Assembly: GCA_030696085.1 (NCBI GenBank)
Contig: JAUYNL010000022.1
Location: forward strand, 1-64,000
Origin: Luteolibacter sp.
Lineage (GTDB): Bacteria; Verrucomicrobiota; Verrucomicrobiia; Verrucomicrobiales; Akkermansiaceae
DNA length: 64,000 nucleotides
Direction: 5' to 3'
Part shown: one piece after another, positions 1-64,000 of the stretch
Numbering within the stretch: position 1 is the first letter of the stretch
Layout of the letters: each line of letters starts with the position of its first letter
Made by a program: the position numbers and the translations under genes
Notes under the pieces: model-generated
Databases searched by the model: none
Told to the model about the DNA's origin: nothing
The model's input: the letters and a program-made list of their open reading frames with translations, nothing else

Positions 1-952
1 GCTGGCCATCGTCGGAAAATGAGGTGATCTCCCGTAACAAGTGGGCGTTGCAGCGGGAGTGATCACATCGTTCGAGGGTATCGTATGAACCCCAGAAGTC
101 GGTGATGAGATTGCCGCGGTAGTTTGGCAGCACCCTGCCCGCCTCGAAGCCTTCGCGTCCGCGTTTGGGACTGTGGTTGTAAAGGGTGTGGGTCGCGGTG
201 GATGCCACATGGATCCATTCCGTATGTCCCGCGCGGCGCACGCCGGTCTCGTCGGCGTGGAGTTGTTTTGCCTCGCGCAATACTCCGGCGATGCGGTCAA
301 CCGCAGGGGCGATTTTCTCCGCACAACGCGCGACGGCACGCACGACGCTACCCGCACTGGGGCGATGGCCGAAAAGATCCTGGCAGACCTCTGCGGTGCG
401 TTCGCAGGGCAGAAGTTGTGCGATGTTGAGATAACTCATCACGCTTTGCATGCCGTGGCCGTATTGGACTGGGGCATTCACTTCGGCGGGAAACGGGGCG
501 GTGATCCATTTCGCGCAGGCGGGGCACCATTTGCATTCGGCCCGGTGTTCGCTCACTTCCATGGCGATGGGCGGAAGATCGAAAACCTGGCGCTTTTCCT
601 CACTGGCGACGGGTTCTTGGCGCAAGTCCGCGCCGCAGTCGGGGCACTGATCCAATGCGATGGAATGGGTGATGTCAGGAGCGGGGCTTTGCTGGAGGGT
701 CTGGCCGGTGTGGCCTGGTTGGCCGCCGGGTTTGCGTCCGGTGTTCTTGCGCCGCAGGGATTTGGTTTTGCGCTTCAGGCCGTCGCTGGAGGGCGGCTTG
801 CTGCTGTTGGAACTGTTCATGTTGAGGCGCTTTTCGAGTTCCGCAATGCGGGCTTCGAGGGGAGCGATGAGCGCGCAGACGGCATCAAGCCCGCCCGCAT
901 CGAAGGCGGCTTGGACGGCGGGACGCAGGGCTTTGGCTCGGTCGGTCAACAT
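1..952 (-). CDS. IS66 family transposase (TnpC-like), truncated at window start
   Basis: Reverse-strand translation MLTDRAKALRPAVQAAFDAGGLDAVCALIAPLEARIAELEKRLNMNSSNSSKPPSSDGLKRK...GGQPGHTGQTL...CPDCGADL...LHADETGVRR...LPNYRGNLITDFWGSYDT...CNAHLLREI matches IS66 TnpC (leucine-zipper-like N-terminus, NSSKPPSSD, zinc-finger, catalytic DETG). Open to window edge. Confidence 0.93.
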   Translation of the reverse strand, partial: MLTDRAKALRPAVQAAFDAGGLDAVCALIAPLEARIAELEKRLNMNSSNSSKPPSSDGLKRKTKSLRRKNTGRKPGGQPGHTGQTLQQSPAPDITHSIALDQCPDCGADLRQEPVASEEKRQVFDLPPIAMEVSEHRAECKWCPACAKWITAPFPAEVNAPVQYGHGMQSVMSYLNIAQLLPCERTAEVCQDLFGHRPSAGSVVRAVARCAEKIAPAVDRIAGVLREAKQLHADETGVRRAGHTEWIHVASTATHTLYNHSPKRGREGFEAGRVLPNYRGNLITDFWGSYDTLERCDHSRCNAHLLREITSFSDDGQ

Positions 953-1011
953 TTGGTAGCGATGGATACGCTGGAAATTGCTTAAGCTATCTTAAAGACC
1001 TGAATAGTTAC
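1..1011 (-). mobile_element. IS66-family insertion sequence (ISBst12-like, single ORF), partial; candidate terminus at 1011
   Basis: Transposase CDS plus GTAACTATTCAGG (reverse complement of 1001-1011 region) about 60 bp upstream of its start; IS66-family ends commonly begin GTAA. No tnpA/tnpB fit between the CDS start and this putative end. Confidence 0.6.
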
Positions 1012-1086
1012 GTGTGTTTTTCATAACACCCTACCGAGTGGCAGGGATTTCAACTCAACACCAGCCCGCTTTTTCTTCCCTAGCTA

Positions 1087-1106
1087 AGCCGTCCTGTGGG
1101 ACGGCT
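1087..1106. repeat. Perfect inverted repeat AGCCGTCC-TGTG-GGACGGCT
   Basis: 8-bp perfect stem with 4-nt loop, no adjacent T-tract. Confidence 0.7.
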
Positions 1107-1467
1107 GTGGACAGGATTCTTTCGAGGAAGCTAGCTCCCACTGGTGCCCCTCGGAGAACGATTCCGCCGCTGGATGATGGTGCCAAACCCCTTGATATCA
1201 CGAAGTCACGGATTCAATCATCGCATGAAACGAAGACCTTGCCTCTCACACCGGAACAGCCTTCCGTTTTGTGGGCGTGGGCGATTGGTTCTGGCCTGGT
1301 CGTTTTCATGGTGGGCGGTGCGTATTGGATGCTTATTCGCAGAAAGTGAATTTCCAAGCTGTCAGGGCAAGACCGATGGAAGCAGATTATGAGATTTTCG
1401 GCGTCACTTTTTGCACTGATGTAGCCGAAGCCTTGCGGTCGGCACGCTCGGCCATTACAAGAATCCC

Positions 1468-2361
1468 GTGGAACCGATCCGCTATTTCAACCGCCATACC
1501 CACGCGCTAGAGACCGAACAAGTCTATGGCGAGGGCTTTCTCCGCTGGACCTACGGCCACCCGCTGGGAGCCATTTCTCTGAATGCCTTCGTGAAACGCC
1601 CGTTCTTCTCGGCGTGGTATGGCAGGCGCATGAGCACGGAAAAATCCGCCGCACGGGTGGTTCCCTTCATCGAACACTATGGGCTGGATCCCGCTGAATT
1701 CGAGGATGCGCCGGAGTCGTTCCGCAGTTTCAACGAGTTTTTCTACCGCAAGCTCAAGCCCGCCGCGCGTCCGATCGATGCGGATGAAACGAGCGTGGTC
1801 TTCCCTGCGGACGGGCGGCACCTTGGATTTGATCGCGCCTCGGCCATCGAGGGGGTGTTTGTGAAGGGCCAGAAATTCGATCTGGCCGGCTTGCTGGGCG
1901 ATGCCGGACTCGCGGCGCGATATGCGGATGGCACACTGGTCCTCTCCCGGCTGTGTCCGGTGGATTACCATCGTTTTCATTTCCCGGCGGCGGGCACGCC
2001 GGGCGAGACGCGACTGATCGACGGACCCTTGTTCTCCGTCTCCCCGATCGCTCTGCGCAAGCGGCTTTCCTACTTGTGGACCAACAAGCGCACGATCACC
2101 CCGCTGCTAACCGGACGCTTCGGCACCGTCTTGTTGATGGAAATCGGCGCCACTTGCGTGGGCACCATCCGCCAGACCTTCACGCCAGGGACACCCGTGG
2201 AAAAAGGAGCTGGGAAAGGTTATTTCGCATTCGGCGGCTCCTCCACCATCACGCTTTTCGAACCCGGCGCAGTAACGCTGGAGCAGGATCTCGCCGCGCA
2301 TTCGACCCGGCAAACCGAGCTTTATGCCAAGGTGGGCACGCGGATGGCATGCTCCGCTTGA
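1468..2361 (+). CDS. psd: Phosphatidylserine decarboxylase
   Basis: FNEFFYRKLKPAARPID, SRLCPVDYHRFHFP, and C-terminal FGGSST (PSD processing motif). GTG start. Confidence 0.93.
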   Translation: MEPIRYFNRHTHALETEQVYGEGFLRWTYGHPLGAISLNAFVKRPFFSAWYGRRMSTEKSAARVVPFIEHYGLDPAEFEDAPESFRSFNEFFYRKLKPAARPIDADETSVVFPADGRHLGFDRASAIEGVFVKGQKFDLAGLLGDAGLAARYADGTLVLSRLCPVDYHRFHFPAAGTPGETRLIDGPLFSVSPIALRKRLSYLWTNKRTITPLLTGRFGTVLLMEIGATCVGTIRQTFTPGTPVEKGAGKGYFAFGGSSTITLFEPGAVTLEQDLAAHSTRQTELYAKVGTRMACSA

Positions 2362-2398
2362 CCTTCCCGGATCAGTCACCAAGCTGCACATATCACGC

Positions 2399-5158
2399 AT
2401 GCCCGCCTACCTCCAGACCCTCGAACAACACGCCCGGGAGACCCTCAAGTCCGCCACCGAGGGCCAGCTTTCTCCAGCCGAACGCATCGCGCTCTACAAG
2501 CGCTTCCTCAAGGTCGAGGAACAGCGCATCCTCACACGCCACCGCGCCGGGGCCGACGGTCTCGAAATCGCCCGCGACCGCGCGGCCCTCATCGACACCC
2601 TGCTCGCCTCGATCCTCCAGGCTTCGATCAACACGCGCGGCAAGGACGGCAGTTCCAGCCACATCGCGCTCGTCGCCACCGGCGGCTATGGTCGCGGCCT
2701 GCTCAATCCACGCTCGGACATCGATCTGCTCTTCCTTCTCCCACGGGCATCGACCAAACTTCCGAAATCCCTCCAGGATCTTGTCCAGGATGTACTTTAT
2801 CCGCTCTGGGATGTGGGATTCAAGGTGGGCCACGCCTGCCGTTCGATCACCGAGTGCATCCAGCAGGCGAAGATCGATCAGGAAAACAAGACCTCGCTGA
2901 TGGATGCGCGCCTGATCGCCGGAGACGCGGTGCTGTTCGCCAAGTTCGAGACCAGTTTCGCCAAGGAATGCATCAACAAGAACCAGGCCGCTTTTTTCGA
3001 ACTGCGCCGCCAGGACCTCCGCAGCCGCCATGAGAAATACTCCCGCACCGTTTTCCTACAGGAACCCAACGTCAAGGAAAGCTGCGGCGGTATGCGGGAC
3101 TATCACAGCGTGCAGTGGGTCGCCCGGGTCAAACGCGGCAGCGCCAGGCTGGAGAATCTGGTGGAAAGCAAACTGCTCACAGCCTCCGCGTGCCGCGAAA
3201 TGGAGGATGCCTACGACTTCCTCCATCGAGTCCGCAACGAACTCCACTACCACACCGGCAAGGGCACCGACCAGCTCACCCTCCAGCTCCAGGGCGTGGT
3301 GGCCACCGCCTTCAACTACCCGCAGCGCAACATCCTGCGCAGCACCGAGGCCTTCATGCGGGACTACTACCGCCACACCCGGCATCTCTATCAGCACACC
3401 ACCTCGCTGATGGAGGCCTTCGAGATCGAACGGGACTCGCGCGCCGATTCCGGCATCCGCTCCTTCCTCACCTTCCGGAAAAAGAGCCGCGAGGAATTCG
3501 ATGACTTCATCGCCAGGGACGGCCGCCTGTTTCCCGCAAACCAGGACATCTTCAAGGACGATCCCAGCCGCCTGATGCGGCTCTTCCAGCACTGCCAGCT
3601 GCGGAACCTCCAGCTCAGTCCGCAACTGCGCCGCCTCATCGCCCAGCACTGGGAGGATATCGACCGGCCCTTCCGCTACTCGAAAACCAACCGTCAGATC
3701 TTCCAGGCCATCCTCGAACGCAAGGGCGACGTCGCGCGCACGCTGCGCCTCATGCACCGCATCGGCTTCCTCGGCCGCTACCTGCCCGAGTTCGGCGCGC
3801 TCGACTGCCTCGTCCAACACGAGTTCTTTCACCGCTACACCGCGGACGAACACACGCTGCGCTGCGTCGAGGAGCTCGACAAACTCACCGCGGAAAACAA
3901 TCCGCGACGCGAAATCTATCGGCGTCTTTTCCATGAGATCGCCGATCCCTACGCGCTCTACCTCGCCGTGATCCTGCATGATACCGGACGAGCCGAAAAC
4001 GTCCGCGAACACATCGACGGCTCCGCCATTCTCGCCGCCAAGCTCTGCAACCGCCTCCAGATCCATGGCGCGCGGCGCAGCCTCATCATGTTCCTGGTGG
4101 ACAACCACCTCACCTTCTGGCGCACCGCCACCACCCGCAATCTCGACGATCCGGAGGTGATCGCCGAGTTCGCGGCCATCGTCAAAAACCGCTCCAATCT
4201 CGATGCCCTGCTGCTCTTCACCTTCATCGACTCCAGCGCCACCGCTCCGGACGCATGGAACGGCTGGAAGGAAAGCCTGATGCTCCAACTTCACACCGCC
4301 ACCCGGAATTTCCTGGAGGACGGCCGTGAGAAGTATTCCAGGAAACTCGATGCCGACCGCCTCGCCCTGCGCGACGCCGTGATCGGCCAGATGCGCGAGG
4401 ACTATCATCCGGACATCAAGCGCCACTTCGAGCGCATGCCCGCCGCCGCCTTCCACTTCCGCCAGCCCGGTCCCATCGTCACCCAGGTGCGCACCGTCCG
4501 CCATTTCCTCCAGCGCGAGGCGGACACCAAGGCCCCCTTCGCCTCCTGCATCAAATGGATCGACCACACCGAACAAGGCTACTCCGAAGTCGTGCTCGCC
4601 ACCCGCGACAAGCCGTTGTTGCTGGAAAAAATCTGCTGCGCCTTCGCCTCCGAGCAGGTCAACATTCTATCAGCCGACTTGTTCACCCGCGCCGATGGCA
4701 TCGTGGTGAACATCTTCCGCGTCTGCACCACCAACTTCGAGGCCGTCTCCTCCGCCGCCACGCGCAAGCGTTTCCACACAACCTTCGAGACCATCCTCTC
4801 CGCCGAAGTCTATGAACCGGAGCGCTACCTGAAACGCCGCGTCAATTTCCTCAGGCCGCGCACCGACCAGGGCATCCCGGTGCCGGTGCGCGCCTACGTG
4901 ACCAACGAACTCCACCCGAACTGCACCACCGTGGAGCTCCAGGCGCTCGACCGCATCGGCCTGCTGCACGATCTTTTCCATACCATCAACGAGCACGGTC
5001 TCAACACCGCCCACGCCCGGATCTGCACCGAAAAAGGCGTGGCCATGGACACCCTCTACATCACCACTGCGGAGGGCGGAAAGATCGAGGAGGCGGCGAT
5101 CATCAGGCAGCTCGAAGAACGCTTCTCCACCCTCATCGCCCGCCCGGAGGCGGAGTGA
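2399..5158 (+). CDS. glnD: [Protein-PII] uridylyltransferase
   Basis: GYGRGLLNPRSDIDLLFLLP nucleotidyltransferase motif, HD-type region (AVILHDTGRA), tandem C-terminal ACT-like domains; about 920 aa. Confidence 0.9.
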   Translation: MPAYLQTLEQHARETLKSATEGQLSPAERIALYKRFLKVEEQRILTRHRAGADGLEIARDRAALIDTLLASILQASINTRGKDGSSSHIALVATGGYGRGLLNPRSDIDLLFLLPRASTKLPKSLQDLVQDVLYPLWDVGFKVGHACRSITECIQQAKIDQENKTSLMDARLIAGDAVLFAKFETSFAKECINKNQAAFFELRRQDLRSRHEKYSRTVFLQEPNVKESCGGMRDYHSVQWVARVKRGSARLENLVESKLLTASACREMEDAYDFLHRVRNELHYHTGKGTDQLTLQLQGVVATAFNYPQRNILRSTEAFMRDYYRHTRHLYQHTTSLMEAFEIERDSRADSGIRSFLTFRKKSREEFDDFIARDGRLFPANQDIFKDDPSRLMRLFQHCQLRNLQLSPQLRRLIAQHWEDIDRPFRYSKTNRQIFQAILERKGDVARTLRLMHRIGFLGRYLPEFGALDCLVQHEFFHRYTADEHTLRCVEELDKLTAENNPRREIYRRLFHEIADPYALYLAVILHDTGRAENVREHIDGSAILAAKLCNRLQIHGARRSLIMFLVDNHLTFWRTATTRNLDDPEVIAEFAAIVKNRSNLDALLLFTFIDSSATAPDAWNGWKESLMLQLHTATRNFLEDGREKYSRKLDADRLALRDAVIGQMREDYHPDIKRHFERMPAAAFHFRQPGPIVTQVRTVRHFLQREADTKAPFASCIKWIDHTEQGYSEVVLATRDKPLLLEKICCAFASEQVNILSADLFTRADGIVVNIFRVCTTNFEAVSSAATRKRFHTTFETILSAEVYEPERYLKRRVNFLRPRTDQGIPVPVRAYVTNELHPNCTTVELQALDRIGLLHDLFHTINEHGLNTAHARICTEKGVAMDTLYITTAEGGKIEEAAIIRQLEERFSTLIARPEAE

Positions 5159-5241
5159 GGAAACCGGCATTCCCGCCAAAGAGGGGCATTTGCCCGGAAA
5201 GCGGTTGCAGGTTGTGATGGCACTGTCTTTAATCCTCCGCC

Positions 5242-6297
5242 GTGCCCCCATTGGATCTGCAAACAGCCCCGGGTGACCTGGCAAACAACCGCGACTTCCT
5301 GCGTTCGGTTTTTCAATCGATGCTTCGCGCCAGGATTCTGGAAAACAAGCTCTCCAGCCTTTATAAAGCGGGAAAAATAGTCGGCGGCGTCTATCTCGGG
5401 CGCGGTCAGGAAGCGGTCAGCGCCGCCCTCGGCTCCGCTCTCATCCCAGGCACGGACTTTTTCGCCCCGCTCATCCGCGACCAGGCCGGACGCACGGCTT
5501 TTGGAGAACCGATGCTCGACTGCACCCGCACCTACCTTGGCTCCGTGCAGGGGCCGATGCGCGGCAGGGACGGCAATATCCACCGCGGACGACCGAAATC
5601 CGGCATGCCGGTGATGATTTCCCATCTGGGTTCCCAGGTTTCCGTGGTGGCGGGCATGCTGTTTGCAAAGCGCCTGCAAGGCACGCTGGATGGCCGCGTG
5701 GGAGCCACCTGCATCGGTGACGGTGCCTCCTCCACCGGGGCCTTTCATGAAGGGCTCAACATTGCCGCCGTCGAAAAACTGCCGCTGGTGGTGATCATCG
5801 CCAACAACCAGTTTGCCTACTCCACGCCCAATCACCGGCAGTTCGCCTGCGCCGATCTGGTGGAAAAAGCCCGTGGATATGGCATCGGCGGCATGACCGT
5901 GGATGGTACGGACCTGCTGGCCTGTGCCTCGGTGATCACCGAGGCCATCCACCGCGCCCGCGCCGGACAGGGACCACAGATGGTTGTGGCGCGGCTGCTG
6001 CGCCTTTCCGGCCACGGCGAACATGACGATGGCTTCTACGTCCCCGGTGACTTGCGCCAGGGCCATTACGGGCGCGATTGTGTCGAGGTGGCCATGCTCC
6101 AACTCGTGGAAAACGGCATCGCCACCGTGGATGAGATTTTTGAATGGCAGGAACAATTCGCCGAGGAGGTGCAGCGGGCCGTGGCCCAGGCCCAACAGGA
6201 AGAGCCTCCCGATCCATACCATGAGGACTGGACGGCGCTTTCCACCCGCTTTCCCCTGCCCCATCACCCACCCGCAACCCAATCCTTTTTCCCGTGA
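5242..6297 (+). CDS. Thiamine pyrophosphate-dependent dehydrogenase E1 component alpha subunit
   Basis: IGDGASSTGAFHEGLNIAAVEKLPLVVIIANNQFAYSTP TPP-binding motif. GTG start; overlaps the E1 beta gene. Confidence 0.9.
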   Translation: MPPLDLQTAPGDLANNRDFLRSVFQSMLRARILENKLSSLYKAGKIVGGVYLGRGQEAVSAALGSALIPGTDFFAPLIRDQAGRTAFGEPMLDCTRTYLGSVQGPMRGRDGNIHRGRPKSGMPVMISHLGSQVSVVAGMLFAKRLQGTLDGRVGATCIGDGASSTGAFHEGLNIAAVEKLPLVVIIANNQFAYSTPNHRQFACADLVEKARGYGIGGMTVDGTDLLACASVITEAIHRARAGQGPQMVVARLLRLSGHGEHDDGFYVPGDLRQGHYGRDCVEVAMLQLVENGIATVDEIFEWQEQFAEEVQRAVAQAQQEEPPDPYHEDWTALSTRFPLPHHPPATQSFFP

Positions 6298-7259
6298 GCG
6301 TCACCTACATCGATGCCATCCGCGCAGCGCAGGAAACCCTGCTGCGGGAGGATTCGCGCGTGTTTCTCTACGGCCAGGACATCGCCACCTTCGGCGGTGC
6401 CTTCAAGGCCACCAAGGGCCTCGCCGAAATGTTTCCCAACCGGGTCTTCGACAGCCCGATCTCCGAGGACGCCATGATCGGCCTGGCCGTCGGCGCAGCC
6501 ATCGAGGGGATGCGCCCGATCATTGAAATGCAATTCGCGGATTTCTCGTCGGTGGCCTTCAACCAGATCGTCAACCAGGCGGCCACCCATTTCTATCGGA
6601 CAGGCATGCCCATCCCCATCACGGTGCGGCTTCCCTCCGGAGGCACACCCGGCTCCGGCCCCTTCCACAGCCAGAGCATGGAGGGCATCTACGCCCAATA
6701 TCCGGGACTGGTCGTTCTAACACCCGCTTCCGTTTCGGACGCCTACCACATGCTCATCGACGCCGTCGCCCTCGATGATCCTGTTATTTTCTGCGAGCAC
6801 AAGTTCCTCTATCGCTGGCTCAAGGCGAAGTCCATCAACGGCGACCACCTGCCCATCGGCCAGGCCCGCATCATCCGGCCGGGCAAGCACGCCACGGTCG
6901 TCGCCTACTCCGCCATGGTTCACGAGGCCGTGCGCGCCGCCGACCGCCTCCAACAGGACGGCTGGGAGATCGAAGTGGTGGATCTGCGCTCGGTGAAACC
7001 GCTGGATATCGATACGGTGCTCGCCTCCGTCGCGCGGACCGGGCGGCTGCTCGCCGTCGGCGAGGCCTTTCCCTGGGGTGGCGTGACGGCGGAAGTCGTC
7101 TCGCGCGTCACCGAGGAGGGATTTCATTTGTTGGACGCGCCGCCGCAGCGGCTCAACGCCCGCGACACGCCCGTCCCCTATCATCCGAAACTCTGGGCCG
7201 CCCACCGCCCGACGCCCGAATCCATCTGCCAGGCCCTCCGCAAACTGCTAGCCTTCTAG
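6294..7259 (+). CDS. 2-oxoacid dehydrogenase E1 component beta subunit
   Basis: FGGAFKATKGLAEMFPNRVFDSPISEDAMIGLAVGAAIEGMRPIIEMQFADF; transketolase-like beta subunit. Confidence 0.92.
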   Translation: MSVTYIDAIRAAQETLLREDSRVFLYGQDIATFGGAFKATKGLAEMFPNRVFDSPISEDAMIGLAVGAAIEGMRPIIEMQFADFSSVAFNQIVNQAATHFYRTGMPIPITVRLPSGGTPGSGPFHSQSMEGIYAQYPGLVVLTPASVSDAYHMLIDAVALDDPVIFCEHKFLYRWLKAKSINGDHLPIGQARIIRPGKHATVVAYSAMVHEAVRAADRLQQDGWEIEVVDLRSVKPLDIDTVLASVARTGRLLAVGEAFPWGGVTAEVVSRVTEEGFHLLDAPPQRLNARDTPVPYHPKLWAAHRPTPESICQALRKLLAF

Positions 7260-7302
7260 CCCTACCAGCATTTCTGTTTACCGCATCCCAGCTTTTACCC
7301 AA

Positions 7303-8544
7303 ATGCCCACCGTCCCCATCTTCATGCCCCAGCTCGGCGAATCCATCGCCGAGGCCACCGTCATCCGCCTCGGCATCGCGGTAGGAGACGCGGTGCGCAC
7401 CGACCAGGAAATCATCGAGGTGGAAACCAACAAGGCCGTGATGGGCGTGACCACCCTTTGCAACGGGATCGTTGCCGAAATCAAGGCCCAGGAAGGAGTT
7501 TCCTACTCGGTCGGATCTCTGTTAGGCCTGCTGGACGTCACCGAGGAGGAAGTCGCCCGCACCGGCGTGGACACCTTGGAATCACTCGAAGCGAAACGCA
7601 CCGATGCCGATCAATCCGCCAGTCCGGCCCGCGCCGAGGCCAACCTGCATTTCGCCCTTGATGATGGCGACGCCTACGAGGAAGCCCCGGCCGTGGTGCC
7701 CAGCGTGAAAGGCCTGCCGGTCCCCGCCGGCACCATGGGAGCCCACTACATTTCACCCCGCATGCGCGCCCGCATGAACGATCTCGGCCTGCGCGAGGCC
7801 GATATTTCCGCCGTCGCGGGAACTGGCGCCGGCGGCCGCGTCACCGTGGAGGACCTCGAACGATTCCTCGACTACCTCGAAGCATGGCCAAGCACCCAGG
7901 CCTCTCCGATGCGCCTCGCCGTGGCCGACGCCATGCGCCGGAGCTGGACCCGCCCGCTCGCCACCGTGGGCCTGCCCGTTCTTCTCGACCGCGTGCTCGA
8001 CCACCGGCGCAACCACACGCCGAAACCCGGCCTCACCCTTTACGTGCTCCGGGCATTCGCCATCGCGGTGGGGGAAAAACCCTCCGCCGCCGGTTACCTC
8101 ATCGGCGACAAAATCGTCCACCCGCGCTCACTGGACATCGGCGTGGCCGTGCAGGTGGAGGACGGCGTGCTGGTACCCGTCGTGCGCAAGGTGGATCAAA
8201 AAACCCTGCGCGACCTCATCGGAGAATACGACGATCTCATCGAGCGCGGCCGCCGCCGCCGCCTCAGCGAAGCGGATTGCAGCGGCGGCATCGCCACCGT
8301 GACCAACTTCGGCACCTTCGGCCTGACTCTCGGCACTCCGATCCCGCTGCCAAATGAAACCCTCATCCTGGGAATCGGGGCCGGTGTGAAAAAACCGGTT
8401 TGGAGCCAGGAAGTGGAAGCATTTCTTCCCGCCACCGTCGCGGAGATCTTCATCACATTCGACCACCGGGTGGTCGATGGCGGAGATGTCGGACTCCTGC
8501 TCAACCGGGTATCCGAGCTCCTCCAACAGCCCGAGGCCCTCTGA
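7303..8544 (+). CDS. Dihydrolipoamide acyltransferase (E2) of 2-oxoacid dehydrogenase complex
   Basis: N-terminal lipoyl domain (VETNKAVMGV), peripheral-subunit-binding domain (ISPRMRARMNDLGLREADISAVAGTGAGGRVTVEDLERF), catalytic FDHRVVDG. Confidence 0.93.
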   Translation: MPTVPIFMPQLGESIAEATVIRLGIAVGDAVRTDQEIIEVETNKAVMGVTTLCNGIVAEIKAQEGVSYSVGSLLGLLDVTEEEVARTGVDTLESLEAKRTDADQSASPARAEANLHFALDDGDAYEEAPAVVPSVKGLPVPAGTMGAHYISPRMRARMNDLGLREADISAVAGTGAGGRVTVEDLERFLDYLEAWPSTQASPMRLAVADAMRRSWTRPLATVGLPVLLDRVLDHRRNHTPKPGLTLYVLRAFAIAVGEKPSAAGYLIGDKIVHPRSLDIGVAVQVEDGVLVPVVRKVDQKTLRDLIGEYDDLIERGRRRRLSEADCSGGIATVTNFGTFGLTLGTPIPLPNETLILGIGAGVKKPVWSQEVEAFLPATVAEIFITFDHRVVDGGDVGLLLNRVSELLQQPEAL

Positions 8545-8574
8545 GACCTTGCTGAAAAGCGCGATTTCCAATGA

Positions 8575-8627
8575 GGAAGACAGGAAAGCAGGAATAGAAT
8601 TTGCTACCGATATTCCTCCTGTCTTCC
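8575..8627. repeat. Long imperfect inverted repeat / stem-loop downstream of E2 gene
   Basis: GGAAGACAGG(8575-8584)/CCTGTCTTCC(8618-8627) continuing into AGGAATA(8590-8596)/TATTCCT(8611-8617) with a 5-nt bulge. Confidence 0.75.
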
Positions 8628-8757
8628 CGCTTTCCAAAATCAACCCATCCAAATCCTGCCGCGGAGCCTGCTCGTTTGCCGGCATCTGCTGTTGATGTGC
8701 CGGCCCCGGCGTTTGGGTTTGCTTCGCGGGTCCATCCTGATTCAGAGTGCCGCTGCG

Positions 8758-9657
8758 ATGGAGAAACGCATGCCCGGATTACTTCGCTTTGTCAGCCGGG
8801 TGCTGGGGGATTTCTTCCTGCGCAACCACGGCCTGCTGCTGACAGGCGCGGTGGCCCACAGCATGATGCTTTCGCTCATTCCGCTCTCGGCGGTGCTGAT
8901 GGTGGCCGTCTCCCATTTCTTTGACCAGAAACTCCTGATGGAAGCCCTCACCACGGAAATCTCACTCATCGCGCCAGGCTTCGCCCCCACTCTAACCGAA
9001 GTTCTGGATGGCTTTCTACAAAACCGCAAGGTCGTGGGCTGGATCGGTCTGCTGATCCTGCTGTTCTTCAGTTCCATGGCCTTCCGGGTGATCGAGAATT
9101 CCATCGCCATCATTTTCCACAAGCCCATGCCGACCCTCAAACGCAAATTCTGGGTCTCCGCCCTGATGCCCTATCTGTTCGTTCTCATCGCCGCCGCCGG
9201 ACTGATCGTCATCACCTCCGCCAACGCCATCATTGATGCCCGCGGCCAGCTCCGCCATGTGTTTCCCCAGATCGACGCACTCATCCACCACCATCTGGGC
9301 TCCATCCTCTACGCCGGCGGCGTGCTCGGACTCGTGCTGCTTTTCACGCTGTTTTACAAAATCATGCCCGTGGGCAAGGTCTCCTTCCGCCTTGCCCTCG
9401 CCGGTGGAGTCACTGCCGCCATCCTCTGGGAAATCATCCGCCATCTGTTGGTCGCGTATTATACCAATGTCTCCATCGTCAACGTCCTCTACGGCTCGAT
9501 GGCCACCATCATCATCGTCCTGCTCACCATGGAGGCGGTCGCACTGGTCCTGCTGCTCGGAGCCCAGGTCATCGCGGACCTCCAGGGCAATGCCAACGCC
9601 GGCCTGCCATGGCACGAGGACCCGCCCGCCCCTCCCGGACCACCGTATCAGGTTTGA
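8758..9657 (+). CDS. YihY/BrkB family inner-membrane protein
   Basis: Multi-TM protein with BrkB-like sequence (AVAHSMMLSLIPLSAVLM..., FRVIENSIAIIF, LFTLFYKIMPVGKVSFRLALAGGVTAAILWEI). Confidence 0.82.
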   Translation: MEKRMPGLLRFVSRVLGDFFLRNHGLLLTGAVAHSMMLSLIPLSAVLMVAVSHFFDQKLLMEALTTEISLIAPGFAPTLTEVLDGFLQNRKVVGWIGLLILLFFSSMAFRVIENSIAIIFHKPMPTLKRKFWVSALMPYLFVLIAAAGLIVITSANAIIDARGQLRHVFPQIDALIHHHLGSILYAGGVLGLVLLFTLFYKIMPVGKVSFRLALAGGVTAAILWEIIRHLLVAYYTNVSIVNVLYGSMATIIIVLLTMEAVALVLLLGAQVIADLQGNANAGLPWHEDPPAPPGPPYQV

Positions 9658-9858
9658 TGACCCGCAGGACTCCCAATCTCTGCGCAAATCATGCCATGAC
9701 CTCGACTCCCTCCTCAGATATCTCATTATCAGCTCATCCGGCACAGGTCCGCCCCAGGCAAATCCCAGGGGTAAAATACGCGTAGCCTTAGCGACTTCCT
9801 GCGGTGTCAGTCACCCAGGACCTGCAATCATCCTTCCAACACACCCACTTCCGCCACA

Positions 9859-10272
9859 ATGATCACGAAAATCGACCACTTGGGCATCGCCGTCAAATCC
9901 CTCGACGAAGCCATCCCCTACTACGAAAACGTTCTGGGCCTCACCTGCGAAGGCCGCGAGGAAGTGGAATCCCAAAAAGTCCGCACCGCCTTCTTCGCGG
10001 CCGGAGACGTCCACATCGAACTGCTGGAGCCAACTTCCAACGAAAGCCCGATCGCGAAATTTCTCGAGAAAAACCCCTCGGGCGGCATCCATCACATCGC
10101 CTTCGCCACCACCGACATCAATGGCCAACTCGCGCAAGCCAAGGACAAGGGCGCGAAGTTGATTCACGAGGTCCCCTTTGAAGGTGCCGGTGACAAGCTC
10201 GTCGCATTCCTCCATCCGAAATCCACCTTCGGCGTGCTCACCGAGTTCTGCCAACCCGCCCACGCCCACTGA
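9859..10272 (+). CDS. mce: Methylmalonyl-CoA epimerase
   Basis: VOC-fold: IDHLGIAVKSLDEAIPYYENVLGL...VRTAFFAAGDVHIELLEPT...GGIHHIAFATTDI; next to MCM and decarboxylase genes. Confidence 0.92.
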   Translation: MITKIDHLGIAVKSLDEAIPYYENVLGLTCEGREEVESQKVRTAFFAAGDVHIELLEPTSNESPIAKFLEKNPSGGIHHIAFATTDINGQLAQAKDKGAKLIHEVPFEGAGDKLVAFLHPKSTFGVLTEFCQPAHAH

Positions 10273-10314
10273 AGCGACGGCCCGCCTCCTCACTCACAGC
10301 CATAGAATTCCGCC

Positions 10315-11868
10315 ATGCCCATCGACCCATCACTACTGGAAAGCCTCAAGCTCCGCCGCGAGGAAGCACTCATCGGAGGCGGCATCGACCGCATCGAAAA
10401 ACGCCACGAAAAAGGACTGCTCTCCGCCCGCGAACGCCTGTCCGCCTTCTTCGATGGCGGTCATTTCATCGAGTTCGGCATGCACGCCCACCACTCGTGC
10501 ATCAACTTCGGTCTCGAAAAACGCAAGATGCCCGGTGACGGCGTCGTCTGCGCCACCGGCTATGTCGATGGCCGCCCCGTCGCCGCCTATGCCCAGGACT
10601 TCACCGTCGGCGGCGGTGCCGTCGGGGCCATCCACGCCAAGAAAATCTGTGACCTGCTGGACTTCGCAATCAAGGCCGGCATGCCGGTGGTCGGCATCAA
10701 CGATTCCGGCGGAGCCCGCATTCAGGAAGGCATCGAAGCGCTTTCCGGCTACGGCCAGATCTTCTTCCGCAACGTGCTCGCCTCCGGCGTCATCCCGCAG
10801 ATCTCCATCATCGCCGGCCCCTGCGCCGGTGGTGCCGCCTACTCGCCCGCGCTCACCGACTTCATCATCATGACGCGGAAGAATTCCAACATGTTCATCT
10901 GCGGACCGGACGTCATCAAGGCCGCCACCGGCCAAACCGCCTCACTCGACCAGTTCGCCTCCGCCGATGCGCATGCCCAGATTTCCGGCAACATCCACCT
11001 CATCGCCGAAGATGACCAACATGCGATGGACCTGGCAAAAAAACTCCTCGATTACCTGCCCTCCAACAATCTTGGCGATCCACCGTACAAGATGAACAAC
11101 GACATCCCCTTCACCGAAGATCCCGGGATGAATGAAATCATCCCGGCCGATCCCAAGTCACCACTCGACATGCAGCAAGTCATCTGCCGTCTCGTGGACC
11201 CGGGCACCTGGTTTGAAATCCAGCCGGACTTCGCGCCCAACATGCTCACCGGCTTCGCAAAACTCGAAAACCTCGTCATCGGCATCATCGCCAACCAACC
11301 GACCGTCAAGGCCGGCTGCATCGACATCGATGCATCGGACAAAGCCGCCCGCTTCATCCGGGTTTGTAACATCTACTCGATCCCGATCCTCTCGCTCGTC
11401 GATGTTCCCGGCTTCATGCCCGGCCTCGCCCAGGAACGCGGCGGCATCATCCGCCACGGCGCGAAAATGCTCTTCGCATGGGCCTCCGGCACGGTGCCGA
11501 AAATCACCCTCATCTGCCGCAAGGCCTATGGCGGAGCCTACCTCGCCATGTGCCCGAGCGACCTCGGCGCGGACTTCGTTTTCGCCTGGCCCACCGCGGA
11601 AATCGCCGTCATGGGCGCCCAGGGCGCGATGAAGGTGCTCTACAAGAAGGAACTCGAGGAAGCCGAGGACCCCGCCGCCCTCGAACAGGAACTGCGCAAG
11701 GCCTACTCGGAGAAATTCGCATCTCCCTATCAGGCTGCCTCCAACGGCATGATCACCGACGTCATCGATCCCGCTGTTTCCCGCCGCACCCTGGCTCTCG
11801 CCTTCCGCGGCATCATGGGCAAGAGCGAGTCCCGCCCGCCCAAGAAACACGGCAACATCCCACTCTAA
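10315..11868 (+). CDS. mmdA: Methylmalonyl-CoA decarboxylase / acyl-CoA carboxyltransferase alpha subunit
   Basis: Carboxyltransferase domain: HFIEFG, GDGVVCATGYVDGRPVAAYAQDFTVGGGAVG, DSGGARIQEG, GPCAGGAAYSPALTDF, AWPTAEIAVMGAQGA. Confidence 0.92.
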   Translation: MPIDPSLLESLKLRREEALIGGGIDRIEKRHEKGLLSARERLSAFFDGGHFIEFGMHAHHSCINFGLEKRKMPGDGVVCATGYVDGRPVAAYAQDFTVGGGAVGAIHAKKICDLLDFAIKAGMPVVGINDSGGARIQEGIEALSGYGQIFFRNVLASGVIPQISIIAGPCAGGAAYSPALTDFIIMTRKNSNMFICGPDVIKAATGQTASLDQFASADAHAQISGNIHLIAEDDQHAMDLAKKLLDYLPSNNLGDPPYKMNNDIPFTEDPGMNEIIPADPKSPLDMQQVICRLVDPGTWFEIQPDFAPNMLTGFAKLENLVIGIIANQPTVKAGCIDIDASDKAARFIRVCNIYSIPILSLVDVPGFMPGLAQERGGIIRHGAKMLFAWASGTVPKITLICRKAYGGAYLAMCPSDLGADFVFAWPTAEIAVMGAQGAMKVLYKKELEEAEDPAALEQELRKAYSEKFASPYQAASNGMITDVIDPAVSRRTLALAFRGIMGKSESRPPKKHGNIPL

Positions 11869-11874
11869 CACCCC

Positions 11875-12249
11875 ATGCAACTCACTCCGATTCTAGCAGC
11901 CGCAGCCAAGGCCGACGTTTCCATCGTGGACGCCCTGCCCCACCTCGCGGGCATGCTCATGGTGGTCGGCACCCTGGCAACTCTCTGGGGAGTCTGCGCC
12001 TTCACCGCCAAGATCGTCCAGTTTATCGCCCCGGAACCCAAAGCCGCCGCAGCCCGCATGGCGAAAGCCCCCGGAGCACCACAGCCGCTTGCTCCTGCCG
12101 GCATCACCCCGGAAATCGTCGCCGTCATCGCCGCCGCGGTCGCCACCGCCACCGGCCAGGCCCAACGCATCATCTCCATCAAACCCATGAGCACCAGCTG
12201 GGAAAAGGCTGGCCGCCAATCCGTTCTCACCTCACACCGCATCCGCTAA
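11875..12249 (+). CDS. OadG/MmdD-type small membrane subunit of Na+-translocating decarboxylase
   Basis: Small protein with one N-terminal TM, Ala/Pro linker and C-terminal SWEKAGRQSVLTSHRIR; sits between mmdA and the biotin carrier gene. Confidence 0.8.
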   Translation: MQLTPILAAAAKADVSIVDALPHLAGMLMVVGTLATLWGVCAFTAKIVQFIAPEPKAAAARMAKAPGAPQPLAPAGITPEIVAVIAAAVATATGQAQRIISIKPMSTSWEKAGRQSVLTSHRIR

Positions 12250-12261
12250 CCTAACATCATC

Positions 12262-12651
12262 ATGGACCATCTTCGCATTACCGTTGAAGGCAAAGTTTAC
12301 GACGTCATCGTTGAAAAAATCAACAGCGCCGAATCCGCAAGCCCTGCCGCCCAAGCCCCTGCCGTCCGCACGGCCGCTCCCGCCGCCCGTGCCGCGGCTC
12401 CCACACCGGCACCCGCGCCGAAACCTGTCGCCGCTGGCAGCGGTGATGCCGCAAGCCCCCTTGCCGGCCTCGTCCAGGCCATCGATGCCCAGGTCGGCTC
12501 CGCCGTCACGGAAGGCGATCTGGTCATCACACTCGAAGCGATGAAGATGTACACGCCGATCAACGCCCCGATGAGCGGCACCATCACCGCCATCCACGTC
12601 AAGGTCGGCGACGCCGTCGAGGAAGGTCAGATTCTCTACACGATCGGATAA
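12262..12651 (+). CDS. mmdC: Biotin carboxyl carrier subunit of decarboxylase
   Basis: Pro/Ala-rich linker then biotinyl domain with EAMKMYTPINAPMSGTI. Confidence 0.92.
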   Translation: MDHLRITVEGKVYDVIVEKINSAESASPAAQAPAVRTAAPAARAAAPTPAPAPKPVAAGSGDAASPLAGLVQAIDAQVGSAVTEGDLVITLEAMKMYTPINAPMSGTITAIHVKVGDAVEEGQILYTIG

Positions 12652-12672
12652 AGGAATTTCCCCAGCGAAACC

Positions 12673-13818
12673 ATGAACAAACTTTACGAACTCTGGATGA
12701 CAACCGGCTTCCCCTATCTGCAATGGCAGATGGTGGTGATGTGGGTCGTCGTCGCGGTGCTGCTCTATCTGGCGATCGTCAAGGGCTTCGAACCGCTCCT
12801 TCTGGTCCCTATTTCGCTGGGTGCGCTCATTTCGAATCTTCCGATCCATGATTACATCATGCAGCATCCCGTCGGGGATGAACCCGGCGGACTGTTCTAT
12901 TATCTCAACCAGGGCATCAAGCTCCAGATCTATCCACCGCTGATCTTCCTCGGGGTCGGCGCGCTGGTGGACTTCGGGCCGTTGATCGCCAACCCGCGGA
13001 CTCTCCTGTTAGGCGGTGCCGCCCAGTTCGGCATTTTCGCCACCTTCCTCGTGGCTCCCATGCTGGGTTTCAATCTTGCCGAATCCGCCGCCATCGGCGT
13101 GATCGGCGGCGCGGATGGTCCCACCTCGATCTTCACCGCATCGAAACTCGCACCGGACCTGCTGGGGCCGATCGCCGTGGCCGCCTACAGCTACATGGCC
13201 TTGGTTCCACTGATCCAGCCGCCGATCATGAAACTCTTCACCACCCAGGCGGAGCGCAGAATCAAGATGAAAACCCTGCGCAAAGTGAGCCAACTGGAGA
13301 AACTCATTTTCGCAGCCGTGGTGATGGCGTTCTGCTGCATCATTGTGCGCGATGCGGCCCCCTTGCTCTCCATGCTCTTCGTCGGCAATCTGCTGCGCGA
13401 GTGCAAGGTCACCGAACGCCTGGTCAAAGCCGCGCAAAATGAAATCATCAACATCGTCACCATTTTCCTCGGAATTTGCGTCGGCCTGAAAATGGGCATG
13501 GGTGACGGGAACAAACACCTGTTCCTCAACCCCCAAACCCTCGGCATTCTGCTTCTCGGTGTCATCGCCTTCGGTGTCGCCACCGCCAGCGGAGTCCTCA
13601 TGGCCAAGGTCATGAACATCTTCAGCAAGAACAAAATCAACCCGCTCATCGGTTCCGCCGGCGTCTCCGCAGTGCCGATGGCCGCCCGTGTCTCCCAGGA
13701 CGTCGGCCAGAAATACGATCCCTCGAACTATCTGCTCATGCACGCCATGGGCCCCAACGTCGCCGGTGTCATCGGCAGCGCCCTCGCCGCCGGATACTTC
13801 ATCTCGATGCTCAAATAA
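12673..13818 (+). CDS. mmdB: Na+-translocating decarboxylase beta subunit (OadB/MmdB)
   Basis: Polytopic membrane protein with [14 protein letters not shown] and [16 protein letters not shown] motifs. Confidence 0.93.
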
Positions 13819-13850
13819 TCCGTATTCCGCCGGCTCCGATTCTCTCCATC

Positions 13851-15338
13851 ATGAACCATCCATTCCCGATCCTCACCCCGGAAGAGGCCGCCGCCCTCGT
13901 CAAACACGATGAAATCATCGGCTTCAGCGGATTCACCCCCGCCGGTGCCGCCAAGGTCATCCCAACCGCCATCGCCCAAAGGGCCATCGCCGAGCACGAG
14001 GCTGGTCGCGATTTCAAGGTCGGAGTCATCACCGGCGCGTCCACCGGCCCGTCCCTCGATGGCGCGCTCGCCAAGGCGGACGCCATCAAGTTCCGCACGC
14101 CCTATCAGTCCGACAAGGACCTCCGCGCCAGCATCAACGCCGGGAAGACGCATTTCTTCGACATGCATCTTTCCCTGCTCCCCCAGTACGTCCGCTACGG
14201 ATTCCTGGGTGAGGTCGATTGGGCCATCGTCGAGGCAGCCGATGTCTCGGTGGATGGAAAAGTCCTTCTCACCACCAGCGTCGGAGCGGCCCCCACATTC
14301 CTCACCAAGGCAAAACGCATTCTCATCGAGATCAACAAGCGCCACCCCAAGGAGTTGCTGGGCTTCCACGACATCTATGAGCCCGCCTCGCCGCCTCACC
14401 GCCGGCCCATCCCCATCTGTGCCGCGGATGACCGCATCGGCACCCAGCGTGTATGGGTGGACCCAAAAAAGATCGCCGGTATCGTGTATTCGGACCGCAA
14501 GGACGAGGTGAAGGACTTTTCTCCCGTCACCGATGTCACCACCCGGATTGGACTCAACGTCGCCGAATTCCTCGCTGCGGAAATCCGCAACGGCCATATC
14601 CCCAAAGCCTTCCTGCCCATCCAGTCCGGCGTCGGCAACGTCGCCAATGCCGTGCTCGGTGCCATGGGCGATCACCCGGAAATCCCACGTTTCCAGATGT
14701 ATTCGGAAGTGATCCAGGACTCGGTGATCGAACTCATCAAACAGGAGCGCTGCTCGTTTGTCAGCGGCGTTTCCCTCACCGTCACCGATCCAGTGCTGCA
14801 AAGCATGTATGACAATCTGGACGCATACCGCGGCCGCCTGTTGCTCCGCCCTCAGGAAATCGCCAACAACCCGGAAATCGTCCGCCGCATCGGCATCATC
14901 TCCGTCAATACCGCGCTCGAAGCGGATATCTTCGGAAACATCAACTCCACCCATGTGCTCGGCCAGAAGATGATGAACGGCATCGGCGGCTCCGGGGACT
15001 TCACCCGCAACGCCTACATCTCGATCTTCACCTGCCCCTCCACCGCCAAGGACGGCAACATCTCGGCCATCGTGCCCATGTGCTCCCACACCGACCACAG
15101 CGAACACTCGGTGCAGGTGCTCGTCACCGAACACGGCATCGCCGACTTCCGCGGCAAGGACCCGCGCGAACGCGCCGAACTTGTCATCACCAACTGTGTC
15201 GATCCCTCATACCGCGATCTCCTCTGGAATTACTTCAAACTCACGGAAAAAGGCCACACACCACAGTCCTTCCGCTCCGCCTTCGCCTTCCACGAGACCT
15301 TCCTCGAATCCGGAGACATGCGCAACACCAAGTTCTGA
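13851..15338 (+). CDS. Acetyl-CoA hydrolase/transferase family (succinate/propionyl-CoA CoA-transferase)
   Basis: GFSGFTPAGAAKVIPTAIA..., NLQSGVGN-like PIQSGVGNVANAVL, GIGGSGDFTRNAY; adjacent to methylmalonyl-CoA genes. Confidence 0.9.
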   Translation: MNHPFPILTPEEAAALVKHDEIIGFSGFTPAGAAKVIPTAIAQRAIAEHEAGRDFKVGVITGASTGPSLDGALAKADAIKFRTPYQSDKDLRASINAGKTHFFDMHLSLLPQYVRYGFLGEVDWAIVEAADVSVDGKVLLTTSVGAAPTFLTKAKRILIEINKRHPKELLGFHDIYEPASPPHRRPIPICAADDRIGTQRVWVDPKKIAGIVYSDRKDEVKDFSPVTDVTTRIGLNVAEFLAAEIRNGHIPKAFLPIQSGVGNVANAVLGAMGDHPEIPRFQMYSEVIQDSVIELIKQERCSFVSGVSLTVTDPVLQSMYDNLDAYRGRLLLRPQEIANNPEIVRRIGIISVNTALEADIFGNINSTHVLGQKMMNGIGGSGDFTRNAYISIFTCPSTAKDGNISAIVPMCSHTDHSEHSVQVLVTEHGIADFRGKDPRERAELVITNCVDPSYRDLLWNYFKLTEKGHTPQSFRSAFAFHETFLESGDMRNTKF

Positions 15339-15380
15339 TCGTCAATTTCAAATCTGGAATTACAAATTTCAAATCCCACC

Positions 15381-17426
15381 ATGGAACAACTCCTCACCGA
15401 ATTCCCGGAGCACACCTACGACCAATGGCATGCCGCCGCAGAAGCGCTGCTCAAAGGCGCTCCGTTTGAGAAACGCCTCGTCAGCAAAACCTACGAGGAA
15501 ATCACCATCCAGCCGATCTATCGCCGTGAAGACATCGCCGGTCTGGAGCACCGCAAGCACTTCCCAGGCTCCGGTTCCCTCGTTCGCGGCAGCCACGCCG
15601 CAGGATTTCTAACGTCCGGCTGGGAGGTCTCCCAGGAACTCAGGGCATCATCCGCCGAATCCCTCAACGCCCTGATCCACGAGGGCCTCAACGGCGGCCA
15701 GACCGAACTCAACATTCCCGTCGGCTGCGGTTCGGATGAATGCTGCAAGGGCGGCGTGAAAATCACCACCGCCAACGAATTCTCAACCGCCCTCTCCCAG
15801 GTCGCGCTCGCATCGATCTCGACCTGGCTGCAGGCAGGCCCCGCCAGCGTTCCGGTCGCCGCCCTGTTCATCGCCGCGGCCGAACAAGCAGGCGTCTCCG
15901 CAGAGAAGCTCCGCGGTGGCATCGATAACGATCCGCTCGCCGAACTCGTCGCAAAGGGCGCGCTCCGCCAGTCGCTCTCCCTGCGCTTCGACCACATGGC
16001 CGCCCTCACCGACTATGCCGCGAACAACGCCACGCAACTCCGCACCATCTCGATCCAGGGCGACGTCTATCACAACGCCGGTGCCACCGCCACCCAAGAG
16101 CTGGCTTATATCATCTCCACCCTCGTCTGTTACCTCGAGGAAATGAAATCCCGCGGCCTCGCCCCGGAAACCGTCCTGCCCCACATCCGTATCCGCCTCG
16201 CGATCGGTTCGGATTATTTCATGGAGATTTCCAAGATCCGCGCCGCCCGCCTGCTCTGGAGCAAGGTCGCCTCCGCTTATGGGGTGGTAAACGCGCCCGT
16301 CCACATCCACGCCAGCACCTCGAAGTGGAACAAAACCATCTACGACGCCCACACCAACATGCTGCGCGTCACCGCCGAAGCCTTCGCCGCCGTCGTCGGC
16401 GGAGTCGATAGCCTCCACATCGGCCCCTACGATGAAATCGCGGGCCATACCGATGAATTCTCGCGCCGCATTGCCCGCAACATCCACACCATCCTCCGCG
16501 AGGAATGCGGCCTCGACCATGTGATCGATCCCGCCGGCGGCTCCACTTACATCGAGTGGCTCTCCGATCAACTCGCCGCGAAAAGCTGGGGCATCTTCCA
16601 GGACATCGAGAAACAAGGCGGCATGATCCCAGCCCTCGAAAGCGGCACCGTCCAACAGGCCGTGCAAGCCGTCTGCAAGGCGAAGTTCAAAAACATCCGC
16701 ATCCGCAAGGACAAGGTCGTCGGTTCGAACATGTATCCCGATCTCAAGGGCAAAAAACTCGCGATCCACGCCCCGGAATGCAAGGCGTCTGAAACAGCCG
16801 CCGCCGCCATCCCTACCGCCAAACCCGCCGCAGTGACGCTTTCCGCCACCGCCGCCATGGTGATCGAAGCGATCGCCGCCGCGAAAGCCGGCGCATCGAA
16901 GTTCTCGCTGGCCATCGCCACCGGCCTGACCAGCCCCGATGGAGCGCCCACCGTCACCGCGCTGCCGCCGCGCCGAGCCGCCGAGGAATACGAAGCCCTG
17001 CGTGATGCCTCGGCCGCCTTCAGCGCCAAAACCGGTGCCGCGCCATCCATCCTGCAACTCAACATCGGCCCATCCGGCCGCTACCGCCTCCGCGCCGACT
17101 GGACCGCATCATTCTTCGAAGCCGCCGGGTTCGTCATTGATGGCACACGCGATTTCCCAACCATCGAGGATGCCGTCAAAGCCCTCGCCGCCAGCAAGGC
17201 GGAAATCGCCGTCATCACTTCAGATGACGCCACATACCTCACCACCGTCGCGCCCCTCGCCGCCGCCGCCAAAGCCGCGAAACCAGGCATCTCCCTGTTA
17301 GTCGCCGGTGCCCCCGGCGACAACGAAGCCGCCTGGCGCGCCGCCGGAGTCGATGACTTCGTCAACGTCCGCAGCAACAACTACGAACTCAACGAGCAAC
17401 TCCTCAAAAAAGCCGGCGTCCTCTGA
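15381..17426 (+). CDS. mutA: Methylmalonyl-CoA mutase small (beta) subunit
   Basis: MCM fold (KPLY-like IQPIYRREDIAGLEHRKHFPG; IHASTSKWNKTIYDAHTNMLRVTAEAFAAVVGG) without the cobalamin DxHxxG motif. Confidence 0.92.
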   Translation: MEQLLTEFPEHTYDQWHAAAEALLKGAPFEKRLVSKTYEEITIQPIYRREDIAGLEHRKHFPGSGSLVRGSHAAGFLTSGWEVSQELRASSAESLNALIHEGLNGGQTELNIPVGCGSDECCKGGVKITTANEFSTALSQVALASISTWLQAGPASVPVAALFIAAAEQAGVSAEKLRGGIDNDPLAELVAKGALRQSLSLRFDHMAALTDYAANNATQLRTISIQGDVYHNAGATATQELAYIISTLVCYLEEMKSRGLAPETVLPHIRIRLAIGSDYFMEISKIRAARLLWSKVASAYGVVNAPVHIHASTSKWNKTIYDAHTNMLRVTAEAFAAVVGGVDSLHIGPYDEIAGHTDEFSRRIARNIHTILREECGLDHVIDPAGGSTYIEWLSDQLAAKSWGIFQDIEKQGGMIPALESGTVQQAVQAVCKAKFKNIRIRKDKVVGSNMYPDLKGKKLAIHAPECKASETAAAAIPTAKPAAVTLSATAAMVIEAIAAAKAGASKFSLAIATGLTSPDGAPTVTALPPRRAAEEYEALRDASAAFSAKTGAAPSILQLNIGPSGRYRLRADWTASFFEAAGFVIDGTRDFPTIEDAVKALAASKAEIAVITSDDATYLTTVAPLAAAAKAAKPGISLLVAGAPGDNEAAWRAAGVDDFVNVRSNNYELNEQLLKKAGVL

Positions 17427-17471
17427 CTCCTCCCGGTTTTTCAGCATCCCAGCATTTCAGCTTCTACCACC

Positions 17472-19649
17472 ATGTCCCGCCCAGCATTCGCAGACATCCC
17501 CTACACCACAGCCCCATCAAAAACGGGATATGACCAATGGCGCGCCGCTCTCGAAAAAGAGCATGGCAAGCCCATCGGTTCCATCGTGTGGGACACCATG
17601 GAAAAAATCCCCGTCAAGCCGCTTTACACGGAAAACGACATCGAGGGCATGGAGCACCTGAAATACCAGGCCGGCATCGCCCCGTTCCTGCGCGGCCCCT
17701 ACGCCACGATGTATTGTTTCCAGCCATGGACCATCCGGCAATACGCCGGATTCTCCACCGCCGAGGAGTCCAATGCCTTCTATCGCCGGAATCTGGCAGC
17801 CGGACAGAAAGGACTCTCCGTCGCCTTCGACCTCGCCACCCACCGCGGCTATGACTCGGACCACGAACGCGTCGTCGGCGATGTCGGGAAGGCCGGTGTC
17901 GCCATCGATTCGATCCTCGATATGAAGATCCTCTTCGACAGCATCCCGCTCGACAAGGTCTCGGTCTCCATGACCATGAACGGCGCGGTGCTTCCCATCC
18001 TCGCCTTCTACATCGTCACCGCCCTCGAACAAGGCGCGACGCTCGATCAACTCGCCGGCACGATCCAGAATGACATCCTCAAGGAATACATGGTGCGGAA
18101 CACTTATATCTACCCGCCCGAGCCCTCGATGAAGATCATCGCCGACATCTTCGAGTTCACCTCGCAGAAGATGCCGAAGTTCAACTCGATTTCCATCTCC
18201 GGCTATCACATGCAGGAAGCCGGCGCCACCGCCGACCTCGAAATGGCCTACACCCTCGCCGACGGCTGGGAATACCTACGCACCGGCATCGCCGCTGGCA
18301 TCGATATCGATGCCTTCGCGCCGCGCCTCTCCTTCTTCTGGGCGCAGGGAAAAAACCACTTCATGGAAGTCGCGAAAATGCGCGCCGCCCGCGTGCTTTG
18401 GGCGAAGATCGTCAAGACCTTCAACCCGAAAAACCCGAAGTCGCTCGCACTCCGCACCCACTCGCAGACCTCCGGCTGGTCGCTAACGGAACAGGACCCC
18501 TACAACAACATCGCCCGCACCTGCATCGAGGCCATGGCCGCCACGCTCGGCCACACCCAGTCGCTGCACACCAACGCGCTCGATGAAGCCATCGCCCTGC
18601 CCACCGATTTCTCAGCCCGCATCGCCCGCAACACGCAGATCTTCCTCCAGGACGAAACCTCCATCTGCCGCGTCATCGATCCCTGGGGCGGCTCGTATTA
18701 TCTGGAATCCCTCACCCACGAACTCATCCACCGCGCCTGGGCACACATCATGGAAGCCGCGGAATATGGCGGCATGTCCAAGGCCGTCGAAGCCGGCATC
18801 CCCAAGATGCGCATCGAGGAAGCCTCGGCCCGCCGCCAGGCCCGCATCGACTCCGGCGAGGAAACCATCGTCGGCGTGAACAAATTCCGCCTCGCCCACG
18901 AAGATCCGATCGACATTCTCGACGTGGACAACACTGCGGTTAGAATTTCCCAAATCGAGCGACTCAAGAAACTCCGCGCCGGGCGCGACGAGACGAAATG
19001 CCAGGCCACCCTCGCCGCGCTCACGGCCTGTGCCGGCGGCGGCGAAGGCAACCTGCTCGCCCTCGCCATCGAATGTGCCCGGGCCCGCGCTTCACTCGGT
19101 GAAATCTCCGACGCCATGGAAGTCCACTTCGGCCGTTACAAAGCGGTCATCCGTTCCATCTCCGGCGTCTATGGCAAGGAATTCAACCATCAGGGCGACA
19201 TGAAAGACATCCCCGATCTCATCGCACAATTCGAAGCCGCCGAAGGCCGCCGCCCGCGCATCATGGTCGCAAAGATGGGACAGGACGGCCACGACCGCGG
19301 TGCCAAAGTCGTTTCCACCGCCTACGCCGACATGGGCTTCGATGTCGATATCGGCCCGCTGTTCCAAACCCCCGAGGAAACCGCCAAACAAGCCGTCGAA
19401 AACGACGTGCATGTCGTCGCCATGAGTTCCCTCGCCGCCGGCCACAAAACCCTGCTGCCCACGCTCATCGCCGAACTCAAGAAACTCGGACGCGAAGACA
19501 TCATGGTCGTCTGCGGCGGCGTCATTCCCGCGCAGGACTACGACTATCTCTATCAAAACGGAGCCGCCGCCATCTTCGGCCCCGGCACCGTCATTCCGGA
19601 CTCGGCGAGGAAGATCCTGAAGTTGTTGCTGGAGCAGGTCGAAGATTGA
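17472..19649 (+). CDS. mutB: Methylmalonyl-CoA mutase large (alpha) subunit
   Basis: [10 protein letters not shown]...[51 protein letters not shown]-terminal B12 motif [13 protein letters not shown]. Confidence 0.97.
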
Positions 19650-19776
19650 ACCTACAGGATGCCATGCGCCGTGGTGCTGATCGGATGGAGACGACCCACC
19701 GCCCGGGCATTCTGTAAATCCGGTGATCTCCGAAACTTAATAAGAGCAGTGATTCCTGAAATGCGCCCCGCGCGAA

Positions 19777-20118
19777 TCAGGGTTTCGGGGGTTCCGGCTT
19801 TTTGGCGAATGCCATGCACCAGCCATTGCTGGCTACCAGTTTGTTCTGGAAGGCGCTGCAGGGGACGAATTCTCCGGCTGGGGATCCCGGAGTGACCAGG
19901 GCGCAAACGGAGCATTTTTGTTCGGCAGTGTGCTGCGGGTATTTGACGGCATCCACCTTGGTGGTGTCCATCTTGTAGCCTAGGGCCATCGCGACCGGGT
20001 CGGTCTCCTCAAGCTTGACGGGCGGCGGCGCATCCTGGGCGAGGAGGCGTCCGCCCAAGGCCACCGGTGCGCTGGCGGAGACGGCGAGTTTGAAGAGGAA
20101 ATTTCGGCGGGAATTCAT
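19777..20118 (-). CDS. High-potential iron-sulfur protein (HiPIP), Tat-exported
   Basis: MNSRRNFLFKLAVSASAPVALGGRLLAQ (RR signal) then QKCSVCALVTPGSPAGEFVPCSAFQNKLVASNGWC (four-Cys HiPIP pattern). Confidence 0.85.
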   Translation of the reverse strand: MNSRRNFLFKLAVSASAPVALGGRLLAQDAPPPVKLEETDPVAMALGYKMDTTKVDAVKYPQHTAEQKCSVCALVTPGSPAGEFVPCSAFQNKLVASNGWCMAFAKKPEPPKP

Positions 20119-20435
20119 GATGTGGTGTGGATTGAGGTGGGATGGGCGAGGGATGATGGGATCAAAAATCATGCTCGCGCGAGATATTTGTGGCAGATAT
20201 TTCGAGAATTTCACGTCTTGAATTGAGATTTTCATCATGTGCTGACGATGACTGAATTTTCATCAAATCGGGTCCGGCTTCCGCATTTTTCAGGCAATTG
20301 ATCGCCGCTCCCCTACGGTGGGCACTTTTTGCACCTCCAGCCCATCCATCAAATCAATGCCGGTTCCGCCCTTGGTGCGGCCATCCGGGGGATTATGCGC
20401 TTGCAGGGTAGAGGGACTGTCGGAACGCTGCACCG

Positions 20436-21389
20436 GTGATTTCGCCGTGGGATGTCCTGGGTTCGGTGCTGCCGATCTATCTGTTGTTGGTGGCCGGCTC
20501 CGTCCTGCGTTGGACCGGAGTCCTGAGCAAGGGCCTAGACGAGGGGGTGATGCGGGTGGTTTACACCATCATGCTGCCGGCTTTCATGCTGGATAAAATC
20601 CTCGGCAGCGAGGCTCTTCGGAGCGGTTCGGTGGTGCTGGGTTCCATCGCTCTGGGCTTCGGGCTGATGCTGGCGGGCACCGCCATCGGCATGGGCGTGG
20701 GACGGGTCATCGGGCTCGAACGTGGAACCGGTATGCGGACCTTCGGCTTGGCGTCAGGATGCCAGAATTTCGGTTTCACCGCTGTGCCGGTGGTGCAGAT
20801 CCTCTGGAGCACCAGCGCACTCGCCATTTTATTCGTTCACAATATCGGCTGCGAACTGGCGATGTGGACGGTCGGTGTGATGGTCATGAGCGCGGAACGC
20901 GGCATTCCGTGGCGACGGATGGTCAATGGACCGGTCATCGCGGTGCTCGGTGGCCTGCTGCTGGTCGCGCTGGGCTGGGATGTGCATTGCACGGGACCCG
21001 CCCGCAGGGCGCTTTCGATGATCGGCGTAGGAGCTATTCCGCTCGCGGTCCTGATCACCGGATGCACCATTGCGGATCTGGTGGCTGCGGAGCGCCCAAG
21101 CACGAAAATCATCCTGGGTTCCTCATTGGTGCGCCTGGTCCTGGCACCGCTGGTTTTCCTCGCGGCGGCGAAATACCTGCCGATCGCCACGGAACTCCGG
21201 CAGGTGTTGGTGGTGCAGGCTTCCATGCCGGCCGCCGTCACGCCGATCATGTTGGCGCGGATGTATGGTGGGCGGACGGCCATCGCCGCGCAGATTGTGG
21301 TCTTCACCACCGGGCTGAGTTTGTTTTCACTGCCATGGATCATCACGCTGGGTTGCCGGTGGATTGGTTTGCACCCGTTGTTGCCATAG
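20436..21389 (+). CDS. AEC family (auxin efflux carrier-like) transporter
   Basis: 10-TM-like profile, LPIYLLLVAGSVLRWTGVLS, VYTIMLPAFMLDKIL, ASMPAAVTPIMLARMYGG. Confidence 0.82.
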   Translation: MISPWDVLGSVLPIYLLLVAGSVLRWTGVLSKGLDEGVMRVVYTIMLPAFMLDKILGSEALRSGSVVLGSIALGFGLMLAGTAIGMGVGRVIGLERGTGMRTFGLASGCQNFGFTAVPVVQILWSTSALAILFVHNIGCELAMWTVGVMVMSAERGIPWRRMVNGPVIAVLGGLLLVALGWDVHCTGPARRALSMIGVGAIPLAVLITGCTIADLVAAERPSTKIILGSSLVRLVLAPLVFLAAAKYLPIATELRQVLVVQASMPAAVTPIMLARMYGGRTAIAAQIVVFTTGLSLFSLPWIITLGCRWIGLHPLLP

Positions 21390-21416
21390 GCGCGGGATTG
21401 ACCTTCGATAGAGCGC

Positions 21417-22433
21417 ATGAAAGCGGTCGGTGCGCGACAATATCTTCCGGTTTTGGATCCCGGATGCCTGGTGGAATTCGAGGCGGAGAAACCCGCGCCC
21501 GGTCCCTTGGATCTGCTCGTCCGGGTGCGTGCTGTCGCGGTAAATCCGGTGGACACCAAAATCCGTGCCTCGCTGGCTGCCGGTCCGCACGATCCGCCCC
21601 GCATCCTCGGCTGGGACGCCGCCGGGAGCGTCGAAACCGTAGGCGCGGAAGTCGTCGGGTTTTCGCCGGGTGACGAGGTGTTTTATGCGGGCGATCTCAC
21701 CCGGCCGGGATGCAATGCGGAATTCCAGGCGGTCGATTCGCGTTTGGTCGCACACAAGCCCGCGTCCTGGTCATTCGCGGAAGCGGCCGCCATTCCGCTG
21801 GCAGGGCTCACCGCATGGGAGCTGATATTCGAGCGCATGGGTGTGGACCCGCATGGGAACGACAGCGGCAGGCACCTGCTCATCATCAACGGCGCGGGCG
21901 GTGTCGGTTCGGCGCTCATACCCATCGCCCGGAGTGCGGGACTGATCGTGATCGCCACCGCCTCGCGGCCGGAAACGAAAGCCTGGTGTTTTTCGCTCGG
22001 AGCCCATCATGTGATCCATCATCGCAAGCCGCTGCGGCAGCAGGCGGAAGCATTGGGCATCACCGGATTTCCCTTCATCGCCAATCTTTTCAATACCGAG
22101 ACCTATTGGGAAACGACCGCGGATCTGATCGCTCCATTCGGCGCTTTGGGACTCATTGTCGAGCCTCGCGAAAAGCTCCACATCGGCGATCCACTCAAAG
22201 CCAAGTGTGTGCGCATCGTCTGGGAATTCATGGCCGCCCGCGCGAAGTTCCAATCCCCCGACATGCATCTTCAGGGCCAATATCTCGCGGCCATCGCCGC
22301 CCGCTGCGATGCCGGGGACTTTCCGAAACTCAACACCCGCATTTTCGACGGTCTCACCGTGGATCATCTCCGCGAGGCTCATGCCGGTATGGAACAAGGC
22401 ACCGCGATTGGAAAATGGGTGATCGCGTTGTAG
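21417..22433 (+). CDS. Zinc-type alcohol dehydrogenase / quinone oxidoreductase family protein
   Basis: MDR-family: VRAVAVNPVDTKIRASLA, LGWDAAGSVETVGAEVVGFSPGDEVFYAGD, AAAIPLAGLTAWE, LLIINGAGGVGSALIPIARSAG. Confidence 0.88.
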   Translation: MKAVGARQYLPVLDPGCLVEFEAEKPAPGPLDLLVRVRAVAVNPVDTKIRASLAAGPHDPPRILGWDAAGSVETVGAEVVGFSPGDEVFYAGDLTRPGCNAEFQAVDSRLVAHKPASWSFAEAAAIPLAGLTAWELIFERMGVDPHGNDSGRHLLIINGAGGVGSALIPIARSAGLIVIATASRPETKAWCFSLGAHHVIHHRKPLRQQAEALGITGFPFIANLFNTETYWETTADLIAPFGALGLIVEPREKLHIGDPLKAKCVRIVWEFMAARAKFQSPDMHLQGQYLAAIAARCDAGDFPKLNTRIFDGLTVDHLREAHAGMEQGTAIGKWVIAL

Positions 22434-22658
22434 TTTCAAACTTGATCAATGATGCGGTGCTCAGGGGCTTGCTCCGCAGCCGCATCGGCATCCCGCCCAC
22501 GTTTCATGGTGAATCCCCTCATGGCGCGGGAATGATTCGAAGGTTATGCCATCGGTCGCTGCAAGAGGGCGGCAAGGCAATGCGGAGAACCGCATCCCTG
22601 GCAAACCTGAGGTTTTGATTGCATGAAGGGCGCGATCCCGGAACAGTGCGCGCGTTCC

Positions 22659-23453
22659 ATGAAAGTCATCGCCGTTGCCAATCAAAAGGGAGGTGTGGGG
22701 AAAACCACCACCGCCCTGAACCTGTCCGCCGCCCTCGCACGGCGCGGCCAGCGAGTGCTTCTGGTGGATCTGGACCCACAGGCGAACTGCACCAGCGGCC
22801 TCGGCATCGAACCACCGGAAAACGGCAGCATGTATCCCGTGCTCATGGCCGAGGCCACGGTCCACCAGCAAATTCTTCCCACCGGTCGCGACAATCTCTC
22901 GATCGTGCCTTCGGAAATGGACCTCGCCGGGGTGGAAATCGAACTGGCCCGCAGCGACGACCACCTCACACGCCTCCGCACGATCCTCCAGGGCCTCAAG
23001 CCCAACGATCTTTTCGAATTCTGCATCCTCGACACCCCACCCTCGCTGGGCGTGCTGATGACTTCCGCCCTGGCCGCCGCCGATGAAATCCTCATCCCGC
23101 TCCAGTGCGAATGGTTCGGCCTCGAAGGACTGGCGAAAATCGTCCATGTGATCGACCAAATCCGCGGCTCGGACGCCAATCCGGACATCCGTCTCGAAGG
23201 CATCGTCATGACGATGTATGATGGCCGCACCCTGCTCTCGCGGCAGGTGGTGGAGGAGGTTGCGAAGTATTTCCCGGAGCAAATGTACCGCACGATGATC
23301 CCCCGCACGATCCGCATCGGAGAAGCGCCCAGCCATGGGAAATCCATCTTCGAACACGATCTCCACGGTCTCGGCGCCCAGGCTTATGGCGCACTGGCGG
23401 ACGAGTTCCTCACCAGGCATGCGGTGTGTGGCCCGCTGCTGGCCGGGACCTGA
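22659..23453 (+). CDS. ParA-family ATPase
   Basis: [49 protein letters not shown] deviant Walker [13 protein letters not shown] Walker B. Confidence 0.93.
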
Positions 23454-23487
23454 TCTCCACACTCACAGAGCGCCGCCATCACTTCCC

Positions 23488-24261
23488 ATGCTCGCTAAAC
23501 GCATCATTCCCTGTCTTGACGTCACCGACGGCCGTGTGGTCAAGGGCGTCAATTTCGTGGACCTGATCGATGCCGGGGATCCGGTGGAGTGTGCGCTGGC
23601 CTACAATGCGCAGGAGGCGGACGAACTGGTATTTCTCGATATCACCGCGTCCTCGGACAACCGCAGAACGATGGTGGATGTGGTGCGCAGGACCGCCGAA
23701 CATTGTTTCATCCCGCTGACCGTGGGCGGCGGCATCCGCACGGTGGAAAACATGCGCGAAATGTTGTTGGCCGGCGCGGACAAGGTGGGCATCAACACCT
23801 CGGCGGTGAAGAATCCATCACTCGTCGATGCCGGGGCCAGGACCTTCGGCAGCCAGTGCATCGTGGTGGCCATCGACGCCAAGCGCGAGGGACCCGGCAA
23901 GTGGGGCGTCTACACCCACGGCGGCCGCACCCCGGTGGGGCTCGACGTGGTCGAATGGGCGCGGGAAGTCTGGAACCGCGGCGCAGGCGAAATCCTCCTC
24001 ACCAGCATGGATGCGGACGGCGCCCAGGCCGGTTATGACATCGAACTCACCGCTGCCGTATCCACAGCCGTGGGCATCCCGGTGATTGCCAGCGGCGGAG
24101 CCGGAAATCTCGACCACATGGTGGACGTGCTGGACCGCGGCAAGGCGGACGCGGTGCTGGCCGCCAGCATTTTCCACTTCGGAAAACACACGGTGGGCGA
24201 GGCCAAGCAATACTTTGCGAGCTGCGGCGTGCCGGTGCGCCCTCTCTTCAAGGACGCATGA
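23488..24261 (+). CDS. hisF: Imidazole glycerol phosphate synthase cyclase subunit
   Basis: [72 protein letters not shown]. Confidence 0.97.
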
Positions 24262-24471
24262 CCGGCCCCTGGCAATTTCGTTCAAGTCCCATGAGATGAA
24301 CGGATTCCGGCTTGACCTCGCTTCAATCAATGCGGAAGGTCGCCCGCTTTTACCGAATGTTTCCCGCCCTTCTCTTCGTTCTTCCATGGCTCGCCTGCCG
24401 GAATGAAGCGGCGTCCGGATTCCATTGGGCCACTTAAATTTCCAACTACTCTCTCATTTTCAACACCTTCC

Positions 24472-25500
<1,029 letters not shown>

Positions 25501-25525
25501 GCGGTCCAGTCGGCAATACCCGGCC

Positions 25526-26338
25526 ATGAAGCCGCTCAATCTCATCGCATTGCTGCTCTTTCTCGGAGGTGCCGTCTGGGCCCTGACGCGCAGTGATCGC
25601 AGCGTGCGCGAGATTCAAAACGCCTACTATGCGGCGATGTCGCCTTTCCTGAAATCCGGTTCGAAAATGGAAACCCAGGCCCGGGCCTTTCTTCAGGAAA
25701 CCCGCCACTCGAAGGAACTCGAAGCTGAACTGGAAGCCACCCGCGAACAACTCGGCCGCCTGCGCCTGATCGAATCCCGCTTCCGCGCCCTCGAATACGA
25801 AAACGTGCAGCTCCGCCACGCGCTGGATTTCAAGAAAGCGACCCGCTTCGATGTGGTGGCCGCCCGCGTCATCCGGCGCAATCCCGCCACCTGGTGGCAG
25901 ACCGTCGAGATCGATTCCGGCTCCAAACGCCGCGTGGGCACCCAGCTCGCCGTGCTTTCCAACGAAGGTCTCGTCGGAAAAATCGACCGCATCGATAGCG
26001 GCGGAGAACGCTCGTCGGTCCTACTTCTAACCGATGAGAAATGCCAGGTCTCCGCGCGGGTCGAAGGCTCGCCGGAAGTCGGCATCCTCAGCGGCCAGCG
26101 CGGCGGATTCGATGGTGAGCCGATGTTGCGGCTGCGATTTCTATCACCCAACGCCGCGGTCCGCCCCGGCCAGCGCGTATTCACCACCGGCCGGGGAGGC
26201 ATCTTCCAGGCCAACATCCCACTTGGAACCATCGACTCCGTCGAAAAAGGCGCGCTCGATTCCGAAGCTCTCGTCCGGCCCTCGGTGAACTTCGCGGATC
26301 TCGGCGCGGTCTTCGTGGTCCTGTCCGCAGATTCCTAA
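25526..26338 (+). CDS. mreC: Rod shape-determining protein MreC
   Basis: TM + coiled coil + WWQTVEIDSGSKRRVGTQLAVLSNEGLVGKI; directly after mreB. Confidence 0.9.
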   Translation: MKPLNLIALLLFLGGAVWALTRSDRSVREIQNAYYAAMSPFLKSGSKMETQARAFLQETRHSKELEAELEATREQLGRLRLIESRFRALEYENVQLRHALDFKKATRFDVVAARVIRRNPATWWQTVEIDSGSKRRVGTQLAVLSNEGLVGKIDRIDSGGERSSVLLLTDEKCQVSARVEGSPEVGILSGQRGGFDGEPMLRLRFLSPNAAVRPGQRVFTTGRGGIFQANIPLGTIDSVEKGALDSEALVRPSVNFADLGAVFVVLSADS

Positions 26339-26346
26339 CAAACGCC

Positions 26347-26931
26347 GTGATCCGCTATTCCATCATCACGATCCTGCTCCTGCTCGCCGCCTTCATCGTG
26401 CAGCAGTTCCTGCCGGCGTTCACGGGCCTGCATCACTCGCGCATCCTGCTCGTGCAGTTGGTGTTTCTCTGCTGCGCCGTGACCGTCGGCCAGCCGACCA
26501 TGCTGTTGTTAGCCTTTATCGGCGGGTTCTTCTGGGACGCGCAGTGCGCGCTAGGCCCGCACGGCGGCGATCCCGAGGTTTACACCCAGCAGGTGGAGAA
26601 CCTCCGTTTCGGATACTCGATCCTGCTGTTCGGCGGCATGGGCTTCCTGATGCAGGGCATCCAGCCGCTCTTCAAACAAGGCAAGTGGCAGTTTTCCGCC
26701 CTGCTCTCCGGCATCGCCGTGCTGCTCTATCTCGCCGCGGAATACACCATCATCAACTTCGTCCGCGGGGATTTCACCCTCAGCCAGGCCACCATGCGCC
26801 AGATGGGATACACCGCCATCCTCACCATGCTCTTCTCACCGGTCATTTTCTGGATGCTCTTCCGCATCGCCGGAATCTGTGATCACTCCATCAACCCCGA
26901 AGCCGGTCGCCGCCGCAGGCGCACACGTTGA
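26347..26931 (+). CDS. mreD: MreD-like membrane protein
   Basis: Small polytopic membrane protein between mreC and PBP2; assignment mainly positional. Confidence 0.65.
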   Translation: MIRYSIITILLLLAAFIVQQFLPAFTGLHHSRILLVQLVFLCCAVTVGQPTMLLLAFIGGFFWDAQCALGPHGGDPEVYTQQVENLRFGYSILLFGGMGFLMQGIQPLFKQGKWQFSALLSGIAVLLYLAAEYTIINFVRGDFTLSQATMRQMGYTAILTMLFSPVIFWMLFRIAGICDHSINPEAGRRRRRTR

Positions 26932-26937
26932 CCTCTC

Positions 26938-29127
26938 ATGGAACCCGGCTACCGACTCCGCATCTACCTGCTCACCGCCCTCGTGCTGGTGGGCTTCGGC
27001 GTACTGTTGAACCGCCTTCACGAGTTCCAGATCGAACGCCGCAGCGAGTTTCTCAACCAAGTCCCCGGCAACCGCACCGTCACCGTCCGCGAGCCCGGTA
27101 TCCGCGGCGAAATCACCGACCGCAACGGCATCACCCTCGCCCGCAACCTCCGCAAATACGAGGTCTCCTTCAACCTCGATGAAATCCGCGAGGCCTACCT
27201 CGCCCAGCACGAGGAGGACCCCATCATCGAGCGCCTCACCAAGGAGCAGGGCATCACCCGCAAGCGCTCGGAGAAGGACATCGTGACCATCGTCAACGAA
27301 TGGACCATCACACGCCTCAGGAAACTCGATCTCGCCCGCAACTACAACGCCACCGCCCTGCGCACCCACTATCTCACCCACGGCGGACTCATCCCCTTCA
27401 GCTATCGCGCGGATCTCAGCTATGACGAATTCTCCCGCTTCGCGGAACACAACCTCGAACTCCCCGGTGTTTATCTAACCATGCGTCCGCAGCGCAAGTA
27501 TCCCTATGGATCGCTTGCCAGCCACGTCATCGGTTATCTCAAACAATGGGAAAAGGGTGACATCCCGGAAGGGGACGCCCGCAAGTTCAACCATTACATC
27601 GGTGATGAGAAGGGCATCGCCGGCGTCGAGGCCTCCATGGACGCCATCCTCCGCGGGCCGGAGGGACGCAAGACCATCGTTAGAAACGAAAAGGGCCGCA
27701 CCATCCGCATGTCGGATTACATCAAGCCTGGCATCGGCGCCAAAGTCCAACTCACCATCGACGCCCGCGCCCAATATCTGCTGGAAAACGTGCTGCGTCA
27801 CGCCGGCCGCGCCGCCGGCGTGATCATGGATGTCAATACCGGCGAGGTGCTCGCCATGGCATCCGTGCCCGACTACGATCCCAACGCCTTCATTCCGAGC
27901 ATCGAGCCGCAGCGGTGGAAATCCTACAACGAAAACAAGCTGCTCTCCCCACTCACCAACCGGACCATCTCGGCATACGCTCCGGGTTCCACGATGAAAA
28001 TCCCCACCGCCATCTCCGGTGCCCTGCAGGGCATGGCGGCCCGTTCGTTTTCATGCGATGGCTATGTGACCTATGGCAATCATCCGGTGGGATGCTGGCT
28101 GTGGAACAAGAGCAAGGGCAGTCACGGTTCCCTCACCCTCCCCAAGGCCATCCAGCAGTCCTGCAATCCCTATTTCAACAAACTCGCCAACACCATAGGC
28201 TGGCGCGCCATGGTCGATGGCTGCCAGATGGTCGGCATCGGCAAGCGCACCGGCATTGAACTTCCTGCCGAAAAACCCGGCATCCTGCCCGGCAGCCGCG
28301 CCTGGCGCTCCGCAAATCCAGGCGCAGTCATGACTCCCGTGCTGACGGCATTCACCTCCATCGGCCAGGGCGACACCCTCGCCACCCCGCTCCAACTCTG
28401 CGCCATGATCGCCTCCGTCGCCAACGGCGGAAAATATTATCAACCGCGCATTGTCCGCAAGGCCGTTTCGGAAGAGGGCAGGATACTCGTCGAGAACAAA
28501 CCCAAACTGGTGGTCGATCTCATCGAAGCCGGAATCAAACCCCAGGACTTCCAACTCATCCGCAAGGGCATGTGGATGGCCGTCAACGTGCCCGGCGGAA
28601 CCGCCGGCAAAGTCAAAATGCCAGGAATCGAGGTCGCCGCCAAAACCGGCACCGCGCAAACCACCGAAGACGGACAGAAATCCAACAACTCCTGGGTGAT
28701 CAGTTTCGCCCCCTTCGAGAATCCGAAATACGCCGTTTGCGTGCTCGTCCAGAACGCCGGATCCGGCGGAGCCGTCTGCGGCCCCCTCGTCCATCTCATC
28801 TATCAGGGACTGTTCGGCAGCGACGAGGGCGTCAAACTTCCGCTCAAGCCCCAAACCGAATACGCCGGCAACACCGAACGCATCGAAGCCATCGTGCTTC
28901 CGGAAAAACCCGCCACCACTCCCGAAACCGCCGAAACGGTGGAAACCGCCGCAGCCTCCGGCGACGAGGAAGACCTCGGCGAAACCGGTGATGAAATCGG
29001 TGAGATCACGCCCGACCCCGCCAGGCTTCCGGCAGACAACTCAATGACCCCCATTCCCACTCTCACACCGGAAATCGATGCCGAAGGCACCGTCGTTCCA
29101 AAAGCCATACCTGTTCCCGAACCCTGA
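26938..29127 (+). CDS. mrdA: Penicillin-binding protein 2 (peptidoglycan transpeptidase)
   Basis: N-terminal TM, GIRGEITDRNGITLARN, SxxK APGSTMKIPTA, KTGTAQTTEDGQKSNNSWVISFAP; acidic/Thr-Pro C-terminal tail. Confidence 0.92.
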   Translation: MEPGYRLRIYLLTALVLVGFGVLLNRLHEFQIERRSEFLNQVPGNRTVTVREPGIRGEITDRNGITLARNLRKYEVSFNLDEIREAYLAQHEEDPIIERLTKEQGITRKRSEKDIVTIVNEWTITRLRKLDLARNYNATALRTHYLTHGGLIPFSYRADLSYDEFSRFAEHNLELPGVYLTMRPQRKYPYGSLASHVIGYLKQWEKGDIPEGDARKFNHYIGDEKGIAGVEASMDAILRGPEGRKTIVRNEKGRTIRMSDYIKPGIGAKVQLTIDARAQYLLENVLRHAGRAAGVIMDVNTGEVLAMASVPDYDPNAFIPSIEPQRWKSYNENKLLSPLTNRTISAYAPGSTMKIPTAISGALQGMAARSFSCDGYVTYGNHPVGCWLWNKSKGSHGSLTLPKAIQQSCNPYFNKLANTIGWRAMVDGCQMVGIGKRTGIELPAEKPGILPGSRAWRSANPGAVMTPVLTAFTSIGQGDTLATPLQLCAMIASVANGGKYYQPRIVRKAVSEEGRILVENKPKLVVDLIEAGIKPQDFQLIRKGMWMAVNVPGGTAGKVKMPGIEVAAKTGTAQTTEDGQKSNNSWVISFAPFENPKYAVCVLVQNAGSGGAVCGPLVHLIYQGLFGSDEGVKLPLKPQTEYAGNTERIEAIVLPEKPATTPETAETVETAAASGDEEDLGETGDEIGEITPDPARLPADNSMTPIPTLTPEIDAEGTVVPKAIPVPEP

Positions 29128-29191
29128 ATTCCCGCACCACAAGCTCTCAACCATACTCAACCCCAAAATCTCAACCCTTATCTTCAACATC

Positions 29192-30778
29192 ATGATCCAA
29201 CATATCAAACGACTCCTCGGCATCGGCAAACCCGACCCCTTGCGCGGCAACACCATCATCGTCAATGTCGAGAAACTCGAACGCCGCGTCGCCCTGCTCG
29301 AAGACGGCGTGCTCGAGGAATACACCGTCGAACGCGAAGGTGACCAGAACATCGTCGGCGGCATCTTCAAGGGCCGCGTCAAGAACATCGAGGGAGGCCT
29401 CAAGGCCATGTTCGTGGACATAGGCCTCGACAAGAACGCCTTCCTCCACTTCTGGGATGCCATCCCCGCCGCGCTCGATGCCGGACTGGAGGAAATCCAG
29501 CGCGAGGGCAAGAAAAAGCAGCAGAAGAAGGTCACCTCCAAGGACATCCCTGATATCTATCCGATCGGTTCGGAAATCGTCATCCAGGTTTCCAAAGGCC
29601 CCATCGGCACCAAGGGACCGCGCGTCACCACCAACATCTCGCTGGCCGGCCGCTACCTCGTGCTGATGCCCTACACCGAACAGTTCGGCATTTCCCGCAA
29701 GATCGAGGATCCCAAGGAGCGCGCGCGCCTGCGCAAGATCGTCCAGAAGCTCTCCGTGCCGGAAGGCATGGGCATCATCATGCGCACCGTCGCCTCAGGC
29801 ACCCGCGCCCGCCACTTCGTGCGGGATCTCGCGATGCTGCTCGAACAATGGGACGAGATCGAAGCCCGCAGCGCCAACAATCCGGCTCCCGCCTGCATCT
29901 TCCAGGAGCCCGGCCTCATCGAGCGCACCGCACGCGATTTCCTCACCGAGGAAGTCAACCAGGTGATCTGCGACGACGCGGAAACCACCGAAAGGATCCG
30001 CGAGATCGCCGGAAAAATCTCCCGCCGCGCCAAACGCCGCGTCCACCTGATGGCTGCCAGTTCGCAGCCGATCTTCGAACGCGTCGGCATCCAGAAACAA
30101 ATCGACGAGGCCTTCTCCCGCCAGGTCTGGCTGCCCTGCGGCGGCTACATCGTCATCGATGAAACCGAGGCGCTCATCGCCATCGACGTCAATACCGGCC
30201 GCAACCGCGGTTCCAAGGATGTGGACAAGATGATTCTCGAAACCAACGTCGAGGCCGCCCGCGAGGTCGCCCGCCAGCTCCGCCTGCGCAACATCGGCGG
30301 ACTGGTCGTCATCGACCTCATCGACATGCGCCACCGCAAGGACCAGCAGACGGTTTACAAGGCGATCAAGGAGCGGCTCAAGAAGGACAAGGCCAAGACC
30401 CAGGTGCTTCAAATCTCACCCATCGGCCTGATGGAAATGACCCGCCAGAGACTCAACGAATCGCTGCGCGACTCAATGTATGAACCCTGTCCATATTGTC
30501 AGGGCCGCGGCCGCGTGAAGACCCCGATGACCATGTCCGTCGAGATCCAGCGCCGCCTCAACTCCGTCATCCAGAAACACCACGATTCCGTCGGCGACCT
30601 CATCGTCATCGTCAACAGCGACGTGCTCAACCGATTCAAGAGCGAGGACTCAAAATTGTTAGGAGAACTCGAGCGCTCGCACTCCGGGCGGCTCATCTTC
30701 CGCTCGGACCCGACCCTCAACCGCGAGCGTTTCGCCATCATCGACGCCAAGACCGAAAAGACCATCGACCAGGGGTGA
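29192..30778 (+). CDS. rng: Ribonuclease G/E family
   Basis: GGIFKGRVKNIEGGLKAMFVDIGLDKNAFLHF (S1-like), GGYIVIDETEALIAIDVNTGRN, GGLVVIDLIDM, CPYCQGRG zinc-link. Confidence 0.94.
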   Translation: MIQHIKRLLGIGKPDPLRGNTIIVNVEKLERRVALLEDGVLEEYTVEREGDQNIVGGIFKGRVKNIEGGLKAMFVDIGLDKNAFLHFWDAIPAALDAGLEEIQREGKKKQQKKVTSKDIPDIYPIGSEIVIQVSKGPIGTKGPRVTTNISLAGRYLVLMPYTEQFGISRKIEDPKERARLRKIVQKLSVPEGMGIIMRTVASGTRARHFVRDLAMLLEQWDEIEARSANNPAPACIFQEPGLIERTARDFLTEEVNQVICDDAETTERIREIAGKISRRAKRRVHLMAASSQPIFERVGIQKQIDEAFSRQVWLPCGGYIVIDETEALIAIDVNTGRNRGSKDVDKMILETNVEAAREVARQLRLRNIGGLVVIDLIDMRHRKDQQTVYKAIKERLKKDKAKTQVLQISPIGLMEMTRQRLNESLRDSMYEPCPYCQGRGRVKTPMTMSVEIQRRLNSVIQKHHDSVGDLIVIVNSDVLNRFKSEDSKLLGELERSHSGRLIFRSDPTLNRERFAIIDAKTEKTIDQG

Positions 30779-30785
30779 ACAAGGG

Positions 30786-32888
30786 TTAAAACGCCCACTC
30801 GGCACCCAACCACAACGAGCGCGGACCGGCCAGCGTGCGAATGCCATCGCTGCTGAGACCGGTCTGGATCTCCTCGTCGAACAGGTTCTCGATCCGGATC
30901 TGATAGATCGCGCGCTCCGTCCGCCAGGACGCGCCGATTCTGACCCGCGTGTAGTCCGGGATCGAACGCGTCGCCAGCGCGTCGTCAAACTGCGAACTGC
31001 CGTATTCGCAACCCGCGAAGAGCGCGAACCTCTCCACCGGCCGCCACTCGCCGCTGGCGATCAGTCGCAGTTCCGGTGCCTGGGGAAACGGCTTGTCCTC
31101 CAGCAAGGGCTGCTCGCCGGACTCGCTGAACCGCGTGTCCGACCACAATCCGGTGAGCCCTAGCGTCACCTGTTCATGTGGCAGCCATTCGATTTCACCC
31201 TCGATGCCCGCAACCCTTGCGGCATCGACATTGCGTTTGATCGAGCCGCTGCCACCCGGAGGAATCGTGCCGAAAATTTCGGCGATCTCCGCGGGATCGG
31301 TTACCGGCACGTTCGCCACGGCGTCCGCGATCCAATGATGAAACAGCGCGGCGCTCATCGTTAGATTTTCCGACGGGGTCCACTCGAGTCCGGCCTCGAT
31401 GCTCACGAAACGCTCCGGTTCCAGTTCCGGATTGGCCTCCACGATGTCATTGCGCACGCGATACGGCCGGTGCAGCTCATTGAGTGTCGGCAGTCGGAAA
31501 CCCGAGCCCGCGGAAACCCGCGCTTCCAGATCGTCGCGGAGCCCTCGCGTGAGTTCGACCGAGGCCGAGGGCTCGATGCCATCGCGATCGTCCTGATGGT
31601 CCTCGCGCAAGGTGGTGCCATTGATGAGCGAGGTCTCGATCCGCCGCCCGTTAGAGAGCCGCCACGCGTCGAGCCGCGCGCTGCCGCTCACGGTGGTGGC
31701 CTCATCCGGCCGGTATTCGGTCACGCCGAAGATGCCGAAAAAATCCTGATCTCCACCGGCCTCGCGGCGGCGGAAGATGCCCACTTCCTCGTTGGTTTCG
31801 CCGGACACCAGGCGCGTGTCCGCCCCCGCGAGGAAGCTCAAACTCTCGCCGTGATCCCACTTCAAGGTGATGGCCCCGCCGGTGCCGCGGCCCGGCACAT
31901 CGAATTGATCGAGGGCCATGGTTTCCGCGGAGCGGTCCGCGTTCACGGAACTGAAGACCGATTCGAACTCGCGCCGCTGATGCCATGCGAGAGCCTGCCA
32001 GGAAAGGCCGGGATTATCCGCCGTGACACGCAACGAGAAATCCAGCGCATCCGTCGAGTTCCTCGCGAGCGGAGTACCGTTGCCGCGCTCCTCGGTATAA
32101 TAGGAAACGCCCGGCTCCACGGTGAGCCCCGGTGCCGCGAGCCAGGCGAACTTCGCATCCGCGCCCCACAGATCGATGTCGAGCTTGCGATCGATCGATC
32201 CGCGCTGCGAGGGACCAACCGCATAAAAACCATCCGAATGCAGGCCGAATGCGGCGAACGATAGCGATTTCGTTTTTTCCGCATCCGTCATCTGATGAAC
32301 CATCGAGCCGGCCACGGTCCCCTGCCCTCCCCCGCCGGCTTTGATGACATGTCGCTCTTCGAACGGCGCGCGGCTGTTCATCTGGATCACCCCCGCCGGG
32401 CTCTGGTTTCCCCACACCGCGGCGCGCGCCGAGGGCACGATGCGGATCGACTCGAGCGCCGCCGCATCATGGCGCGCCCAGTAAACCCAGCCGCCGAAGG
32501 GATCGTTCTGAGGCACGCCATCCAACAAAACAAGTGTGCGCGATGCCGCCGTGGCCCCGGTGTTGCGCAGACTCACGCCCGCCGAGGACGGATTGCCGAA
32601 AATCGCCGTCTGCCGCCGGTAGAGCGAAAACGCGGGCTCCTCGTCCAACAGTTCGTCGATCGTGCGCGGTGCGGCCGCCCGCATGTCCTCGCGATCCCAC
32701 TCCGCAAGCGCGGCACCGGAGCCATCGCCGCTGCGCCGCTCCGCCAGCACCAGCATTTCCGGCAGCAAGGCCGGCGACTGTCCCAAAACCCGAATTGCCG
32801 TTAGAAGCAGGCACGCATGGACGGCGGTGCCATTGCGAATGGTGGAGGGAAGATCTGCGGAGTGCGGTGGCATGAGTTCCGCCCGCAT
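30786..32888 (-). CDS. TonB-dependent outer membrane receptor
   Basis: Plug domain (TLVLLDGVPQNDPFGGWVYWARHDAAALESIRIVPSARAAVWGNQSPAGVIQMNSR) and beta-barrel with C-terminal aromatic LGAEWAF. Confidence 0.9.
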   Translation of the reverse strand: MRAELMPPHSADLPSTIRNGTAVHACLLLTAIRVLGQSPALLPEMLVLAERRSGDGSGAALAEWDREDMRAAAPRTIDELLDEEPAFSLYRRQTAIFGNPSSAGVSLRNTGATAASRTLVLLDGVPQNDPFGGWVYWARHDAAALESIRIVPSARAAVWGNQSPAGVIQMNSRAPFEERHVIKAGGGGQGTVAGSMVHQMTDAEKTKSLSFAAFGLHSDGFYAVGPSQRGSIDRKLDIDLWGADAKFAWLAAPGLTVEPGVSYYTEERGNGTPLARNSTDALDFSLRVTADNPGLSWQALAWHQRREFESVFSSVNADRSAETMALDQFDVPGRGTGGAITLKWDHGESLSFLAGADTRLVSGETNEEVGIFRRREAGGDQDFFGIFGVTEYRPDEATTVSGSARLDAWRLSNGRRIETSLINGTTLREDHQDDRDGIEPSASVELTRGLRDDLEARVSAGSGFRLPTLNELHRPYRVRNDIVEANPELEPERFVSIEAGLEWTPSENLTMSAALFHHWIADAVANVPVTDPAEIAEIFGTIPPGGSGSIKRNVDAARVAGIEGEIEWLPHEQVTLGLTGLWSDTRFSESGEQPLLEDKPFPQAPELRLIASGEWRPVERFALFAGCEYGSSQFDDALATRSIPDYTRVRIGASWRTERAIYQIRIENLFDEEIQTGLSSDGIRTLAGPRSLWLGAEWAF

Positions 32889-32933
32889 CCCAAATCATGC
32901 CCCCCGGCCTTGCAAGGAGCGTTTCCCAGCGGG

Positions 32934-32962
32934 TTGACAGCCCTGCGGGCGGCCTGCATACT
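32934..32962 (+). promoter_or_regulatory. Sigma70-like promoter upstream of MBL hydrolase gene
   Basis: TTGACA (32934-32939), 17-bp spacer, CATACT (32957-32962); 18 bp before the ATG at 32980. Confidence 0.6.
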
Positions 32963-32979
32963 TTCCCTAGCCACACCAC

Positions 32980-34341
32980 ATGATTTTCAAAAGCCTCTGT
33001 CGCCACACCGGAATCGGTGCGAATTCCTATCTGCTCGAAACCCGTTGCGCGAAAGTCGTCCTGGATGCCGGCATGCATCCGAAACATGAAGGCATGGAGG
33101 CCGTGCCACACTTCGAGTTTCTGGAGAGCGGTTCGGTGGACTCGGTGGTCATCACCCACTCGCACCTCGATCACGTGGGGACCTTGCCGGTCCTGCTCAA
33201 GGACCATCCGGAGGCCAAGGTCTTCCTCACCCCGGAAACCGCGGAACTCGCCTCCGCGATGCTCCACAACTCGGTGAACGTGATGCAGTCCAAGCGCATC
33301 GAACATGGCATCGTCGATTATCCGCTCTTCGAACACCGCGAGCTGGACCGCATCACCGAGACCTTCGAAGCTCGCGGCATCGAGCGGACCTTTGATCTGG
33401 ACCGCGAGGGTACCATGCGGGCCACCTTTCATGATGCCGGCCACATTCTCGGCTCGGTGGGCGTGACCATCGAAGCCTCCGGCAAGCGCGTGATGTACAC
33501 CGGAGATATCAATTTCGAACACAGCACGCTGCAAAAGGGAGCTTTGTTTCCGGAAGAACATGTGGATGCCCTGATCGTGGAAACCACGCGCGGCGCGCAG
33601 GAACGCACACCGGGATACAACCGGGCCGACGAGGAGAACGCGCTTGCGGAAGCCATCGCCGGTGTCATTGCCCGCAAGGGCTCGGTGCTCATCCCGGTAT
33701 TCGCCATGGGCAAGACGCAGGAGGTGCTCGGCATGCTCCACCGCTTCAAGAGCGAGGGACTCATCCCCAGGCACACGCCGGTCTACATAGGCGGACTAAG
33801 CACCAAGATGACCCATGTCTATGACCGCTTCAGCGATGTTTCGCGCCGCCACCTGCCGGGCTTCCGATTTCTCAAAGACATGGATATCGAAGGCAGCGAA
33901 CGCAAGCGCAAGGGGCCGATTCCCTTCGGCTCCGGCTGCATCTACGCGCTTTCCAGCGGCATGATGTCCGAAAAAACCGTTTCCAATGTGTTCGCCCGCC
34001 AGGGGATTCTTGAAAACAAACGCCATGGATTGTTTTTTGTCGGATACGCGGACCCGGAAACGCCGGGCGGCAGGATCCGCATGGCGAAACCCGGCGAGAT
34101 GGTTTTGTTGGACCCCGCTCATCCGCCGGTGCCGCTCCACTGCGAGATGCGCGTCTTCGATTTCAGCGGCCACTCCACCCGTGACGCCATCGCCGACTAT
34201 GCCGTGAAGTTGCGGCCGAAGAAGGTCTTTCTCGTGCATGGCGACGATGATGCCGTGGAGTGGTTCCGCCAGGAACTCCAGCGGCGCTTGCCGGAGACGC
34301 AGGTGCTCGTGCCCATCCCCGGTGAGGAGCACAACATTTGA
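32980..34341 (+). CDS. MBL-fold (beta-CASP-like) metallo-hydrolase, RNA-processing exonuclease family
   Basis: VVITHSHLDHVGTLPVLL, DAGHILGSVGVTIEASGKRVMYTGDINF, IPVFAMGKTQEVLGML, FDFSGHSTRDAI. Confidence 0.88.
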   Translation: MIFKSLCRHTGIGANSYLLETRCAKVVLDAGMHPKHEGMEAVPHFEFLESGSVDSVVITHSHLDHVGTLPVLLKDHPEAKVFLTPETAELASAMLHNSVNVMQSKRIEHGIVDYPLFEHRELDRITETFEARGIERTFDLDREGTMRATFHDAGHILGSVGVTIEASGKRVMYTGDINFEHSTLQKGALFPEEHVDALIVETTRGAQERTPGYNRADEENALAEAIAGVIARKGSVLIPVFAMGKTQEVLGMLHRFKSEGLIPRHTPVYIGGLSTKMTHVYDRFSDVSRRHLPGFRFLKDMDIEGSERKRKGPIPFGSGCIYALSSGMMSEKTVSNVFARQGILENKRHGLFFVGYADPETPGGRIRMAKPGEMVLLDPAHPPVPLHCEMRVFDFSGHSTRDAIADYAVKLRPKKVFLVHGDDDAVEWFRQELQRRLPETQVLVPIPGEEHNI

Positions 34342-34380
34342 GCGCCCATCCCGCAGCGCTGAGTCATCGGCTGAGGTTCT

Positions 34381-35427
34381 TCAGCCATTGGCGGCCTTGC
34401 GCAGCAATTGCAGGCGTTCGTGGGCGGCGCCGCTGAGGATGGTTTCGCGGGCGATTTCGATACCATCGCCCATGTTGTCCGCCAGACCGGCACAGGCAAG
34501 GGCGGCCCCGGCATTCATGAGCACCATGTCGCGTTTCGGCCCGATTTCGTGGCCGGAGAGGATGGCTTCCAGAATCGCGGCGTTGGTCCTGGCGTCGCCG
34601 CCTTGCAGCTCGCTGACTTCGGCGTGTTTCAGCCCGAAATCGCGCGGCCGGATCTCCTCGTCCGCGATGTCCTGATAGAGTCCGGATTTGCAGATGCGGG
34701 TGGAACCCATCAGGCTGACCTCGTCCACCGAACGGCCGTCGCCGGTGGTGCCATGGACCACCCAGGCGCTGTCGCGTCCAAGGCGTTGAAGGATTTCCGC
34801 GAAAGCCGGGCAGAGCTCGCGAGTGAAGACGCCGATGAGCTGGCACTGCGGTTTCGCGGGATTGAGCAGGGGGCCGATCAGGTTGAAAATAGTCCGCACA
34901 CCTCGCGCGGCGAGGCTTTTCCGCACACCGGCCACCGCCCTGAACGCCGGATGATAGCTGGGCGCAAACATGAAGCCGACGCCCGCCTCCTCGATGCAGC
35001 GGCGAAAGCCGTCCGGCGAGAGCTCGATGGGAATGCCGAGCGCTTCGAGCACATCCGCACCGCCGCTTTTGGAAGTGATGCCGCGGTTTCCGTGCTTTAC
35101 GATCACCGCCCCGGCTGCCGCGGCGACGAACATCGTGGTCGTCGAAACGTTGAATAAATCCAACTGGTCGCCGCCGGTGCCGCAGACGTCGAGGGTCGGT
35201 CCCTCCAGTTCGAGCAGCCCGAGATGGGGATCCACCGCATGACTCAGGAAAGCCTCCACGAAGCCGACGATTTCAGCCGGCGTCTCGCCCTTTTTCGACA
35301 ACGCTTCGAGCAGGCGCTCCTTCTTGGCATCAGGCACGGCGGAGTCAAACAGCAACTCGGCGGCGACCTGGACTTCGCGCGACGAGAGCTCCTGCTGTTC
35401 TTCGAGGTGGTGAATCAGGGCGTCCAT
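34381..35427 (-). CDS. trpD: Anthranilate phosphoribosyltransferase
   Basis: DVCGTGGDQLDLFNVSTTTMFVAAAAGAVIVKHGNRGITSKSGGADVLEALG; IFNLIGPLLNPAKPQCQLIGVF. Confidence 0.97.
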   Translation of the reverse strand: MDALIHHLEEQQELSSREVQVAAELLFDSAVPDAKKERLLEALSKKGETPAEIVGFVEAFLSHAVDPHLGLLELEGPTLDVCGTGGDQLDLFNVSTTTMFVAAAAGAVIVKHGNRGITSKSGGADVLEALGIPIELSPDGFRRCIEEAGVGFMFAPSYHPAFRAVAGVRKSLAARGVRTIFNLIGPLLNPAKPQCQLIGVFTRELCPAFAEILQRLGRDSAWVVHGTTGDGRSVDEVSLMGSTRICKSGLYQDIADEEIRPRDFGLKHAEVSELQGGDARTNAAILEAILSGHEIGPKRDMVLMNAGAALACAGLADNMGDGIEIARETILSGAAHERLQLLRKAANG

Positions 35428-35480
35428 GTAAAAAAGCTATACCCATCCGGCTCCCCTGGACCAGAAAGAAGCTCTATAAA

Positions 35481-35520
35481 AAAACCGCCGCAGGGCGGAC
35501 CCGGCGGCGGTTTTAAAAAA
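35481..35520 (-). terminator. Rho-independent terminator (bidirectional-looking) for the aminotransferase gene
   Basis: AAAACCGCCGC(35481-35491) / GCGGCGGTTTT(35504-35514) stem with A/T tracts on both sides. Confidence 0.8.
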
Positions 35521-35529
35521 AGGGACAAA

Positions 35530-36696
35530 TCAATGCTCGCGGCAGAACTGCTCGAAGCGGGTGAGTCCTTCATTGAGAATGTCCAGGGTAGTGCAGTAGC
35601 TCAGGCGGATGCCTTCGTCATAGCCGAACGCGACGCCAGGCACGGTGGCCACCTTGTAGCGCGAGAGCAGTTTGTCGCAGAGGTTCATCGACTTCAGGCC
35701 GGTATTGCCGGTGTAAACGAAGAAGTAGAACGCGCCCTGTGGCTCCACCACGCGGATGTTCTGGATCGCCTTGAGGCGGGAGAATACGAACTGGCGCTTC
35801 ACGTCATATTCGCCGCGCAAATCCTCAATGAACGATTGGTCGCCTTGCAGGGCGGCCAGCGCTCCGTATTGCGAGAAGGTGTTGGCGTTGGAAATCGTGT
35901 GGTTCTGGATCTTGTCGATCGCATCCGCCAGCGGCTTGGGAGCGGCGGTGTAGCCGAGACGCCAACCGGTCATCGAGTATGCCTTGGAGAAGCCGTTGAC
36001 GGTGATGGTGAGATTGTAAAGCTCGTCGCTGAGCGAGGCGATCGAGACATGTTTGGCTTCGCCATAGACGAGTTTTTCGTAAATTTCGTCAGACAGGATG
36101 ACGATGTCCTCCTCCAATGCGATTTCGCCCAAAGCGCGGAGTTCCGCCTCGGTGTAAACGGCTCCGGTCGGGTTGCCGGGGGAATTGATGATGACCATCT
36201 TGGTGGCCGGAGTCATGGCTTCCTCGAATTGCTCGGGAGTCATTTTCCAACCGGTGGATTCCTTGGTTTCCACGATCACCGGCACACCGCCGGCGAGACG
36301 CACCATTTCCGGATAGGAAACCCAGAACGGTGAAGGGATGATCACCTCGTCACCTTCTTCGATCACCGCGAGGATCGCGTTGAAACAGGCCATCTTGGCA
36401 CCTCCGGTCACGCAGATCTGGTTGGCCGCGTAGGTGAGCTTGTTGTCGCTGAGGAACTTGGCCGAAAGTGCTTCGCGCAGTTCCGGAATGCCGCCGGCGG
36501 GCGTGTATTTCGTTTTTCCTTCGAGTAGCGCCTTGATGGCGGCCTGCTTGATGAATTCCGGTGTGTCCACTTCGGGTTCGCCGCCGGCGAGGGCGTAAAC
36601 CTCCTCGCCCTTGGCGATCATGGCTTTGGCCTGCGCGGTGACGGCAAGGGTGAGTGACGGGGAAACCTTGGCAATACGGGATGAGATGCTGTCCAT
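35530..36696 (-). CDS. Pyridoxal-phosphate-dependent aminotransferase (aspartate aminotransferase-like, class I)
   Basis: MDSISSRIAKVSPSLTLAVTAQAKAMIAKGEEVYALAGGEPEVDTPEFIKQAAIKALLEGKTKYTPAGGIPELREAL; INSPGNPTGAVY; NGFSKAYSMTGWRLGY. Confidence 0.95.
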   Translation of the reverse strand: MDSISSRIAKVSPSLTLAVTAQAKAMIAKGEEVYALAGGEPEVDTPEFIKQAAIKALLEGKTKYTPAGGIPELREALSAKFLSDNKLTYAANQICVTGGAKMACFNAILAVIEEGDEVIIPSPFWVSYPEMVRLAGGVPVIVETKESTGWKMTPEQFEEAMTPATKMVIINSPGNPTGAVYTEAELRALGEIALEEDIVILSDEIYEKLVYGEAKHVSIASLSDELYNLTITVNGFSKAYSMTGWRLGYTAAPKPLADAIDKIQNHTISNANTFSQYGALAALQGDQSFIEDLRGEYDVKRQFVFSRLKAIQNIRVVEPQGAFYFFVYTGNTGLKSMNLCDKLLSRYKVATVPGVAFGYDEGIRLSYCTTLDILNEGLTRFEQFCREH

Positions 36697-36827
36697 TTGA
36701 GCTCGCGAATAAGGATTATGTCCGCCCGGCCGAGGGGAACGAAGGATTCGCGCACCCATCCGGTTGAGGGGGGCGCTTTTGTGGGGCCTGCCCCAGAACG
36801 TGGCAAGCGAAATGCACCGCGAGCGCT

Positions 36828-37262
36828 TCACCCGTTCGGGTGGCCGAGGACCTCGACCTTGACGGGGGCGACTCCGCGCTGACGGAAGCCGAGACGCTCG
36901 GCGCAACCGATGGTCAGGTCGATGACGCGTCCGCGGATGAAGGGTCCGCGGTCGTTGATGGTTACGATTTCGGATTTGCCGTTCGATTGGTTGGTCACGC
37001 GCACCTTGGTGCCCATGGGCAGGGTCTTGTGGGCGGCGGTGGCACCCTGGTCGCTGAGACGCTGGCCGCTGGCGGTACGGGTGCCGCGATTGGTGCGGAT
37101 GGAATACCACGAGGCTTTTCCGTGTTCGACGGATTGCACCGCGTATTGCGGATCATCGTGGTTTTTTTTGGGGTTGGCTTGGCCGGTTGTGGCGCAACCG
37201 GGCAGCATCATGACGCCGGCGACTGCCAGGGCCACGGATTTGAAGTTCCGGGTCATGTTCAT
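36828..37262 (-). CDS. rlpA: RlpA-like septal ring/double-psi beta-barrel lipoprotein
   Basis: Lipobox MLPGCATT; GKASWYSIRTNRGTRTASGQRLSDQGATAAHKTLPMGTKVRVTNQSNGKSEIVTINDRGPFIRGRVIDLT. Confidence 0.92.
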   Translation of the reverse strand: MNMTRNFKSVALAVAGVMMLPGCATTGQANPKKNHDDPQYAVQSVEHGKASWYSIRTNRGTRTASGQRLSDQGATAAHKTLPMGTKVRVTNQSNGKSEIVTINDRGPFIRGRVIDLTIGCAERLGFRQRGVAPVKVEVLGHPNG

Positions 37263-37473
37263 CGTGTTTGGTCGTTGGTTCAACCGACCGCCACATGGGT
37301 GCGACAGCCAAGTCATGGCCAATTATCGCCACCAGGCAGCAGGGGCAAGCAAAACCTTCCTACCCCGGATTGACTACAAATCCTATGTTTTATATGGATT
37401 GCAGGCGATCTTCTTAACTTTTATTGATATTTTTCTGGCCATTTGAGTCCCGATTTTGCTACGGCTGAGGGCG

Positions 37474-38148
37474 ATGCTAGAGCACTGGATGCCCACCTGC
37501 CGGAGTCGATTCACGCGATCAGACTTCGATTTTGTGGCGTCGGTGTTGGCACCGGACGGGACGCGTTGTCACTTGGAGAAGCTGTGGCAGGACCCGGACG
37601 GGATGCGTGAGATGCTGGATCTGAGGGAGCTGTTCAATTGTGTGATTGAATCGCCGGCGGCGATCCGCATCACACCAAGGTTTTATTTTTACATGTTGGT
37701 GAGGCATGCGTTTCTCCAATCCGGATTGAGCGATGTCGAGTTGGCGGATTACGTGGCCGGGGTTTTGGCCAAGCGGGTCTGCACGGAGCTTGCCGACCCG
37801 CTACAGGATGTGACGTGCGGTTTCACCCATGCGGCGGAGTTCATCTCGTTCATTTCGTCGTCCACCGGGAGAATGCGCTTTCATTTGCAGGTGGCGGCCG
37901 GCAATCAGTTTCTGGTGCTCACGGGCATGTATCCGGATTTCCTCAAGCGCCGGAGCGCGATGGGCCATGGCCCAGGTCTGGAGTTTTACGAGGCCTTCGC
38001 CCAACGCTCTTTTCTCGAAGCTGCGGATAGCGGAACCGCTGCCGGAGTGGCATCGCGGCATCTGTTCGGCAGCCTGGCCGAGGCCATGCCCACGGCCCGC
38101 CGCACCCTCAACCGGGTGGCGGAAGAGTTTGTCTTTCTGGGAGATTGA
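37474..38148 (+). CDS. Conserved-looking hypothetical protein
   Basis: Intact ORF of about 224 aa with good codon bias; no family recognised. Confidence 0.6.
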   Translation: MLEHWMPTCRSRFTRSDFDFVASVLAPDGTRCHLEKLWQDPDGMREMLDLRELFNCVIESPAAIRITPRFYFYMLVRHAFLQSGLSDVELADYVAGVLAKRVCTELADPLQDVTCGFTHAAEFISFISSSTGRMRFHLQVAAGNQFLVLTGMYPDFLKRRSAMGHGPGLEFYEAFAQRSFLEAADSGTAAGVASRHLFGSLAEAMPTARRTLNRVAEEFVFLGD

Positions 38149-38248
38149 TGCCGCATTCCGTGTCCGTACCGGAGGTTTCCTATAAAATCCAGGGCGAAGG
38201 AATTTCCCGCTTGGAACACCGGGGCTGACGGGTTGTGATGCTAGCGCC

Positions 38249-39652
38249 ATGGCTTACCTCGACGAAAACTTCCTGCTCCATTCACCCACGGCACGCCGCC
38301 TTTTCCATGAGGTGGCCTGCAACCAACCGATCATCGACTACCATTGCCACCTCTCGCCCCGCGAGATCGCCACCAACCACCGTTGGGCGGATCTTTCGGA
38401 GATCTGGCTCGGCGGAGATCATTACAAGTGGCGGCTGATGCGGGCCAACGGCGTGGATGAGGACCTGATCACCGGGGATTCCACCCCGCGCGAGAAATTC
38501 CAGGCCTGGGCGGAAACCGTGCCCTTCACACTGCGCAATCCGATCCACCATTGGACCCACATCGAGCTGCGGCGCTACTTCGGCATCGATCTGATGCTCA
38601 GTGCGGACACTGCGGACGAAGTCTGGGAACAGGCCAATGCAAAACTCGCCGAGCCGGACTTTTGCGTGCACGGCATTTTGAAAAAGTTCGATGTGCGCGT
38701 GGTGGGCACGACCGACGATCCGGCGGACCCGCTCGACGACCACGCGGCCATCGCCGCCTCGGATCTGGTCACGGTGGTCGCGCCGACATTCCGGCCGGAC
38801 AAGGCTTTTCTCGTCGATCAACCGGAGTTGCTCGCGCCGTGGCTGGCGAAACTGGAGGCGATATCCGGCATCTCCATCGCGCACTTGTCCGATCTGCTAG
38901 CCGCCTTGCAGAAGCGCCACGATGATTTCCACGAGGCGGGCGGCAGGCTCTCGGATCACGGGCTGGAACGCATGCCGGCCCTGCATTGCACGGATGAGGA
39001 AGCCTCTATGATTTTCGAGAACGCGCGTGCCGGCAATGCCGCAACGGCTGAGGAACGGGAAAAGTTTTCGTTCTATCTGATGGTGTTTCTCGGCCAGCTC
39101 GATGCGGCGAAAGGCTGGACCAAGCAGCTCCACCTCGGGGCTTTCCGCAACACCAACACCCGCATGACCCGCCTCCTGGGGCCGGACTCGGGTTTCGACA
39201 CCATCGGCGACACCCGCCAGGGCGCGGCACTCGTCACCTACCTCGATGCCCTTGCCCGCGATGGAGCGATGCCGAAAATCGTGATCTATAACCTCAATCC
39301 GGCCGATAACTACCTGTTTGCCTGCCTCACCGGCGCGTTCCAGGACGGCACCTTCCCGGGCAAGATCCAGTTCGGCTCCGGCTGGTGGTTCCTCGATCAG
39401 AAAAACGGCATGGAACTTCAGCTAGACGCGCTCTCGGCCACCGGCCTGCTCTCGCGCTTCGTCGGCATGCTCACCGATTCGCGCTCTTTCCTGTCCTTCC
39501 CGCGTCACGAGTATTTCCGGCGGATCCTCTGCAACCTGATCGGTTCCGAGGCGGACCGCGGCGAGCTGCCGGACGACTTTGAAGCGCTGTCCGGGCTGAT
39601 TCGCGCGATCTGTTTTGGAAATGCCAGGCGGCATTTCGGTTTCAAAGTGTGA
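38249..39652 (+). CDS. uxaC: Glucuronate (uronate) isomerase
   Basis: ACNQPIIDYHCHLSPREIATNHRWADLSEIWLGGDHYKWRLMRANGVDE; FSFYLMVFLGQLDAAKGWTKQLHLGAFRNTNTR; GSGWWFLDQKNGMELQL. Confidence 0.97.
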   Translation: MAYLDENFLLHSPTARRLFHEVACNQPIIDYHCHLSPREIATNHRWADLSEIWLGGDHYKWRLMRANGVDEDLITGDSTPREKFQAWAETVPFTLRNPIHHWTHIELRRYFGIDLMLSADTADEVWEQANAKLAEPDFCVHGILKKFDVRVVGTTDDPADPLDDHAAIAASDLVTVVAPTFRPDKAFLVDQPELLAPWLAKLEAISGISIAHLSDLLAALQKRHDDFHEAGGRLSDHGLERMPALHCTDEEASMIFENARAGNAATAEEREKFSFYLMVFLGQLDAAKGWTKQLHLGAFRNTNTRMTRLLGPDSGFDTIGDTRQGAALVTYLDALARDGAMPKIVIYNLNPADNYLFACLTGAFQDGTFPGKIQFGSGWWFLDQKNGMELQLDALSATGLLSRFVGMLTDSRSFLSFPRHEYFRRILCNLIGSEADRGELPDDFEALSGLIRAICFGNARRHFGFKV

Positions 39653-39658
39653 CGGACT

Positions 39659-40549
39659 TCACTTTCCGGCGAGTTTCGCCAGCATCGCGGCATCGACTAC
39701 AAAGTTGGCGGAACCGAAGGGTTTCACCGCCCCGCCCTCGGCGATCTGATGTTCGAAAGCCTTGATCGGCTGCACGCCGGGGGTTTCGGACATCAGGTAA
39801 ACGCGGATGGTCATGGCCTCCGTGCCGGTGCCGCCATCGAGCTTTTTGGTGGCGAACTGCACCTCGTTGGGGCCATCCACCGCGCCGCCGATGACGATTT
39901 CCGCCTCCTTGGCGTTGGCGAAACGATGGTGGCTGATCTTGTTCACCTGCACCCGCACCTCGCGGCCGGGGCAGAAAACATAGACCTTGGCGATGGTCTT
40001 GGCCGGCCGGGCCTCGACCGGAGTGGGTGGAATCACGCCGGAGGGCTGGGCCTCGGGCGTTTCCTCCAGATACTTGAGGCTGCCGGCGGCGAGTTCCTTG
40101 CGCACTTCCGGCAACGCCGCCAAATTCACAAAATCCGCGCGGTCATAGAGCCAGCCCGCGCCGCCGCGGATGAATGAAAGCACCAGCAGGTTGTCGGTCG
40201 GATCGCCGCCGATTCCGAAGTCGATTTTCCCGAAATACGATGCCTTGGCAGTGGGGCCGTTCTGTTTCGCCGTGAGGAACTTGAGGCCGCCGATGGCGGG
40301 CGGCGGGGCTGGCAGATCGAACACGGCAGCCGGAAACGCGCGCTTTTCGGAGACGATGCGGTTCTTCACCTCCATCCGGCGGTGCGCGGCGGTGACCCGC
40401 TGCCAGGTGGCCGGATCACGGCGCATGATGGCATCGCGCCATGCATGGTAGCTGCTTTCAAGCGCGGGCCGCAGCTCCTCCCCGGCACTCGCCAGGGTCG
40501 CCGCGCTTAGGGTAATGGCACAAATCATGCGGATCATGCGCGAAACCAT
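39659..40549 (-). CDS. Secreted hypothetical protein
   Basis: N-terminal signal-like MIRMICAITLSAATLASAGEELRPALESSYHAWRDAIMRRDPATWQRVTAAHRR; no recognised domain. Confidence 0.6.
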   Translation of the reverse strand: MVSRMIRMICAITLSAATLASAGEELRPALESSYHAWRDAIMRRDPATWQRVTAAHRRMEVKNRIVSEKRAFPAAVFDLPAPPPAIGGLKFLTAKQNGPTAKASYFGKIDFGIGGDPTDNLLVLSFIRGGAGWLYDRADFVNLAALPEVRKELAAGSLKYLEETPEAQPSGVIPPTPVEARPAKTIAKVYVFCPGREVRVQVNKISHHRFANAKEAEIVIGGAVDGPNEVQFATKKLDGGTGTEAMTIRVYLMSETPGVQPIKAFEHQIAEGGAVKPFGSANFVVDAAMLAKLAGK

Positions 40550-40625
40550 TGGACAAGACGGTCGCTTTCACAACAAACAAATCGCGCGCCACACGCGGAA
40601 ATCCCCCCCCAGCGCAATCCCCCTT

Positions 40626-41483
40626 ATGAGCAGCATTTTGCAACGAGTGGCCCCCATCGGCGAGGCGCGTGACCGGGAAATCCTCAAGGATGCGGCCACT
40701 TATATCTATCAGGAACGACCGCAGGGACCTGTGCAGGCCCATCTATTCCTCCCGGAAAAACTCACGGCATCGCCCCCGCGCGCGCTCATCGTTTTTTTTC
40801 ATGGTGGTTTCTGGGATTCCCCCACTCCCACGCAATTTGTGCCCCACTGCCTGCATTTCGCCAGCCGCGGCGCGGTGGCCGTGGCCGCGGAAACCCGCAC
40901 CGGCGCGCGCCATGGCACAGGCCCTCTGGAAGCCATCGATGACGCACGCGACCTGATCCGCTGGCTGCGCCACAATGCCGATACCTTCAATCTGAACCCC
41001 GACCGCTTCATCATTGGCGGCGCTGGCGGCGGAGCTCTACTCGCCCTGCTCACCGCGCTGCCCAAGCCCAAGGCAATGCCGCCGGTGGATGGACTCGATT
41101 GCCGCCCGCAGGCGCTCATCCTCTTCAGCGCCCTGGTCAACAGCGCGATCAAGAGCCAGGCCTTCAACCGTTTCCCGGACGCGAGGACGGCCAAGCGCCT
41201 GAGCCCTTCCTCACTGGTGCGCCGCAAGCTGCCACCGATGATCTTTTTCCATGGAAAAAACGACCGCATCACGCCCTTCGACGAAATCGAGCGCTTCCGC
41301 CGCCGGGCCCGCTTCTGGGGCAATCACTGCGAACTGGTGGACTTCGAACGCGCCGACCACAGCTTTTTTAACTTCAACGTGAGCCACAAGAATTTTGAGC
41401 TTACCATAGATGCCGCCGATCGCTTCCTTGTTGAAAAAGGCCTGTTGCCGCCCAATGAGTCGACGGACCCGCCATGGCCTTGA
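40626..41483 (+). CDS. Alpha/beta hydrolase-fold protein (nucleophile Ser replaced by Ala)
   Basis: RALIVFFHGGFWDS oxyanion motif, DDARDLIRWLRHNADTFNLNPDRFIIGGAGGGALLALL nucleophile elbow, C-terminal HGKNDRITPF (Asp) and RADHSFFNF (His). Confidence 0.8.
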   Translation: MSSILQRVAPIGEARDREILKDAATYIYQERPQGPVQAHLFLPEKLTASPPRALIVFFHGGFWDSPTPTQFVPHCLHFASRGAVAVAAETRTGARHGTGPLEAIDDARDLIRWLRHNADTFNLNPDRFIIGGAGGGALLALLTALPKPKAMPPVDGLDCRPQALILFSALVNSAIKSQAFNRFPDARTAKRLSPSSLVRRKLPPMIFFHGKNDRITPFDEIERFRRRARFWGNHCELVDFERADHSFFNFNVSHKNFELTIDAADRFLVEKGLLPPNESTDPPWP

Positions 41484-41868
41484 ACACTCACCTCGCGACC
41501 ACCGACCTGACATGTTAATAATACCAATGATTCCAAAATAGTAAGGACATTATTATTTCAACAACTGGGCCGTCGTCATCCCGTAGGCGAATGAGATGAA
41601 GGACGCCGCCCCTTTCCTCGAATAGTTATCCGCCGTCATGGACGTTGGAATTACCCATTGAAGGCGAGGTTTTCCGGGGTGGGCAGCTGGTGCTGTTTGA
41701 CGCCGCTCTGGGTGGCGGGCTCTGCTTCGGGATGTGGTCACCAGAACCAACCTCACAGCCACAGGCAATCCATGCTCGCAAATGGAATGACCGTGAAATG
41801 ATGATGCCGATGAGAATATTTTAAGCTTGAAATCAGCGGCAGTCCGTATAGCCAACTATCCCACGGTC

Positions 41869-43173
41869 ATGAAAGAACGATCCATTCGATTCAAATATTT
41901 GAGCCAACCCTTCTGCGGCGCACTCGCCATCCTGTGGTTGATTTCACTCGCCCCGTCCTCGTCGGTCCTGCTTGGCCAGCAGGAAACGGCATTTCCGGGT
42001 GCCGTCACCTCGCCAACGCAGGAAGCATGGCGGCTTCCCGCAGACCAACTGGATTCCCTCGTCGCACCGATCGCTCTCTATCCTGATCCGTTGCTGAGCC
42101 AGACTCTGGTCGCTTCCACATATCCATTGGAAATTATCCAACTCCAGCAATGGATGGAGCGGAACAAGGATTTGAAAGACCAGGCACTGGCGGACGCCGT
42201 GCAGAAGCAGCCCTGGGATCCGAGCATTCAGGCCATGGTCGCGGTTCCTGACGTGATCGAGCGCCTCGCCGGCAACATCCAATGGACGACGGAACTGGGG
42301 AACGCGTTCCTCGCACAACCGGAGGACGTCATGGACGCCGTTCAGCGCATGCGGACGAAAGCACAGGGGACGAATGTTTTGGTGAGTAACACCCAGCAGA
42401 CAGTGGGAACCGAAGTGGTCGAAGGCGAAAAAGTAATCGTCATCCAGCAAGCAGATCCGGAAGTGATTTACGTCCCATCCTACGATCCGGTGGTCGTTTA
42501 CGGCGCTCCGGTGTATCCTTATCCATCCTATGTCTATCCAGGCTATGTGCCGGGAACGGGACTCGCCTTTGGCATGGGAATCGCCTTGGGAGCCGCGTGG
42601 GGGAATGGCTGGGGATACAACTGCGGCTGGCACGGCGGTGATGTCGATATCAACGTCAACAACAACTACATCCGGAATTCCGGCAATTTCAACAACATGA
42701 ATGGCGGCAAATGGGCCCACCAACCCGCACATCGTGGCGGCACTCCATATGGACGCGGCGGCATCAATGGTGTCGGCGGCGGAAGCCGCCCTGGAGGTAT
42801 CGGCGGTGCAGGCAGGCCCGGCGGCGTAGGCGGACCCGGAGGTGTCGGCGGTGCAGGTAGGCCCGGCGGAGCAGGCGGACCCGGCGGCATTAGTGGACCC
42901 GGTGGCGGTGGAACACGGCCAAGCACCAAGCCCGCCACCCGGCCCAGCACCAAGCCCGCCAGTCGTCCCAGCAGCAGCAGCATCGGTGGCCGTAGCGTTT
43001 CATCCGGTGCCAACTCCAGCAGAAGCGCCTTCGGAGGAAGTGGATCCAGCGGAAGCGCCGCTCGCTCCAGCAGCTCAAGGGGCAGCAGCAGCAGAAGCTC
43101 AGGGGGCGGCAGCCGAGGCGGCGGCAGCCGAGGCGGCGGCGGTGGTGGTCGAGGCGGCGGTGGCCGTCGATAA
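41869..43173 (+). CDS. DUF3300 domain-containing protein with Gly/Ser/Pro-rich low-complexity C-terminus
   Basis: LPADQLDSLVAPIALYPDPLLSQTLVASTYPLEIIQLQQWMERNKDLKDQAL matches DUF3300; collagen-like and RGG-like tail. Confidence 0.88.
   Translation: MKERSIRFKYLSQPFCGALAILWLISLAPSSSVLLGQQETAFPGAVTSPTQEAWRLPADQLDSLVAPIALYPDPLLSQTLVASTYPLEIIQLQQWMERNKDLKDQALADAVQKQPWDPSIQAMVAVPDVIERLAGNIQWTTELGNAFLAQPEDVMDAVQRMRTKAQGTNVLVSNTQQTVGTEVVEGEKVIVIQQADPEVIYVPSYDPVVVYGAPVYPYPSYVYPGYVPGTGLAFGMGIALGAAWGNGWGYNCGWHGGDVDINVNNNYIRNSGNFNNMNGGKWAHQPAHRGGTPYGRGGINGVGGGSRPGGIGGAGRPGGVGGPGGVGGAGRPGGAGGPGGISGPGGGGTRPSTKPATRPSTKPASRPSSSSIGGRSVSSGANSSRSAFGGSGSSGSAARSSSSRGSSSRSSGGGSRGGGSRGGGGGGRGGGGRR
42793..42882 (+). 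repeat. 45-bp tandem repeat x2 inside DUF3300 gene
   Basis: GGAGGTATCGGCGGTGCAGGCAGGCCCGGCGGCGTAGGCGGACCC and GGAGGTGTCGGCGGTGCAGGTAGGCCCGGCGGAGCAGGCGGACCC; encodes GG(I/V)GGAGRPGG(V/A)GGP. Confidence 0.85.
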
Positions 43174-43224
43174 TGTCATGCACCAATCTTTGGAAGCTCC
43201 TCAACGAAAACAAATTTCATTAGT

Positions 43225-44169
43225 ATGAAAACTTCGAATCATTCATTCCCGGCGCTCCTGGCATCAAGCCTTCTCTGCGTCATCGCACAGGCGGCACCTG
43301 AAGTTGCCGCCATACCCGCACAGAAAAAATTTGATACGCCCCAGCAGGCGGCGGACAGCCTGATTCAGGCGGCAGCCTCCTTCCAGGTGCCCGCGCTCAA
43401 AGAGATCCTCGGGCCGGATAGTGAGGACATCGTCGCCTCGGAAGATCCCGTGATGGACAAGGCTCGGGCGGTCGAGTTTGCCGAAAAGGCAAAGGAAAAA
43501 CTATCGGTTGAAATCGACCCGAAGAATCCGGAAACAGCCAAGCTTTCTGTGGGTGAAGATGCCTTCCCGCTGCCGATTCCCATCGTCAAAAAGGACGGCA
43601 AATGGTCCTTCGATACCGCAGCCGCACGCGAGGAAATCCTGAACCGGCGCATCGGTGCCAACGAGTTGGACGCCATCACGATCTGCCGTGGCTACGTAGA
43701 GGCACAGCATGAATACGCCGCCTCCAAACACGATGGAGCGATCGTCCATCAATATGCCCAACGCACCATCAGCACTCCTGGTAAACAGGATGGGCTGGCA
43801 TGGAAGAACGCGGATGGCGAATGGGAAGGGCCGGTGGGTGAGGAAATCGCAAAGGCTCTGGAGCAAGGCTACTCGGAGCAGAGCAAGCCTCAACCCTATC
43901 ACGGTTACATTTTCAAGGTGCTCAAGGGTCAAGGACCCGCCGCACCCCTTGGCGAGATCGATTTCGTCATCAAGGGTGCCATGATCGGTGGTTTCGCACT
44001 CGCCGCCGCCCCCGCCGAATACCAAGTCACCGGCGTGAAAACCTTCATCGTCAGCCATACAGGAATCGTTTACGAAAAGGATCTCGGCCCGGACACTCTC
44101 GAAGCATTCCAGAAAATGGAACTCTTCAACCCCGACGAATCATGGTCAGCGACTGATGACGAGTGGTGA
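43225..44169 (+). CDS. DUF2950 domain-containing protein
   Basis: KFDTPQQAADSLIQAAASFQVPALKEILGPDSEDIV..., YGAALTRQ-like HGYIFKVLKGQGPAAPLGEIDFVIKGAMIGGFALAAAPAEYQVTGVKTFIVSHTGIVYEKDLG; follows DUF3300. Confidence 0.88.
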   Translation: MKTSNHSFPALLASSLLCVIAQAAPEVAAIPAQKKFDTPQQAADSLIQAAASFQVPALKEILGPDSEDIVASEDPVMDKARAVEFAEKAKEKLSVEIDPKNPETAKLSVGEDAFPLPIPIVKKDGKWSFDTAAAREEILNRRIGANELDAITICRGYVEAQHEYAASKHDGAIVHQYAQRTISTPGKQDGLAWKNADGEWEGPVGEEIAKALEQGYSEQSKPQPYHGYIFKVLKGQGPAAPLGEIDFVIKGAMIGGFALAAAPAEYQVTGVKTFIVSHTGIVYEKDLGPDTLEAFQKMELFNPDESWSATDDEW

Positions 44170-44320
44170 GCGGGGCAAACCCAATCAAACGTCCAAGAGG
44201 TCCTGGTGGACTATCCTTCAGACCTTGTTTTCTTTCAACGATTGCCCCGTCCACAATGATGAGCGTAGCTCTCTGTGGAGATGACAGATGCAATTTCGCC
44301 GCCTCGCCACACAAGATGCC

Positions 44321-45343
44321 TCACCACATCACCGACACCGCAGCGACGAAGTGACCGAGATCCGAGCCGGTCTGCCGCCGCGTGCCCTGGTCGATGTAGC
44401 CGAACTTGAATCCCACGCTCCGGCTCACCGATACGCCGCAAGTCACTCCCCACGAGAGAATCTCCCTGCTATCGTCCTTCTTGTCGCCATTGACGGTGCT
44501 TTGCCCGCCGAAATCATAGCCTAGACTGGCCCCCAGCCACAACCCGGGGCGGAAGGTGTGGATGACGTGCCCCTGCATCGTGACCAGCGGATCCTGCTCA
44601 AGCTCCATGCCGCCGAAGAAGTCATCGTTTTCCGTAAAGAACCAGGTCGCGCCGGTGAACTCGAAGGACCACTTGCCGCGCTCATGCACGACCCCCACCT
44701 GCGGGCGGATCGAATAGCGGTTCTCGCCGAGGTTGATCAGCTTGTCGCTGAAATACTCGCCGGTGGGCAGGGTGACGATCAGGCCCGCACCGATGATTGT
44801 GTCGCTTTTTAGCCCGGCGCGGTATTGCGCGAATTCCGCGCCCTCGAGCGGCGGCGCACCGAAAAGGTTGATAGCGAAGCGCAGCGAGGTGTCCGTGAAA
44901 CCCGACCGTTGCGCCGCAGCAGGGGCGTCGTTGAGCAAACCCGTCCACTCGCCCTCCTGATAGGCCTGGACCAGGTCGAAACGGGCGGATTTTCCGAACA
45001 ATCCAAAAGTGCGGATGTATTTCAATGCCGCGGTGTCCAGCTCCACCTCGACATCGGTTAGCCGCAGCACCGGATCCAGCGCGATGTCACCCTCGGTGCG
45101 GATGTAGCCGAGTCCCGCGAAGTTGACACCGAGCGGCAGATGCCCCCAGCGGCGCGGTTCGAGTTCCTGGGCGGAAAGCTCCGCAGAGGACGCCAGCATG
45201 GCAAAAATGATGATCACACCGCGCCTGGCAAAGGCGGCGAGCGACGGTGGTCCAGGAATGCATGAAGGCGGAAACGTCATTTGTCGGACACCGGAATGAA
45301 CATCCGCCCGGTATCGGGCAAGCATCTTATGGACGAAGCTCAT
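44321..45343 (-). CDS. Outer-membrane transporter-like protein (MetA-pathway-of-phenol-degradation family)
   Basis: HLPLGVNFAGLGYIRTEGDIALDPVL..., GLIVTLPTGEYFSDKLINLGENRYSIRPQVGVVHERGKWSFEFTGATWFFTEN. Confidence 0.75.
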   Translation of the reverse strand: MSFVHKMLARYRADVHSGVRQMTFPPSCIPGPPSLAAFARRGVIIIFAMLASSAELSAQELEPRRWGHLPLGVNFAGLGYIRTEGDIALDPVLRLTDVEVELDTAALKYIRTFGLFGKSARFDLVQAYQEGEWTGLLNDAPAAAQRSGFTDTSLRFAINLFGAPPLEGAEFAQYRAGLKSDTIIGAGLIVTLPTGEYFSDKLINLGENRYSIRPQVGVVHERGKWSFEFTGATWFFTENDDFFGGMELEQDPLVTMQGHVIHTFRPGLWLGASLGYDFGGQSTVNGDKKDDSREILSWGVTCGVSVSRSVGFKFGYIDQGTRRQTGSDLGHFVAAVSVMW

Positions 45344-45460
45344 GGGAACCTGCCTCCGCCATCATTGTCAAGGAGTCCGCCGGGATCGATGCAGCCGAGA
45401 CATGGTCTTGCCCTTGACGTTGGTTGAAGCTCGCGCACTTCGCGCCGCTGGACTTCAAGT

Positions 45461-45500
45461 AAAAAAAGAACCGGCTCGCAGGTATGCGAACCGGTTCCGC
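45461..45500 (-). terminator. Rho-independent terminator downstream of outer-membrane beta-barrel gene
   Basis: AACCGGCTCGCA-GGTA-TGCGAACCGGTT near-perfect 12-bp stem next to A7 on the + strand (T7 on the - strand). Confidence 0.8.
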
Positions 45501-45522
45501 AACAAAACTACTGGAACTGGAA

Positions 45523-46143
45523 TCAGAAATTGAAGCGAAGCCCCAATCCGGCACCCCAGTCATCGAAGTCACCCAAATCGCCATCGTCGCCGAAATCAGG
45601 CTCATCGAACCACATGTATCGGACGCCAAGATATCCTTCGAAAGCAGGAGTGAACTCATACACCAGTCCGGTGAAGGCCTGGGCCATGAAGGTCCACTCA
45701 TCATCGGAACCGAAGCCTCCGACCTCCACGTCGATGTTGGCAGCCCCGGCCCCGACACCAAGATACCACGCCAGCCTGTCGCCCAATGCCCACTCGTATT
45801 TGTAGTTGAGGGTGACTGGGACGATATCGATATCGATATTGGTATCTTCCAAGATGATAACGGGTTCATCATTGATCGAGCCCTCAGTCGCGACCGTGAC
45901 TTCGTCGTCCGAGCCAATCCAGCCCGCTTCGAGGAATATCGATGAGGAATCACTGAAATTATAGCCAATGTGGCCGTTCCAGTAGATCTCCTCGGAGTCG
46001 AACAAGTAGTCGCCTCCTCCGCCAAGGAACCAGCAGTAGGAATCGTAGGTGGTGGGAGGCGTGCTTGGAGCGGGAGCGGGCTCCCCGGCGCAAAGCGGGG
46101 AAATCAGCGCAATCGCACAACAGGTACGTAGTGTGTTTTTCAT
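45523..46143 (-). CDS. Outer-membrane beta-barrel protein, unknown function
   Basis: Signal peptide MKNTLRTCCAIALISPLCAGEPAP, amphipathic strands, C-terminal GLRFNF. Confidence 0.7.
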   Translation of the reverse strand: MKNTLRTCCAIALISPLCAGEPAPAPSTPPTTYDSYCWFLGGGGDYLFDSEEIYWNGHIGYNFSDSSSIFLEAGWIGSDDEVTVATEGSINDEPVIILEDTNIDIDIVPVTLNYKYEWALGDRLAWYLGVGAGAANIDVEVGGFGSDDEWTFMAQAFTGLVYEFTPAFEGYLGVRYMWFDEPDFGDDGDLGDFDDWGAGLGLRFNF

Positions 46144-46357
46144 AGCACTTGCCGGAATATCGGAAATTTTCGCCTCCGTCAATACGCCAGCCATGAGACT
46201 TTGGGCCTATATCGTGATCACAAGCCGGCAATTCGCTACCGATATACGACTTTTGTCCACCTTCCCCAAGAGATGCTGAAAGTGCTAGGAACTCATCCAT
46301 CCAATTTACGAACCGAATGATCATCATCCTGCTTGCCCCCTCTTGGACCCATATCGC

Positions 46358-46744
46358 ATGAGCGGGAGCGGCAAGCACTATGTGGCGGTCGTTGACGACG
46401 ATGAAAGTGTCGGACGCTCCCTCGCCCGCCTGCTCTGCAGCGCCGACTTCGACCCCGTGACCTACCTCTCCGCCGAGGTCTTCCTTGAGGACACCATGCG
46501 CCCGCGTTTCGGCTGTATCGTGCTCGATTTCCAGCTTCAGGGCATCTCGGGGCTGGACTTAGCCCGCCGACTTGCCGCCATCAACGACCGCACGCCGATC
46601 CTTCTCCTGACCGGCCGCGACGAACCGACCGACCGCGCTGCCGCGCAAGCCGCAGGGTGCGCGGGATATTTCCGCAAAACCGACATCGGCTCCGAAATCC
46701 TCGATTGGATCCGGGACGCCGTGCGGTGCCCTGTGATCGATTGA
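46358..46744 (+). CDS. Stand-alone receiver-domain response regulator
   Basis: VAVVDDDESVGRSLARLL, phospho-Asp FGCIVLDFQLQGISGLDLARRL, ILLLTGRDE, Lys in YFRKT; no output domain before stop. Confidence 0.85.
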   Translation: MSGSGKHYVAVVDDDESVGRSLARLLCSADFDPVTYLSAEVFLEDTMRPRFGCIVLDFQLQGISGLDLARRLAAINDRTPILLLTGRDEPTDRAAAQAAGCAGYFRKTDIGSEILDWIRDAVRCPVID

Positions 46745-46941
46745 GCGGAGATGGTCTACCTGGTCTTCGCCACCTCGCTTTATCTGCTGCCGCCCAAGGC
46801 CCATTGAACATGAACAATGCATTTGCCTGCAACATCATCTCCCCTGGACCGGTTTTCGGGTTTGAATTCCATTTCCAAAAGCCCCAGACACCTGAAGGCA
46901 AAAAACGCATCCCCATTTCATCGCAATCACATCCGCATCCC

Positions 46942-48567
46942 ATGTTTCCCTTTCGTTCATTTCTTGACCTGCTGGCCGGGCCTTCCCGTCGCGCTGCGGC
47001 TTCGCTGCTCTTCCTACTGCTCGCGCATTGCGCCCAACAGGGCCTGCCGCCAGAGGAGGGCTTCCATCGCGCCGCCGTCGTCTCCCTCAAACAGGCGGCG
47101 TCCAAATCACTGACAGCAGAGCAACGCGCCGCACTTTATCTCGATGCCGCCCGCGAAGCGGCAACACTGCTGGACTCACCCAACTCCGGCGAAGCCGCGC
47201 AAACCATTTACAATCAGGCCGCCGCCGATCTCACGGTGCTGCTGCGCTCCTCGAACGATGGCCGCATGTGGAACCGTCCGCTCGCCCTCGAATCGGGTGG
47301 CAAGACCTTCCGCCTGCGCTTCGCCCCTAAATCCAGCGACGGCAACTATGATCCAAACTGGTTCACCACCTTCACCCCCGCCTCGGAAGTGGACATGGAT
47401 TCCGTGAAAAACCGCCATCGCCAGGACGGCATCGGCGGCGCACTGGTCGGCGTGCGCAAAACCACTCAGCTGGAACCTTTCGCACCCCGGATCGGCGTCA
47501 CCGCGCCGGTCACCGCAGTGCTCGACTTCAATGGCCGCGAGGTGACGCTTTCCCTGGTCGATCCCACCTTGAAAACCAAGGCCCGGATCGCCGCGAAAGA
47601 GCGCGTGCTCCATGCCGATTTCTCCGCTCCCCTCGCCCACTACCCGCATGATTCCGAGTTATGGAACGGGCTGATGGGGGCGATCCACGCCGACGAGCGC
47701 ATGGGCACCACCGGCCTCTATCAGCTCCAGCCCTACGATCCGGACCGCATCCCGCTCATCTTCGTCCACGGCCTCATTTCCACGCCCCGCATGTGGCGCA
47801 ACGTGATCAACGAGATCGAAACCGATCCCATACTGCGCCGCCGCTACCAGTGCTGGGTTTTCAGCTACCCCACCGGCAATCCTCCCGCCTATTCGGCGAT
47901 GCGCCTGCGCGAGGAATTGCATAAGTTCCGCCAGCGGCATCCGGACTCGAAGGACATGGTGCTCGTCGGCCACAGCATGGGCGGCATCCTCACCCGCATG
48001 CAGGTTACAGACATGGATCGCGATGCCTGGAACGTGATCGGCATGGACAAGGCCAGCCGCTTCTTCAAGAACGTCAAACCCGGTGACCTCATCGACCGCT
48101 GCGCCATCTACCAGGCCAATCCGCACATCGACCGCGCCGTTTTCATCTGCACTCCCCACCGCGGCAGCAAGATGGCCGTCGGCACCCTCGGTGCGCTCGC
48201 CATCCGCCTGATCTCGCTGCCGGTCGATATCGTATCCACCGCCACCACCACGCTTGGCAGCTCCGTCTCCATCATCACCGGCAATTCCGACCGCATGCCC
48301 ACCAGCATCGACGGCCTGTCTCCGTCCAATCCCGCTTTCATGCTCCTCGATTCCCAGCCCATGGAAGTGCCTTACCACTCGATCATCGGCGACCGCGGCA
48401 AGGGCGACACTCCCAACAGCTCCGACGGCGTGGTGGAATACTGGAGTTCCCATGTGAAATCCGCGAAGTCCGAGAAAATCGTCCCCGGCCCCCACGGCGC
48501 GTGCGAAATGCCCGAGACCCTCGACGAACTCCGCCGCATCCTCCACCTCCATCTGAAATCCAATTGA
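46942..48567 (+). CDS. Secreted lipoprotein alpha/beta hydrolase (lipase/PGAP1-like)
   Basis: Signal with LLLAHCAQ lipobox-like, IPLIFVHGLISTPRMWRNVINEI, MVLVGHSMGGILTRMQ (GHSMGG nucleophile elbow). Confidence 0.82.
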   Translation: MFPFRSFLDLLAGPSRRAAASLLFLLLAHCAQQGLPPEEGFHRAAVVSLKQAASKSLTAEQRAALYLDAAREAATLLDSPNSGEAAQTIYNQAAADLTVLLRSSNDGRMWNRPLALESGGKTFRLRFAPKSSDGNYDPNWFTTFTPASEVDMDSVKNRHRQDGIGGALVGVRKTTQLEPFAPRIGVTAPVTAVLDFNGREVTLSLVDPTLKTKARIAAKERVLHADFSAPLAHYPHDSELWNGLMGAIHADERMGTTGLYQLQPYDPDRIPLIFVHGLISTPRMWRNVINEIETDPILRRRYQCWVFSYPTGNPPAYSAMRLREELHKFRQRHPDSKDMVLVGHSMGGILTRMQVTDMDRDAWNVIGMDKASRFFKNVKPGDLIDRCAIYQANPHIDRAVFICTPHRGSKMAVGTLGALAIRLISLPVDIVSTATTTLGSSVSIITGNSDRMPTSIDGLSPSNPAFMLLDSQPMEVPYHSIIGDRGKGDTPNSSDGVVEYWSSHVKSAKSEKIVPGPHGACEMPETLDELRRILHLHLKSN

Positions 48568-48583
48568 CATCCATCTCAACACC

Positions 48584-48727
48584 ATGAAATCCGCCAAGCA
48601 CATGCGCACCATCGCCAACGCATCCGGCCTTGCCGCACTCTCGGCCTGTTCCAGTATGGGCGAGCGGTTCGCAAACAACCCCGCCGGCGCACAGTTCCTC
48701 GATGCATGCAGTCGAGAAGCGGATTGA
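48584..48727 (+). CDS. Small (47 aa) lipoprotein-like ORF
   Basis: MKSAKHMRTIANASGLAALSACSSMGERFANNPAGAQFLDACSREAD with LSAC lipobox; short and unverified. Confidence 0.3.
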   Translation: MKSAKHMRTIANASGLAALSACSSMGERFANNPAGAQFLDACSREAD

Positions 48728-48860
48728 ACAACCCGAAGAGCATGAGGCTGGCAATAGTCCTCCTCATGCAAGTTTTGTAAACCTAGCCTGATTTTCAGCC
48801 CCTGAAAACAATCTTGCCCCCGAGCCCGAGTCGGGGGATGCTGCGGGCGCAGGCAACGAT

Positions 48861-51449
48861 ATGGCAGGCAGGGACAACAAGAAGCGCGGTGAAACCGCCG
48901 AACCGTCGCGATGGACCAATGAGATCACGGGCATCCTGTGGATCACGGTGGGCCTGATGCTGTTGCTGTCGCTGGTGAAATACAGCCCGGCGGATCTCCG
49001 CGGCCCGGCGAATATTCCGGTCATCGGCGGGTTTCTGGAGCCAATTGCGGACAAATCTGGTGAAACGGGAAAGAACCTGATCGGGCCGGTGGGTGGGATT
49101 CTGGGATTCCTGCAGGTGCTGCTATTCGGTGCGGCGAGTTACCTTGTTTCGGTGGGTTTCATTTGGTTCGGAGTGATCAAGGTGGCCTTCGACGGTCGGA
49201 TCTGGCCTCGCGCGGTGGCGGGTTTCAGCGTCCTGCTGCTGGCGGGGGCCGCCTGGCTCCACGCTGCGGATTTTTTCTTCAAGGACTGGGCCCAGAGCTG
49301 CCACCTCAACAGTCCGGGCGGCGTGATCGGCAATGGCGTGGGCGGCTTCATGCTGATGAATCTAATCGGGCGCGCGGGCACCCTCTTGGTCACCGGTGCC
49401 GCCTACGTGGTGGCCGTGATTCTGCTTACCGGCCAACAACCGATCCGTTTCACCAAAACCTGCTTCCGGCTGGTGCTGGCCAAATTCGCCGCCTGGCGCG
49501 CAAGCCGCAGCGAGGCAGGCAGGGCGGCGGCCCGCGAGGCCGAGCTGCTCGCGGAGCGCGAACGCCAGCGCGAGGAGCGTCGCAAGGAGCGGGAATCCTC
49601 CAAGGCCACCGCCCTGCGCAATGAGCTGGAGGCCGATCCCCAGTCCCTGCTGCCCTTGCGTGACACTCCCCCGCCCCAGATCATCGATGCCTCCCAGCGC
49701 CGCGCCGCCGAACCGATGATCGCCGGTACCAAGCCCTTCGAACGGAAAAAACCCGGCCACCAGTTTCTTTCCGTCACCGGTTTTGAAAACTACGAACTGC
49801 CCGGTTTCGACCTGCTGGACGCGGAGGAAGAAGAGGAAGCTCCCGAAGCAAACCGCGACGAATTGCTCTCCAACCAGCGCGTCATCATCGAGACGCTCAA
49901 GGCTTTCGGCATCGAAGTCACCCCCGGCGACATCACCCGCGGCCCCACCATCACCCGCTACGAGATCTATCCGAGCACCGGCTTGCGGGTTTCCCGTATT
50001 TCCCAGCTGGAGGCAGACATCGCCCGCGCCACCTGCGCGGAGCGCATCAACATCCTCGCCCCCATCCCCGGCAAGGACACCGTCGGCATCGAAATCGCCA
50101 ACACCCTCAAAGTCGCCGTCCCGCTGCACGAACTGCTGCACGATCCCGAGTTCCGCTCCGCCAAAAAGAAAATTCCGCTCGCCCTCGGCAAGGACGTTTA
50201 TGGAAAAACCGTCATCGGCGATCTCGCAGCCATGCCCCACCTGCTGGTCGCAGGGGCCACCGGTTCCGGCAAATCCGTCTGTATCAATTCCATCATCGCC
50301 TCGATGCTCTTCAAATTCGGTCCGGACGAGCTGCGCTTCATCATGGTCGATCCCAAGGTGGTCGAAATGCAGATGTACAACAAGCTGCCCCACCTCGTCG
50401 TGCCGGTCGTCACCGATCCCAAGAAAACCGTGGCCGCCCTCAAATGGGTCGTCAACGAGATGGAAAAGCGCTACCGCATCTTCGCCAAGGAGGGCGTCCG
50501 GAACTTCGACAGCTTCAACAGCCGCCCGAAAAAGGAACGCCCCGCACCGGAACCAGAAGCCGACACGGAAGAAGAGGAAATCGACGAAAGCCCGGTACCC
50601 GCGGAAAACGAAGGCTTGGAACAACCGGAGTTTTCACTCGATCCCGACATTCCGGCCAGCCACCAGGCACCGCCCTGGGCGCTCGACGACGTGGCCGACG
50701 AGCAGATCGAATCCATCGCCGCCGCCCTCGAATCCGGCGAACTCGCGCCCGAAGCCGATGAGGATGACGAGGATTTCGAACCGGAAGAGGATAAAATTCC
50801 TGATCGCTTCCCCTACATCGTCGTGCTCATCGACGAGCTGGCCGACCTCATGCAAACCGCGCCCGCCGATGTGGAAATGTGCATCGCCCGCATCGCGCAG
50901 AAAGCCCGCGCCGCAGGCATCCATCTCATCATCGCCACCCAGACGCCGCGCGCCGACGTGGTCACCGGCATCATCAAGGCGAACATCCCCTGCCGAATCG
51001 CCTTCCAAGTCTCCTCCGCCCTCGATTCCCGCGTCATCCTCGATACCAAGGGTGCGGACAAACTCGTCGGCAAGGGCGACATGCTCTACCTGCCGCCCGG
51101 CTCCGCCAAACTGGAACGCGCCCAGGGCGCTTTCGTCACCGATGCGGAAATCGAGCGCATCATCGACCATTGCGCCAAGCAGGGAAAACCAAGGTTCGAG
51201 ACCGACATCCACGCCTCCCTCTCCGGCAGCGATGACGACGACGAGGAGGACGTTTCCGAGGCCGATGAGGAACTCATCGTCAAATGCATCGAAGTCGCCC
51301 GCCAGGAGCGCAAATGCAGCACCTCGCTGCTCCAGCGCCGACTGCGCCTCGGCTACACCCGTGCCGCCCGCATGGTCGATATCCTCGAACAACGCGGCAT
51401 CGTCGGCCCCGGCGATGGTGCCAAGCCCCGTGAAGTCTTCCTCAAATGA
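48861..51449 (+). CDS. ftsK: DNA translocase FtsK/SpoIIIE
   Basis: Four N-terminal TM segments; LLVAGATGSGKSVCINSII Walker A; YIVVLIDELADLM; IIATQTPRADVVTGIIKANIPCRIAFQVSSALDSRVILD; C-terminal gamma domain. Confidence 0.97.
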   Translation: MAGRDNKKRGETAEPSRWTNEITGILWITVGLMLLLSLVKYSPADLRGPANIPVIGGFLEPIADKSGETGKNLIGPVGGILGFLQVLLFGAASYLVSVGFIWFGVIKVAFDGRIWPRAVAGFSVLLLAGAAWLHAADFFFKDWAQSCHLNSPGGVIGNGVGGFMLMNLIGRAGTLLVTGAAYVVAVILLTGQQPIRFTKTCFRLVLAKFAAWRASRSEAGRAAAREAELLAERERQREERRKERESSKATALRNELEADPQSLLPLRDTPPPQIIDASQRRAAEPMIAGTKPFERKKPGHQFLSVTGFENYELPGFDLLDAEEEEEAPEANRDELLSNQRVIIETLKAFGIEVTPGDITRGPTITRYEIYPSTGLRVSRISQLEADIARATCAERINILAPIPGKDTVGIEIANTLKVAVPLHELLHDPEFRSAKKKIPLALGKDVYGKTVIGDLAAMPHLLVAGATGSGKSVCINSIIASMLFKFGPDELRFIMVDPKVVEMQMYNKLPHLVVPVVTDPKKTVAALKWVVNEMEKRYRIFAKEGVRNFDSFNSRPKKERPAPEPEADTEEEEIDESPVPAENEGLEQPEFSLDPDIPASHQAPPWALDDVADEQIESIAAALESGELAPEADEDDEDFEPEEDKIPDRFPYIVVLIDELADLMQTAPADVEMCIARIAQKARAAGIHLIIATQTPRADVVTGIIKANIPCRIAFQVSSALDSRVILDTKGADKLVGKGDMLYLPPGSAKLERAQGAFVTDAEIERIIDHCAKQGKPRFETDIHASLSGSDDDDEEDVSEADEELIVKCIEVARQERKCSTSLLQRRLRLGYTRAARMVDILEQRGIVGPGDGAKPREVFLK

Positions 51450-51557
51450 AGACTGCGGGTTTCCCGTGGAAAATCTCGGAAAACCGCGATTTTCCGATTG
51501 TCAAAGTCCGCCCCCCCGCTCTTACTGCCGCCCGCCCGATAGGGCAGCCGTGAGAAC

Positions 51558-51630
51558 GGCCCGATAGCTCAGTTGGTAGAGCAGCGGATTGAAAATCCGC
51601 GTGTCGCTGGTTCGAATCCGGCTCGGGCCA
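51558..51630 (+). tRNA. tRNA-Phe (anticodon GAA)
   Basis: GGCCCGA...TCGGGCC acceptor, D-arm GCTCAGTTGGTAGAGC, anticodon arm GCGGATTGAAAATCCGC (GAA), T-arm GCTGGTTCGAATCCGGC. CCA not encoded. Confidence 0.95.
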
Positions 51631-51859
51631 CCTTCACCTCCATTGCGTTGTGAAGCTAATGACCCGTTCCATTACCGGGATGTGGCGCGGCTTGAAATCG
51701 GCGGCATTTGGTGTTTTCTCCCACCGTTCCACCGGCCTGATACCTGAGGTGATCATTCCCTATTTCGCCGACTTCGGTAAAGAGAGATCGCTCGCAGCTT
51801 CGGTCCGCCTGCGGTGGAAACCCACGAGCATCGATCATGCCCCTCAGTTCTGAAGCCCT

Positions 51860-54298
51860 TCATTTGACAATTCTCATTTCAACCAGTTTACCGGTCGTCT
51901 TCTTCGTATCGGGTTTCATGAAAATTTTGATGGACTGTTTCCCCCGCACCAGTTCCTCCGGGATATTGTAATGAGCCTCGATCAGACCTGCGGTGACACT
52001 GTTGTCCATCGGCATGTTGATTTTCGCGATCACCACGCCATCCACTTCAATGGAGAAGTCCCGCTGTGTTTCGTAAGTCGCGCGCCCCATATAGCGGCAA
52101 TAGAGCGAGAGCGGGGCTCCCTCGGCAACCTTGAGGGTATATCCAAGTCCGGCAGGCTTGTTGCTATGACGCCATGTCAGATGCCCCAGGTAGGCTCCGT
52201 TGTTGTTGCCAATGCCAATGCTGGTGTCAGCAACGGCCGCCGCGTGGGCATTTTCCGAATCACGGTTCCCCACCACGACCCGGTCCATCGTTCGCTGGTC
52301 GAGATCTTTGGAAGCTGCGGTTAGCCGTTCGACTTCCGCTGTGTGCGTCTGCCACTGTGCCGGAGTGACACAATCCCAGTAGATGCAGTGGGTCTGCTGA
52401 CGGAGTTTGTAAAACGGGTGCAGTTCCACCTCGCGCGGACGGCCAACCTGCGTCGTGTATATCAGCGGGGTGGAGGTGGCTTTGAGCCACTGGTCCAGTG
52501 GCTTGTCGCCTGCCATGATGACTGGCGCATAGCCCGGTTGTTCCACCAGTGGATCGGCAACGGGGCCAAGCACACCTGCAAGGAGGACCGGCCCGGCGAA
52601 TATGGCGACCCGGTTCGGATTATCGGGCATGGGCTCCGACCGGATTTTCAGCGGCGTCGTCACCGTCACGGTGTCGTCGTTGCGCCACTCACGACTGATG
52701 GGTATGAAACTTCCGGGCGTGGCCGAAACCGGATACGGCTGGCCATTGAGCTGAATCGTCACTCCCGCCGTGGCCCAGTGTGGATAGCGCACGTTCAGGA
52801 CGAAGCGGGTCGCTTGCGGCAAGTCCACCCGAAACACAGCCGTGTCTTCGTCCGGGAAGCGGGTCTCCTGTTTGAGGACGAGTTTCTTTTCCGGCCAGGT
52901 AACTTCCGAGGCAACCGCCAGATTGACGAACAGGTTTTCCGCATCATGGCTGTAGATATAGGTGGCCGTGCGGGCATAACTGTCAAACCCGCTGCACACG
53001 CAGCAGGAAAACACCTCTTCCGATTCAACCCGCTTGCGTGTTCCGGTCATCAGCGGAAGGAAGTAGCAGACGCTGCCATTGTCCGGATCCTGCGCGGCCA
53101 GGATATGGTTGAACAACACCCGTTCCATGTAATCCGCGTAGGCGGCCGACGGCTGGATGTTGAACAACAATTGCGTCAGGCGCAGCATGTTGTAGGAATT
53201 GCAGTTTTCCGCAGTGAAGGGTGTCAAGGTGTCGTTGAGCTTGTCTGCGGCGCAAAAATGCTCGCTCTCGCTGTTGCCGCCGTTCACATAACTGTGATGT
53301 TTCACCACGCTTTCCCAGAAAAATTCGGCGGTGGCGCGGTCTGAACTCACGCCGGAAAACGGGTAACGCGCCGCCAGGCCGCTGAATTGCGGAATGCTGG
53401 CATTGGCATGTCGCCCGCCAAGCACATCGTGCCCCTGCTCGAGAGGATCCATGATCCCGTGGTTCACCCAGCGCCGCGACAAGGCGAGAAATCGGGCGTC
53501 GCCGGAATCGGCATACAAGTCAGCCAACACCCAGTTCATTCCTCCGTATTCGGCGGACATCAATTTCTGCAACTGCGCGTCGGTGACATGCGACAGGTGC
53601 TCATCGAGCCAATTCCCGAGCTTGATGGCTATTTGCAGCGCCTTGGGCTGCCGTCCAATGCGGTAGGCATCTCTAAGACCGGAGAAGGTTTTTTCCAACG
53701 AATAATATGGCGTAGCCTGGCCAGTCCCGTCCCAGGGACTGAAGCCCTCGAATCGCCCCTCCTTCTCGACGCGCGCGAAGATCGCCCGCCCATTCTTGCA
53801 CCCCAGAAGATAGCCGCCCGTGGCTTCCTGACAGGCTGCCAACTCATCCAGAATGTAGCCTAGGCGTCGGACAAGTTCTTTGTTCCCGTTCGCCTCCGTC
53901 AGGTTGGATATTCCAGACAGGTAGAAGGCGAGGCCCACGCCGGGAAGAGAACCGGTCTCCCACCCCGTGTAGCGCGCGGCTTTTTCCGGAAGCCCGGCCT
54001 CGGCACGGTAGGGTGCCAGCAGGCGATCAACGTCAAGACTCAACAGGTGTTTCTCCGCGGCATCCCGTGACTGCTTCAACGGGCCATCCAGCAGATGCAC
54101 CCGGGCGGGTGGGAAAGAAACCGCCTTCGGGACCACGAGCGGCTGGGCCGGCGTGCTCGATGGATCGGTGTCAGCCAAGCACAATATGGATGTGCCGCCC
54201 ATCGCCATGATCACCATGGCCGTGTCAAGCGATAGCGCGCGTCCCAGGCTGACCAAGCCGCTGGCCATCGGGAGTGTGGTGCAAACCAGCAGTTTCAT
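51860..54298 (-). CDS. Secreted glycoside hydrolase, GH127/DUF1680-type (beta-L-arabinofuranosidase-like)
   Basis: VHLLDGPLKQSRDAAEKHLLSLDVDRLLAPYRAEAGL, ENCNSYNMLRLT (Glu-x-Cys) and EVFSCCVCSGFDSYAR (Cys-Cys) match the GH127 zinc/cysteine site. Confidence 0.88.
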   Translation of the reverse strand: MKLLVCTTLPMASGLVSLGRALSLDTAMVIMAMGGTSILCLADTDPSSTPAQPLVVPKAVSFPPARVHLLDGPLKQSRDAAEKHLLSLDVDRLLAPYRAEAGLPEKAARYTGWETGSLPGVGLAFYLSGISNLTEANGNKELVRRLGYILDELAACQEATGGYLLGCKNGRAIFARVEKEGRFEGFSPWDGTGQATPYYSLEKTFSGLRDAYRIGRQPKALQIAIKLGNWLDEHLSHVTDAQLQKLMSAEYGGMNWVLADLYADSGDARFLALSRRWVNHGIMDPLEQGHDVLGGRHANASIPQFSGLAARYPFSGVSSDRATAEFFWESVVKHHSYVNGGNSESEHFCAADKLNDTLTPFTAENCNSYNMLRLTQLLFNIQPSAAYADYMERVLFNHILAAQDPDNGSVCYFLPLMTGTRKRVESEEVFSCCVCSGFDSYARTATYIYSHDAENLFVNLAVASEVTWPEKKLVLKQETRFPDEDTAVFRVDLPQATRFVLNVRYPHWATAGVTIQLNGQPYPVSATPGSFIPISREWRNDDTVTVTTPLKIRSEPMPDNPNRVAIFAGPVLLAGVLGPVADPLVEQPGYAPVIMAGDKPLDQWLKATSTPLIYTTQVGRPREVELHPFYKLRQQTHCIYWDCVTPAQWQTHTAEVERLTAASKDLDQRTMDRVVVGNRDSENAHAAAVADTSIGIGNNNGAYLGHLTWRHSNKPAGLGYTLKVAEGAPLSLYCRYMGRATYETQRDFSIEVDGVVIAKINMPMDNSVTAGLIEAHYNIPEELVRGKQSIKIFMKPDTKKTTGKLVEMRIVK

Positions 54299-54372
54299 TG
54301 AATTTAAGGGGTGTTAGTTGGATTCGGGATGTGATTTGGATGCCTGGCGTTCCACGGTGATGTTCGTTTCTA

Positions 54373-57306
54373 TCAGGGAGTAAGTATGAGGCGGACGGGG
54401 CTGAGGGATTGGCGCTCGATCCAGACGATCAGGTCGGTGCCCTCAATGGTGGTGTGATGGCCGATGCGGAAGTCTTTGCCGGGCGGGATGGTTTGGCCGT
54501 CGAGTGCCAGGCGCGGAGTGGTTTTTCCCCAGTTTTTGACGATGAGGCAGAAGTTTTGGAGCGGGGTTTCCGGGCTGGCTGCGAAGTCGCATTCGAGTGG
54601 CGCGGCGGGGGTGATGCGTTCCAGCAAATAGGCACGTTGGGTGGGATCATAGTTTCCGCCATGGTAGGCGGTGCCTTGCAGGTGCAGTGCGGGCGGGCGG
54701 AGCCAGGATTTGGCGAGCGGGAGGAGGTCCGGGGCGTGTTGGTCGGTGAGGCCGCAGAGCATGATTTTGGTGAGGGATTTTTCGCTGCGTTCGTAGGCGG
54801 CGCTGTATTGGGTGGCGGTGTAGGTTTGGGAAACCTGATCGGCGGCGACAGCGTAGCGGCCGATGATTTGGACTTGGTTGACGGGCCAGTGATTGCGCCA
54901 GGGGAAGGTGGAGAAATCGGACCAGGAGCCGCCGTAGCGCAGGATGGCGGGGCCGCGCCCGCCGCGATCATTGATGCCGTCCCGGTCATCGAGGATGAGG
55001 AAGGGATTGAAGACGGAGTTGAGGTAGGTGACCTGGATGTTGGCGAGGGGCAGCGCGGGGAGGGTCTGGCTGCGGGGGCCGGGTTCCCAGCCGTAGGTTT
55101 GGCTTTGGCCGGCCATGTTGGCGATGGACATGACGCGCTGCGGGTCTAGCAGATCTTCGGGGCGTTGGCCGGGATGGAGGATTTGGAGGGATTGGCACCA
55201 TTCGTGCCATTCGTCGAGTTTGCCGCTCCAGAGTGTGACTTTGCGGGCGGCGACGCCATCGGGATAGACGGTGTAGGTTTCCTCCGACCAATCGCCCCAG
55301 CCGGTTTCCGGGTCTTCGAAGGGGATTTGGTAGTTCACGCCGACGGGTGAGTTGCGCCAGAAGATGACGGTGCGGGCGGCGTTGTTTTCGAGGATTTTGA
55401 CGTGGGAGAAGCGGGCCTGTTTGTCGGACATGGATTCGCAGCAGCCCATGCCGGTGACGTGGGCGCGCTCGACGAATTCGTTGCTCATCCAGTGGCCTTT
55501 TTCGGTGACAAAGCAGGGGGCGTAGGAAATGCCGCGCCAGCAGACGAGGCGGAAGGGTGCCTTGTCGAAGGCGACGACGACGTCCGGGCCGTCCCCGCGC
55601 CATTGCTCGTCCCATTCCTCGCAGTATTTCAAGGGGGTGTAAAACGCGCCGAATTGATCGAGTTTCGCCGGGCCGGAGGGAAGTCTGCGCGGGATGAGAT
55701 CGGGCGGGGCGGAGGGCTTGGTGGCGGTGAAGGTGCTGGAGATTTCCGCAGGGCTGAGGCAGCTATCGTGAAATGTGAGTTCGTCGAGGATGCCATCGAG
55801 CGAGCAATGGACGGGGATGTTTTTTGCCTCGAAGGCGCAGGGTTCTTTCTTGCGGTTGCGGGCGATCCAGAGGTCGGTCTCGGCGGGAGTGAACGTGCCG
55901 GTGAGGGCGAGTTGGCCGACGTTTTTCCCATCGAGGTAGAGGGTGATGCCGGTGGCGGGATCGAAGGTGGCGGCGAGGTGGGACCACTGCATGAGCGGCA
56001 GTTTGGCGGTGGATGTGGCCTCGTGCCATTTGCCATCCACGGCGAGCAGGAGGCCGAAGTGGCCCTCGGCATCGATGCGGAATGAGTAGCCCGCCGTTGC
56101 GTCGGATTGTCGGGCGGCGATGGCGCACCATGTCCAGGGATAGGCCTGCGGGGCAAACCACGCCTGGATGCTCAACGGGCCGGAAATTCGGGGTGCCTGC
56201 TCCGCCGGGATGACGAGGCGGGTGGAGAAACCATCGCACTTGAGGCCGGTGCCGACGGCTCCGGCGCGGCGGCGGAAATTGCCGGTGATCGGGCTTTCAC
56301 GGCTGCTTTCGGTCTCTCGGGCGAGCTTGCCCTCCGGTTCCTCGAAGCTCCAGCGGGCGATGGGGTTCACGGGCGCCGCATCGTCCGGGAACTGGAACGG
56401 CGGCCGACCGGTGAGGGAGGTGCTGGTGATCGTGGGGCACCAGTAACGCTCGGTGTGCTCGATGATGAGATCCGTGCCGCGGAAGTGGTTGAAACCGGGT
56501 GTTTTGGGTTCAAAGAACGAATCCGTCAGGTCGCGGCACAATACCACGTCCATCCCGAGATAGGTCATCTGCCGGATGCCGAACGGCCGGCCGAGCATGC
56601 AAATGTTCGCATGAACGCCCATGACGATGACATGCCGGATGCCGCGCTGGCGGAAGAGATTGTATAACTCCTGGCCCTGATCGGTGATGGCATCCTGCGG
56701 GGCGATTTCGAGGGTGTCGATCTGCCGGGTCCAATTGCGGAAACGCCTGGGGCACGGCGGCTCGCACCCGGTGCAACTGCCGACGCCCTCGATCTGCCCG
56801 TCGCGCGTGAGTTCGTCCGGGTAGGTGAGTTCGATCTTCGGATCGCGGTCATGCCACTTGAAAACGACCGGGGCCTTTTCCATCGGGGCGCTTTGGGCGA
56901 GCTTGCGCTGGGGAGCTTCCTGATAGAAATCCATGCAGTCGGCGGGCGAGTGAACAATCAGCACGCCCTTCTCCCGCGCCGCCTTGAGGGTTCCGTTGAT
57001 TGCCGGAGCCAGTTGGCCGACCCGCCGTGCGGCGGCCTTGCAGTGGTGGTTGTCCCACATATCGATGACCACGATGGCGGTCTGTGCGGGATCCCACGAA
57101 ATGCGCTTGGTGGTGACGGCGAAGCGGGAGCTGCCGGGCGGCGTCTCAGCGCGGGCGCGGGTTTCAAGCTGGAGGACGGATTCCCCTTCCCCATCCGCCC
57201 GCGCCGCGCCACAGGCCAAACCGACGGCGCAGATGGCCAGCAGGATCCATAGCGGCGAAGGTGAAGTGGTTTTCCGGAGTGAGGTTGGATTTTTGACGGA
57301 ATTCAT
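54373..57306 (-). CDS. Secreted isochorismatase-like + LamG/concanavalin-like + unassigned C-terminal region protein
   Basis: Signal peptide; QTAIVVIDMWDNHHC...HVIVMGVHANICMLGRPFGIRQM (isochorismatase-like Asp/Cys); IARWSFEEPEG...LSIQAWFAPQAYPWTWCAIAAR...WSHLAATFDPATGITLYLDGK (LamG); about 430-aa C-terminal region unassigned. Confidence 0.8.
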   Translation of the reverse strand: MNSVKNPTSLRKTTSPSPLWILLAICAVGLACGAARADGEGESVLQLETRARAETPPGSSRFAVTTKRISWDPAQTAIVVIDMWDNHHCKAAARRVGQLAPAINGTLKAAREKGVLIVHSPADCMDFYQEAPQRKLAQSAPMEKAPVVFKWHDRDPKIELTYPDELTRDGQIEGVGSCTGCEPPCPRRFRNWTRQIDTLEIAPQDAITDQGQELYNLFRQRGIRHVIVMGVHANICMLGRPFGIRQMTYLGMDVVLCRDLTDSFFEPKTPGFNHFRGTDLIIEHTERYWCPTITSTSLTGRPPFQFPDDAAPVNPIARWSFEEPEGKLARETESSRESPITGNFRRRAGAVGTGLKCDGFSTRLVIPAEQAPRISGPLSIQAWFAPQAYPWTWCAIAARQSDATAGYSFRIDAEGHFGLLLAVDGKWHEATSTAKLPLMQWSHLAATFDPATGITLYLDGKNVGQLALTGTFTPAETDLWIARNRKKEPCAFEAKNIPVHCSLDGILDELTFHDSCLSPAEISSTFTATKPSAPPDLIPRRLPSGPAKLDQFGAFYTPLKYCEEWDEQWRGDGPDVVVAFDKAPFRLVCWRGISYAPCFVTEKGHWMSNEFVERAHVTGMGCCESMSDKQARFSHVKILENNAARTVIFWRNSPVGVNYQIPFEDPETGWGDWSEETYTVYPDGVAARKVTLWSGKLDEWHEWCQSLQILHPGQRPEDLLDPQRVMSIANMAGQSQTYGWEPGPRSQTLPALPLANIQVTYLNSVFNPFLILDDRDGINDRGGRGPAILRYGGSWSDFSTFPWRNHWPVNQVQIIGRYAVAADQVSQTYTATQYSAAYERSEKSLTKIMLCGLTDQHAPDLLPLAKSWLRPPALHLQGTAYHGGNYDPTQRAYLLERITPAAPLECDFAASPETPLQNFCLIVKNWGKTTPRLALDGQTIPPGKDFRIGHHTTIEGTDLIVWIERQSLSPVRLILTP

Positions 57307-57592
57307 GAAGGGGCGGAGCTATGGATCTTCTGATGGAATGGCGGAGTAATCAAAATGCTGTTCTTCCTATGGAAGAAAAGCCCATAGGGGGCAACGAAAA
57401 TTCCAGAATCCTTCCATTTCCGCCGATCCTTCCATTGGGGGAAGCGGATTTGAATCCCGGCGGCTCGGGGCCTTGGCGACGATGCGATTCGCCGGACAAG
57501 TGCGGCCACATCCGTGTTAGAGCGCCGTTTCCACTACGAAAGGGTGATTTTTTGTCCTTTTCGGAAGCGGGAATTGTCCGCATGCTGGATGC

Positions 57593-58672
57593 GTGCCGAG
57601 GCCGCCCGCAAATCCCCACCCCTCCCCCAATCCGCTTCCGGTTGCGCACAGCAGGCCGAACTTGAAACAACTGGCCGCCTCGCTGGGGATTTCAATATCC
57701 ACCGTTTCACGAGTCATGAGCGGGCGGGCGGAACAATGCCGCATCGCTCCCGCCACCCGGCAATTGATTCTGGCAGAAGCCGGAAGACTCGGCGTGGTTG
57801 TGGATCAATACGCACGCGGGCTGCGCCTGCGGCAAACCCTAACCATCGGGTTGCTGATTCCCGACATCGCGAACCCCTTCTTCGCGAACCTCGCCTGCGC
57901 GGTGGAAAAGGCCGCCCGCGCCCATGGTTATGCCGTTTTGCTTTGCGACAGCCAGGAATCCACCGCGCTGGAAATGGAATCCGTCAATCTGCTGCATGGG
58001 CGGCGGGTGGATGGCATGATCCTGGCCCCGGTGGGGGAGGAGCACCTGCATTTGCTTTCCCTGCAACAGACCGGCATGCCGATCGTGCTGGTGGACCGGG
58101 TATTCCCCGAATGGGAAGTGCCGAGCGTGGTATCGGATAATTTGAGTGGAGCGCGGATGGCGGTGAATCATCTGCTGGCATGTGGCCACCGTCGCATCGG
58201 CTGTGTGCAGGGCCTGCCCACGAGCTACTCGAATATGGAGCGTCTGCGCGGATATAAGTCCGCGCTGGAGGATGCCGGCATCCGCTTTGATGCCAAGCTG
58301 GTGAGCGGCAGCGATTTCACGGCGGAGAGCGGCTATCGCGGCACGCTGGAATTGTGCGAAAATCCGGAGAAGCGTCCGTCCGCGTTGTTCGCCTTGGGGA
58401 GCCTGCTGGCGTTTGGAGCCATCCGGGCGATTCACGAGTGCGGTCTCAAGGTCGCGGCGGATATTTCCGTGGTTTCCTTCGATGAACAACCATGGGCCCA
58501 GTTTCTCGCGCCATCGCTCACAACCGTGGCCCAGCCGGTGGAGCAACTCGCCACGCAAGCCGTCTCGATGCTGCTCGGAGCGATGAAGCCCGGCACCGGC
58601 GGCAAACCCACAGCGGGTGTCCGGGCCCTGCCGGTGGAGCTGATTTTCCGCGAATCGGTGCGGACTTTGTGA
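57593..58672 (+). CDS. LacI-family transcriptional regulator
   Basis: LKQLAASLGISISTVSRVMSGRAEQCRIAPATRQLILAEAGRLGV HTH; periplasmic-binding-like sensor IGLLIPDIANPFFANLACAVEKAARAHGY. Confidence 0.93.
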   Translation: MPRPPANPHPSPNPLPVAHSRPNLKQLAASLGISISTVSRVMSGRAEQCRIAPATRQLILAEAGRLGVVVDQYARGLRLRQTLTIGLLIPDIANPFFANLACAVEKAARAHGYAVLLCDSQESTALEMESVNLLHGRRVDGMILAPVGEEHLHLLSLQQTGMPIVLVDRVFPEWEVPSVVSDNLSGARMAVNHLLACGHRRIGCVQGLPTSYSNMERLRGYKSALEDAGIRFDAKLVSGSDFTAESGYRGTLELCENPEKRPSALFALGSLLAFGAIRAIHECGLKVAADISVVSFDEQPWAQFLAPSLTTVAQPVEQLATQAVSMLLGAMKPGTGGKPTAGVRALPVELIFRESVRTL

Positions 58673-58789
58673 AATCCACGGGATTTTCCCGGTTCCAAGC
58701 AAGACCGGGAACCACAGGGCAGGTTTTTCGGAAATTCAAGATTGACGTTGCCCGAAGAGCTCACAATCGTTTGCGCAACTTCTCAACCC

Positions 58790-59800
58790 ATGACCATCGT
58801 CGAATCCTACCCGCTTGCCGTGGCACTCTGTGTCCTCACCATGTTATGTTGGGGTTCCTGGGCCAATACCCAGAAACTCGCCAGCAAGGAATGGCGCTTC
58901 CAACTGTTCTACTGGGACTACGCCATCGGCGTGTTCCTGCTCGCGCTGTTGCTGGCTTTCACGCTCGGCAGCACCGGTGAGGGCGGGCGCGGGTTTCTCA
59001 CCGACCTGCGGCAGGCCGATTCCAAATGGCTCGGCGCGGCCCTGCTCGGCGGCGTGATCTTCAATCTTTCCAACATCCTGCTGGTCGCCGCGATCGACAT
59101 CGCAGGGATGGCCGTGGCGTTTCCGGTGGGAGTCGGCCTCGCGCTGGCGCTAGGCGTGGTCACCACCTACATCGCCAAGCCGGAGGGCAATGTCCCGATG
59201 CTGGCGACCGGGGTGGCGGCGATTGTCGTCGCCATCATTCTCGATGCCCTGGCGTATCGCAAACTGGCATCCAACAGCAGCCGGACACCCACCAAGGGAA
59301 TCGTGATCGCGGTGGCGGCGGGTTTGCTCATGGGATGGTTCTATAGCTTCGTGGCGCAATCCATGGGACAACTCGACCCTCTAACGAAAACATTGGAGGC
59401 CGGAAAACTCAGCCCCTACACGGCGATCGTCGTGTTTTCATTCGGTTTGTTGATTTCCAACTTCCTCTGGAACAGCATCATGATGGTAAAGCCTCTCTCC
59501 GGCGGACCCGTGCCCTTCGGGGATTACTTTTCCAAGGGCAACTTTCGTTTGCACGCCATCGGCATCCTCGGCGGAGTGATCTGGAATCTGGGCATGTCCA
59601 TGAGCATCATCGCCAGCACCAAGGCCGGCGCGGCGCTCTCCTACGGGCTGGGACAGGGCGCGACGATGATCGGCGCGTTCTGGGGCGTGTTCGTCTGGAA
59701 GGAGTTCAAAGGCGCGCCGCAGGGAACCAATAAGCTGCTCGCGGCCATGTTCGTGTTCTATCTGATCGGACTCGCGGTTCTGGTGAGTTCTAAGTTTTGA
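58790..59800 (+). CDS. DMT-superfamily GRP-type sugar transporter (glucose/ribose porter-like)
   Basis: Ten-TM-like MTIVESYPLAVALCVLTMLCWGSWANTQKLASKEWRFQLFYWDYAIGVFLLALLL; next to a LacI regulator and carbohydrate-active genes. Confidence 0.75.
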   Translation: MTIVESYPLAVALCVLTMLCWGSWANTQKLASKEWRFQLFYWDYAIGVFLLALLLAFTLGSTGEGGRGFLTDLRQADSKWLGAALLGGVIFNLSNILLVAAIDIAGMAVAFPVGVGLALALGVVTTYIAKPEGNVPMLATGVAAIVVAIILDALAYRKLASNSSRTPTKGIVIAVAAGLLMGWFYSFVAQSMGQLDPLTKTLEAGKLSPYTAIVVFSFGLLISNFLWNSIMMVKPLSGGPVPFGDYFSKGNFRLHAIGILGGVIWNLGMSMSIIASTKAGAALSYGLGQGATMIGAFWGVFVWKEFKGAPQGTNKLLAAMFVFYLIGLAVLVSSKF

Positions 59801-59854
59801 CAAACCCCCACCTGCTTTCCCGATCCTGCGATTCCAAAATCACCATATTAAAAA

Positions 59855-62092
59855 ATGAATTCACTTTTCCTGATCGCCATCACCTCGGTGCCGCTCCTTT
59901 CCCTGGCCGCCCAAGGGCAAACACAATATCGCAAGATCTCGTTGGAAGATTATCGCGACAAGATGAAGGCCGGCTGGATCGGCCAAATCGCAGGGGTCTC
60001 CCTGGGCGGCCCCACCGAGTTCAAATCCAACGACAGGATCATCCCGGAAAGCGAAATGCCGAAGTGGCAGCCGGACCTCATCAACCGGGCCTTCAATCAG
60101 GACGATGTCTATGTGGAGATGACATTCCTGCGCACGATGGAACTCCATGGACTCGATTGCTCCATCCGCCAGGCCGGTATCGACTTCGCAAACACCAGCT
60201 ACCCGCTTTGGTGCGCCAACCGCGAAGGGCGGATCAACCTGCGCAAGGGCATCGCGCCGCCTGATTCCAGCCATCCCCGGTTCAATGGCAGCGCGACCAT
60301 CATCGACTATCAGATCGAGAGCGACTACTCCGGGTTGATCGCCCCCGGCATGCCGAACGTCGCCATCGCCATGGGTGACAAGTTCGGACGGCTGGTCAAC
60401 TACGGCGACGGAGTCTATGCCGGACAATTCATCGGTGCCATGTATGCCGCGGCATTTTTCGAGAAGGACATCCGCAAAGTGGTGGAACTCGGCCTGCAGG
60501 CAATCCCCGCCGACAGCCAATATGCCGCCTTCGTCCGCGACATGTTGCAATGGTCCAAGGAGATCCCCGAGTGGGAAAAAACCTGGGAATTGCTCAACGA
60601 GAAATATTATAAAAACCCGGAGTACGTGAAAAAATACGGCGGAAATTCCCAGGTCGATGCCCGGATCAATGGAGCCTACGTCCTGATGGGCCTGCTCTAT
60701 GGCAAGGGCGATCCGGATCAGACCATGATCATCGCCACCCGCTGCGGCAAGGACTCGGATTGCAATCCATCCACCGCCGCCGGCGTTCTTTTCACCACGC
60801 TCGGTTTCAAGAATCTTCCCGAACGGTTCACCAGGAATCTCGACGAGAAACAAATCTTCACCAGCACGGTGTACAATGTCCCCACTTTGATCGATGTCTG
60901 CGAACAACTCGCGAGAAAAGCGGTCGTCAAGGAAGGTGGCCGCATCGTGAAAGACGCGAACGGCGCGGAGGTTTTCCAGATCCCGGCAAGAGCGGCAAAA
61001 CCAGGCCCGCTGGAATCGAGTTTCGCGCCCGGTCCCATCGCGAACAGCACCTACACCCCGGAGGAAATGGCACGGATCACCGCGCCCGTCCCGTCGCCGG
61101 CCTTGAAAAAAGCCTTCGCGGCGTTCGCGCCTGAATGGTCGCTGACCTACTGCAATACCGCCACGAATCTTGGACTCATTGCCGAGGAGCGCGGACGCAG
61201 CAACGTCTTCGCCACGCTACCTTTTGATAACTGCACACCATGCGTTTTGAGCCGTAATGTCGATATTCGCCCCGGCAAGAAAACCGTGTTGAAACTCGCG
61301 GTGGCCGATCACGTTCAAAATGGCGAATGGTTGCTGGAGGTGCAGGTCGATGGGCGGAAAATCTACCGCCAGTTCATCGGCAAGGATGTCGAGGCCGATC
61401 TCGCCCGGAAAATCATCACCCCGGCCAAAGCGGAACAGGACCGGAAGCTGCCCGGCAAGGCACCGGGCGCTGATGGCTGGACGGAATTGGAAATCGACCT
61501 TTCGGAATACGCCGGTAATAGAATCCTTCTCGGCCTCGGCAATGGGCCGACGGACGGTTATCATAACGAAACGGCTTACTGGTCGAAAATCGCCGTCGAG
61601 GAAGTCGGCGAAGCGGATTTGAGCGAACGCGTTTCTCCGGGCGCGACCACCAATGAAACGTTGAAACAGGACGTGGAGAAATTCGCTCCCGGCTGGGCGC
61701 TTTCCTATTGCGGGGATTTCAGCAAACCCGGCCTGCGCGATACGGTCCTGAGCCGACGGAATGTGCTGGTCACTCATCCCTTTGATAGGGATACCGCCTG
61801 CGTTCTCGCCAAAAAGCTGACCGTGCCGGCGGGAAAAAAGACCACGCTCGGTTTTTCCGCCGGACATGATCCAGCGGGAGACTGGTTGCTCGAAGTGCAG
61901 GTGAACCGCAAAGTTCTTGTTAGCAAGGTCGTGACCAAGGATACCACGACTGACGGCTGGATGAACGTGGTTGTGGACCTCACTCCCTATGCGGGGCAGT
62001 CGGTGTTTGTTGAACTTCTCAATCAACCGAATGGCTGGTCCTATGAAACGGGATACTGGGCAAACCTCATCGTCGAGACCAAGGATCGCTGA
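59855..62092 (+). CDS. Secreted ADP-ribosylglycohydrolase-family protein with tandem C-terminal domains
   Basis: Signal MNSLFLIAITSVPLLSLAAQGQ; YRDKMKAGWIGQIAGVSLGGPTEF, NQDDVYVEMTFLRTM, TRCGKDSDCNPSTAAGVLFTTLGF (ARH-like metal motifs); two related C-terminal repeats. Confidence 0.85.
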   Translation: MNSLFLIAITSVPLLSLAAQGQTQYRKISLEDYRDKMKAGWIGQIAGVSLGGPTEFKSNDRIIPESEMPKWQPDLINRAFNQDDVYVEMTFLRTMELHGLDCSIRQAGIDFANTSYPLWCANREGRINLRKGIAPPDSSHPRFNGSATIIDYQIESDYSGLIAPGMPNVAIAMGDKFGRLVNYGDGVYAGQFIGAMYAAAFFEKDIRKVVELGLQAIPADSQYAAFVRDMLQWSKEIPEWEKTWELLNEKYYKNPEYVKKYGGNSQVDARINGAYVLMGLLYGKGDPDQTMIIATRCGKDSDCNPSTAAGVLFTTLGFKNLPERFTRNLDEKQIFTSTVYNVPTLIDVCEQLARKAVVKEGGRIVKDANGAEVFQIPARAAKPGPLESSFAPGPIANSTYTPEEMARITAPVPSPALKKAFAAFAPEWSLTYCNTATNLGLIAEERGRSNVFATLPFDNCTPCVLSRNVDIRPGKKTVLKLAVADHVQNGEWLLEVQVDGRKIYRQFIGKDVEADLARKIITPAKAEQDRKLPGKAPGADGWTELEIDLSEYAGNRILLGLGNGPTDGYHNETAYWSKIAVEEVGEADLSERVSPGATTNETLKQDVEKFAPGWALSYCGDFSKPGLRDTVLSRRNVLVTHPFDRDTACVLAKKLTVPAGKKTTLGFSAGHDPAGDWLLEVQVNRKVLVSKVVTKDTTTDGWMNVVVDLTPYAGQSVFVELLNQPNGWSYETGYWANLIVETKDR

Positions 62093-62119
62093 TCGTCTGA
62101 CATTCACATATTCCCGTTT

Positions 62120-64000
62120 ATGAAACACTTGCACCGTCTGTTATTTGCAATTTTCATTTCATCTCTGGCGACTGCCGCCGTGGAACCCTTGCCATTCGTG
62201 ATTCCGTCCGCAGTGCGCGATGCGCAGGATTTCCAGGCACCTGATCGCGTCCACCTTGATGGTTGGATCGGCCTTCGCATTGCCGGAAACGAAGCGAACC
62301 GGCTGGTGAAGATCGAGCCGGACCGGCTGCTGGAAGGGTATCGCAAGCGTCCCGGACGCCAGACATGGGATGGCGAACATGTTGGGAAATGGCTGCACGC
62401 GGCGACTTTGGCATGGGCGAATACCCGTGATCCGGCGTTGCGGGCGAAACTGGATGAAACGGTGGCGGAGCTCTCCAAATGCCAGCTTGCCGACGGCTAT
62501 CTCGGCACCTATTTGGAAAAGGATCGTTGGACCGAATGGGATGTCTGGGCGCACAAATACAATTTGCTCGGACTGTTGACTTACATGCAATACACCGGCA
62601 ACCGTGAGCCGCTCGGTGTATGCCGGAAAATGGCCGACCTGTTATGTGGTACTTTTGGCGAAGCTCCCGGGCAACGCGATATTCTCACCGCCGGACAACA
62701 CGCGGGAATGGCGCCCACCAGCGTTCTGGAGCCGATGGTTTTGCTATACCGGGTGACCGGAGAAAAACGCTACCTGGATTTCTGCCGCTACATTCTGCGG
62801 GCCTGGGAGCATGACAACGGGCCTCACATCGTATCGCGCCTGTTGGAGCAAAAACGCGTGGACAAGGTCGGCAATGCCAAAGCCTATGAAATGCTCTCGT
62901 GCCTGAACGGCGCGTTGGAATATTACCGTCTCGCCGGAGACCGGAAAATCCTGGATGCCTGTTTGAACGCGTGGCAGGACATCGTGGATTATCGCCTCTA
63001 TGTCACCGGCACCGCCAGTTATCTCGAATATTTCCATGATAACTTCGATCTCCCCAACAACGACAACGTCGGTGAGACCTGCGTCACGGTCACCTGGCTC
63101 CAGTTCAACGCCCAACTGCTGCGGCTCACGGGTGAATCGCGTTTTGCGGAGCAACTGGAGAAAGTCGTGCTGAATCATTTGTTCGGGGCGCAGCGCCCGG
63201 ATTGCGCGGCTTGGGGATATTATGTGCAAATGGAGGGCAGGAAGCCTTACAGTGACTCCTTTGACGGGCACTGCTGTCTTTCAAGCGGCCCGCGCGGCGT
63301 CTCGCTGATCCCGACCTTTGCCATCTCGACCGATGCGGATGGCGTGGTGGTCAATTTTCACGAGACGGGGAAAGCCTCCGTCAAACTGCGTGACGGCAGC
63401 GAAGTGGACCTAATCACAAAGACCACCTATCCCTCTGCCGGGGAAATCCGGATTCAGGTCAATCCGAAGGCCGCGAAGGAATTCACCGTGAAATTGCGCA
63501 TCCCCGCGTGGTGCGGGAGCGCTGCCTTGAAGGTGGCGGGAAAGACGGTGGACCTCGCCACCGGAACCGACGGTTATGCGGCGGTCAAACGGATCTGGGA
63601 GCCGGGCGATGTCATGGAATTGACCTTGCCCATGGAGCCACGGATCATCGCCGGAGATCATGGAAACGATGGCAAGGCGGCGGTAACTGTCGGCCCTCTG
63701 GTTCTGGCTGCGGACGATTCGTTGATGGAAGACACCGGGCTGAATGTGAATTCAATCCTCTTGTCATCGGATGATCTATCAACATTGAAAGTGACCTCCG
63801 AACCGACGCCTGAAGCATTCAAGACCTGGCCGGGCGCACGCGCCTTCCGGGTGTCCGGCATCGCCCGCAAAACCACTTCCCGGGTGAAAGCCGGTGATTC
63901 GATTTCCATCCGCCTGGTGCCGTTCGCCGACGTGGGAGCCACAGGTGCCCGCTACAAGGTGTGGCTGCCGTTGCCGCGCTGCAACGATTTCAATCTGCTC
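62120..64000 (+). CDS. Secreted glycoside hydrolase, GH127/DUF1680-type (second copy), truncated at window end
   Basis: Signal MKHLHRLLFAIFISSLATAAVEPL; VHLDGWIGLRIAGNEANRLVKIEPDRLLEGYRKRPGRQTWDGEHVGKWLHAATLAW; GETCVTVTWLQFN (Glu-x-Cys) and FDGHCCLSSGPRG (Cys-Cys). Open to the window edge, so absent from the ORF track. Confidence 0.88.
   Translation, partial: MKHLHRLLFAIFISSLATAAVEPLPFVIPSAVRDAQDFQAPDRVHLDGWIGLRIAGNEANRLVKIEPDRLLEGYRKRPGRQTWDGEHVGKWLHAATLAWANTRDPALRAKLDETVAELSKCQLADGYLGTYLEKDRWTEWDVWAHKYNLLGLLTYMQYTGNREPLGVCRKMADLLCGTFGEAPGQRDILTAGQHAGMAPTSVLEPMVLLYRVTGEKRYLDFCRYILRAWEHDNGPHIVSRLLEQKRVDKVGNAKAYEMLSCLNGALEYYRLAGDRKILDACLNAWQDIVDYRLYVTGTASYLEYFHDNFDLPNNDNVGETCVTVTWLQFNAQLLRLTGESRFAEQLEKVVLNHLFGAQRPDCAAWGYYVQMEGRKPYSDSFDGHCCLSSGPRGVSLIPTFAISTDADGVVVNFHETGKASVKLRDGSEVDLITKTTYPSAGEIRIQVNPKAAKEFTVKLRIPAWCGSAALKVAGKTVDLATGTDGYAAVKRIWEPGDVMELTLPMEPRIIAGDHGNDGKAAVTVGPLVLAADDSLMEDTGLNVNSILLSSDDLSTLKVTSEPTPEAFKTWPGARAFRVSGIARKTTSRVKAGDSISIRLVPFADVGATGARYKVWLPLPRCNDFNLL

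Follow-up and report, generated by a model that had tools for sequence, protein, structure and literature searches.

The question raised by this locus in Luteolibacter sp. is what a protein with the fold of ADP-ribosylhydrolases (ARHs) and a signal-like N terminus does within an operon of sugar genes. We propose, with a probability of roughly two in three, that it is an exported enzyme that would free ribose from an extracellular riboside and thereby feed a ribose uptake operon. If true, a signaling-enzyme fold has been turned into a nutrient acquisition enzyme by the exchange of its diphosphate contacts, with the ribose-binding metal site kept. A literature search for glycosidases or ribofuranosidases known to have the ARH fold returned nothing relevant. 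The automatic name given to at least 562 relatives suggests protein de-ADP-ribosylation, and many similar genes may be misleadingly named. A comparison of root-associated Verrucomicrobia, for example, took PF03747 enrichment as protein de-ADP-ribosylation (PMC7251102); if the exported members are ribosidases, this enrichment would instead mean carbon scavenging.

The ARH-fold gene and its operon

The gene lies on the forward strand at positions 59855-62092 of the window, which is the whole 64,000-nucleotide stretch that was analyzed. It begins with ATG and encodes a protein of 745 residues, a probable ribosidase. The N terminus carries the hydrophobic stretch MNSLFLIAITSVPLLSLAAQG, and residues 1 to approximately 23 (59855..59923) form a predicted signal peptide region. 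A hydrophobic N-terminal stretch is also present in 103 of 111 relatives, with a lipobox-like site in 16. The call of the signal peptide noted in the sequence-only reading, and with it the predicted export of the protein, comes from a heuristic for hydrophobic N termini only.

PF03747 matches residues 40 to 324 (E value of 3.4e-27; 96.3 bits against a cutoff of 26.2) and is covered from profile position 2 to 287 of 287, so the domain is full-length. The AF2 model (mean pLDDT of 87.5) consists of a helical domain followed by two beta-sandwiches. The helical domain (residues 24 to 360; 59924..60934) is modeled with high confidence from about residue 25 to 360, with a pLDDT of approximately 90 to 99 over most of its length. 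Foldseek places it with DraG (2woe), ARH3 (6g1q_B), and ARH1 (6g28), with TM-scores by target of 0.70, 0.69, and 0.59, respectively. PDB sequence searches gave marginal matches only, and the fold was assigned by this fold search, which recovers the all-helical ARH fold that had been suspected from motifs.

The two C-terminal beta-sandwiches, which the sequence-only reading had not mentioned, were delimited by AF2 strands and Foldseek. The first (residues 419 to 586; 61109..61612) is a candidate CBM22-like jelly roll, and the second (residues 601 to 745; 61655..62089) is 37% identical to it. As a tandem they match the CBM22 tandem 4xup (E value of 4e-8), but with a low TM-score over the tandem.

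The operon has the order LacI, GRP, ARH, GH127, and RbsK, all on the forward strand. From GRP to RbsK, consecutive genes are separated by 54, 27, and 7 bases. Its first gene (57593..58672) encodes a LacI-family regulator (PF13377, 6e-34); among full-length NCBIfam models it is closest to CytR and RbsR, with both scores below cutoff. LacI proteins 43 to 45% identical adjoin the same transporter at L128, L129, and L132. That transporter is GRP/ureide-permease-like (DMT type; 58790..59800; PF07168, 1e-18) and is a probable ribose importer. Downstream of the ARH-fold gene, a GH127-family gene (PF07944, 5e-58; PF20736) with a signal-like N terminus and the E-x-C and HCC motifs occupies 62120..64000 of the window and ends at contig position 64456. 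The ribokinase gene rbsK (contig 64464-65390; TIGR02152, 362 bits against a cutoff of 299.65) starts 7 bases after the GH127 stop and 464 bases beyond the end of the window, and no other gene in the genome exceeds that cutoff. Profile matches on both sides of the ARH-fold gene verify the flanking LacI, transporter, and GH127 genes that had been named from the letters.

A second GH127-family gene, with DUF6805, is found at 51860-54298 (PF07944, 7e-95). It lies on the opposite strand with an unrelated gene between, and it is only loosely part of the locus, in which both GH127 genes of the genome sit. Also on the reverse strand, positions 54373-57306 encode an exported-looking protein in which isochorismatase-like and LamG domains are combined with a long C-terminal stretch that has no assignment. 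Downstream of the operon are the genes of two large paralogs that contain autotransporter-like repeats (contig G000:C19, 67087-70155 and 70239-73133; L126:5088-8156 and 8240-11134); the second paralog has a PEP-CTERM-like tail. Neither a TonB receptor nor SusD is found among the operon genes. The genome has no match to the PF01156 nucleoside hydrolases or to AraA_N (L-arabinose isomerase), absences that are not certain because it is 96% complete. Inverted repeats exist upstream of the operon, where a search for a LacI operator gave nothing decisive.

Ribose genes and hydrolases in related loci

The GRP transporter is encoded in 21 of the 289 genomes of the phylum, with copies 77 to 81% identical in distant Verrucomicrobiota. 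RbsK is immediately adjacent to it in 19 of the 20 GRP loci outside the window. A nucleoside hydrolase gene lies at most four genes away in nine of these 20 (L130, L131, L132, L134, L135, L139, L142, L143, and L144); PF01156 was confirmed directly in L131, L134, and L142, and the remaining six are close homologues of these or of L084 genes, which also match PF01156. An ARH gene with the pattern GxDSDCNP is at most two genes away in four of the 20 loci, and GH127 is at most two genes away in two, one of which encodes an ARH::GH127 fusion as a single 1180-aa ORF (L128:5465-9004). The shared core of these loci is RbsK-GRP, and the accompanying hydrolase swaps with nucleoside hydrolases.

Genes with GxDSDCNP were found in 18 of the 289 genomes, eight of which also have the GRP transporter (hypergeometric, 5e-6). 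The two genes are at most 3 kb apart in 5 of the 18, or in 4 of 17 without the window against an expected 0.03, a number that overstates independence since the four pairs come from two genera only. Conservation of the neighborhood in related genomes, which the sequence-only reading had proposed as a check, is seen as a near-constant RbsK beside GRP and as ARH-GRP pairs above expectation.

Within the same GTDB genus, several genomes have ARH copies, often in tandem, that are 54 to 69% identical over the ARH region, with one at 43% (genes at the loci were called with a codon-based caller). One locus has the order ARH-GRP-RbsK-GH127, with a GRP of 81% identity (L038). GRP is missing at L033 and L043, where an Rbs-type sugar ABC transporter is found instead beside RbsK and two ARHs; at L033 the transporter genes are RbsC/RbsA/RbsB-like, and GH127 genes lie farther off in the locus. 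Other copies in the genus adjoin genes for a GH106 rhamnosidase, GDSL, L-rhamnose isomerase (RhaA), FucP, and a pectate-lyase-fold protein, and Pec_lyase and glucuronyl esterase genes are also found near other copies; with such neighbors, a role on plant polysaccharide would fit as well. Two unusual architectures were also seen: an ARH domain fused behind a truncated GH106 stretch (L034:1-2178, reverse strand) and one behind a largely unassigned N-terminal region of approximately 620 residues (L039:2559-5645, reverse strand).

Across species genomes, a single-sequence scan found no ARH relatives, and an alignment scan revealed at least 562 relatives with the ARH signature in at least six phyla. 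RbsK is near ARH in 7 of the 79 named loci kept from the scan, and GRP is present in 6, all of them also with RbsK. Loci with ARH, GRP, and RbsK occur in Petrimonas (L059), Planctomycetota (L066), KSB1 (L119), and Verrucomicrobia/Lentisphaerae (L084, L086, and L088, the last two near-identical). On the tree, the association of ARH with ribose genes requires 12 changes, at least six of them on well-supported branches; thus, the association arose or was kept several times. Most members of the ARH group are not adjacent to ribose genes, and since ribokinase is near so few of them, the group as a whole may act more broadly. In Chloroflexota, two genes (L103:11923-13491 and L115:4939-6558) encode an N-terminal LacI-type HTH with an ARH domain replacing the usual sugar-binding domain. 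Each neighbors a gene for an exported ARH and one for a sugar ABC transporter, and their products are possible ARH-based transcription sensors.

The alternative that survives these comparisons best is an exported furanosidase for plant polysaccharide, which would take off arabinofuranosyl or similar units together with GH127, the ribokinase being incidental or serving another pentose. It would account for the GH127 neighbors and the ARH::GH127 fusion, for the GH106, RhaA, FucP, pectate-lyase-type, and glucuronyl esterase genes near the other copies, and for the CBM22-like repeats of the protein itself. However, AraA_N is unmatched in the genome, and the loci share an RbsK-GRP core in which the hydrolase is interchangeable with nucleoside hydrolases; we consider such a furanosidase unlikely. 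Among the candidate furanosides, genomic context supports a ribosyl unit specifically, because the operon ends in the only ribokinase of the genome, because GRP in relatives is nearly always beside ribokinase and often beside nucleoside hydrolases, and because AraA_N has no match. The sequence-only reading had left ribosyl, arabinosyl, and other furanoside linkages side by side; the ribosyl option is the one retained, and the arabinosyl one is disfavored. Its further suggestion, uptake of the product through GRP, gains support from RbsK, both in the operon and beside nearly every GRP, and GRP remains a predicted importer.

The active site compared with that of ADP-ribosylhydrolases

Residues of interest in the helical domain are E55, Q82-D83-D84, D151, E155, N182, D185, and D300-S-D302-C303-N-P; the Q82-D83-D84 and G298-K-D300-S-D302-C303-N-P motifs were found as first described. 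The acidic metal ligands of the PF03747 fold (Glu flap, DD, and DxD) are present as E55, D83-D84, D300, and D302. Among 14 homologues from a protein search, which is free of motif recruitment bias, D83, D84, D300, and D302 are invariant, and E55, D83, and D84 are kept in 53 to 54 of 54 more distant homologues. In the larger set, GxDSDCNP is invariant in part by construction, as loci were recruited by that pattern.

ARH1 and ARH3 have the metal motifs E...(S/T)DDT...D(S/T)D(S/T), their metals bind the distal ribose through its 2'' and 3'' hydroxyls, and a conserved Gly and His (G130 and H163 in hARH1) contact the diphosphate of ADP-ribose (PMC6309922, PMC7050489). Single mutations of metal ligands abolished activity in both enzymes (PMC6309922). 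The (S/T)DDT and D(S/T)D(S/T) motifs are not matched here, where QDD(L/V/I) and DSDC are found instead, and Q82 and C303 stand where the characterized ARHs have Ser/Thr metal ligands, a difference that weighs against the enzymatic reading. A Cys at the position of C303 also occurs in 13 of 30 other PF03747 proteins. By alignment and spacing, with no superposed structure, the Gly of GAAMR corresponds to D151 in 31 of 31 members of the ARH group, and N182 takes the place of the TH His in 30 of 31; the Arg of GAAMR is E155 in all 31. In the comparison set of 30 other PF03747 proteins, Gly and His are each kept in 29. The Gly and His positions are 31 residues apart here, compared with 33 in hARH1 (G130-H163) and 30 in LchARH3 (G138-H168). 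Because the metal ligands are kept and the diphosphate contacts are replaced, the ribose-binding metal center is retained in the ARH group and the diphosphate site appears to be lost.

These replaced contacts argue against a canonical ADP-ribosyl function. As the database name has it, the protein would be an exported true ADP-ribosylhydrolase that de-ADP-ribosylates proteins or cleaves ADP-ribose or NAD outside the cell, and the PF03747 score over cutoff, the structural similarity to DraG, ARH3, and ARH1, and the conserved metal aspartates are all compatible with that name. However, across the group the diphosphate Gly and His have become Asp and Asn and the Arg of GAAMR has become Glu, and the operon would import and phosphorylate a free sugar. 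Canonical ARH reactions yield ADP-ribose, which is not a ribokinase substrate. We regard this function as highly improbable. The same holds for a nonenzymatic binder or sensor, an exported ARH-fold sugar-binding protein with an altered metal site, which the Gln and Cys at two Ser/Thr ligand positions and the Chloroflexota fusions (showing that the fold can be recruited beside a regulator domain) would favor but which is at odds with acidic metal ligands and a Glu-flap glutamate in essentially every homologue, unusual for a dead enzyme, and with the predicted hydrolases otherwise found in the same place in GRP loci.

We also asked whether the other PF03747 protein of the genome (G000:C101:62830-63639; L002) might be a second ribosidase, but it has neither the DD nor the DxD motif and was rejected on that ground; with THYGDQT and GGDNAARG, it looks like a nonmetal pseudoenzyme. 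A second large PF03747 group in Verrucomicrobiota (L174, L175, L176, L177, L178, L179, L180, and L185) keeps the His and is marked by motifs of the NDDLD and D(T)DC(T/N)GA types. PF03747 proteins reach up to nine copies per genome (G109).

Proposed ribose release and known systems

In the ribosidase reading that we prefer, the exported ARH-fold enzyme would no longer bind ADP-ribose. A terminal ribofuranosyl unit would be held by its cis-diol at the binuclear metal site, and the enzyme would hydrolyze the bond at C1; the extracellular riboside would be either a nucleoside or a glycan that bears ribose. D-Ribose released in this way would then be imported via the adjoining GRP transporter and phosphorylated by the RbsK of the operon, which LacI probably controls, and GH127 would probably take a neighboring sugar off the same substrate. 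We give about even odds to the two kinds of substrate: a nucleoside or small riboside is suggested because nucleoside hydrolases hold the same place in sister loci, and a ribose-bearing glycan is suggested because GH127 and CBM-like modules accompany ARH. A broader proposal, that these proteins are a new glycoside hydrolase family with the ARH fold that strips ribofuranosyl units from polymeric glycans with GH127 in many phyla, using a Gln/Cys-remodeled metal site, is tentative and somewhat doubtful.

Compared with ARH1, ARH3, and DraG, the protein shares the fold, the acidic binuclear metal site, and the glutamate of the Glu flap, but it differs in its predicted export, the loss of the diphosphate Gly and His, the Q82 and C303 ligands, and the two C-terminal beta-sandwiches. 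The inosine-uridine preferring nucleoside hydrolases of PF01156, which release free ribose, occupy the same slot beside GRP-RbsK in relatives, although their fold is unrelated. GH127, a family that includes beta-L-arabinofuranosidase and aceric acid hydrolase, is a recurrent partner and is once fused to ARH, but its fold and catalytic chemistry are different.

The closest functional parallel to the operon, by analogy of gene content, is the rus locus of Bacteroides thetaiotaomicron (BT2803-2809), for which published accounts describe ribokinases, a nucleoside hydrolase, and a proposed ribose importer, RusT (PMC12596196, PMC10434189). The rus locus encodes a TonB receptor and SusD along with its nucleoside hydrolase, whereas the operon instead has LacI, the ARH-fold protein, and GH127, with no outer membrane uptake pair. 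The primary paper on rus is said to report ADP-ribosylglycohydrolase genes in some Bacteroidetes rus variants; if so, the link between ARH and ribose has been partly noted already and the novelty of the present proposal is lower. The two systems are alike in combining a ribokinase, a DMT-type permease (likened by type only), and a ribose-releasing hydrolase, the last of these being a prediction in the case of the operon described here.
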